35,397 bases of DNA from contig JAADJE010000051.1 of NCBI GenBank assembly GCA_013150915.1, forward strand, positions 1-35,397. Reading direction: 5' to 3'. Every line of letters begins with the position of its first letter. Positions within the stretch are counted from its first letter, which is position 1. The translations under genes and the position numbers were made by a program. Source of the stretch: Gammaproteobacteria bacterium. GTDB lineage: Bacteria > Pseudomonadota > Gammaproteobacteria > BMS3Bbin11. The notes beneath the pieces were generated by a model, which made no database searches, was not told the DNA's origin, and saw nothing but the letters and a program-made list of their open reading frames with translations. Shown here piece by piece: positions 1 through 35,397 of this stretch.

Positions 1-1
1 A

Positions 2-970
2 ATGGGGCTGAAATCGAATGTAAACAAAGTAATTTCCGGTTGGCACTGGACCTCTGTATTAGGTTTCTTGAGCAGTGCAGCCATTGCTGCACGAATGTTT
101 GGTTTAGATGAACTTAAGATCCGTCACGCATTAGGCATCGCTTATCAGCAGTGTGCGGGTAACACCCAGGGAGTCAGCAGCGGGGCTCTGACCAAGAGAA
201 TGGGACCAGGTTTTGCAGTGAGGGGTGGTTTGACTGCAGCGTTGATGGCAGAACGAGGTATCACTGGAGCAGACGATGTCCTGGACGGTGAATATGGTCT
301 GTGCAAGCTCTATGGGGTAAATGAGAGTTATGACTCTGATACATTTATGACAGGTCTCGGTCAGCAATTTGAGGGGGTCAATACGGACATAAAAATTTAT
401 CCCTGTGGAGGTATGATGTTTCCTTTCATCGACGCTGCCTTGGAACTTGTCAGTCATTACCAAATAAACTTCAGGGATGTTCAAGCAGTTACGGTTTGGC
501 ACGGTGAAGGCGCTAGTGGTTTCGTGAAACCTCTGGATGTGAAACGCAAACCACGTAATGTGGTTGACACCCAATTCAGCATACCCTGGACAGTTGCAGT
601 TGCTATTGTGAAGGGTGTGGTCAATCCCGAATCATTTACCAGTACAGCTATTAAAGATAAAGATATTCTTGCAATTTCACAGAAGATCACAGCGAAGCCT
701 GATCTCAGCCTGAATAGGGTTGTTGGTCTTGAGCCAGGTCGAGTGGAACTTCACCTCCGTAATGGAAAAACTGTTACAAGTCAAAAAGACAACCACATGT
801 CGGGCACCAAAGGTGTGGCGTCATTTGAAACGGTTGCTGCAAAGTTCATGGATTGCGCCGCTTTTTCTCCGGTGTCTATTCCGGCAAATAGATTACAGGA
901 GATAGCCGATATGGTTTGGAATCTTGATGAACTAGACGACGCGACAAAGATCATTCGTCTCCTCAATTAA
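2..970 (+). CDS. MmgE/PrpD family protein, 3' part (5' end outside window)
   Basis: This is the C-terminal two thirds of an MmgE/PrpD protein, the family of 2-methylcitrate dehydratase and cis-aconitate decarboxylase. The ATG at position 2 is not the real start: it aligns with an internal Met near residue 140 of the two full-length paralogues in this window, so about 140 residues lie to the left. Family landmarks visible are GWHWT (fragment residues 13-17), the LTKR...GFAVRGG segment (63-76) and KIYPCGGMMF (131-140). The last is odd: both paralogues have His where this copy has Phe (fragment residue 140), at the position that matches a catalytic His of cis-aconitate decarboxylase as I recall it. 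The TRAP genes follow after 18 bases, so this is probably one operon. The family is certain; the reaction is not. Confidence 0.9.
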   Translation: MGLKSNVNKVISGWHWTSVLGFLSSAAIAARMFGLDELKIRHALGIAYQQCAGNTQGVSSGALTKRMGPGFAVRGGLTAALMAERGITGADDVLDGEYGLCKLYGVNESYDSDTFMTGLGQQFEGVNTDIKIYPCGGMMFPFIDAALELVSHYQINFRDVQAVTVWHGEGASGFVKPLDVKRKPRNVVDTQFSIPWTVAVAIVKGVVNPESFTSTAIKDKDILAISQKITAKPDLSLNRVVGLEPGRVELHLRNGKTVTSQKDNHMSGTKGVASFETVAAKFMDCAAFSPVSIPANRLQEIADMVWNLDELDDATKIIRLLN

Positions 971-988
971 CCAACAGTGTAAAAATAA

Positions 989-2014
989 ATGTGTAGGGTT
1001 TTGAACTTCAAATTGGTCATATTGTTTATTTTTATATTCCAGCAGCCTGGATATGCGGAGGACAAAGTTCGATTTCGTGTAAGTGATGCAATGCCGTCGG
1101 GTTCTCCGCTTGGAAAACTTGTAGCTGATTGGGCCCGGAATATAGAAAAAGAAGGTGACAATATTGAGGTTATCCTGTATCCGGGCTCACAGCTTTTTAA
1201 GCCAGAGCAACAGATAAATGCGGTGGCGCGGGCATACGTCGACGGAGCTTTTGTGCATTTTGACTATTGGGGACGGACCTTACCCGAATTATCTATCTTG
1301 TCTAGACCATTCGCCTTTTCCGATCGCACACTTCTATTTTCTTTCAGAGATTCTCAATTAAGCAGCTATCTTGCTACCCGGGTAGAGTCGAAAGGAATGA
1401 AAGTAGTAGCGTGGTTAATTATGGGTCACATGATAGGGATATCGACACGAGGTAAACCGCTTGTAAAACCGCAAGATTTCGCCCATAAAAAAATCAGGGG
1501 GGCAAGTCCTTTACTGAATTCTGCACTGCGCGCCGTTGGCGCCTCGCCTGTATCCCTTGGCGGTGCGGAAGTCTATCAAGCGTTACAAACAGGAATGATC
1601 GATGGCTCCTTAACCACATTGAGATCGATATATATGCGTCGATTTTATGAGGTAAATAATTGGGTGACTGTTTCACCGCTTTTCCCCGCCTTTGTGATGC
1701 TCACAGTAAATTTAAAATGGTGGAATTCGCTGTCTGAGGCGAATCGACAGATCATTAGCAGAGTCAGTCACAGTACCGAGCGGGCAGCCGCAGAGTTAAC
1801 AGTAAAGCTGGAGGCAGAAACTCCCCAGCTGCTACGCGAAAAAGGAATGAAGGTTTATTTTCTCAAAGCACAAGAGATTGAGGAACTTCGCTCTGTCATG
1901 GAACCAGCGTGGCTCTCAACCTTCAATGATCTGAGCGGGGCAAGAGGCAAGGAAGTTCTGCAATATAGCGCCATCCACCTGATGAACGCCAAAACGAAAG
2001 TGGGCATGCCGTAA
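989..2014 (+). CDS. TRAP transporter substrate-binding protein (DctP type), set 1
   Basis: This is a periplasmic solute receptor of a TRAP carboxylate importer, 341 residues, the usual family length. A signal peptide covers residues 1-23, with a likely cut after GYA. The segment DFAHKKIR ends in Arg170, at the place of the conserved carboxylate-binding Arg of DctP/SiaP proteins, and is followed by the typical ALQTGMIDG segment. The gene begins 18 bases after the MmgE/PrpD stop and has no strong ribosome site. The membrane genes follow at 2055 and 2536. It is more like the third set (16952) than the second (10789): both share DYWGRT, SILS.PFAF and YEVN segments. The ligand is probably a di- or tricarboxylate, judged from the family and the neighbours. 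Confidence 0.93.
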   Translation: MCRVLNFKLVILFIFIFQQPGYAEDKVRFRVSDAMPSGSPLGKLVADWARNIEKEGDNIEVILYPGSQLFKPEQQINAVARAYVDGAFVHFDYWGRTLPELSILSRPFAFSDRTLLFSFRDSQLSSYLATRVESKGMKVVAWLIMGHMIGISTRGKPLVKPQDFAHKKIRGASPLLNSALRAVGASPVSLGGAEVYQALQTGMIDGSLTTLRSIYMRRFYEVNNWVTVSPLFPAFVMLTVNLKWWNSLSEANRQIISRVSHSTERAAAELTVKLEAETPQLLREKGMKVYFLKAQEIEELRSVMEPAWLSTFNDLSGARGKEVLQYSAIHLMNAKTKVGMP

Positions 2015-2054
2015 TACACTGAAGGAAAATCTTCAATTTATCTGAAGTCTGAGA

Positions 2055-2561
2055 ATGCTGAAAGCTACCACATCCCTGAATAGACGCGTACGTAATGTTG
2101 CGGCAGTACTGAATTCTATGGGGGCGATAGTCATTTTGCTTATGGTTGGCGTTGGTGTAATCGGCGTCTTATCGCGATATTTTATTGGCCAACCGTTATC
2201 CTGGACCGACGAGATAAACACATTTTTAATCCCCCTGTTTGTAGCGCTGTGTGCAGGCGATCTCCTCATTCAGGACAAACATATCAGTATTGATATATTG
2301 CCACCGTTGCGTTATGTGACGGAATTTTCATTGTTTGCCGTATCTGCGGCTCTGTTGATTTCCGGATCGAAAATGGTGATATTTGCCATCGAATTCGGCT
2401 TGTATGTACCGGGTAGTCTTGGTTTGCAAACCTGGTTAGTTGCGATAAGTTTGCCTTTAGGCGCTGCATTTATGACGTTGATTACGGGCCTGGATCTAGT
2501 TCGTGTTGTTAGAGCACCATATGGAGTAAAAGACGATGTTGGTCAGCGCCATAATCATTAG
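2055..2561 (+). CDS. TRAP transporter small permease (DctQ type), set 1
   Basis: This is the small membrane subunit of a TRAP transporter, 168 residues with four hydrophobic segments. The Q-subunit signature is visible as GVLSRYFIGQPLSWTDEI (about residues 36-53), followed by a charged turn and HISIDI. It is read as the second gene of the TRAP set, 40 bases after DctP, and its 3' end overlaps the large permease by 26 bases, which points to coupled translation. It pairs with the large permease in the inner membrane and should not act alone. Confidence 0.9.
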   Translation: MLKATTSLNRRVRNVAAVLNSMGAIVILLMVGVGVIGVLSRYFIGQPLSWTDEINTFLIPLFVALCAGDLLIQDKHISIDILPPLRYVTEFSLFAVSAALLISGSKMVIFAIEFGLYVPGSLGLQTWLVAISLPLGAAFMTLITGLDLVRVVRAPYGVKDDVGQRHNH

Positions 2562-3819
2562 TATCCTGGCGTTATTGTTTTTAAGGGTACCGGTTTTTGC
2601 GAGCCTTATTCTGGGGACATTAATACCTTTTTCTATTGTAGAAGGGAACCACGCTGTTAATTTGCTGGCAGATGTTTTCTATACACGGCTTGCCAATTAT
2701 CTTTTTGTTGCTATTCCTGCCTTTGCATTGATGGCACAAATACTAGTGCGCACGGATGCAATTACCGACCTGTACAACTCGTTATATACAATCACTAAAC
2801 GTCTTCCTGGCTCATTGGGTGTTGCCACCATCGCATTGTCTACTACGTTTTCCGCTATTTCGGGTTCATCTGTGGCCACTACGTTGACAGTGGGGGGCGT
2901 AGCAATCCCTCAAATGAGACGTTTTGGATACCCGCGCCGCTTTATCTTCGGGCTGGTAGCAGCAGGTGGGACGCTTGGAATTCTGATTCCGCCATCCATA
3001 GGTCTTATCGTTTATGGTGTGATTGCGGACGTATCCATTGGAGCTCTATTCCTGGCAGCAATGGTCCCGGCACTCCTGTTGGTGTCATTGTTTTCGGTTT
3101 TTACACTTATCATGGGATTTCGAATGCCCCAGGTCACCCCCCCTAAAAGTATTGCTGACTCTGGCGGGAAAAAATACTGGCGCTCAATACCTACTTTAAC
3201 TTTGCCACTGATCATCATAGGTGGAATTTATGGAGGCGCCTTCACAGCAACCGAAGCAGCTGTGGTTGCTGCGGTATGGGCGGCATTGATTGCAGCAATA
3301 TTGTATCGGAAATTTTCTTTTGCCTTTTTAATGGACTCAGCCCGGGCGAGTGCAAGAACCACTGTGATGTTGTTTTTCATAGTGGGGGGCGCTGCATATT
3401 TTTCACACGTTCTGGTCTACCTCAATCTCCCCGATCTATTACTTGATTTTATGTTGACCCTCGAATTGAGTAGGACTTTTTTGTTTGCATCGTTGTTGTT
3501 TGGGATTTTGCTTCTCGGTATGTTTATGGACGGGATGTCAGTAACATTAATTACCACGCCGATAATTGTCCCGGTACTGAATGCATTTGGTTTTGACCTG
3601 CTTTGGTATGGGGTCGTTCTGATAATAACACTTGAAGCGAGCCTGCTGACACCGCCGGTCGGTCTCAATTTATATGTTATAAAATCGATTTCCGACGCGA
3701 AGTTCAATGAAGTTTTACTGGGAGTACTGCCATTCCTGGCATTAATGGTATGTACACTTATACTCATTATCGTTTTCCCACAATTGGTATTATGGTTTCC
3801 TTCTAAAGTGTTTCAATGA
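2536..3819 (+). CDS. TRAP transporter large permease (DctM type), set 1
   Basis: This is the large membrane subunit, 427 residues with about twelve hydrophobic segments, which carries the Na+-coupled transport path in TRAP systems. Family hallmarks are FSAISGSSVATT (about residues 107-118), GGTLGILIPPSIGLIVYG, and near the C-terminus the LLTPPVGLNLYVIKSIS repeat half. The start overlaps the DctQ gene by 26 bases. The gene ends 75 bases before the convergent LysR gene. It is closest to the large permease of set 3 by segments such as IPF..VEG.HA and LLGMFMDG. Confidence 0.93.
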   Translation: MLVSAIIISILALLFLRVPVFASLILGTLIPFSIVEGNHAVNLLADVFYTRLANYLFVAIPAFALMAQILVRTDAITDLYNSLYTITKRLPGSLGVATIALSTTFSAISGSSVATTLTVGGVAIPQMRRFGYPRRFIFGLVAAGGTLGILIPPSIGLIVYGVIADVSIGALFLAAMVPALLLVSLFSVFTLIMGFRMPQVTPPKSIADSGGKKYWRSIPTLTLPLIIIGGIYGGAFTATEAAVVAAVWAALIAAILYRKFSFAFLMDSARASARTTVMLFFIVGGAAYFSHVLVYLNLPDLLLDFMLTLELSRTFLFASLLFGILLLGMFMDGMSVTLITTPIIVPVLNAFGFDLLWYGVVLIITLEASLLTPPVGLNLYVIKSISDAKFNEVLLGVLPFLALMVCTLILIIVFPQLVLWFPSKVFQ

Positions 3820-3849
3820 AGCACAAAGCTGGTGTCAAAAAATATGGCT

Positions 3850-3872
3850 CGGGAGAGCGGATGAACTTCCCG
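3850..3872. terminator. possible bidirectional terminator hairpin
   Basis: CGGGA at 3850-3854 pairs with TCCCG at 3868-3872 in the 75-base gap between the convergent TRAP and LysR genes. A short run TTTATAAA follows on the plus strand. The stem is only five base pairs with a long loop and there is no good T tract, so this is a weak call based mostly on position. Confidence 0.2.
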
Positions 3873-3894
3873 TTTATAAACAATGGAGTTGCAG

Positions 3895-4839
3895 CTAATC
3901 ACCCGTTTCAACTAGTGAGACATGGGGCCATTGGCCAGTACTGATAAGATCCTCAATGACTTTAATTGTCATCTGGCGTGCCACTGTGATCGAAATTGCC
4001 AGTGGCCTGTCAAGAGGCATACATAATTCAAGATAACGTGTTATCGAGATACCTTCTATGGGCCGTAACTTGATTATTTTCTTTTCTACTTCTTCATATG
4101 TACTCGACCAGGGAGCAATAGTACATGCGAATCCATCAGCAACGAGTTGTTTGATGGTAGTAAATGATTCGACTTCGGCGACTATCTGAGGGGCAAAACC
4201 GGCTTCACTGAAAACATTTTCCACAATACTTCTCATCGAAAAATGGTCAGTCCGCGGGAAAACAAAAGGCAGCCTGCGCAACTCGGCTATGCTTATAGCT
4301 TCATTACAAGGGGGACGATCGGATGAACACTGCATGGCGACAAATAATTCTTCACGCAGTAGTTTCCTGCTGCTAACCCCCCCTATTTCAGGCTCCTTGT
4401 AAAACATGCCGATATCCAGAATTCCGGTCAGCAACTTTCTGTATAAATCGGGACTTAGCCCCGATGAATAAGCCAAACTAATATCAGGGTAATGCTTTGT
4501 CATCTGTTTGATAAATCTCATACCAAAGATATTTGATATGCCCGCCGCTACACCAATGGCTACCTTCCCCGCCGGTTTGTTTTTCAACGCATTGACCTCG
4601 TCAGCAATCCGGCTCATCTCCCTCAGTACACGATGGGCCGATGCGTAAAGTATCTCTCCGCTTTCCGTAGGGATAACGCCATGTGATGTGCGGTGCAACA
4701 ATTCGACTTTCAGTTGTGCTTCCAGATTTGAAATATGATTACTCAGTGCCGGTTGAGCAACATGCAACACCTTCGCTGCGCGCGTAATACTGCCTGCATC
4801 ACATATGCCGATAAAATAACGCAGTTGCTTTAAATCCAT
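3895..4839 (-). CDS. LysR-family transcriptional regulator 1
   Basis: This is a LysR-type regulator of about 314 residues. The N-terminal winged helix-turn-helix spans roughly residues 1-60 (MDLKQLRYFIGICDAGSIT, then AAKVLHVAQPALSNHIS), followed by a periplasmic-binding-like effector domain. I place the start at the ATG at 4839 because all three LysR proteins here begin MDLKQL or MDLRQL at this point. A GTG at 4851 overlaps the upstream MmgE/PrpD stop (GTGA) and would add four residues. It is the last gene of the receptor-AtuA-DUF4387-MmgE operon. The likely targets are that operon and the divergent TRAP set 2, where an ATAC-N7-GTAT site occurs at 10683. The effector is unknown. Confidence 0.93.
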   Translation of the reverse strand: MDLKQLRYFIGICDAGSITRAAKVLHVAQPALSNHISNLEAQLKVELLHRTSHGVIPTESGEILYASAHRVLREMSRIADEVNALKNKPAGKVAIGVAAGISNIFGMRFIKQMTKHYPDISLAYSSGLSPDLYRKLLTGILDIGMFYKEPEIGGVSSRKLLREELFVAMQCSSDRPPCNEAISIAELRRLPFVFPRTDHFSMRSIVENVFSEAGFAPQIVAEVESFTTIKQLVADGFACTIAPWSSTYEEVEKKIIKLRPIEGISITRYLELCMPLDRPLAISITVARQMTIKVIEDLISTGQWPHVSLVETGD

Positions 4840-4847
4840 CCTCTGGA

Positions 4848-6239
4848 TCACTGTTCAGGCTGTAACAGCCGGACAAGCTCTGAAACATCGGAAAGGTTTT
4901 CAAAATTCTTAATCCGTTCAACTGCTTTGGTTAATTTCATGTCAGAGAGTCCCATGCCGGAAAAAGCCGCACATTCATAAAACTTTTCCACACATTCATC
5001 GAAAGGCATTCGGCCGCCGCCGTTATTCATCATATTCTCGCAAGTAGTTGTCAACTTTCGTCCCCCTGCCAGCCTCAGTTCCACCCTGCCGGCCTCAAGA
5101 CTGTCAAGCCGGGTCATGCTTTCGTCCAGTTGCGCGGTAACCTTGCAAGACAGGTCCCGTATTTTTTCATTACGAATCCCTTCGTCAGTAAAATGTTCCA
5201 GGGTCACCTTCCCTGCCGTCAGGGCTGCCGCCACTCCCCAGGGGACACTGAATTGTGCATCCACAATACTTACCGGTTGTTGTTTTGTCTTGCGCGGTTC
5301 AACTAGGAATCGTGTACCCTCACCATGCCAGACCCGTATCTCCTCTATTTCTTCAACGTCAAAGTCAGCCCCCCGGATCAGTTGCAATGTTGCATCAATA
5401 AACGGATGGACGATACCACAGCAGGGATAACGCTTGGTACCAACATTTGCACCTTCAAAATTCAAACCCAAATCGGACAACAACGCGTTCCCGTTACACG
5501 GAGACCCAAAATATTGCCTGTACAGACCCGCTTCCCCCTCAAGCCAGCCACTTGCACCGCTTACTCCCTCGGCAGCCAGCAAGGCAGCCGTGATCCCTCC
5601 CCTGACAGCAAACCCCACCCCCAGTCGTTTTGTCAGCGCCCCGTCAATCATGGCCTGTGCACTGCCCGCACATTGGTGGTAGGCAATAGCCAGGGCTCCG
5701 TTCATCTTTTCCGGTGACAGCCGAAGAATACGTCCCGCTACTGCAGAACTTGCAGGGAAACCGAATAGTGCAGTGAAATGCCAGCCTGTTACTGATTTAG
5801 GCTGATCACTTTGAACCGCCATACCCAGCCTGCATATCAGATCCGTTCCCATGGCGACAGCAGCCAGGCAATCCTTGCCGGACAAACTACCGGCCTGCTC
5901 TGCAAGGGCCAGTGCTGTGGCAACCGATATTGCCCCCGGATGCACCAGTGCCGCCGGATGTCCGTCGTCAAAATCACGGGCATGCATTATCGTCGCATTT
6001 ATCTGCGCTGCATTTGGCGCTGGAAGCGATAAGTTATGCCCGATCACCGCGCTCTCTTCTCGCCCCCCCCAAGCTGAATTGATATGTACAAGTTCAGCAA
6101 TACCACGCGCCTTAACGCCTGCGAGGCCAACCCCAAGACAATCAAGAATCTGAACTTTGGCTGCCTCAATTACATCGTTGGGCAACATCTCAAACTCAAT
6201 GGAGGCACAATAATCCACTAATTCACGAGCTATATTCAT
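4848..6239 (-). CDS. MmgE/PrpD family protein 2, full length
   Basis: This is a complete 463-residue cytoplasmic MmgE/PrpD protein. Residues matching the active site of cis-aconitate decarboxylase, as I recall it, are all present: HARDFDD (residues 86-92), HPG (His100), GWHFT (His154), LTKR (Lys204) and YPCCGIVHP (His278). The family dehydrates 2-methylcitrate-like acids or decarboxylates cis-aconitate to itaconate, and these cannot be told apart here. It starts 2 bases after the DUF4387 stop, and its own stop overlaps a GTG of the LysR gene. Its closest relative in the window is the copy at 27988. Contiguity with AtuA and DUF4387 suggests that these proteins act on one substrate. Confidence 0.93.
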   Translation of the reverse strand: MNIARELVDYCASIEFEMLPNDVIEAAKVQILDCLGVGLAGVKARGIAELVHINSAWGGREESAVIGHNLSLPAPNAAQINATIMHARDFDDGHPAALVHPGAISVATALALAEQAGSLSGKDCLAAVAMGTDLICRLGMAVQSDQPKSVTGWHFTALFGFPASSAVAGRILRLSPEKMNGALAIAYHQCAGSAQAMIDGALTKRLGVGFAVRGGITAALLAAEGVSGASGWLEGEAGLYRQYFGSPCNGNALLSDLGLNFEGANVGTKRYPCCGIVHPFIDATLQLIRGADFDVEEIEEIRVWHGEGTRFLVEPRKTKQQPVSIVDAQFSVPWGVAAALTAGKVTLEHFTDEGIRNEKIRDLSCKVTAQLDESMTRLDSLEAGRVELRLAGGRKLTTTCENMMNNGGGRMPFDECVEKFYECAAFSGMGLSDMKLTKAVERIKNFENLSDVSELVRLLQPEQ

Positions 6240-6241
6240 TG

Positions 6242-6601
6242 CTAATCCATATTTTCAGGCGTTTGGGGAATTTCTATATCCATCAGTAGCGAATGTTGTT
6301 GGGCACCAAATAAATCGCGACAATGAGTGTCACCACTCGTCATATTGGCCGGCTTTGCAATGGTTATTTTTATCCCTTTAACGGCATCAACGAAAAAGAT
6401 TCCTTCCACTTCCTGTTCGCTTAATTTGTAAAGCCTGGAGATAAGCGCTTTGCTTAGTACGCCGGAATTCTTAACCCTTTGGTACAGCTTTTTATCATCA
6501 AAAAATAAATCGAAAGTAGTGAGAAATGGTCCGGCATTTTTGCTCCTGAGCACTGTCGCCAGCTCATGCAATCTGGTTTTATGGTGTTGGTTACTTTTCA
6601 T
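6242..6601 (-). CDS. DUF4387 family protein (AtuA partner)
   Basis: This is a 119-residue protein that I recognise as DUF4387 from RSKNAGPFLTTFDLFFDD (about residues 19-36), the VLSKALISRLY stretch and the DLFGAQQHSLLMDIEIP end. The function of the family is not established; it is found next to, or fused with, AtuA (DUF1446) proteins. The ATG overlaps the AtuA stop as ATGA, with an AAGGAAC ribosome site inside the end of AtuA, so the two are translationally coupled and probably form a complex. There is no signal peptide or membrane segment. Confidence 0.88.
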   Translation of the reverse strand: MKSNQHHKTRLHELATVLRSKNAGPFLTTFDLFFDDKKLYQRVKNSGVLSKALISRLYKLSEQEVEGIFFVDAVKGIKITIAKPANMTSGDTHCRDLFGAQQHSLLMDIEIPQTPENMD

Positions 6602-7986
6602 TGTTCCTTTGGGAACTCCCTGACCTGAATATCAAAGGGCTCACAAGGGTCTTCAAGCTCCATAGAATGCCAGATATTATATCGATATACCGAGCCAAGT
6701 CTGTGTTCCCTCGGAGAGTGCGCAAATGCAACATTAGCTGCGGTTGCCACTCGTCCGGGGTACCCCATATGGGCCATATAATCCACCGCAATCTGACACA
6801 CTGAGTCAGCTCTCGCCTCATCCACCGAGACCGCTTCTATGATGATCCCCAACTCATGCGACATCGTTTGTGTTACTGGTTCAACATCCCCAAGCACGCC
6901 GTCTTTGCCATAAACCCTGAAAATTAACTCGTAATCCTGGCCGGCGACCAGCGGCGACATTCTCTTCTCAACCGCCTTCCTCGCTTCGCCAAGAAACCCG
7001 TCGATGCAATTAATCAGTATCGGATCACGTACACCACAGACACATATGGTTCTGTATCCGACCTGGCTGACCCCTTCTATTTTCAATGTGTAGGGGCTTA
7101 CCGGTAGCCACTGACTGCCCGATACTTTGACTGTCTGACTATCATATTGCTCGTAAACAGCATGACTGGTATCAAGAATGCCGCCGGGATTTTCTTCACG
7201 GATCGGATCGGATCTTTCATAAAAATTATGTGACACAACTGAATTAACCGTACATCGAGCAAACTCATTGGTAGGCCGAACCAGAAAATGATCCTCAGCC
7301 AGGATTGCGAACACGGGATCGTACGACTGCGGTTCACAGATCAGACTGGAACACTCACTGGTCTTGCCCATATGTGCTGCCAGCGCTTTATCAAAACCCA
7401 TTTTTAAAGGCAGCGCCATGTAAAGCCCAACATCCAGTGAACGACCGGTGATGACACCATCAACATCCAGGCCAAGCGCTTCCATAATAGGTTCGGGTCC
7501 CATCTGCGCCACTATTCGCTTGCTCCTGCTGACTTCTTCTTCAGTCAGATATTCGAGCAATGCATTGTTATTGGCAAGCCGGCGTATTGGTGTTCCTGAG
7601 CTGATTTTGCCCTTTAAATAGTCTTTTTCAAGTTCCCCGGGTATGACGGCCACTCTCAGGTGAATTTCATTTTGTTGTGCAATCTCGTTGACGATTTCCA
7701 GTGCCCTTTCCAGTTCTGTGTTCGAACCTGCCGGGCTACCGCAAGAGAGGATAAAAGGAATGTTTTTTTTCTTGGCGGAAAGAAGAATCGTTGTCAAATC
7801 CTCCTTTATCACCATTAAAGCCCCGCAGGGATCGTCACTGCCCAAGTAGGCAGGGCCGCCATCTGAAGTAGTTCCCTGGGCAACAATTGCATCCGGGTTC
7901 CAGCCCATGCCTCTTTCCCAAGCATCCCCCCCAACCCCAAAGCCGAAAGTTGCGGTACTTAAAATTTTTAGAGTTTTTGAATTCAT
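6598..7986 (-). CDS. AtuA family (DUF1446) acyclic terpene utilization-like protein
   Basis: This is a protein of about 462 residues of the AtuA/DUF1446 family. The glycine-rich start (FGFGVGGDAWERG) and AQGTTSDGGPAYLGSDDP match the family pattern G.TD.GP.YLG, and GVITGRSLDVGLY is a second conserved block. The family is named after a terpene-catabolism gene of Pseudomonas, but its chemistry is not well defined, so the terpene name should not be taken as a substrate call. I prefer the ATG at 7986, which has AGGTGG just upstream, over the GTG at 7992. It lies 134 bases downstream of the receptor gene and runs into DUF4387 and MmgE/PrpD with almost no gaps. Confidence 0.88.
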   Translation of the reverse strand: MNSKTLKILSTATFGFGVGGDAWERGMGWNPDAIVAQGTTSDGGPAYLGSDDPCGALMVIKEDLTTILLSAKKKNIPFILSCGSPAGSNTELERALEIVNEIAQQNEIHLRVAVIPGELEKDYLKGKISSGTPIRRLANNNALLEYLTEEEVSRSKRIVAQMGPEPIMEALGLDVDGVITGRSLDVGLYMALPLKMGFDKALAAHMGKTSECSSLICEPQSYDPVFAILAEDHFLVRPTNEFARCTVNSVVSHNFYERSDPIREENPGGILDTSHAVYEQYDSQTVKVSGSQWLPVSPYTLKIEGVSQVGYRTICVCGVRDPILINCIDGFLGEARKAVEKRMSPLVAGQDYELIFRVYGKDGVLGDVEPVTQTMSHELGIIIEAVSVDEARADSVCQIAVDYMAHMGYPGRVATAANVAFAHSPREHRLGSVYRYNIWHSMELEDPCEPFDIQVREFPKEQ

Positions 7987-8043
7987 TGCCACCTACATCT
8001 GTTACCAGGAAACACGCACCGGGATCCAGTACAAGAAAATGTA

Positions 8044-8062
8044 TCGCAGTCTGAAACTGCGA
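8044..8062 (-). terminator. hairpin between receptor and AtuA genes
   Basis: A perfect 7-bp stem (TCGCAGT / ACTGCGA, loop of 5) lies 59-77 bases beyond the receptor stop. Read on the minus strand it is followed by TACATTTTCTTG, a modest T-rich stretch. It could be a leaky terminator that makes the receptor more or less abundant than the enzymes behind it, or a processing site. It is not a strong intrinsic terminator. Confidence 0.3.
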
Positions 8063-8120
8063 ACCATCTAACAGGCAGCCAGGGCCTTCCTTGCAACAGG
8101 AATTTAAAACTCTACTCGGA

Positions 8121-10427
8121 TCAGTTACCGAATTGCTTGGTAACAGTAACCCCGTACGTTCTTGGTTGACCCATAAATGCTACGGTGGCGAACCCATTCT
8201 GTAAGCCAGTGGAGGCCAGTGACCGCGGCGTGCGGAAAGACTGTGCGGTACTCATGTACTCTTCATTGGTCAGGTTTTTGCCCCATAAGGCTATAGTCCA
8301 TCCACCTGGTGCTGAAAAACCAAGCCTGGCAGATAGCAAATTATATGCGGGTTGAAACCCTGCAATATTTTCATTGAGATCGAAGTAGTGATCACCCACG
8401 TGGCGATAGTCAACTCTGAAACCCCAGGCAGGTGATATGGCGTAATCCACTGCCAAATTAAAAGTATTATCAGGTGAACGCGGTAAGTCCTTGCCCGCCA
8501 GTATCGTCGTAAAATTATTGGAAATATTAGTTTGGGTAACGGTGGCATCGATAACAGAAAGGCTACCCGACAAGGTCAGGTCTTCTGTCGGCAGGATTAT
8601 GAATTCAACCTCAACCCCCTTAACTTTGGCACTGCCGACATTCGAAACCGTACCGATTGCAGTGCCATCCGGCAACATAATGGTATCTCTTTGCTGCATT
8701 TCTTTAAAATCCATTGAAAACAGATTCAGGTTGAACTGTACGCGGCGGTCATACCACTGTGATTTAATCCCCACCTCGGTACTTGTTACCGTCTCCGGTT
8801 TGAACGAGATGAGTGCTGCGACAGCCGTGGAGGGTGTTCCCGGAAATCCACCGCTTTTGTACCCCTCAGCCCAGGAGGCATACAGCATGACATCTTCGTT
8901 TACCTTATAATCCAACGCGACCTTAGGAGAGAAATCCGTCCAACTCTTACTGGTACTGATGGAATATAATTGTCTGGCCGGTGCGATAGATGGCGGCCGC
9001 CCGTAAAAGTCAGTGAGATCGGCCTGTTCCTGCGCTGAAAGCGTGTTCGTAACATCCAGATCCCAGTCCTTTGTGTCTTTTGTATATCTGCCGCCAAATG
9101 TAAGGTTAAACCGGTCATTCAGCGCCCAGGTAGCCTGACCAAATATACCAAAACCTGAATTGACCGCAGCCTGGGCAAAACTTGGGGCGGAATAACCATT
9201 CCCGAGTTGACGGGAAAAAGTTTGCGTACGATCAATGTCTTCGTTGATGTAGTACAACCCGCTGATCCAGGTCAGACGTCGGCTTTCCTGCGGAGAGGAA
9301 AGTCTTAGTTCAAGCGAGACGGCATCATAATATTCGTCGTTGGCCCGCCCGGAACTAAACCCCCTTGAATTGGCTCCTGACCCACGCAACCTCATGCCGA
9401 CACCATCCCTGTATTCATTCAGGTCGTTACTTCGATAGGCGGGTATAAATGTCCAGGTTCCGTAATCTCTATCTGCGGTAATCCGGCTGTAAACGGCAAA
9501 TGAATCTCGATTGGCGTAACCAAATATATTGTTCTCGGAATTATACATACCGGCAGCCGGCTCAAATGGAGTTCCATCAAGATTGCGGAAAGGCGGCGCT
9601 GAGCCTACGTATTGCTTAAAGTCTTCAATAGAATTTTCCCACCCCTGAAAAAACTTGTTATTGACACCATCAATGTCGTCCGATGAAAGCTCAAAGGTCA
9701 GCAATGCACGTAATTTTTCACTGATCAGAAAGGCGAATTGAGCACGACCGCTAAAACTTTCCAGGCCGTTACTGGTTTTGCCAAGATTAACGTTCTGATA
9801 AATGCCATCCTTCTTCCGAACAGAAAAAGTGATCCTTCCGTTTATATTGTCACTTAACACGCGATTGAACATGCCTTTGGCTTCCAGATCATAGTTTCCT
9901 GCCGTAAACAGCAACCTTGTTTCGTTCTGATCCGTAGGCTTGGCCGTTATGATATTGACTGCACCCCCAGTTACATTTTTGCCATAAAGAGTTCCCTGGG
10001 GTCCTCGCAGAACCTCAATACGTTCCAAATCAAACAGGTCGAAAGTCGAAGCGCCGGCCCGCCCGATATATACCTCGTCCACAAATACAACAACTGATCG
10101 ATCGCTACCTGCCTCACGATCAGTTGATGCAATTCCGCGAATGGATAGTTCCGGCTGTGTCGGTGTATGTTGACCCACGATAAAGCTTGGTGTGAGTTGT
10201 GCGATATCATCCAGGGTGTACATTCTGGTCTTTTTGATGACTTGTTGTGAGAATGCAGAGATGGCGATGGGGATATCCTGGCTTTTCTCTGCCCTTTTTT
10301 GGGCAGTTACAATGACTTCTTCGATCTCAAATTTCTCTTTAGCCCCAGGTTCTGAAAAAGCATAGTTTGTACTGAGCAGGCCATAAATCATGCTTAAAGC
10401 CAAAAAATAAAGTTTGTTTTTTCTCAT
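8121..10427 (-). CDS. TonB-dependent outer-membrane receptor 1
   Basis: This is a TonB-dependent receptor of about 768 residues. An ATG at 10427 opens a clean signal peptide (MRKNKLYFLALSMIYG...), so I choose it over a frame open 30 codons further upstream. After the signal comes a TonB-box-like EEVIVTAQKRAE, then the plug (QPELSIRGIAS, DEVYIGRAG, LRGPQGTLYGKN) and a 22-strand-type barrel ending in a terminal aromatic pattern (VTVTKQFGN). There is no N-terminal signalling (STN) domain, so sigma/anti-sigma signalling is unlikely. It heads the operon with AtuA, DUF4387, MmgE/PrpD and LysR and is divergent from TRAP set 2. The ligand is unknown; siderophore import is possible in principle, but the neighbours favour a carbon source. 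Confidence 0.93.
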   Translation of the reverse strand: MRKNKLYFLALSMIYGLLSTNYAFSEPGAKEKFEIEEVIVTAQKRAEKSQDIPIAISAFSQQVIKKTRMYTLDDIAQLTPSFIVGQHTPTQPELSIRGIASTDREAGSDRSVVVFVDEVYIGRAGASTFDLFDLERIEVLRGPQGTLYGKNVTGGAVNIITAKPTDQNETRLLFTAGNYDLEAKGMFNRVLSDNINGRITFSVRKKDGIYQNVNLGKTSNGLESFSGRAQFAFLISEKLRALLTFELSSDDIDGVNNKFFQGWENSIEDFKQYVGSAPPFRNLDGTPFEPAAGMYNSENNIFGYANRDSFAVYSRITADRDYGTWTFIPAYRSNDLNEYRDGVGMRLRGSGANSRGFSSGRANDEYYDAVSLELRLSSPQESRRLTWISGLYYINEDIDRTQTFSRQLGNGYSAPSFAQAAVNSGFGIFGQATWALNDRFNLTFGGRYTKDTKDWDLDVTNTLSAQEQADLTDFYGRPPSIAPARQLYSISTSKSWTDFSPKVALDYKVNEDVMLYASWAEGYKSGGFPGTPSTAVAALISFKPETVTSTEVGIKSQWYDRRVQFNLNLFSMDFKEMQQRDTIMLPDGTAIGTVSNVGSAKVKGVEVEFIILPTEDLTLSGSLSVIDATVTQTNISNNFTTILAGKDLPRSPDNTFNLAVDYAISPAWGFRVDYRHVGDHYFDLNENIAGFQPAYNLLSARLGFSAPGGWTIALWGKNLTNEEYMSTAQSFRTPRSLASTGLQNGFATVAFMGQPRTYGVTVTKQFGN

Positions 10428-10655
10428 AACATTTCGCCCCACCGGTAATAAAATACTTGCCACCCGATTGCCGAGTACACGCGGGAATGAGCTACCTAGC
10501 TTAGGAAGCCTTGTCACAGGCTACTACTTACTATCCGGTCAGAGTTAATATTGCTTTGTTATGACATATATTTCTCGATTATGGTGCATTGGAGTGGTGT
10601 ACGAAGGTGTTCCATAAGTACGATCTGCTGGTTTGATATTAAAAGGGTCTGATCC

Positions 10656-10682
10656 GGCGCAAATAGGGAATTAATATGCGCC
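10656..10682. promoter_or_regulatory. inverted repeat GGCGCA-N15-TGCGCC, operator candidate
   Basis: Perfect 6-bp arms GGCGCA (10656-10661) and TGCGCC (10677-10682) are 21 bases apart start to start, two helical turns, with an A+T-rich middle. That geometry suits a dimeric regulator. It abuts the ATAC-N7-GTAT site. Which protein binds is unknown. Confidence 0.35.
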
Positions 10683-10697
10683 ATACCTTTCGTGTAT
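10683..10697. promoter_or_regulatory. LysR-type binding site candidate, ATAC-N7-GTAT
   Basis: ATACCTTTCGTGTAT has the ATAC-N7-GTAT form of LysR-family recognition sites (a T-N11-A core, as in CatM/BenM sites). It lies 92 bases before the TRAP set 2 start, a usual distance for an activator. The same pattern occurs before the CoA-transferase operon at 35104. LysR 1 is the nearest candidate because its operon starts on the other side of this region. Confidence 0.45.
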
Positions 10698-10788
10698 TGT
10701 ACATTCGGGATGCCCTAACCTTAAACTGCACAAGCTCACGACATTAACTTATTTACCACCTGCATATCTATTTTGGGATTATTTGTAA

Positions 10789-11799
10789 ATGGTTAAAACC
10801 AGCAAATTAAATAGCACGGCCTATTTATTGTTTTTTTTAACCGTAACGCTGAGCCTGCCGATCTCGGCCGATGCAGAGCAAAAACCGATACGCATGCGCG
10901 TCAGCCATCAACTGCCCTCAACTCACCACCTGGCCCGGTTGCTGGAAGAGTGGGCGGCACGTATTGAAGATGGGACAGGCGGCGCCATTGACGTACAGCT
11001 TTTCCCCTCGAATCAAGCGTTTAAGGTCGCTGATAATTATCCTGCCGTGGCACGTGGATTTATCGAAGCCGCTCTTACCGTAAGCTTCCAATGGTGCAGA
11101 ACGCTTCCGGAAATGTGCGTGTTGGCCCGGCCCTATGCATTCCCGGATGTCAAGATATTAAGGCGTTTCCCGCGTTCAGCACTGGCACAGGAATTGTCCC
11201 GGATGCTTGAGTCCAAGGGAATACATAACCTTGGGTGGCTGTCGGTGAACCGAACTACGGTCATAACCTCAAACCAAAAACTGCTGATCAAACCCGCCGA
11301 TTTCCGGGGAATTAAAATTCGCGGTGTCAACAAACTGTTTGACCAGGCACTTATAGCGCTGGGTGCAGCCCCCAGCGCCATCCCCGGCGGCGAGCTTTAT
11401 CTGTCCTTGCAAACCGGAATTCTGGATGCAGGCCTGACCGATATAAACAACGCATACGATTACAAATATTATGAAGTGCAGAAATATGCCGTAGCCACTC
11501 CGCTGTTTTTAATTTTTGAACATATTTACGTCAACCCCACCTGGTGGAAGTCACTTGACCAAAATTCACGCCTTGTTATAGAGCAGGCGACCCGCCTGCT
11601 GGAGTCTGAGGCCATAGACAAGGTCATTGATATATCGGCAAAAGCACCTCAACGGCTTAGAGACAAGGGCATGATTGTTCATGAACATACAGCGGATGAA
11701 ATTGAAGCCATGAGAAAAATTATGCAGCCGGCATTCGACCGGGCATTCTTTTCCAGAACCAATACTGACATCAACAATTACTTCAAGCTACTTGAATGA
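10789..11799 (+). CDS. TRAP transporter substrate-binding protein (DctP type), set 2
   Basis: This is a periplasmic solute receptor of 336 residues with a signal peptide at 1-29 (cut after SADA). DFRGIKIR carries Arg178 at the carboxylate-binding position, and SLQTGILDAG follows. It has diverged from the other two: QWCRTLPEMC replaces the DYWGRT segment, which suggests a different ligand or affinity. It is the first gene of TRAP set 2 and is divergent from receptor 1, so both may be switched by the same inducer. Confidence 0.92.
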   Translation: MVKTSKLNSTAYLLFFLTVTLSLPISADAEQKPIRMRVSHQLPSTHHLARLLEEWAARIEDGTGGAIDVQLFPSNQAFKVADNYPAVARGFIEAALTVSFQWCRTLPEMCVLARPYAFPDVKILRRFPRSALAQELSRMLESKGIHNLGWLSVNRTTVITSNQKLLIKPADFRGIKIRGVNKLFDQALIALGAAPSAIPGGELYLSLQTGILDAGLTDINNAYDYKYYEVQKYAVATPLFLIFEHIYVNPTWWKSLDQNSRLVIEQATRLLESEAIDKVIDISAKAPQRLRDKGMIVHEHTADEIEAMRKIMQPAFDRAFFSRTNTDINNYFKLLE

Positions 11800-11874
11800 A
11801 AAGCAAAGGGTGACATCATAATTTTCAACCCACGTCTTAGCACTATTGCAGGAGGGATCGCCACGGGTCTCGAG

Positions 11875-12345
11875 GTGGCTTCCCGATTGCTGCTTTATTT
11901 GTGTGCAGCACTGATCGTCATCATGATGCTGCTGGTCGGATATAGCGTCGTAACCCGGTATTTTTTTAACAACCCACAACCATGGGTCGACGAACTGACA
12001 GGCTATCTCATGGTGGGAGCTGCCTTGCTTGGGGCTGCAGAAACATTGCGTCGCCGGGAACATATCAGTGTTGATCTGGCGGCGGGACGGCTTGGTCCGG
12101 TGGGAAAACGCGTCCTTGAGATATTTGGATTGCTCGCCGTACTGCTGCTGTCTCTGCTAATGGTCATATCGGGCGTAGATATGGTTGTCTTTTCCTACTC
12201 GATGGACCTCTATTCGATCGGCTATCTGGAACTCCCGATCTGGATACCACAACTGGTGGTTCCCGTGAGTTTCAGCCTGCTGGGGTTGGTGGCAGCCATA
12301 CAATTGGCCCGCATGTTTAGCAACGCGCCGGGCAAGAGCACCTAA
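11875..12345 (+). CDS. TRAP transporter small permease (DctQ type), set 2; start uncertain
   Basis: This small permease has the RYFFNNPQPWVDELTGYL signature and HISVDLAAG, with four hydrophobic segments. The first ordinary start in frame is GTG at 11875 (156 residues), but it has no ribosome site at proper distance and leaves the protein about 12-14 residues short before the RYF signature compared with the other two small permeases. The frame stays open back to 11800, with AAGGG at 11806-11810 followed by three in-frame codons ATC, ATA, ATT (11815-11823). Translation from one of these would restore the normal length, so the real start may be non-standard. The gene ends directly at the ATG of the large permease (TAA then ATG). 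Confidence 0.85.
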   Translation: MASRLLLYLCAALIVIMMLLVGYSVVTRYFFNNPQPWVDELTGYLMVGAALLGAAETLRRREHISVDLAAGRLGPVGKRVLEIFGLLAVLLLSLLMVISGVDMVVFSYSMDLYSIGYLELPIWIPQLVVPVSFSLLGLVAAIQLARMFSNAPGKST

Positions 12346-13632
12346 ATGGAACTATTGCTCATACTCATCGGCCTGGTGATTTTGCTGTGGAGCGGCATGC
12401 CGGTCTTTGCTGCACTGGGCTTGACGGCGGTTATCGTGCAGTATCTTGCCGGCGGGGGGATCGGTGGTATCGCAGACATCGTCTTCAGTAGTCTCGATAT
12501 GTATTTGCTGGTTGCCTTGCCACTATTTGCGTTCATGGCACAGATCATGGTCCGTTGTAAAGTCATTGACGACCTTTACGCAATGATGCAAACCCTGGTC
12601 GGACGACTACCGGGCAGTCTGTCAGTTGCCACCATAGGCTCATGTGCGGTGTTCGCAGCAATCACGGGATCATCCGCGGCGACGGCCATGACTATCGGCA
12701 GTACTGCAATCCCTCAGATGAAGCGGTACAACTATTCCGCTACAACAAGCTATGGGATCATTGCTGCCGGAGGGACCCTGGGTATTCTGATTCCACCTTC
12801 TGGCCCGATGATTCTTTACGCGCTCATATCCAATGCGTCAATTGGGGCGTTGTTTCTGGCCGGCATCTTTCCCGGTTTGTTACTGGCCGGCCTGTTTGCA
12901 GGCTATGGAGTCTATCGTGGCATAAGATACAGCGAAGGTGATCGTGGCAAACGAACCCGCCTGATCGAAATCATGCGCTCCCTGCGGGTATCAGTCTGGG
13001 CGTTATTGCTGCCCCCCGTGATCCTCGGTGGTTTGTATTTTGGTGTTTTCACGGCAACTGAATCTGCCGCAGCCGGAGCCATCACGGCGATACTTATCGC
13101 CCGCTTTGCGTACGGGCGTATGAATTGGGACGACTTGAAAGCGGCAGCACTGGAAACGGTGCGAATCAGCGCATCACTGTTTTTGATTATTGCCATGGCA
13201 GCAGTTTTTGGCCATGTGCTGACAATCAACAGAATCCCCGCTGAGATAATCGAAGCAGTCGCGGCCATGAACATGAGCCCCGCCATTTTTCTGTTCGCTG
13301 TGATGGCCCTGATCTTTGTTTTGGGGATGTTTCTTGAAGCCCTGTCAATAATTCTGATTGCAGTACCGATCCTGTTACCGTTGCTGGATCACTACCAGAT
13401 AAACCTGATCTGGTTTGGGGTTCTGTTAATGATCAACCTGGAACTTTCCATGATCACCCCGCCCATCGGCCTGAATTTATTCCTGATTAAGGGAATTACC
13501 AATGCCCCCATGGCTGAGATTATGCGGGGTTCGCTACCCTTTGTTTTGCTGATGCTGGTCGGACTTATCCTCGTCGCTGTGCTGCCCGAGATCGCTCTGT
13601 GGCTGCCCAATACCACCGCAGATTTGAGATAG
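12346..13632 (+). CDS. TRAP transporter large permease (DctM type), set 2
   Basis: This is a 428-residue polytopic membrane subunit. Conserved features are FAAITGSSAATAMTIG, GGTLGILIPPSGPMILYA and, in the second half, MITPPIGLNLFLIKGIT. The ATG touches the stop of the small permease. In LEALSIILIAVPI the MFMDG motif of sets 1 and 3 reads MFLEA, another sign that set 2 is the outlier. The transcript could continue into the CoA-transferase region, because I see no intrinsic terminator before 13684. Confidence 0.92.
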   Translation: MELLLILIGLVILLWSGMPVFAALGLTAVIVQYLAGGGIGGIADIVFSSLDMYLLVALPLFAFMAQIMVRCKVIDDLYAMMQTLVGRLPGSLSVATIGSCAVFAAITGSSAATAMTIGSTAIPQMKRYNYSATTSYGIIAAGGTLGILIPPSGPMILYALISNASIGALFLAGIFPGLLLAGLFAGYGVYRGIRYSEGDRGKRTRLIEIMRSLRVSVWALLLPPVILGGLYFGVFTATESAAAGAITAILIARFAYGRMNWDDLKAAALETVRISASLFLIIAMAAVFGHVLTINRIPAEIIEAVAAMNMSPAIFLFAVMALIFVLGMFLEALSIILIAVPILLPLLDHYQINLIWFGVLLMINLELSMITPPIGLNLFLIKGITNAPMAEIMRGSLPFVLLMLVGLILVAVLPEIALWLPNTTADLR

Positions 13633-13683
13633 TACCAAGAGCCTAAAGCATAATACTGCACAACAGGTTGACAAACGGCATGC

Positions 13684-13733
13684 TATTTGATGAAATGTCC
13701 AAATGTATGGACATTTGGACATTTCATCAAATA
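13684..13733. promoter_or_regulatory. perfect 23-bp inverted repeat, operator over promoter
   Basis: Arms 13684-13706 and 13711-13733 are perfectly complementary around a 4-base centre (ATGG). Each arm holds AAATGTCC-like half sites, and the right arm has GGACATTT twice in tandem (13709-13716 and 13717-13724). No T tract follows, so a terminator is unlikely. A -35-like TGGACA (13708-13713) and -10-like TATAAA (13732-13737), 18 bases apart, sit within it, so a bound protein would block or position RNA polymerase for the CoA-transferase and GntR genes. The encoded GntR/UTRA protein is the natural candidate. The symmetry is seen directly; the binding protein is inference. Confidence 0.6.
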
Positions 13734-13769
13734 TAAACTAGCATGGTGTAATTATGGGACATCAGGGTT

Positions 13770-13780
13770 CCCCCCCCCCC
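13770..13780. repeat. 11-base poly-C tract in the leader of the CoA-transferase gene
   Basis: An uninterrupted run of eleven C, flanked by GGTT and TGAAC, lies about 30 bases before the TTG start and upstream of the GGGAG ribosome site. Tracts this long slip during replication and may vary between cells, which would change the leader length or structure. Assembly error is the other explanation. Confidence 0.8.
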
Positions 13781-13811
13781 TGAACAACATGAAATAGTTT
13801 GGGAGTTTGTT

Positions 13812-15014
13812 TTGTTACCACTGGATGGCGTGCGTATATTATCTTTTGAGCAATTTGGCGCCGCACCATTTGGCACCCTGTTTCTTGCCAATCTGGGAGC
13901 CGAAGTCATAAAGGTTGAAAATCCAGCTCATAAAGGAGACGTTTCACGAAGCATTGGGCCGTATTTCCTCAACGGCGATGATCCTTCAAACAACAGCCTT
14001 TACTTCCAGTCAGTTAATCACAACAAGAGCAGTCTCACGCTTGACCTGTCAAAAGATGGGGCGCAAACAGTTCTGCATGACCTGTTGAGAACTTGCGATG
14101 CATTGGCAACAAACTTGCGTGGTGATGTCGCTGGAAAACTCGGCCTCACTTACCGCGAGTTGGGCAAGTTCAATCCGAAACTGGTGTGTGCGCATATTAC
14201 CGCTTACGGAAGAAGCGGCCCTCGCTCCAGTTGGCCTGGTTATGACTATATCATGCAGGCCGAAGCGGGATATTTTCATTTGACTGGAGACCCTGACTCA
14301 CCCCCCACTCGTTTTGGGCTGTCGATCGTCGATTATATGACAGGAATGGGACTTGCACTTGCCCTGACTTCTGCCTTGATCGGGGCACGGCAGACAGGCA
14401 AGGGCCGAGACATCGATGTCAATCTTTTTGATATGGCCTTGTACAATTTAGGTTATGTTGCCTTGTGGCAAATGAACGCCGGGCATAATCAACAGCGTGT
14501 ACCACGCTCCGCTCATCCTTCCGTAACGCCATGCCAGCTTTTCAAGACACGTGATGGGTGGATTTATATCAACTGTTCCAAGGAAAAATTCTGGCAAATT
14601 CTTTGCGACAAGGTGGGAAAACCTGAATGGAAGAGCGATCCACGTTTCCTCACATTCAAGGATCGTTTTGAAAATCGCCAACTGTTGAACGATCTTCTCG
14701 AGGATGTAACACAACAAAGAAACACCGACGACTGGATACAGGCTTTCGAAGCCCGGATACCCTTTGCACCGATCCTTGATGTCGAAAGTGCATTGACCAA
14801 TCCTTTTGTTGCCAACAGCGATCGCATCACTACCATCAAACATTCTGACGATGAAGTATTTAAAGCTTTGAGGTGCCCAATAAGGTTCGAAGGCGAACAA
14901 ACCGAGTTGCAGACTGCCCCTGCCCTGGGTCAACACACAGATGATCTACTTAGGGAGCTGGCTGGATATGATGACAGCCGCATCGAAAACCTACGGCAAA
15001 GAAAAGTTATCTGA
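13812..15014 (+). CDS. CaiB/BaiF family III CoA-transferase 1
   Basis: This is a 400-residue family III CoA-transferase, which moves CoA between carboxylic acids. The N-terminus (LDGVRILSFEQFGAAPFGT, LANLGAEVIKVENP) and FGLSIVDYMTG are typical; Asp174 in the latter matches the catalytic Asp of formyl-CoA transferase (Asp169). Translation starts at TTG 13812, six bases after GGGAG. Its stop overlaps the GntR start (TGATG), so regulator and enzyme are coupled. Control probably acts through the inverted repeat at 13684. The substrate is likely a di- or tricarboxylate from TRAP import. It is not closely similar to the second CoA-transferase at 33775. Confidence 0.92.
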   Translation: MLPLDGVRILSFEQFGAAPFGTLFLANLGAEVIKVENPAHKGDVSRSIGPYFLNGDDPSNNSLYFQSVNHNKSSLTLDLSKDGAQTVLHDLLRTCDALATNLRGDVAGKLGLTYRELGKFNPKLVCAHITAYGRSGPRSSWPGYDYIMQAEAGYFHLTGDPDSPPTRFGLSIVDYMTGMGLALALTSALIGARQTGKGRDIDVNLFDMALYNLGYVALWQMNAGHNQQRVPRSAHPSVTPCQLFKTRDGWIYINCSKEKFWQILCDKVGKPEWKSDPRFLTFKDRFENRQLLNDLLEDVTQQRNTDDWIQAFEARIPFAPILDVESALTNPFVANSDRITTIKHSDDEVFKALRCPIRFEGEQTELQTAPALGQHTDDLLRELAGYDDSRIENLRQRKVI

Positions 15015-15754
15015 TGCTTTATAAACAACCCCAATATGCCCGAATCGCCCAGGATCTCAGCGAGGACATTTCATCTGGAAAATACGCAGTAGGTAGTTTT
15101 CTTCCTACCGAAATGGAATTGCTCAAGCATTACAATGTCAGTCGTCACACGGTGCGCCAGGCCGTTAAACAACTTAAATCCTCCGGCCTGGTAGTCACAC
15201 GTGCCGGTTTGGGCACCAAAGTTATCGATTCGTCACCCTCTGAATCCAGATTTGTGTTCTCAAAAGACGAGATCAGCGACTTTCGGAGACAGGCTGAAAA
15301 AACTCATCTTGTAAACGTAAAAATTAGTAACACTACTGCGAATGAAGCCATTGCCGACTCGATGAAATGCCGGGCAGGTACGCTGCTTATCAGGATTGAA
15401 GGTCTCCGCATTATCCCCGATAACAACAAGAAAACCATTGTTGCACTCCTCGATGCAGTCCTTCTGGCTAAATACGAAGGTATCAGCAAAGACTTTGGCC
15501 CCTGGAATACGGTGATCAGCCAGTTGGTTGAACGGCGTTACCGGATCAGGGTTTCTGAAATCCTGCAGAGCATCGAACCAATCATTTTAGACAAGAATCT
15601 GGCCGGGAAGCTGGCACTTAACGAAGGCCTCCCCGGCCTGAAGCTTACCCGCACCTATCTGGATGAGAAGGGAGAAACATTCCTTCAGGGCACCTATTAT
15701 CAGGGTGGTAAATTTGCCCGCATGACCGGGCGCGAAATACCGATTTTGAAGTGA
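15014..15754 (+). CDS. GntR-family (HutC/UTRA type) transcriptional regulator
   Basis: This 246-residue regulator has an N-terminal GntR winged helix (about residues 1-75: YARIAQDLSEDISSGKYAVGS, then FLPTEMELLKHYNVSRHTVRQAV) and a UTRA ligand domain behind it (LLIRIEGLRII... to ...LKLTRTYLDEKGETFLQGTYY). UTRA regulators usually release DNA when they bind a pathway metabolite, sometimes a CoA ester or acid. It overlaps the CoA-transferase stop and therefore probably controls its own operon at the 13684-13733 repeat. The effector is unknown. Confidence 0.93.
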   Translation: MLYKQPQYARIAQDLSEDISSGKYAVGSFLPTEMELLKHYNVSRHTVRQAVKQLKSSGLVVTRAGLGTKVIDSSPSESRFVFSKDEISDFRRQAEKTHLVNVKISNTTANEAIADSMKCRAGTLLIRIEGLRIIPDNNKKTIVALLDAVLLAKYEGISKDFGPWNTVISQLVERRYRIRVSEILQSIEPIILDKNLAGKLALNEGLPGLKLTRTYLDEKGETFLQGTYYQGGKFARMTGREIPILK

Positions 15755-15797
15755 GAAAAAGTTTTAATGTGGACACCTTTGCATGGCAGGAAAGTGA

Positions 15798-16736
15798 ATG
15801 GATCTAAGACAACTTCGATACTTTGTAGGAATTTGTGATGCGGGCAGCATTACGGCTGCTGCGCGAAGACTTCACGTAGCCCAACCCGCACTGAGTAACC
15901 ATATCGCAAACCTGGAAACAGAACTCGACGTCAAGCTGCTGCATCGCTCTTCCAGCGGAATAGTGCCTACTCACAGGGGCGAGATACTTTACGCCGCAGC
16001 CCAGCGGGTTTTAAGGGAAGTAAGCCAGATACCTGACGAGGTCTCCTCAGTAGAAGATAATCTGGGCGGGAGAGTGGTCATTGGTGTTTCGGACGGACCG
16101 ACAAACATTATTGGAACAAAATTTATCAAAAATATGCTGGCGCGTTATCCGAAAATTACAATGAATTATGTAACTGGCCATAGTGCAAATCTTCACAGAA
16201 AACTCGTAAGGGGGGCTGTTGATGCTGCCTTTATCGTTAAGGAACCACAATTAGGAGGCGTAAATCACCAGGCAGTTCTGCATGACAAAATCTTTGTTGC
16301 CATGCGCAACGAGCCCGGCACCAACGACCACAATAAACCTATAAGCATTAAGAGGTTGAGGGAACTACAGTTCATTTTTTCGTACGGAGAAGGGAATTCA
16401 ATCCTGACTTATCTTGAAAACTCTCTAAAAAAGGTTCGTTTTACACCACGAGTAATTTGTGAAGTTGAATCTCTGTCTGTCATCAAGGAACTCGTCGCTG
16501 CGGGTTGTGCCTGCACCCTCATTTCCTGGTCAGCCGCTTACAAAGAAGTGGAAGACAAAAAAATAATATTGAGGCCGATAGAAGGGCTGTCACTAGAGTT
16601 CAGCCTGGAATTATGTACTGCTATTGACCGACCGCCATCAGCAACTGTGTCGGCAACAATTAGAGTGCTACTCGATACGATCAATGAACTGGTTGAAAGC
16701 AAGGTTTGGCGCGGCGGCGCAAAGTCGGAACTTTAG
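15798..16736 (+). CDS. LysR-family transcriptional regulator 2
   Basis: This is a 312-residue LysR regulator: DNA-binding domain at 1-60 (MDLRQLRYFVGICDAGSIT, AARRLHVAQPALSNHI) and effector domain behind. The ribosome site is AGGAAAG just before the ATG. It is the closest paralogue of LysR 1 (both have LLHR.S.G..PT and LRPIEG near the C-terminus). It sits between the GntR gene and TRAP set 3, so it may control TRAP set 3 through the dyads at 16801-16826, the CoA-transferase, or both. Confidence 0.93.
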   Translation: MDLRQLRYFVGICDAGSITAAARRLHVAQPALSNHIANLETELDVKLLHRSSSGIVPTHRGEILYAAAQRVLREVSQIPDEVSSVEDNLGGRVVIGVSDGPTNIIGTKFIKNMLARYPKITMNYVTGHSANLHRKLVRGAVDAAFIVKEPQLGGVNHQAVLHDKIFVAMRNEPGTNDHNKPISIKRLRELQFIFSYGEGNSILTYLENSLKKVRFTPRVICEVESLSVIKELVAAGCACTLISWSAAYKEVEDKKIILRPIEGLSLEFSLELCTAIDRPPSATVSATIRVLLDTINELVESKVWRGGAKSEL

Positions 16737-16800
16737 GGGTTATAACCGTTCAATTTCCGGCTAAGAGTGGCACAAAATTTCGCAGTAATGGTTCACTCAA

Positions 16801-16826
16801 ATAAAATTATTTTATAGGCCTATAAA
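16801..16826. promoter_or_regulatory. two overlapping dyads before TRAP set 3
   Basis: ATAAAATTATTTTAT (16801-16815) has the form ATAA-N7-TTAT, and TTTATAGGCCTATAAA (16811-16826) is a perfect 16-bp palindrome sharing five bases with it. They lie about 125 bases before the DctP start, between a LysR gene and an operon that itself ends in a LysR gene. This is a plausible LysR-type recognition and activation site; composition is A+T rich, so chance is possible for the first dyad. Confidence 0.42.
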
Positions 16827-16951
16827 CTTCTTTTATGGGGCTGGGAATCATTCACAGTGGTACAGTAAAAGAAGCAAAAGTTACTACTCGATTAACTATC
16901 TGATAGCTCCAAGGGATTTGTATCACAACTGGTTGCTGGTCAAATAATTTT

Positions 16952-17986
16952 ATGCCCCCAGTATATTTTTTTCGGGTCATGCTATATACGCTAGTCCTGT
17001 TCTATTTTAGCCAGAACAATGCTCTGGCAACAGAGCAGGTCCAGTTACGCATCAATATGACACAACCCGCAACCGACCCAACAACAGTTCTGATAGAGAA
17101 GTGGGCTCGTGATATTGAAATGGCATCCAATGATGCTATACAAGTTTCTATTTACGCCGGAGGAGAACTGTATGGAACAAGAACCGAAATTACGGCTGTT
17201 GCCCGTGGCCATATTGAAGGGGCCTTTATAACAGTTGACTACTGGGGACGCACAATACCTGTAATGAGCATTCTGTCTAAGCCTTTCGCCTTTGCTAAGC
17301 TGGAAAACGTGAGTGCTTACAGCAATAGGCAACTGGACAGATACCTTACAGATGCCATTGAAAAGAAAGGGTTAAAGGTGCTGGTATGGCTTTTAATGGC
17401 ACGCATGGCAGCGATTACGACAACGGAAAGCCCGCTTGCCAGTCCAACTGACTTTGTCGGCAAAAAAATCCGTAGTGTAAACCTCATGTTGAACTCTGCC
17501 TTGAGCGCAGTAGGTGCTTCACCCATACCCCTTGCGGGGGGAGAAGTCTACATGGGACTGCAGACAGGGATGATCGATGGTGCAATTACGATACCAACAG
17601 CGGTATATCGACGCCGCTATTATGAGGTGAACGACTATGTAACCATAACACCCTTATTCACTACCTATCAGACCCTGGCAGTAAACCGGGACTGGTGGGA
17701 TACAGTACCTGTGAGAATGCAACAGTCCGTTATGAGACTCAGTCAGCAGTTAGAAGTTGTTGCTGCAAAGTTGATCGATGAGAGAGAGGCTGAAATTCCT
17801 CAATTGTTACGAGAAAAGGGTATGACCGTATATCTTCATAACCAGGATGAAATTGACTTACTTGAGTCTGTGATGGAACCGGCCTGGATCGCAACATTCC
17901 TTGAGCAAGCCGGAAACGAAGGAAGAGACGTACTGCGCGCAATTGAATTCCAAAACAAAAGGATAACAGAGGGTGCAAAACACTAA
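16952..17986 (+). CDS. TRAP transporter substrate-binding protein (DctP type), set 3
   Basis: This is a 344-residue periplasmic receptor. The signal peptide covers about residues 1-26 (cut after ALA). VDYWGRTIP, DFVGKKIR (Arg174, carboxylate ligand position) and GLQTGMIDGAI are conserved and closely follow set 1, suggesting a related ligand. It is the first gene of an operon with the small and large permeases and LysR 3. There is no clear ribosome site before the ATG. Confidence 0.93.
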   Translation: MPPVYFFRVMLYTLVLFYFSQNNALATEQVQLRINMTQPATDPTTVLIEKWARDIEMASNDAIQVSIYAGGELYGTRTEITAVARGHIEGAFITVDYWGRTIPVMSILSKPFAFAKLENVSAYSNRQLDRYLTDAIEKKGLKVLVWLLMARMAAITTTESPLASPTDFVGKKIRSVNLMLNSALSAVGASPIPLAGGEVYMGLQTGMIDGAITIPTAVYRRRYYEVNDYVTITPLFTTYQTLAVNRDWWDTVPVRMQQSVMRLSQQLEVVAAKLIDEREAEIPQLLREKGMTVYLHNQDEIDLLESVMEPAWIATFLEQAGNEGRDVLRAIEFQNKRITEGAKH

Positions 17987-18043
17987 TTACGGTTCTTCCA
18001 AAGCCCTTTGCAGGATCGCGTGATTCCTGTACAGGAGTAACAT

Positions 18044-18550
18044 GTGCGCCAGTTATCAGTACGAAATATAAGAAAAAAATTTCTGGTTATTACCGGCTCA
18101 CTTTGCACGCTGGCAGCCACACTCGTCATGTTGATCGCAGTAGCAGGCGTACTTGGTGTGGTGATGCGCTATGTGCTGGGTCACCCTCTGGCATGGACGG
18201 ACAAGGCTGCTGAATATCTCATTCCAGTTATAGTGATGCTGTGTGCTGCCGATATCCTTGCCAAGGATGAAAACATCAGTATTGACATAGTCATTCGGGC
18301 CTTACACCTTAGACTAAGACGGCTATTTAACTGCTTAAAAGAGCTGGCCCTTTTAATCGTATCACTGGCATTGTTGGTATCTGGAGCCAGCATGGTGTCT
18401 TTCGCCTGGTATCTCGGATTATATGATTCAGGGAATATGGGATGGCCGCTCTGGATGCTGGAATTGAGTATCCCGATAGGAGCTCTCCTGATGGTACTGG
18501 CAGTAGCCATTAACCTCGTAATCGCGCTGGCTAGCCTGCGTAACAGGTAG
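18044..18550 (+). CDS. TRAP transporter small permease (DctQ type), set 3
   Basis: This is a 168-residue four-helix membrane subunit with the signature RYVLGHPLAWTDKAAEYL and NISIDIVI. The start is GTG at 18044, six bases after AGGAG (18033-18037), a good ribosome site; an ATG at 18042 is out of frame. It lies 57 bases after the receptor gene and 4 bases before the large permease. Confidence 0.91.
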   Translation: MRQLSVRNIRKKFLVITGSLCTLAATLVMLIAVAGVLGVVMRYVLGHPLAWTDKAAEYLIPVIVMLCAADILAKDENISIDIVIRALHLRLRRLFNCLKELALLIVSLALLVSGASMVSFAWYLGLYDSGNMGWPLWMLELSIPIGALLMVLAVAINLVIALASLRNR

Positions 18551-18554
18551 ATTA

Positions 18555-19841
18555 GTGTTGGCCATAACAATTCTGATTCTGTTTCTGGTGTTTTTAACGC
18601 TGGGGATACCCGTATTCGCCTCTCTTATACTAAGTGCGCTCATCCCTTTCGGCATGGTGGAAGGGATTCACGCCATGGAAATCCTGGCGGAAATTTTTTA
18701 CGCAAAGATAGCAAATAACTTGTTCGCCTCGATTATCGGTTTCGTCTTCATGGCTGAGATAATGTTGCGGACCAGAGTCATGGTCAGACTCTATGACACT
18801 TTATTCTCTCTTTTGAAACGCATCCCCGGATCTCTTGGCATGACGACTATCGCTTTCTGTATGGTCTTTTCTGCAATTTCCGGATCATCAATGGCAACTT
18901 CGGTTATTGTGGGTCGGATCTCAATCCCACAAATGTTGCGTTTTAACTATGCAAGGCGCTTTGCATTTGGCACCGTAGCTGCAGGCGGTACGCTTGGTAT
19001 CCTAATCCCTCCATCCATTGCCTTAATAGTCTACGGTATCATTGCAGAAGTATCGATTGGTGCTTTATTCATCGCAGCGATTATTCCTGCTCTTCTTCTC
19101 GTATTATTGTTTTCTGCGTATATTTTCACTAAATGCGCCCATGACATACAAATTGATTCGGAAAGCGATGTTGCCCTTGACACACCGCTGCGTATTTATG
19201 AACTGGCTGCCATCCTGTGTTTGCCACTGATAATCATGGGAGGAATTTATGGCGGGATATTTTCCCCGAACGAAGCCGCCTTCGTGTCGGTATTCTGGGC
19301 ATTATTCATCGTGACAACCGGCCAGGAAAAATTCACTTTACATGATTTGTTGGAAGCCGCACGAAATACGGCCATAATCTGTGCAAAGTTGTTCTTTATA
19401 GTTGGCGGTGCAGCTTTTTTTGCCCATGTACTGGTTATGCTGAAGTTGCCTGATTCCATGCTGCAGGTGCTGCTGGCTCTTGAGATTGGCAAGGGAACAT
19501 TTCTCATACTGGTATTGCTCGGGATTCTGTTGCTTGGGATGTTTATGGACGGATTGGCTGTTACGCTGATTACTACTCCCTTACTGGTACCGGCACTACA
19601 GGCGTTTGGTTTTGACCTTGTCTGGTATGGAGTCGTGCTCGTGATTAGTTTGGAACTCAGTCTGATCACTCCACCGGTAGGACTGAATTTGTTCTTGATC
19701 GAATCAATAACAGACGCCCGGCTGGAGGAAATAATATTAGGCGTATTGCCATTTATAGCCATCATGCTGGTCGCTCTGATGATTGTGGTAACCGTACCGG
19801 AATTATCATTATGGTTACCATCCTTAATGCTTGGAAGATAG
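18555..19841 (+). CDS. TRAP transporter large permease (DctM type), set 3
   Basis: This is a 428-residue polytopic subunit with FSAISGSSMATSVIVG, GGTLGILIPPSIALIVYG, LLGMFMDGLAVTLITTP and LITPPVGLNLFLIESIT. It starts at GTG 18555, directly followed by a TTG that could also serve. It resembles the set 1 subunit along its whole length, which supports duplication of a complete TRAP set rather than separate acquisition. Confidence 0.93.
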   Translation: MLAITILILFLVFLTLGIPVFASLILSALIPFGMVEGIHAMEILAEIFYAKIANNLFASIIGFVFMAEIMLRTRVMVRLYDTLFSLLKRIPGSLGMTTIAFCMVFSAISGSSMATSVIVGRISIPQMLRFNYARRFAFGTVAAGGTLGILIPPSIALIVYGIIAEVSIGALFIAAIIPALLLVLLFSAYIFTKCAHDIQIDSESDVALDTPLRIYELAAILCLPLIIMGGIYGGIFSPNEAAFVSVFWALFIVTTGQEKFTLHDLLEAARNTAIICAKLFFIVGGAAFFAHVLVMLKLPDSMLQVLLALEIGKGTFLILVLLGILLLGMFMDGLAVTLITTPLLVPALQAFGFDLVWYGVVLVISLELSLITPPVGLNLFLIESITDARLEEIILGVLPFIAIMLVALMIVVTVPELSLWLPSLMLGR

Positions 19842-19905
19842 GTTAAAAAACGGAACTGAGCCGACAGAGAAAAACCCGGATTACACGGATCATTAGGCAA
19901 GACAA

Positions 19906-20880
19906 TTGGACCTGAAACAATTACGATTTTTTGTGACCACTGTGGACGCAGGCAGTATCAGCTATGCCTCAAGATTGTTGCACATCACCCAACCGGCCCT
20001 GAGCAGACAGATTACCAATCTTGAATATGACCTGAAGGTTGAATTGCTCTGCCGGACACATAACGGGGTTGTACCGACTGAGCATGGTACAAAGCTCTAT
20101 GCCATGGCGCAAAAACTACTTCGCGATTTTAATCACATTACAGAAACCCTGGCTGAAGTGGATAATGATCCCGTTGGCAGAGTAGTGTTGGGCTGTATGG
20201 ACAGTGTCGCAAATATTCTCGCGTCGCGGTTGATCACTGCTCTGGGTTCAAAGTACCCGAAATTGAGTCTGACATTCTATGCAGATCAGACCACCAACCT
20301 TTATAACAAGCTTGTTGCCAATGCCATGGACATGGGCATAGTCTGCAACAATCCTGAAATTGAAGGGCTACAGACCAGTTTTATCTTGCGGGAGGAATTG
20401 ATGGTAGCCGTGGCAGGACAATTACTACGGGAATTACCTGAACCAGAAATCTCCCCGGAACAACTACGGGAATTGCCCTTTATTTTTCCTCCGACTCAAT
20501 TTTTTTCTGCGGAAGGCACTACAACTTTAAGACGGTTGGCGGTAAAAAATATTGCCGAGGATGTCTTTGCGGGACTAAACATCAAGCTGCGTATTTTGTC
20601 GGAAATAAATGCAGTTTCCATCGTTAAGAGAATGGTTGCAGGTGGGGCATATTGCACCATATCACCATGGTCTGCTGTCTATGAAGAGGTTGAAAAAGGT
20701 AATATTACCCTGAAAACGATTAAAGGAAGCAGGATGTTTCGCGATATCTATTTCTGCTGGCCAAAGTCCAGACCGATGACAAAGGCAACTTCTACTGTAC
20801 ATCAGGTGTTGATGGATACCATAAAGGATCTCGTAGATTCGAGGGTATGGCGCCATGTCAGCCTGGATCCTGATGAGTAG
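19906..20880 (+). CDS. LysR-family transcriptional regulator 3
   Basis: This is a 324-residue LysR protein starting at TTG 19906 so as to begin MDLKQLRFFVTTVDAGSIS like its paralogues. The helix-turn-helix is at about 14-45 (ASRLLHITQPALSRQITNLE). It carries an insert of about ten residues (SAEGTTTLRRLAVKN) in the effector domain compared with LysR 1 and 2. It is 64 bases behind TRAP set 3 in the same direction and convergent with receptor 2, so it may control both. The C-terminal VWRHVSLDPDE echoes QWPHVSLVETGD of LysR 1. Confidence 0.92.
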   Translation: MDLKQLRFFVTTVDAGSISYASRLLHITQPALSRQITNLEYDLKVELLCRTHNGVVPTEHGTKLYAMAQKLLRDFNHITETLAEVDNDPVGRVVLGCMDSVANILASRLITALGSKYPKLSLTFYADQTTNLYNKLVANAMDMGIVCNNPEIEGLQTSFILREELMVAVAGQLLRELPEPEISPEQLRELPFIFPPTQFFSAEGTTTLRRLAVKNIAEDVFAGLNIKLRILSEINAVSIVKRMVAGGAYCTISPWSAVYEEVEKGNITLKTIKGSRMFRDIYFCWPKSRPMTKATSTVHQVLMDTIKDLVDSRVWRHVSLDPDE

Positions 20881-20940
20881 TGTCTAATTCATTTACAGTA
20901 ATGCAAACTTTCCCATGTGCTTCTGTTGCGCCCGTAGCAC

Positions 20941-23262
20941 CTAGGAACCGAAGTTTACCGTAAGCGTTACGCCGTAAGATCTGGGCAGGCCCATATAACC
21001 GACAGTAGCAAACCCATTTTGTATACCCGTGCCAGCGAGAGATCTGGGAGTACGAAATGATTGTGCGGTACTCAAATATTGTTCGTTGCCGAGATTTTTT
21101 CCCCAGAAAGCCAGATTCCATCGCCCATCAGGGGAGTTATAGTCGATACGGGCACTCCACAGGTCATAGGCTGGCTGAAATCCAGCAATATTCTCATTGA
21201 GATCGAAAAAATGATCACCGACGTAACGATAGTCTACTCTCAACCCAATCTCTCCAGGAACCTGGAATAAGCCTGGTGGCAGGAAATATTCAGCAGAAAG
21301 ATTGAAAGTCTGATCTGGCGAGCGCGGTAAATCCTTACCCTTCAGTATTGTGGTGAGGGAATTAGCAATATTGGTTTTCACTACCTTGGCATCAATGATG
21401 GAGAGGCTGCCGGATAATCTGAAATTTTCGCTTGCCTGTACGACAAATTCAGCCTCAATACCATTTATCTCTGCGTCACCTACGTTAACAATAGTACCAA
21501 TAGAAGTTCCATCCGGTAACTGGACAGTATCCCGTTGTTGCATTTCTTTAAAATCCATGGAAAAGACATTTGCGTTCAGTTGTAAACGGTTGTTAAGCCA
21601 CTGTGATTTAATTCCTCCTTCCAGGCTATCAACGGTCTCCGGTTTATATGGAATGACTGCTGCTTCCGCATTGGCTGCAAAGCCCACCCATCCCCCGCTT
21701 TTGAACCCTCGTGCCCAGGAGGTATACAACATAACGTCATCAGTAGCCCTGAAGTCCAGAGCGACCTTGGGCGTAAATTCCGACCAGCTGTCACCCGTAC
21801 TGATGGAATACAACTCTCTCGCCGGGGCGATACCGGGTGCTCGACCAAGATCTTCCTCAATCGCCTCTCGTTCAGCCTCTGAAAGGGTGTCCGTCACCCC
21901 CAAATCCCAAGCTTTTTCATCTCTCGTCTGGCGTGCCCCTACGGTGAGGTTAAACCGGTCAGTAATTGCCCAGGTAAATTGGCCAAAAACTGCATAGCTG
22001 TCAGTAGACAGGGACTGATCAAAGGCCGGAGCGCTAAAACCGTTGGCGAGTTGGCGATTGAATCTCAATACTCGATCAACACCTTCATTAAGATAGTACA
22101 GGCCAACGACCCAATTCAGGCGTTCATTTTCGGGTAGTGAAGCGAGCCTTAATTCAAGCGATAATGCATCGTAAGTCTCATCGTTAAACTGGATGGACGC
22201 AAATCCCCTTGTGCTTGGTCCGGTTCCGCGCAGTCCCATGCCAAGGGCATCCATGCCTTCGTCCAGTTTGTTGTAACGGTAGGCAGAAATAAATGTCCAG
22301 GTTCCATAGCTCTGCTGCCAGTCGATACGACTGTACACGCTGTATGAGGAGCGCTCGATACTGCCCAATAAATTGTTCTCAACGTCATACATGCCAGCAG
22401 GCGGGATATAGGGTGTTCCGTCAGGATTGCGAAAAGGTGGCGCTGATCCTACGTATTTTGCAAAATCCTCAACGGTATTGAGCCAGCCTGGAAAAAGCTT
22501 GGTGGCAACGCCATCAATATCATCTGATGAGGCACCAAAGGTAACCAGCGCTTGCAAATCTTCATTAAGTAGAAAATCGAGCTGAATGCGAGCGCTATAA
22601 CTTTTAACGCCCTGGATATCATCAACACCCAGATGAACGTTATTGTAGTATCCGTCTTTGGTTCGAGCAGCAAAAGAGGCCTTGGCGTTTACATTGTCAC
22701 TTAATGCACCGTTAATCAGCCCCCTGCCTTCAAACATATTAAAATTCCCTACGGTACCCTCGAATTTCATCCGTTTTTCCGCCGTCGGCTTAGCGGTGAC
22801 AATATTTATGGCACCTCCCGACACATTTCTTCCGAATAGAGTCCCCTGCGGACCGCGCAAGACCTCTATACGCTCCAAATCAAAAAGATCAAATGTCGAG
22901 GCACCGGCACGACCAATGTATACCTCATCAACAAAGACAACCACAGACCGCTCACTGCCTGCTTCACGGTCGGTGGATGCGATGCCACGAATTGATAGCT
23001 CTGGCTGGGTGGGAGTATGCATAGCCGCGAGAAAACTGGGGGTGAGTCGTGCGATATCATCCAGGGAACGCACCCTGGCTTTTTCAATGGTATCTTTTAT
23101 GAGAGCCGTTACCGCAATAGGAACCTTCTGGAGGTTTTCAGCCCTCTTTTGAGCCGTAACAATTACTTCCTCTATTTCTGCGATTTCGGCTTTTACTTGA
23201 TTAGCATAGAGCAGGATAAAAGTAGTAGTGAAAATTGATACAAATAAGGTATGGCTTCTCAT
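20941..23262 (-). CDS. TonB-dependent outer-membrane receptor 2
   Basis: This is a TonB-dependent receptor of about 773 residues, paralogous to receptor 1. I place the start at the ATG at 23262, with GAGGTGGG six bases before it and a signal peptide (MRSHTLFVSIFTTTFILL... cut after VKA). The TonB-box-like EEVIVTAQKRAE, plug landmarks (QPELSIRGIAS, DEVYIGRAG, LRGPQGTLFGRN) and the C-terminal strand LTVNFGS are visible. Large parts of plug and barrel are nearly identical to receptor 1, whereas several barrel segments expected to form loops differ. It lacks an STN domain. It stands alone on this strand, with a palindrome at 23308 before it. Confidence 0.93.
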   Translation of the reverse strand: MRSHTLFVSIFTTTFILLYANQVKAEIAEIEEVIVTAQKRAENLQKVPIAVTALIKDTIEKARVRSLDDIARLTPSFLAAMHTPTQPELSIRGIASTDREAGSERSVVVFVDEVYIGRAGASTFDLFDLERIEVLRGPQGTLFGRNVSGGAINIVTAKPTAEKRMKFEGTVGNFNMFEGRGLINGALSDNVNAKASFAARTKDGYYNNVHLGVDDIQGVKSYSARIQLDFLLNEDLQALVTFGASSDDIDGVATKLFPGWLNTVEDFAKYVGSAPPFRNPDGTPYIPPAGMYDVENNLLGSIERSSYSVYSRIDWQQSYGTWTFISAYRYNKLDEGMDALGMGLRGTGPSTRGFASIQFNDETYDALSLELRLASLPENERLNWVVGLYYLNEGVDRVLRFNRQLANGFSAPAFDQSLSTDSYAVFGQFTWAITDRFNLTVGARQTRDEKAWDLGVTDTLSEAEREAIEEDLGRAPGIAPARELYSISTGDSWSEFTPKVALDFRATDDVMLYTSWARGFKSGGWVGFAANAEAAVIPYKPETVDSLEGGIKSQWLNNRLQLNANVFSMDFKEMQQRDTVQLPDGTSIGTIVNVGDAEINGIEAEFVVQASENFRLSGSLSIIDAKVVKTNIANSLTTILKGKDLPRSPDQTFNLSAEYFLPPGLFQVPGEIGLRVDYRYVGDHFFDLNENIAGFQPAYDLWSARIDYNSPDGRWNLAFWGKNLGNEQYLSTAQSFRTPRSLAGTGIQNGFATVGYMGLPRSYGVTLTVNFGS

Positions 23263-23307
23263 AATCCCACCTCTATAAAAATTAACTTCTGCAGGAGAAA
23301 GTTCCTG

Positions 23308-23319
23308 AAATGTACATTT
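23308..23319. promoter_or_regulatory. 12-bp palindrome AAATGTACATTT before receptor 2
   Basis: This perfect palindrome lies 46 bases upstream of the receptor 2 ATG, where it would overlap the promoter or early leader. The core TGTACATT also occurs before receptor 1 (10698-10705), and AAATGT is the half site of the repeat at 13684. A shared regulator is possible but the match is short. Confidence 0.35.
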
Positions 23320-23648
23320 GGCCACATTTTGGCGTTGCCTTCGATCTCTTTACAGACATCATAACCTATTGAACCTACACTCAAATAATGCTCATTCATC
23401 ATGGCCCTATAGGAAGAAATTATGGACAGTCATTTTGTTGATTAGCCAAGGAATTTTTGCACGCTTGAATTCTCCTGAATCACTCCTAATACAACTGACA
23501 ATCTGATTTTGGGTCAGAAATTACGCAGAAATCTCCCTGGAACAACGATGGAAGTCACCCTATATTTTGCCCCCGGTTCACTTTCAGTTCGTGGAAGGTG
23601 CTGCACGGGATATTTGCAAACGGCTGTCAGAAAAAAAATATCACTGAT

Positions 23649-23667
23649 CTATAGGCGCAAGGTATAG
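23649..23667. promoter_or_regulatory. dyad CTATA-N9-TATAG before MaoC pair 1
   Basis: CTATA (23649-23653) and TATAG (23663-23667) are perfect arms around nine bases; read as ATAG-N7-GTAT it is one base from the ATAC-N7-GTAT sites at 10683 and 35104. It lies 83 bases before the GTG start of the first MaoC gene, a normal place for a LysR-type site. Confidence 0.33.
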
Positions 23668-23749
23668 CGCTCTGCATAAATGGCATTACTAACCAAGATA
23701 GATTTTATCTATGATCCTGAATACAAAGTATTTCGATCTGGAGGAAACA

Positions 23750-24253
23750 GTGGGAAAGTCAATCAGCAATGGATATCTTTTTGAGGATTTCGAGCCGGGC
23801 CGGGTTTTCAGACACCACTGGGGCAGGACCTTGTTGGCTAGTGATAATATGATATTTTGCAGTGATACGATGCAATATAACCCGCTTTACTTCAATGTGG
23901 AATATGCCCGCAGCCTGGGTTACCGGGACATCCCTATTCACCCATTATTCGTCATGAATGTTGCGGGTGGCATGAGCGTTGAAGACATGTCGGAAGGGCA
24001 GGGAAAAGGCGGAATTTTCCTGGGTGTCGACAATGTGCGCATCATCAAGACTTCTTATCCCGGTGACACCATTACCTCTTCTTCAGAAATTCTTGAGCGC
24101 TACCTCAAGACTGATCAACCCGGCTGGGGGGTTGTAACCTGGCGCACACGGGCTGTTAACCAGCGCGGGGAAACGGTTATTGAGTTTGACAAAAGCAACT
24201 TGGTAGCTTGCGAAGATGCAAGTACTGAAGTGAAAACAGGAGTGCAGTCATGA
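23750..24253 (+). CDS. MaoC-like hydratase family protein, type A, pair 1
   Basis: This is a hot-dog-fold MaoC-like protein of about 167 residues. I choose GTG 23750 because GGAGG (23740-23744) sits five bases before it; an ATG at 23711 would add 13 residues but has no ribosome site. Visible blocks are HHWGRTLLASDNMIF, QYNPLYFNVEYARSLGY, HPLFVMN and GDTITSSSEI. The hydratase-2 catalytic pattern Asp-x4-His reads Gln-x4-Tyr here, so the chemistry may rest on its partner or on other residues, as may happen in mesaconyl/itaconyl-CoA hydratase-like proteins. It overlaps the type B gene by four bases (ATGA), suggesting a heteromer. The same A/B pair recurs at 30609-31579. Confidence 0.87.
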   Translation: MGKSISNGYLFEDFEPGRVFRHHWGRTLLASDNMIFCSDTMQYNPLYFNVEYARSLGYRDIPIHPLFVMNVAGGMSVEDMSEGQGKGGIFLGVDNVRIIKTSYPGDTITSSSEILERYLKTDQPGWGVVTWRTRAVNQRGETVIEFDKSNLVACEDASTEVKTGVQS

Positions 24254-24777
24254 GCCTAACCGGCGATCATAATTATTTCGAAGACTTCCATGTCGGTCAA
24301 CTCTTCCGGCACCGGCGGGGGCGGACAATTACGGCCCATGGCAACACCTATTTTACACTTACAACCATGAACACTGGCGCTGCTCATTTCAACAAGCATA
24401 TGATGCTCACCTATCTGGGTGGCCGGTTTCCCGAACGGCGTGTTAACGGGGGTTATACCATTAGCCTGGTCGTCGGCCTTACCTCCCAGGACATCGCAGA
24501 AAATACCGTTGCTGAAATTGGTTTCAGCAAGATCCGTTCACACAGGGCAGTACATCCCGAGGATACACTCTATGCCCGCTCTGAGATACTGGGACTGGAA
24601 GACAGTCCGGAACGACCCGATGCGGGAACTGTGCATTACCGGTTTGAAGGTTATAACCAAAATGATGAACAGGTACTGGAAGGTGAGCGGATTATACTGG
24701 TAAAAAAACGGGCCTACTGTGGTGCAGTGGAGTTCGGGACTGCTGAGTCAAGCTCTGATCCTGCACCGAAAACATAA
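24250..24777 (+). CDS. MaoC-like hydratase family protein, type B, pair 1
   Basis: This is a 175-residue MaoC-like protein with YFEDFHVGQLFRHRRGRT (about residues 9-26), AHFNKHMM, RFPERRVNGGYTI and HPEDTLYARSEIL. At the hydratase-2 Asp-x4-His position it has Asn-x4-His (NTGAAH), so the His is kept and the Asp changed. It is translationally coupled to type A. A role in hydrating or dehydrating an acyl-CoA is likely from the family. No CoA-transferase, lyase or dehydrogenase lies next to this pair, so it probably works with the enzymes of the operon at 27988-34968. Confidence 0.87.
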   Translation: MSLTGDHNYFEDFHVGQLFRHRRGRTITAHGNTYFTLTTMNTGAAHFNKHMMLTYLGGRFPERRVNGGYTISLVVGLTSQDIAENTVAEIGFSKIRSHRAVHPEDTLYARSEILGLEDSPERPDAGTVHYRFEGYNQNDEQVLEGERIILVKKRAYCGAVEFGTAESSSDPAPKT

Positions 24778-24800
24778 GTATCTGCGCAAGCGCAAGAGTT

Positions 24801-26324
24801 GTGAGGATGCGAACAAGCAAGTGTAATAAAAAGGCAAGCCGGCGCAGGTTCCTCGGTGGCCTCGCCACAGCAGTGCTCGGGGCTACGCTTCCCTTCGTTC
24901 GCTCCGCCGCCGCGTTTGCCACTAAAGGACTCTTCTCCCTCCGGCAAGGTCTGGCTGCACGCATAAAAGGTCCCATTATCGCGCGGGGCGAATCCAATTA
25001 TGAGGAGTGGCGCCGTAGCATGGTCTGGCAGATGCGCAAGCCAAACCGTTATCCCGAACTGATTGTCCGCCCGACCTCCGTCAATGAGGTATCGGAGGCA
25101 ATTGGTTATGCTCGTCGCGCCGGCCTCAAGATCGCTGCCAAGTCGGGCGGGCATCACCAGTGGGCCAACTTCCTGCGCGATGAAGGCATGCTGCTGGACA
25201 TGTGGAACTTTAGAGGGCTTGCGGTCGATCCCGATCGCGGCACGGCACACGTTGGGCCATCGCTGTGGGGCTATCAGTTCGATCATGAGCTTGCCCGGCA
25301 CGGCTATGCCTTTCCCGTAGCGCGTGCCCCAACCGTGCCCCTCGGTGGCTACTTGCTGGGCGGTGGAATAGGCATCAACTGGGACAACTGGGGCGGCCCG
25401 TCATGTTTTTCCGTGCTCGGTGCCGAGGTGGTCACGGCGGATGGTAATCTGCTTAGCGTGTCACCCGAACGTCATCAGGATCTTTATTGGGCTCTGCGTG
25501 GAGGCGGCAATGGCTTCCCGGGTGTAGTAACGCGTTTTAATCTAAAGCTCTATCCCCGGCCGGGTTTCATCGCCACAAGTACTTACAGCTTCCCAGCAAG
25601 TTATCTTGAAGAAGTGGCCGATTGGGTAGTGGATCTGGCCGAAGGCGGACTGCAAAAAGCCGGAGTCATCATGGTCCTTGCCACTGATCCTTCCGCAGCG
25701 ATCAACGCGCCGCCAGCCGAAACCCTGCTGTGTACAGTACGAGTGGATGTCTTCGCAGACTCTGAAACCGAGGCACGAGGCATTTTAAGTCAGGTCACGA
25801 GACACCCGATGGCCCGGAAAGCAGCACAAAGATCTGAATTCCAGCCCACAGATTTAGAGACAATGTTCGTCGGGAGACCAGGCAAGAAACGAAGTTTTGG
25901 TTTAGAGCGCCATTCGGTTGACAATATCTGGACGGACACACCGAAGGATGCGCTCATTAATATCCGGGAGTCCCTCCTGGAGGCGCCATCTCGGCGGTCA
26001 CGCGTCGTGGTCGTCGTGAAGGATCATCAAAACCCTCTCCCGGATGCAGCCTTCTCGGTCAAGGCCAGCGCCTATATTGGCATCTTTATGGTTTGGGATA
26101 ACGCTGCGGAGGACGCGGCGATTCTTGCCTGGTTGCGTAAAAATTCGACAGCTATGCAACCCTTCGCAAGCGGTCACTATATCAATGAGGTCGATGTGCA
26201 AGGGAATCCTCAAAAGATTCGCCGCTCGTTCTCACCGGAGGCGTGGCAACGGTTACGGGCAGTCCGCAAGAAGTATGACCCCAATGGCGTATTTCATGAT
26301 TTCTTTGGTTTGGCAAATGGTTGA
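24801..26324 (+). CDS. Tat-exported FAD-binding (berberine bridge-type) oxidoreductase
   Basis: This is a PCMH-type FAD oxidoreductase of 507 residues. A twin-arginine signal (SRRRFLGGLA, residues 13-22) sends it folded to the periplasm. The FAD domain contains VRPTSVNEVSEAI and SGGHH (His118, the usual covalent histidyl-FAD site); the Cys of bicovalent members is Ala176 (ARAPTVPLGG). The C-terminal RLRAVRKKYDPNGVF is the berberine-bridge domain end. The start is GTG 24801 or ATG 24807. The cytochrome c gene starts 100 bases downstream, so electrons probably go to cytochrome c rather than O2, as in p-cresol methylhydroxylase-like systems. It is likely to oxidise an alcohol, amine or hydroxylated carbon in the periplasm; the substrate is unknown. 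The base composition looks richer in G+C than its neighbours. Confidence 0.88.
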   Translation: MRMRTSKCNKKASRRRFLGGLATAVLGATLPFVRSAAAFATKGLFSLRQGLAARIKGPIIARGESNYEEWRRSMVWQMRKPNRYPELIVRPTSVNEVSEAIGYARRAGLKIAAKSGGHHQWANFLRDEGMLLDMWNFRGLAVDPDRGTAHVGPSLWGYQFDHELARHGYAFPVARAPTVPLGGYLLGGGIGINWDNWGGPSCFSVLGAEVVTADGNLLSVSPERHQDLYWALRGGGNGFPGVVTRFNLKLYPRPGFIATSTYSFPASYLEEVADWVVDLAEGGLQKAGVIMVLATDPSAAINAPPAETLLCTVRVDVFADSETEARGILSQVTRHPMARKAAQRSEFQPTDLETMFVGRPGKKRSFGLERHSVDNIWTDTPKDALINIRESLLEAPSRRSRVVVVVKDHQNPLPDAAFSVKASAYIGIFMVWDNAAEDAAILAWLRKNSTAMQPFASGHYINEVDVQGNPQKIRRSFSPEAWQRLRAVRKKYDPNGVFHDFFGLANG

Positions 26325-26423
26325 GCTGTTCCTACATGGTTACCATGTCTCGCCAGAGACTTGGGAAGGCCTCTGTGTGTGGTGCGGAAGTTCGAGGATG
26401 AGATATCTGCAAGGAGGAGAGAA

Positions 26424-27080
26424 TTGACAGCGTTGCTGAGGGTTATATTGGTTATCGCCCTACTGTGCCTGAGCATGGCCGTCCACGCCGGGGGGGCGAA
26501 GATCTGGTCGGGCGAGGAACTCTACTATACCTGCGCAGCGTGCCACGGATCTAAGGGTGAGGGTCTGACCCCCCGGCATGCCCCAAAGATTGCCGGGCTC
26601 GAAGCCTGGTACCTGGAGAGGCAGATCAACAACTACAAGGCCGGTATTCGCGGTAATCATCCCGGGGATCTCTACGGAAGTCAGATGATTCTTTTCGCCC
26701 GTACGCTCGGCAATGACGATGAAGTCGTGCAGCTTGCGCGCTACATTGCCTCTCTTCCCCGTACGCCGGCACGGCAGACGATCAAGGGTGACCTGGGCCG
26801 AGGCGGGGAAATCTATGCGACATGCACCGATTGCCACGGTCAGCGGGGAGAAGGAAACAAGGATTCTGACGCCCCACGCCTCGCTGGCACGGACGACTGG
26901 TACCTCGCCTCTCAACTGAGGAATTTCCGGGCCGGCGCCCTTGGCTATAGCGACCAGGACAGGTTGGGTAAGCAAATGGCAGACTCTGTCAGGAATCCGT
27001 TGATCGATGATGCTTCCATCATGGATGTCGTGGCCTACATCAATTTCCTCGGAACCGATGATTCAACCAGCAAGCGATGA
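26424..27080 (+). CDS. diheme c-type cytochrome (c4/c553-like), periplasmic
   Basis: This is a 218-residue cytochrome c with two heme sites, CAACH (residues 37-41) and CTDCH in the second half, each followed by G..GEG, and with Met ligands in GSQMILFAR and GKQMADSVR. The internal repeat (KIAGLEAWYLERQINNYKAG and RLAGTDDWYLASQLRNFRAG) marks a c4-type tandem. I place the start at TTG 26424, six bases after AAGGAGG (26411-26417), giving a clean signal peptide ending AVHA; an open frame to 26361 would add an implausible charged leader. It is the probable electron acceptor of the FAD enzyme before it, passing electrons to a terminal oxidase. Confidence 0.92.
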   Translation: MTALLRVILVIALLCLSMAVHAGGAKIWSGEELYYTCAACHGSKGEGLTPRHAPKIAGLEAWYLERQINNYKAGIRGNHPGDLYGSQMILFARTLGNDDEVVQLARYIASLPRTPARQTIKGDLGRGGEIYATCTDCHGQRGEGNKDSDAPRLAGTDDWYLASQLRNFRAGALGYSDQDRLGKQMADSVRNPLIDDASIMDVVAYINFLGTDDSTSKR

Positions 27081-27241
27081 CTTTCAGCAAGATAACGATA
27101 GGGTTTCTTTACCCTCATTGCGCGGGCGACAGCGTGAGCCCCGAGGTAGATTTATTCATCTGCATATTTGTAAACAGCGTGGGGTTCTCAAAATGACATG
27201 CGTCTCTTTGAAGTGGTACATCTCCAACTGGAAAACTCGTT

Positions 27242-27982
27242 ATGGTAACAAGTAATTCAGGTTCAACCGACCAGTGGGGATTTGAATATTTCTTTTCCCC
27301 ACCTCCAGTTAAATCACTTGCGATCGTCGGCAGCAAAACAAGATTTCCGGTTCGCAGAATTTACTGCATTGGCATCAATTACCCCAGACCGCCGCACCTC
27401 CTCGAACAAGCGCCGTCATTGCAGAACCTGACAGAGGGGCAAACAATAATTTTTGACAAGCATCGTGATGCGATTGTTGAAGATGGAGTGAATATCCCTT
27501 ATCCACAAGGCACCAACAACCTTGTGCATGAGGTTGAATTGGTCGTTGCAATTGGAACAAAAGCGGTAGATGTGGATGAAGATTTTGCCCTGAATCATGT
27601 GTTTGGATACGCAGTTGGTAATGATCTTACCCGCAAGGATTTGCTACTGACGGCAATGACATCCGGTGGGGCTGTGGATGTCGGAAAAGCATTTGATGGC
27701 TCTGCTCCCTGCGGCCCCGTCCATCCTGTCTCCAGGGTCGGTCACTTGAACGAGGCACGCATGTGGTTAACTGTTGATGGCTACTTGAGACAGGAAGGGG
27801 ACCTCAAGGATATGTTGAAGAAGCCTCCAGCCCTTATTTCTGAACTTTCTCATTTATTCCACCTGCAGCCGGGCGATCTGATCTATACCGGTACGCCTGG
27901 TATTCCAGGTACTGTAAACAGGAACCAAACCATGGTTGGTGGTATAGATGGGCTGGGTACACTGACTAACAAGGTCATCTAG
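27242..27982 (+). CDS. fumarylacetoacetate hydrolase (FAH) family protein
   Basis: This is a 246-residue FAH-fold enzyme. The metal ligands are visible as HEVEL (Glu97, Glu99) and GNDLTRKD (Asp128), and Lys149 sits 21 residues further, as in FAHD1-type acylpyruvases. GDLIYTGTPGIPG closes the site. The usual NY..H..E lid motif is stretched to NYPRPPHLLE, two residues longer. Family members hydrolyse acylpyruvates, decarboxylate oxaloacetate or act on related 2,4-dioxo acids. A 161-base gap separates it from the cytochrome gene. It is convergent with the MmgE/PrpD gene, their ends only five bases apart. Confidence 0.9.
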   Translation: MVTSNSGSTDQWGFEYFFSPPPVKSLAIVGSKTRFPVRRIYCIGINYPRPPHLLEQAPSLQNLTEGQTIIFDKHRDAIVEDGVNIPYPQGTNNLVHEVELVVAIGTKAVDVDEDFALNHVFGYAVGNDLTRKDLLLTAMTSGGAVDVGKAFDGSAPCGPVHPVSRVGHLNEARMWLTVDGYLRQEGDLKDMLKKPPALISELSHLFHLQPGDLIYTGTPGIPGTVNRNQTMVGGIDGLGTLTNKVI

Positions 27983-27987
27983 TGTAA

Positions 27988-29385
27988 TTATTTTCCCGGT
28001 TGCAACAGGCGGATAAGCTCGGATGCATCCCGTACATCTTCAAAATCCTTAACCAATTCAACCACTTTTCTTAATGCCTTGGCATCAATTTCCAAAATAG
28101 AAAAATCCGCACATGCATAAAATTTATTTGTGCAGTCAGCAAAAGTCATTCGCTGGCCACCTTCATTAACGGTGTTTTCACACATCGCTGCCAGATGCCG
28201 TTTACCCTTTAACTTCAGCTCTACCTTACCGGCCTCAGCACCATCGATCCTGGAAAATTTACTGTCAAATACCGGTACAACCCTGGCTGACAGGCTTGTT
28301 ATCTTCTCATTGCGAATTGCCTCCTCCGTGAAATGCTCCAGCGTGACCTTTCCTTCCGCAAGGGCGGTGGCCACCACCCATGGCACGCTGAATTGCAAAT
28401 CCACAGGATTTCTCGGTTCACATTTCGCTTTGACCGGCTCAATCAAGAACCGGGTGCCCTCACCATGAACGACAACAATTTCTTCAATGTCCCCGGTCGC
28501 AAATTTATTGTTTCCCATCAAATGCAATGTAGCATCGATATACGGATGCACAGCCCCGCAGCCAGGGTAGCGCTTCGTCGCCACGTTCGCCCCTTCAAAA
28601 CGTACCCCCAATTCAGATAATAGAGTGCGATCATTGCAGGGAGACCTGAAATACAGCTGATAAATTCCTGCTTCACCTTCAAGCCAGCCACTTGCGCCGG
28701 TAACGCCGGCTTCTGCCAGCAACGCAGCAGTGATTCCACCCCTGACCGCAAATCCAGGACCGAGACGCTTGGTCAGTGCACCATCCAGTACGCACTGACC
28801 ATTACCTGAACTTTGATGGTAGGCAATGGCGAGCGCATTCAGCATCTTTTCCTGATTTAACCGCAGCAGACGCCCCGCAACTGCGGCACTGGCAGGGAAG
28901 CCGAAAACCGCAGTAAAGTGCCAGCCGAGCGCTCCCCTTGGCTGATCAGACCGGACTGCCATGCCGAGCCTGCAGATCAGATCCGTACCCATGGCGAGTG
29001 CAGCCAAAAAATCCTTTCCCGATACGCCACCGACCAGCTCAGCGGTTGCCAGTGCACTGCTTACCGAGATGATCCCGGGATGCGTCAACGATCTGGCATG
29101 GATGTCATCAAAATCACGGGCGTGCATTATCGTTGCATTCATTTGTGCTGCGTTGGGTGCCGGAAGGGAGATGTTGTAGCCAAGCACTGCGCTCTCCTGT
29201 TTACCTCCCCAGACGGAATTGAGTCGCATAAGCTCTGCAACCCCGGGAGCATCAATGGCTGCAAGGCCAACACCCAGGCAATCAAGCAACTCGATTTTGG
29301 CAGCCTCAACCGCTGGCGTCGGGAGCATGTCAAACTCAACTTCTGCGCAATACTCCACCAGTTTCGTAGTTGTCTGCATGCTCAC
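27988..29385 (-). CDS. MmgE/PrpD family protein 3, full length
   Basis: This is a 465-residue protein closely similar to the copy at 4848. All inferred active-site positions are kept: HARDFDD (residues 88-94), His102 (THPG), His156 (GWHFT), Lys206 (LTKR) and His280 (GCGAVHP). It is the last gene of the seven-gene operon. Its GTG start overlaps the MFS stop by four bases (GTGA); an ATG two codons in (29379) is the alternative. As I recall, the Pseudomonas aeruginosa itaconate cluster also carries an MmgE/PrpD gene beside its CoA-transferase, hydratase and lyase genes, which supports a dehydration or decarboxylation step feeding the same pathway. Confidence 0.93.
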   Translation of the reverse strand: MSMQTTTKLVEYCAEVEFDMLPTPAVEAAKIELLDCLGVGLAAIDAPGVAELMRLNSVWGGKQESAVLGYNISLPAPNAAQMNATIMHARDFDDIHARSLTHPGIISVSSALATAELVGGVSGKDFLAALAMGTDLICRLGMAVRSDQPRGALGWHFTAVFGFPASAAVAGRLLRLNQEKMLNALAIAYHQSSGNGQCVLDGALTKRLGPGFAVRGGITAALLAEAGVTGASGWLEGEAGIYQLYFRSPCNDRTLLSELGVRFEGANVATKRYPGCGAVHPYIDATLHLMGNNKFATGDIEEIVVVHGEGTRFLIEPVKAKCEPRNPVDLQFSVPWVVATALAEGKVTLEHFTEEAIRNEKITSLSARVVPVFDSKFSRIDGAEAGKVELKLKGKRHLAAMCENTVNEGGQRMTFADCTNKFYACADFSILEIDAKALRKVVELVKDFEDVRDASELIRLLQPGK

Positions 29386-30503
29386 AATTCTCTTCTTTTC
29401 CCGGGACTGACTGGACTATGGGGTTGTTTCAGTGACGGTGCTAATCGGAGTAGTGCCAGGCGGAAAAGAATAAAACTGGCACCAAAAAACACCATACCCA
29501 GCCAGCCGATCATGGTGTAGTCATTGCCGACCAGTAAAACTGCTGCCAGAGCGGGGCCCAACGCCAGGCCGGCAGTCTGCATGGTGAACCCCAGCACGAC
29601 AATCCGGCCGTGTGGATCAATGTGTGACAAGGCGCCCAACAGATACGGCATCGTAAAGGCAAAGGCAAAATTGAAGATAACTACCGCAGGCAGGAATGTC
29701 TCGATACTCATGCCATACACGAGCAATAAAAGACTTCCGAGTGAGCAACCCATACCAAAGGTAAGTGCCTTAATTATCCCCAGCCGCGTATTCAGCCGGG
29801 TAGCGAGCAGCGCCCCGAGGATACCTCCCACCGAGGCGCCGGCAAGAACATTAGCAATGGTTTGTATGCTGAGACCGGCGGCAATGCCCAGTCGCTCCAG
29901 GTAAATCCACACCGCACCACGGCCAATGAAATAGGCAAGCAGAGCCACCAGTACGACCATCGTCCACCTGTCCACGAAACCCCAACTGGCTGGCTGAAGG
30001 CGCAAACGTTCGGCGCTGAAAGGCGGGACCCAGCGTACCCAGGCAAAACCCGGTATAACCAGAAGTGCCATTGCGATATAGGCCCCTGAAAGGCCCCAAA
30101 CCTTAATCACGGGCGCCATGACTGGAAAGCCAATAATACTAAACGCAAGAAAGTAAATGCCCTGCAGGCCAAAGATCCTGACCGGGTTACGGGCAGCGGC
30201 AACGGTTGCTTTCATAGCCGCCATGATGACACCAATGCCAATAGCCGCCACGATGCGTGCCGATGCAAGTTGAAGCAAGGTAGTCGCAAGCGCCGATAAG
30301 AGATTACCCAGAAGCATCATGCACAGACCAACCAGCATCAGCGTGCGCCGGTTCCAGCGTCCTATGCGTAAAGAACTCCCCAAAGTGACCAGGCCGACGC
30401 TCAGCATTTCCACAGCGACCACCAGGCCTGCCTCACTGCCACTCAGACCCAGGTCGTCAACCATGGCACCAACAATCAGGGGGAGAAATAATGCAGATGG
30501 CAC
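29382..30503 (-). CDS. MFS transporter; start probably further upstream
   Basis: This is a major facilitator transporter. The first ordinary start is GTG 30503 (373 residues), but it cuts into the first membrane helix. The same frame is open back to the stop of the upstream MaoC gene and reads LDVDSTPVIAATIGLGVIAV before that GTG, restoring a full helix 1 and about 400 residues. The only site with good spacing is GAGGT (30595-30591) six bases before an in-frame ATC at 30584. DDLGLSGSEAGLVVAVE after helix 1 and the RWNRR loop between helices 2 and 3 are typical. It is likely to import the substrate of this operon or export a by-product. It overlaps the MmgE/PrpD start by four bases. Confidence 0.87.
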   Translation of the reverse strand: MPSALFLPLIVGAMVDDLGLSGSEAGLVVAVEMLSVGLVTLGSSLRIGRWNRRTLMLVGLCMMLLGNLLSALATTLLQLASARIVAAIGIGVIMAAMKATVAAARNPVRIFGLQGIYFLAFSIIGFPVMAPVIKVWGLSGAYIAMALLVIPGFAWVRWVPPFSAERLRLQPASWGFVDRWTMVVLVALLAYFIGRGAVWIYLERLGIAAGLSIQTIANVLAGASVGGILGALLATRLNTRLGIIKALTFGMGCSLGSLLLLVYGMSIETFLPAVVIFNFAFAFTMPYLLGALSHIDPHGRIVVLGFTMQTAGLALGPALAAVLLVGNDYTMIGWLGMVFFGASFILFRLALLRLAPSLKQPHSPVSPGKRREL

Positions 30504-30608
30504 AGCAATGACCCCGAGGCCAATGGTCGCGGCAATTACCGGAGTGCTGTCAACATCCAGCGCTAAGTTGCCGTGATCTGGGATCGTAGTACCTCGTAGC
30601 TTGCCTTC

Positions 30609-31106
30609 TCAAAAAGAATCGAAAGCACGTTTCTTCAGCAGAATTGTACGCTCGCCACGTACCACGGGTTCATCCCGCTGGTTGGTGCCCTCAAACCGAT
30701 AACGCAACAGTCCGGCATCTGTACGATCCTCCAGATCCCTGGTTTCCAGTATTTCCGAATTGGCATATAAAGTATCACCGGGATGGACCGAAGTGAGCAT
30801 GCGAATATTCGTGTACGACAGGTCATCAATAGCGTTCTCGGCGATATCCTGGGTGGTAAGACCCACCACCACACAAATAGTAAACCCTCCGTTGACCAGG
30901 CGTTCAGGAAACCTGCCACCCATGTAGGTTTCCATTTCATGCTTGTTAAAATGCGGCGATGCAGTGTTCAAAGTGGTGAGAGTAAAGTAGGTATTCTCGG
31001 ACGCATCTACGGTCCGCCCCCTTCTGTGGCTGATTTTGTCCCCAACATTGAAGTCTTCAAGATAGTTATGACTTCCAGTAAGTATTGACAAATTTTGTAC
31101 TCCCAT
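30609..31106 (-). CDS. MaoC-like hydratase family protein, type B, pair 2
   Basis: This is a protein of about 165 residues, paralogous to the type B protein at 24250: NYLEDFNVGDKISHRRGRT, NTASPHFNKHEM (Asn-x4-His at the hydratase-2 Asp-x4-His position), RFPERLVNGGFTI and HPGDTLYANSEIL. The ATG at 31106 overlaps the stop of the type A gene (TGATG), so both proteins should be made in equal amounts. With the lyase and CoA-transferase upstream in the operon, the expected job is hydration of an itaconyl-, mesaconyl- or longer alkyl-enoyl-CoA. Confidence 0.88.
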   Translation of the reverse strand: MGVQNLSILTGSHNYLEDFNVGDKISHRRGRTVDASENTYFTLTTLNTASPHFNKHEMETYMGGRFPERLVNGGFTICVVVGLTTQDIAENAIDDLSYTNIRMLTSVHPGDTLYANSEILETRDLEDRTDAGLLRYRFEGTNQRDEPVVRGERTILLKKRAFDSF

Positions 31107-31579
31107 CAAACATTTTCCGCATCACGACAACGCACCATATTGGTTTTATCAAATTCGATCACCAATTCGTCCCGCTGGTTAAGCCCCCGGGTTCGCCAGG
31201 TGATGATGCCCCATCCCGGGCGACTTTTTGATAGCCTTCTGGCCACGATCTCCGATGAACTGGTGAGTGTGTCCCCGGCGTGGACAGCCTTTAGGTTATT
31301 CAATCGGTCTATCCCGAGGAACAATCCCCCGCCTTCAGAAAGATCCTCAACGGTCATGCCACCTACGACATTGAATACAAACAATGGGTGGATCGGTATA
31401 TCATCATAGCCCAGGCTGCGCGCATATTCTGCATTGAAATAAATCGGGTTGTACTGACCCGTTTCGCTGCAAAAAATGACATTATCACTACCATGGAGTG
31501 TGCGTCCCCAATGGTGGTGGAAAATCTTGCCTAAAGGCATATCCTCATAGGCATTCAGCACACTTTTTGTATCCTGCAT
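31106..31579 (-). CDS. MaoC-like hydratase family protein, type A, pair 2
   Basis: This 157-residue protein is paralogous to the type A protein at 23750, with HHWGRTLHGSDNVIF, QYNPIYFNAEYARSLGY, HPLFVFN, HAGDTLTSSSEI and RGLNQRDELVIEFDK. The Asp-x4-His motif of ordinary R-hydratases reads Gln-x4-Tyr. GLNQRDE and the pattern around it recall methylmalyl/mesaconyl-CoA hydratases. A strong GGAGGT precedes the ATG. It is 21 bases behind the acyl-CoA dehydrogenase and coupled to type B. Confidence 0.88.
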   Translation of the reverse strand: MQDTKSVLNAYEDMPLGKIFHHHWGRTLHGSDNVIFCSETGQYNPIYFNAEYARSLGYDDIPIHPLFVFNVVGGMTVEDLSEGGGLFLGIDRLNNLKAVHAGDTLTSSSEIVARRLSKSRPGWGIITWRTRGLNQRDELVIEFDKTNMVRCRDAENV

Positions 31580-31600
31580 GGTTACCTCCGCGAATTCTGA

Positions 31601-32767
31601 CTATCTTTCGCCCAACAGGCGCCGCGCAATTATCTCTCTCTGGATGTCACTGGTGCCTTCACCGATGCAGCCGACGGCTGAATCACGCCAGTATCGATTT
31701 ACAGGAAACTCCGTGCAGTAGCCATTGCCTCCGTGTATGTACAGGGCATTCCAGGCGTGCCTTAGAAGCACTTCTGAGCAATACAGTTTAACCATGCCGC
31801 ATTCCATGTCGCAGGTCTCTCCCCGATCAAACTTTTCGGCCACGTTATAGAGCATCTGCCTCCCTGCCTCAATTTCCGTAACCATATCCGCGAGTTTGAA
31901 TCGAATCGCCTGAAATTTACTGATTGTCCGGTCGAATGCCTTGCGTTGCAGCGCATACCCAAGCGCTGCATCCAGCGCAGCCTGAGATACGCCTAGCACC
32001 GTGGCAGCAGCACCGATGCGACCGGCCTCGTAGCCATTCATCAGTTGCGGCATGGCCTTGCCTTCGACTCCACCCAGCAAATTCTCCTCCGGCACCTCCA
32101 CATCATTAAGCTGAATTTGCCAGGTGTGCATGCCGTGATAGCCAGCCATGGGAAGCCGGGTGCCCACCATTCTGGGTTCGTCGAATCCGCCTCTTTGCTT
32201 TTCCACCAGGAAACAACTGATACCCCGGTGCTTTGGTTGAGCTTTGGTATCGGTTTTGGCGTAAAGAAAAATCATATCGGCCTGGCTGGACCAGGTAATA
32301 AACTGTTTCACTCCATTCAATAGGTATCGATCACCTTTTTTCACCGCAGTTGTACTTATATTGGCAAAGTCTGATCCAGCCTCAGGCTCGGTTGCACCAT
32401 TGGCGGTACGCAGGCTGCCATCCGCAATGCGTGGCAGATATTTCTTCTTTTGCTGCTCGGTCCCGCTCTTATTCAGAATCCAGCCGTTCATCAAATTGCG
32501 ATGTATAACCCGGCCGACAGACATCATACCCCGGGCGAGTTCCTCGGTAATAAGCACCTGCGTCAGCGTATCAAAGGGAACACCTCCATACGCCTCCGGG
32601 ATGGTCATGCCGAACCAGCCCATTGCCGCCATTTTGTCCAGCAGACTGTCCGGTAGCTCCGTGTCATTTACGTCAATTTCTGTGGCAATGGGCACCACTT
32701 CGCGCTCAGCAAATTTTCGTGCCTGGTCCCTAACTATCAAGTGGTCGTCATTCAAAATAGTCATCAT
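31601..32767 (-). CDS. acyl-CoA dehydrogenase
   Basis: This is a 388-residue flavin acyl-CoA dehydrogenase of usual length. Domain order is complete: N-terminal helices, the middle beta domain (TEPEAGSDFANI, FITWSSQADM, FLVEKQRGGF) and C-terminal helices with RKAFDRTISKFQAIRFKLADM. The catalytic base is Glu370 in GEGTSDIQRE, the standard position of short- and medium-chain enzymes rather than the isovaleryl type. AGGAG lies six bases before the ATG. In this operon it would desaturate a (2-substituted) succinyl-CoA to the enoyl-CoA taken by the MaoC pair; that substrate is inferred from neighbours. Electrons would go to ETF. Confidence 0.94.
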   Translation of the reverse strand: MMTILNDDHLIVRDQARKFAEREVVPIATEIDVNDTELPDSLLDKMAAMGWFGMTIPEAYGGVPFDTLTQVLITEELARGMMSVGRVIHRNLMNGWILNKSGTEQQKKKYLPRIADGSLRTANGATEPEAGSDFANISTTAVKKGDRYLLNGVKQFITWSSQADMIFLYAKTDTKAQPKHRGISCFLVEKQRGGFDEPRMVGTRLPMAGYHGMHTWQIQLNDVEVPEENLLGGVEGKAMPQLMNGYEAGRIGAAATVLGVSQAALDAALGYALQRKAFDRTISKFQAIRFKLADMVTEIEAGRQMLYNVAEKFDRGETCDMECGMVKLYCSEVLLRHAWNALYIHGGNGYCTEFPVNRYWRDSAVGCIGEGTSDIQREIIARRLLGER

Positions 32768-32834
32768 TTAAGCTCCTCAAGAATTCAGCACCAGTCAGCC
32801 TTTTAACCGACCGAATCAATATTGCACTCAGGAT

Positions 32835-33695
32835 TTATGTCTGAGAATCATCCAAAGCTGGGATTGCCAGGATGTTCCTTGCCCTTTTGGCCACCGCATA
32901 ATCCACCATATGGCCATTGACAGTGATACACGCTTTCCCCTGCGCTTCTGCTGCTTCAAATTCTTCAACTACCTGTCGCGCCCATTGCAGTTCCTCGGCA
33001 GTCGCTGAGAATGCCTCGTGAATCACCCTGATCTGGGCGGGGTGAATACACATCTTCCCTCCGAAACCAAGCCGCCTGCTGCGCTGTGCAGATTCACGCA
33101 GTAGATCCATATCCTTAAACTCCCAATGGGGGGTATCAAACGGGGGCAGCAAGCCGGCGGCAGCAGACTCAATCACAAGGCTCATGCGGATGGGGAGCAG
33201 CTCAGTCTCGTCCTCCGTCCAGACCAACCCTGTGTCCGCCTGAAGATCACCCGCCCCGTAAGAAACACGACTTACCAGCGGACATGCAGTAATTATTTCT
33301 CTTATATTCGCGATGCCCTTGGCGGTCTCCAAGATGGGAATTAGGTCCAGTTCACTGGCGTGGCGATCTCTCTTGTGTGCCATCTGTGACAGGAACCAGT
33401 GACAGATCTTCATATCGCTGGCTGACTCAACCTTCGGAATGACTATTCCTTCACACTCCATATCCAGTACTGCATCGATATCGTCCATGAAAAACTCGCC
33501 ATGAATGGCATTAACACGAACATATATTGGCAGGGTTGCAATTGCAGCCTGACCCATTACTCGCCTGGCATTGGCTTTTTCAGATTCAGCTACAGAGTCC
33601 TCCAGGTCAATCAATACGGCATCTGCACCCGCATTAATGGCCTTGTTGATCTTGTAGGAATCATCCGCCGGAACCAGCAACATACTCCTAAGCAT
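32835..33695 (-). CDS. CitE/HpcH family acyl-CoA lyase (citramalyl-CoA lyase-like)
   Basis: This is a 286-residue CoA-ester lyase of the CitE/HpcH family, a TIM barrel that splits 3-hydroxyacyl-CoA thioesters by retro-aldol cleavage. Visible blocks: LIDLEDSV (residues 28-35), VRVN (Arg60), PKVES, ETAKG (Glu123, Mg2+), GAGDL (Asp150, Mg2+), LPPFDTP and GFGGKMCIHPAQI. Between a CoA-transferase and a MaoC pair the best fit is (S)-citramalyl-CoA lyase (giving acetyl-CoA and pyruvate) or a homologue for a longer side chain. Malyl-CoA-type lyases are the alternative. It lies 79 bases behind the CoA-transferase gene in the same direction. Confidence 0.92.
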   Translation of the reverse strand: MLRSMLLVPADDSYKINKAINAGADAVLIDLEDSVAESEKANARRVMGQAAIATLPIYVRVNAIHGEFFMDDIDAVLDMECEGIVIPKVESASDMKICHWFLSQMAHKRDRHASELDLIPILETAKGIANIREIITACPLVSRVSYGAGDLQADTGLVWTEDETELLPIRMSLVIESAAAGLLPPFDTPHWEFKDMDLLRESAQRSRRLGFGGKMCIHPAQIRVIHEAFSATAEELQWARQVVEEFEAAEAQGKACITVNGHMVDYAVAKRARNILAIPALDDSQT

Positions 33696-33774
33696 TCTCT
33701 ACACCTCATATGAAATTAGTGCCGGCAACCACCGGCTTTTATCAAGCTGTCTGGCTACTGCCAGCTCGGCATCA

Positions 33775-34968
33775 TTAATAAGCAATTGCACCCCCGGCTT
33801 TGAGTTTTTCCATCGCCTCTTCCGTATAACCCAATGACCTCAACACAGCCATTGTGTGTTCGCCTAAAACAGGGGGGCCAAGGTCACAGTTATTTTCCGT
33901 GACCGAACTACGAACAGGGAAGTCCACCATCTTGACCGGACCCAATGTTGACTCAACTTCGGTATACAAATTGCGATAGATCGCCTGCGGGTGATTCAGT
34001 GCGTCAGCCAGGGTGTTTAAGCGTCCGCATGGAATACCTGCCTGATGCAACAGCTCTATCCAGACATCAGCACCATGCTTTGCAAATGCACGGGTTACGA
34101 GCCTGTCCAATTCCACTCGATTGCTAATTCTCATTTCATTGGTTGCAAACCTGTAATCGTCAATCAACTCTGTGCAATCAAGAACCTCACAGAATTTCAC
34201 CCAAAGCTGTCGACCCCCGGTACTTCCCGAAACGATGACGTACTTATCATCACCGGCAACATAGGGCCCATATGGCGCCATGGTATGGTGCTGCACACCA
34301 ACCCGCTTGGGTAACTCACCTTTGTACCAATACATGTACGGGAAGTAGCCCATCCAGTTCATGATGCAGTCGAACATTGCAATATCAATATACTGGCCTA
34401 CACCGTGGTCTTGCCGGTAATAAAGTGCGCTCAATATCGCGGTAGTCGCGTACATCGCTGCAGAAATATCGCAGATAGAAAGTGAAACTTTGGCAAATTC
34501 ATTTTCGGTGCCGTTGGTGGGAATCAGCCCCGACTCCCCCTGGATAATCAGATCAAAGGCTGCTCGGTTGGCAAAGGGGCCGTCCTGGCCGAAACCCGAA
34601 ATACTGCAATAAACAAGTTTGGGGTTCAAAATCTTCAGGGATTCATAGTCCAATCCCCAACCAGCAACAGTGCCAGGCACAAAATTCTCAATAAAGACGT
34701 CTGCATCTTTGACCAGTTGCTTGATAATCTTCTGGCCTTGTGCAGTTTTCAGGTTTATTGCGACACTCTGTTTGTTGAAATTTGCATATACAAAGCCGGA
34801 ACTATGGCCATTCGCCACGGTATCCCAAAGCCTTGTAATATCCCCTCCTTCCGGTCGCTCGATCTTTACAACATCCGCGCCCATGTGTGCGAGATTGCGA
34901 GTACACAAGGGGCCCGAAACCCCCTGGGTAACATCTATAACTTTAATATTGTCTAGTGACGCCACCAT
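33775..34968 (-). CDS. CaiB/BaiF family III CoA-transferase 2
   Basis: This is a 397-residue family III CoA-transferase heading the seven-gene operon. DNIKVIDVTQGVSGPLCTRNL, MGADVVKIERPEGGD and LSICDISAAMYA are typical; Asp167 in the latter is the catalytic Asp position. GGGGAAG precedes the ATG. By position it is the counterpart of itaconate CoA-transferase (using succinyl-CoA or acetyl-CoA as donor), but substrate choice cannot be read from sequence. A 22-bp palindrome and an ATAC-N7-GTAT site lie upstream. Confidence 0.93.
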   Translation of the reverse strand: MVASLDNIKVIDVTQGVSGPLCTRNLAHMGADVVKIERPEGGDITRLWDTVANGHSSGFVYANFNKQSVAINLKTAQGQKIIKQLVKDADVFIENFVPGTVAGWGLDYESLKILNPKLVYCSISGFGQDGPFANRAAFDLIIQGESGLIPTNGTENEFAKVSLSICDISAAMYATTAILSALYYRQDHGVGQYIDIAMFDCIMNWMGYFPYMYWYKGELPKRVGVQHHTMAPYGPYVAGDDKYVIVSGSTGGRQLWVKFCEVLDCTELIDDYRFATNEMRISNRVELDRLVTRAFAKHGADVWIELLHQAGIPCGRLNTLADALNHPQAIYRNLYTEVESTLGPVKMVDFPVRSSVTENNCDLGPPVLGEHTMAVLRSLGYTEEAMEKLKAGGAIAY

Positions 34969-35018
34969 CTGTTCTTCCCCTAATACCCACCTTTCCCGGT
35001 GCCAGTTTCACAGGGAGC

Positions 35019-35040
35019 TGGTCTGCAAATTTGCAGACCA
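35019..35040. promoter_or_regulatory. perfect 22-bp palindrome before the CoA-transferase operon
   Basis: The half TGGTCTGCAAA is followed without spacer by its exact complement. It lies 51-72 bases upstream of the ATG at 34968, where it should overlap the promoter. TGGTC...GACCA recalls operators of FadR-type GntR proteins, but no such gene is in the window. No T tract follows on the minus strand, so it is unlikely to be a terminator of the upstream MFS gene. Confidence 0.5.
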
Positions 35041-35103
35041 ATTCATGTGGCTATCATATTGGAAAAATGGATATTTGAAGTAATACAGACTTCACTAGGG
35101 GCT

Positions 35104-35118
35104 ATACGAGAATCGTAT
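35104..35118. promoter_or_regulatory. LysR-type binding site candidate, ATAC-N7-GTAT
   Basis: ATACGAGAATCGTAT has perfect six-base arms around GAA and matches ATAC-N7-GTAT exactly. It lies about 136-150 bases before the CoA-transferase ATG, a typical place for a LysR recognition site. It is the same pattern as at 10683. No LysR gene adjoins it within the window, so it would be read by one of the three in the window or one to the right. Confidence 0.45.
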
Positions 35119-35233
35119 GGGCTTGGGGAGTGGGTCCCGATCATCCCTAACCGGGAATGATACACAGCATTGCAGACTGACTCATAAGTTGTGGTATGTC
35201 CACCCGTTCCGAACTGTGGGAGCTTCTGCCAGA

Positions 35234-35397
35234 TCAAATACAATTTTCTGAGAGTGTCTGGCCCTGTGTGTCGAATGGCCGGTCAGTACGCACCATAAGC
35301 ATTAATCCGGCACCCACCAGGGCGAATACGCCGCCCATGGCCATGGCGAAAGTCCAGCCCAATAGCGCTGCAACTGTCGGCACCAGCAGTGCGTTAA
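35234..35397 (-). CDS. MFS-type transporter, C-terminal end only (partial)
   Basis: On the minus strand a frame enters from the right edge and ends at the TGA at 35236-35234. It encodes about 53 residues including LLGWTFAMAMGGVFALVGAG and LMLMVRTDRPFDTQ, a last membrane helix followed by a short charged tail, as at the end of MFS transporters. The start lies beyond the window. It would be a second transporter gene on the same strand as the operon at 34968 and could belong to the same regulon. The MFS call rests on a short piece. Confidence 0.6.
   Translation of the reverse strand, partial: NALLVPTVAALLGWTFAMAMGGVFALVGAGLMLMVRTDRPFDTQGQTLSENCI

Follow-up and report, generated by a model that had tools for sequence, protein, structure and literature searches.

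A predicted operon for branched C4-dicarboxylate degradation mixes enzymes of two known routes

Introduction

Methylsuccinate is broken down by a gene cluster of Pseudomonas and Cupriavidus, for which a 2025 paper described entry by way of a dehydrogenase and an MmgE/PrpD gene (PMC12290011). The P. aeruginosa cluster consists of Ich, an acyl-CoA dehydrogenase, an MmgE/PrpD gene, Ict, Ccl and a TRAP set. An earlier sequence-only reading of the DNA studied here had correctly named the dehydrogenase, MmgE/PrpD and TRAP genes of that cluster; it had also taken dehydrogenase entry at the present locus to be new, which the methylsuccinate work anticipates.

Mesaconyl-CoA-type hydration is represented by the two-domain hydratase of Haloarcula, which belongs to the methylaspartate cycle; Mch, the haloarchaeal enzyme of this kind that has been studied, does not convert itaconyl-CoA, and the same 2017 study remarked that bacteria have one-domain homologues matching the N-terminal half of the hydratase (PMC5592240). 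A division of labor between two MaoC subunits is known from ChsH1-ChsH2, in which one subunit is catalytic and the other has a Tyr where the catalytic His would be (PMC11321319). Our literature search found no established function for the split-hydratase clusters of Tistrella, Reyranella, Bradyrhizobium, Cupriavidus, Hydrogenophaga and others that served as comparison loci (L035 and L043-L120; hereafter Tistrella-type). Searches for alkylsuccinate or alkylitaconate degradation with a CoA-transferase found no account, and those for clusters of MmgE, CoA-transferase, CitE and MaoC genes found one paper only, on fungal itaconate.

Results

Layout of the operon

The window analyzed here is a complete contig, 35,397 nucleotides long, of a gammaproteobacterial draft genome. 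Seven genes on the minus strand were confirmed at 27988-34968, each with a strong family match (Table 1), and the enzyme classes that the sequence-only reading had assigned to them all held. From ICT downward, the intergenic gaps are 79, 67, 21, -4, 105 and -4 nt. Judged by this spacing, the seven genes likely form a single transcription unit; promoter and terminator scans of the operon gave counts no higher than shuffled background. Since the window ends where the contig ends, the operon may extend past its right edge, where, upstream of ICT and on its strand, the tail of an apparent second MFS protein is encoded.

The MFS protein is a probable uptake carrier. The annotated start of its 373-aa frame falls inside the first membrane segment and is probably placed too far downstream; the reading frame continues, open, as far as 30608, with no standard start in this extension.

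Table 1. Operon genes and related genes elsewhere in the window
Gene	Product	Position	Strand	Match
ICT	Family III CoA-transferase, 397 aa	33775-34968	-	CoA_transf_3, 374 bits
CCL	HpcH_HpaI/CitE-family C-C lyase, 286 aa	32835-33695	-	129 bits
ACD	Acyl-CoA dehydrogenase, 388 aa	31601-32767	-	142 bits (C-terminal domain)
MaoA	MaoC-type, 157 aa	31106-31579	-	N-half of Pfam MC_hydratase, 113 bits
MaoB	MaoC-type, 166 aa	30609-31109	-	C-half of Pfam MC_hydratase, 58 bits
MFS	MFS transporter, 373 aa	29382-30503	-	MFS_1, 72 bits
MmgE3	MmgE/PrpD protein, 465 aa	27988-29385	-	MmgE_PrpD_N/C, 193 + 90 bits
MaoA2	Second putative non-catalytic half	23711..24253	+	64.5% identity to MaoA
MaoB2	Second putative catalytic half	24250..24777	+	63.6% identity to MaoB
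MmgE2	Tyr-less MmgE3 paralogue	4848..6239	-	65% identity to MmgE3
MmgE1	Tyr-less, truncated by left contig edge	2..970	+	41% identity to MmgE2 and MmgE3
ICT2	Second family III CoA-transferase, different clade from ICT	13812..15014	+	

A predicted hydratase divided between two genes

MaoA aligns to residues 9-152 of a beta-methylmalyl-CoA dehydratase (PDB 8hgn), and MaoB to residues 187-317 of the same protein. In the tree, the C-halves of two-domain hydratases nest inside the MaoB clade, and MaoA falls with the N-halves. By alignment and tree, the pair is a two-gene split of a two-domain mesaconyl-CoA hydratase, the two halves of the Haloarcula enzyme corresponding to MaoA and MaoB. The Haloarcula system differs in having one hydratase gene and a mesaconate CoA-transferase of another clade, and matches of the operon to enzymes of this type lie far under the NCBIfam cut-offs. 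None of the operon's enzymes passed an NCBIfam equivalog cut-off.

MaoA has a Tyr where the catalytic His is expected (YNPIYFN), and in MaoB the residues N48 and H53 (NTASPHF) are invariant across the MaoB alignment. Judged by these residues, MaoA would be the non-catalytic and MaoB the catalytic half, an arrangement like that of ChsH1-ChsH2. Unlike that steroid system, MaoB has Asn/His rather than Asp/His, the gene context is that of a dicarboxylate, and there is no DUF35. By the same residues, the partner gene of the one-domain homologues remarked on in 2017 is the predicted C-terminal, catalytic half.

The sequence-only reading had presented the two-gene hydratase and the MFS gene as new. 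The MaoA-MaoB pair is present in 69 of the 80 named related loci, and attached MFS genes are common in related clusters. The pair lies within 8 kb of CoA-transferase, lyase and dehydrogenase genes in 44/80 loci; adding MmgE leaves 38/80, and adding MFS as well leaves 14/80.

In P. aeruginosa, one 275-aa protein, Ich, makes up the hydratase; it belongs to a different MaoC-type family from MaoA and MaoB. The operon likewise departs from the Yersinia-type itaconate cluster, RipABC: on RipB_Ich (cut-off 340) MaoA and MaoB each reach about 92-96 bits, and CCL scores 181 bits on RipC_Ccl (cut-off 375), a profile on which P. aeruginosa Ccl itself scores 158.

CoA-transferase and lyase

As the sequence-only reading had supposed, ICT is kin to Ict: it is sister to the P. 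aeruginosa-type Ict clade and lies outside it (support 100/97), grouping beside that clade with a Geodermatophilus protein (51% identity). It also falls outside the mesaconate-CoA-transferase-like clade, itself separate at 100/100. Placement in the tree gives no support for a formyl-CoA/carnitine-type or malyl-CoA-type enzyme. No relative above 43% identity was found in the other genomes searched in the family, class and phylum, and seven genomes from the same genus or family yielded no match (0/7). We predict from this kinship that ICT transfers CoA from succinyl-CoA to a branched C4-dicarboxylate.

Grouping of CCL with lyases that adjoin two-domain mesaconyl-CoA hydratases, a position by which the beta-methylmalyl-type references were assigned, was rejected (AU p=1.2e-6), which places CCL outside the beta-methylmalyl kind. 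Grouping with P. aeruginosa Ccl was neither recovered in the tree nor rejected (p=0.13), and CCL lies outside the lyase clade of the Tistrella-type clusters (99/98). This analysis found no relatives above 42% identity. CCL is predicted to be citramalyl-CoA-lyase-like. Because ICT is sister to the Ict clade and CCL is not of the beta-methylmalyl kind, the two do not show the grouping with malyl-CoA or carnitine/formyl-CoA families that the sequence-only reading had named as evidence against itself.

Dehydrogenase and MmgE/PrpD proteins

PDB 6es9 and dehydrogenases encoded in split-hydratase clusters share a clade (100/99) with ACD, which falls with the C1-ester-type methylsuccinyl-CoA dehydrogenase lineage. 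Grouping with the Pseudomonas C4-type Mcd was rejected (AU p=6e-60), ruling out the (RS)-methylsuccinyl-C4-CoA dehydrogenase lineage. Its placement predicts an alkylsuccinyl-CoA dehydrogenase.

MmgE3 keeps the active-site residues H, D, H, H, K and K, and Tyr148 of the P. aeruginosa methylsuccinate isomerase is replaced by Gly. With this catalytic Tyr missing, the isomerase assignment was set aside. All three window proteins (MmgE1, MmgE2 and MmgE3) lack the epimerase Tyr, which 73 of 88 compared proteins keep, and all retain the dicarboxylate-holding His, Asp and Lys residues. The same Tyr is missing from cis-aconitate decarboxylase. The top-scoring solved relatives of MmgE3 are B. subtilis 'IRG1', a protein whose function has been called doubtful (PMC12290011), and the IDS epimerase, not cis-aconitate decarboxylase.

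Comparison with related loci

The operon resembles the P. aeruginosa/C. necator cluster (PMC12290011) in joining the same five enzyme classes in one unit and in the kinship of ICT to Ict; for its lyase, grouping with Ccl was not rejected. It differs in a hydratase from another family encoded by two genes, a dehydrogenase of a different lineage, an MmgE/PrpD protein without the Tyr of the isomerase MsI (His + Tyr), and an MFS rather than a TRAP transporter. A separate Pseudomonas-type Ict/Ich/Mcd set is present elsewhere in the genome, on contig C121.

Tistrella-type clusters share MaoA, ACD, MaoB, CoA-transferase, CitE lyase, MmgE/PrpD and often MFS genes with the operon. Their neighboring MaoA and MaoB genes have products about 40-50% identical to the operon pair, and their dehydrogenases are akin to ACD. 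They differ in a mesaconate-CoA-transferase-like CoA-transferase, a lyase of another clade, and MmgE/PrpD proteins that mostly retain the Tyr that MmgE3 lacks. The nearest kin of ACD (52%) and ICT (51%) occur at a Geodermatophilus sp. DF01-2 locus (L042), which also has a MaoB about 50% identical and a Tyr-less MmgE/PrpD; its extra genes encode a further dehydrogenase, a further MmgE/PrpD and a Tistrella-type fusion of CoA-transferase and lyase.

Discussion

We propose, at a probability of roughly 0.58, that the seven genes serve the catabolism of a methylsuccinate-like C4-dicarboxylate with a methyl or alkyl branch, as a second, divergent system beside the set on C121. From the observed genes, their order, kinship and active-site residues we infer the substrate, the order of steps, the C1 or C4 ester and the products. 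The MFS carrier would import the branched diacid, and ICT would activate it with succinyl-CoA as CoA donor. Oxidation of the CoA ester by ACD would give a mesaconyl-type enoyl-CoA, to which a MaoA-MaoB heteromer would add water; the catalytic Asn and His would come from MaoB and the partner fold from MaoA. Cleavage of the resulting hydroxyacyl-CoA by CCL would yield acetyl-CoA or a homologue of it, together with a 2-oxoacid, for example pyruvate. MmgE3 would work on the free acid, ahead of activation, through one-base chemistry, so that it is probably not the known two-base methylsuccinate isomerase. By kinship, the operon mixes two known routes: ICT and CCL point to the C4/citramalyl route, ACD and the hydratase to the C1/beta-methylmalyl route.

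This mixture admits a more specific version, to which we give low odds: a regiochemical hybrid in which Ict-type activation would be joined to a C1-lineage ACD and split hydratase, and the Tyr-less MmgE/PrpD would decarboxylate or dehydrate a larger acid to the diacid. Comparably low odds go to an operon that runs a C1-ester, beta-methylmalyl-type route throughout. The lineage of ACD and the hydratase type fit such a route, as does the CoA-transferase of the split-hydratase kin clusters, which scores 488 bits on the succinyl-CoA:mesaconate CoA-transferase profile; in addition, contig C40 carries an MmgE/PrpD gene that differs from the window copies and could encode a 2-methylcitrate dehydratase serving propionyl-CoA use. 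However, the position of ICT outside the mesaconate-CoA-transferase-like clade and the rejected lyase grouping both speak against it.

We give similarly low odds to MmgE3 as a tricarboxylate or hydroxyacid decarboxylase or dehydratase (compare cis-aconitate decarboxylase and PrpD), with the operon degrading that acid via an itaconate- or alkylsuccinate-type intermediate, a reading compatible with the branched-diacid route. The shared absence of Tyr and the retained dicarboxylate-holding residues are in its favor, but its best-scoring solved kin lie elsewhere and one missing residue is no proof of a reaction.

Itaconate is unlikely as the main substrate. We consider an itaconate operon proper, running from itaconate through itaconyl-CoA and citramalyl-CoA to acetyl-CoA and pyruvate and using the dehydrogenase as a secondary point of entry, to be improbable, and less likely than the readings above. 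The sister position of ICT and the non-rejected grouping of CCL with Ccl would suit it. Against it stand a hydratase outside the Pseudomonas Ich family with low RipB_Ich scores, the inactivity of characterized Mch on itaconyl-CoA, and the Pseudomonas-type Ict and Ich at another site in the genome. The 'itaconate-type' label of the sequence-only reading is therefore doubtful, given the mesaconyl-CoA-type hydratase, an ACD that is not of the Pseudomonas C4 type and the separate Ict/Ich/Mcd set.

A mis-binned contig or a chance gathering of unrelated genes is very improbable: ICT has no match in the related genomes and three of the same genus lack MaoB and MmgE matches, but mis-binning is not indicated because the composition of the window matches the genome (tetranucleotide correlation with the rest of the draft 0.942; other contigs 0.77-0.95), and the tight gene order and co-occurrence of the same gene classes at other loci argue against chance.

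For the proposed branched-diacid operon, the type of pathway is already known and split hydratases are frequent among bacteria; the operon stands out by combining enzymes from two routes. Two-gene hydratases occur widely next to genes for CoA-transferases, dehydrogenases and lyases, both in bacteria and in at least one haloarchaeal draft genome, and units of CoA-transferase III, MaoC and CitE genes should not all be read as itaconate degradation. The Tyr-less MmgE/PrpD clade offers a concrete target in the search for a new reaction. If the hybrid reading were true, both the catabolic pathway and the reaction carried out by this bacterial MmgE/PrpD clade would be new to the literature.

Operon layout and enzyme kinship

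We read the seven-gene operon as a catabolic route in which a C4-dicarboxylate with a methyl or alkyl branch is activated, dehydrogenated, hydrated and cleaved, and give this reading a probability of roughly 0.58. All seven genes lie where the sequence-only reading had placed them, with intergenic gaps of 79, 67, 21, -4, 105 and -4 nt, and only the start of the MFS gene is doubtful. The 35,397 nt constitute a whole contig (C5) of a 2.65 Mb draft genome in 122 contigs, and its composition is that of the remaining genome.

Features on contig C5 and at compared loci
Feature	Position	Strand	Remarks
Seven-gene operon	C5, 34968 down to 27988	minus	order ICT (CoA-transferase), CCL (lyase), ACD (dehydrogenase), MaoA, MaoB (hydratase pair), MFS, MmgE3
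MFS-like C-terminal tail	C5, ~35236-35397	minus	upstream of ICT, same strand; cut by contig edge
MmgE/PrpD paralogues	C5, 2-970, 4848-6239, 27988-29385		all three without the epimerase tyrosine
AtuA-family protein, then DUF4387 protein (103 bits)	C5, 6242-7992	minus	beside MmgE2 and a LysR gene
Three TRAP transporter sets	C5, 989-3819, 10789-13632, 16952-19841	plus	
MaoA2/MaoB2 (second hydratase pair) and following genes	C5, 23711-27982	plus	then FAD-binding oxidase, two-cytochrome-c-domain protein, FAA-hydrolase-family protein, all same strand
Pseudomonas-type set, contig C121	L142/L203, 2684-5569 and 19622-20749		CoA-transferase, Ich homologue, lyase, Mcd
Rhodococcus rhodochrous plasmid	L038, 7833-13111		lyase, MmgE/PrpD, CoA-transferase, single MaoC gene, dehydrogenase
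Geodermatophilus sp. DF01-2	L042, 14300-16429		CoA-transferase and CitE lyase fused in one 709-aa frame

ICT was placed as sister to the Ict clade of P. aeruginosa, Marinobacter and Cupriavidus (bootstrap/SH-aLRT 100/97). It has one close relative, in Geodermatophilus (51%), besides which none above 43% identity was found in the genomes searched across family, class and phylum. The CoA-transferases of Tistrella-type clusters form a separate 100/100 clade, and a succinyl-CoA:mesaconate CoA-transferase model scored the Tistrella protein at 488 bits versus 225 for ICT. In the lyase tree CCL falls in the same half as the citramalyl-CoA lyases of P. aeruginosa and Yersinia (95/94), and its grouping with P. 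aeruginosa Ccl was not rejected (p=0.13). Grouping with lyases encoded next to two-domain mesaconyl-CoA hydratases, picked by that context as stand-ins for beta-methylmalyl-CoA lyases, was rejected (p=1.2e-6). The P. aeruginosa reference proteins came from a plasmid record, not PAO1 (its lyase is 99.6% identical to PDB 8khl), and PDB references were taken, slightly trimmed, from printed alignments.

ACD shares a 100/99 clade with PDB 6es9 and the dehydrogenases of split-hydratase clusters; its grouping with the Pseudomonas C4-type dehydrogenase was rejected (p=6e-60). The search output labels 6es9 simply an acyl-CoA dehydrogenase; we take it to be the methylsuccinyl-CoA dehydrogenase that Paracoccus uses in the ethylmalonyl-CoA pathway. 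The kinship of ICT and CCL in one direction and of ACD in the other makes the operon a mosaic of both known routes. Most of the trees hold few characterised members, and kinship should be read as evidence for reaction class, not substrate.

A probable split hydratase

MaoA aligns to residues 9-152 and MaoB to residues 187-317 of 8hgn, a two-domain beta-methylmalyl-CoA dehydratase, and the Pfam model MC_hydratase is likewise matched in its N half by MaoA and in its C half by MaoB. In the tree, MaoA groups with N-halves, and the C-halves of two-domain enzymes nest within the MaoB clade. MaoB keeps the invariant Asn48...His53 (NTAxxHF) of those C-halves; MaoA has a Tyr at the position expected for His, an exchange also known from ChsH2, the inert subunit of the steroid hydratase ChsH1-ChsH2, a heteromer (PMC11321319). 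The reading that best fits these matches, the tree and the His/Tyr residues is that MaoA and MaoB are a single split enzyme of the mesaconyl-CoA-hydratase-like kind, and we infer that the two assemble. Bacterial homologues of haloarchaeal Mch were described in 2017 as mostly carrying an N-terminal-like domain only (PMC5592240); MaoB would be the other half.

The sequence-only reading had called the operon itaconate-type. Haloarchaeal Mch prefers mesaconyl-C1-CoA over the C4 ester just 3.5-fold, and itaconyl-CoA is not a substrate (PMC5592240); this inactivity counts against itaconate as the main substrate, although Mch is only a distant relative of the window proteins. Overall, we rate itaconate as the main substrate improbable.

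The oxidase that follows the second hydratase pair has a twin-arginine-like N-terminus, and its nearest solved kin are EncM and 6-hydroxy-D-nicotine oxidase. The segment has the look of a module for oxidation in the periplasm that would feed similar chemistry.

The MmgE/PrpD proteins

Compared with P. aeruginosa methylsuccinate isomerase, MmgE3 retains the active-site residues H88, D/E91, H102, H152, K202 and K266. In place of Tyr148, the second catalytic base, MmgE3 has Gly, MmgE2 has Ser and MmgE1, a truncated copy without the first three active-site positions, has Val. Among 88 compared sequences with the His (a few entered twice via overlapping loci), 73 have Tyr at this site; the 15 that lack it include the window's three, most of their nearest proteins and cis-aconitate decarboxylase. 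Since this Tyr has been assigned to a two-base epimerase mechanism (PMC12290011), MmgE3 is predicted to use one-base chemistry, and with Gly at Tyr148 we did not file it as a methylsuccinate isomerase.

A second system and the rest of the contig

Another contig, C121, encodes a nearly full-length, intact Pseudomonas-type Mcd (62% to that of P. aeruginosa), a Pseudomonas-type CoA-transferase (49%) that falls within the Ict clade (100/100), a homologue of Ich (40%) and a lyase (30%), besides a second Mcd with a broken frame and a fragment of a CoA-transferase. Part of the standard C4 set, if not all of it, is thus present elsewhere in the genome, which makes the operon in the window an additional, divergent system. 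Seven genomes from this genus or family, some incomplete, gave no match to ICT, and we therefore regard the operon as an accessory trait.

Contig C5 also carries two TonB-dependent receptors that share 61% identity, along with three LysR genes and one GntR gene. Together with the TRAP sets, they suggest a repeated catabolic island serving related acids.

Relatives of the cluster

A MaoB alignment run against species genomes yielded at least 514 confirmed relatives, of which 80 were kept; because MaoB was the seed, the numbers below characterise the family rather than how common it is among genomes. The two-gene hydratase had been proposed as new, but MaoA and MaoB lie close together on one strand at 69 of the 80 loci, and at 44 of these an 8 kb stretch also holds genes for CoA-transferase, lyase and dehydrogenase. 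MmgE/PrpD is present in addition at 38 of the 44, and an MFS gene, likewise claimed as new, completes the set at 14. Sources include Reyranella, Tistrella, Bradyrhizobium, Cupriavidus, Hydrogenophaga, Chloroflexota, Acidimicrobiia and one haloarchaeal draft genome, among others. The P. aeruginosa cluster (L033) does contain the dehydrogenase, MmgE/PrpD gene and TRAP set that the sequence-only reading ascribed to it. Entry from methylsuccinate by way of a dehydrogenase, likewise proposed as new, had been published in 2025 for the Pseudomonas/Cupriavidus cluster (PMC12290011). On the Rhodococcus plasmid the genes lie amid hydrolase and oxidoreductase genes, a setting that suggests such routes may receive the breakdown products of larger molecules.

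Neither the pathway in general nor the components proposed as new stand out, being already known or common; what stays distinctive is the enzyme mosaic, together with the Tyr-less MmgE/PrpD.
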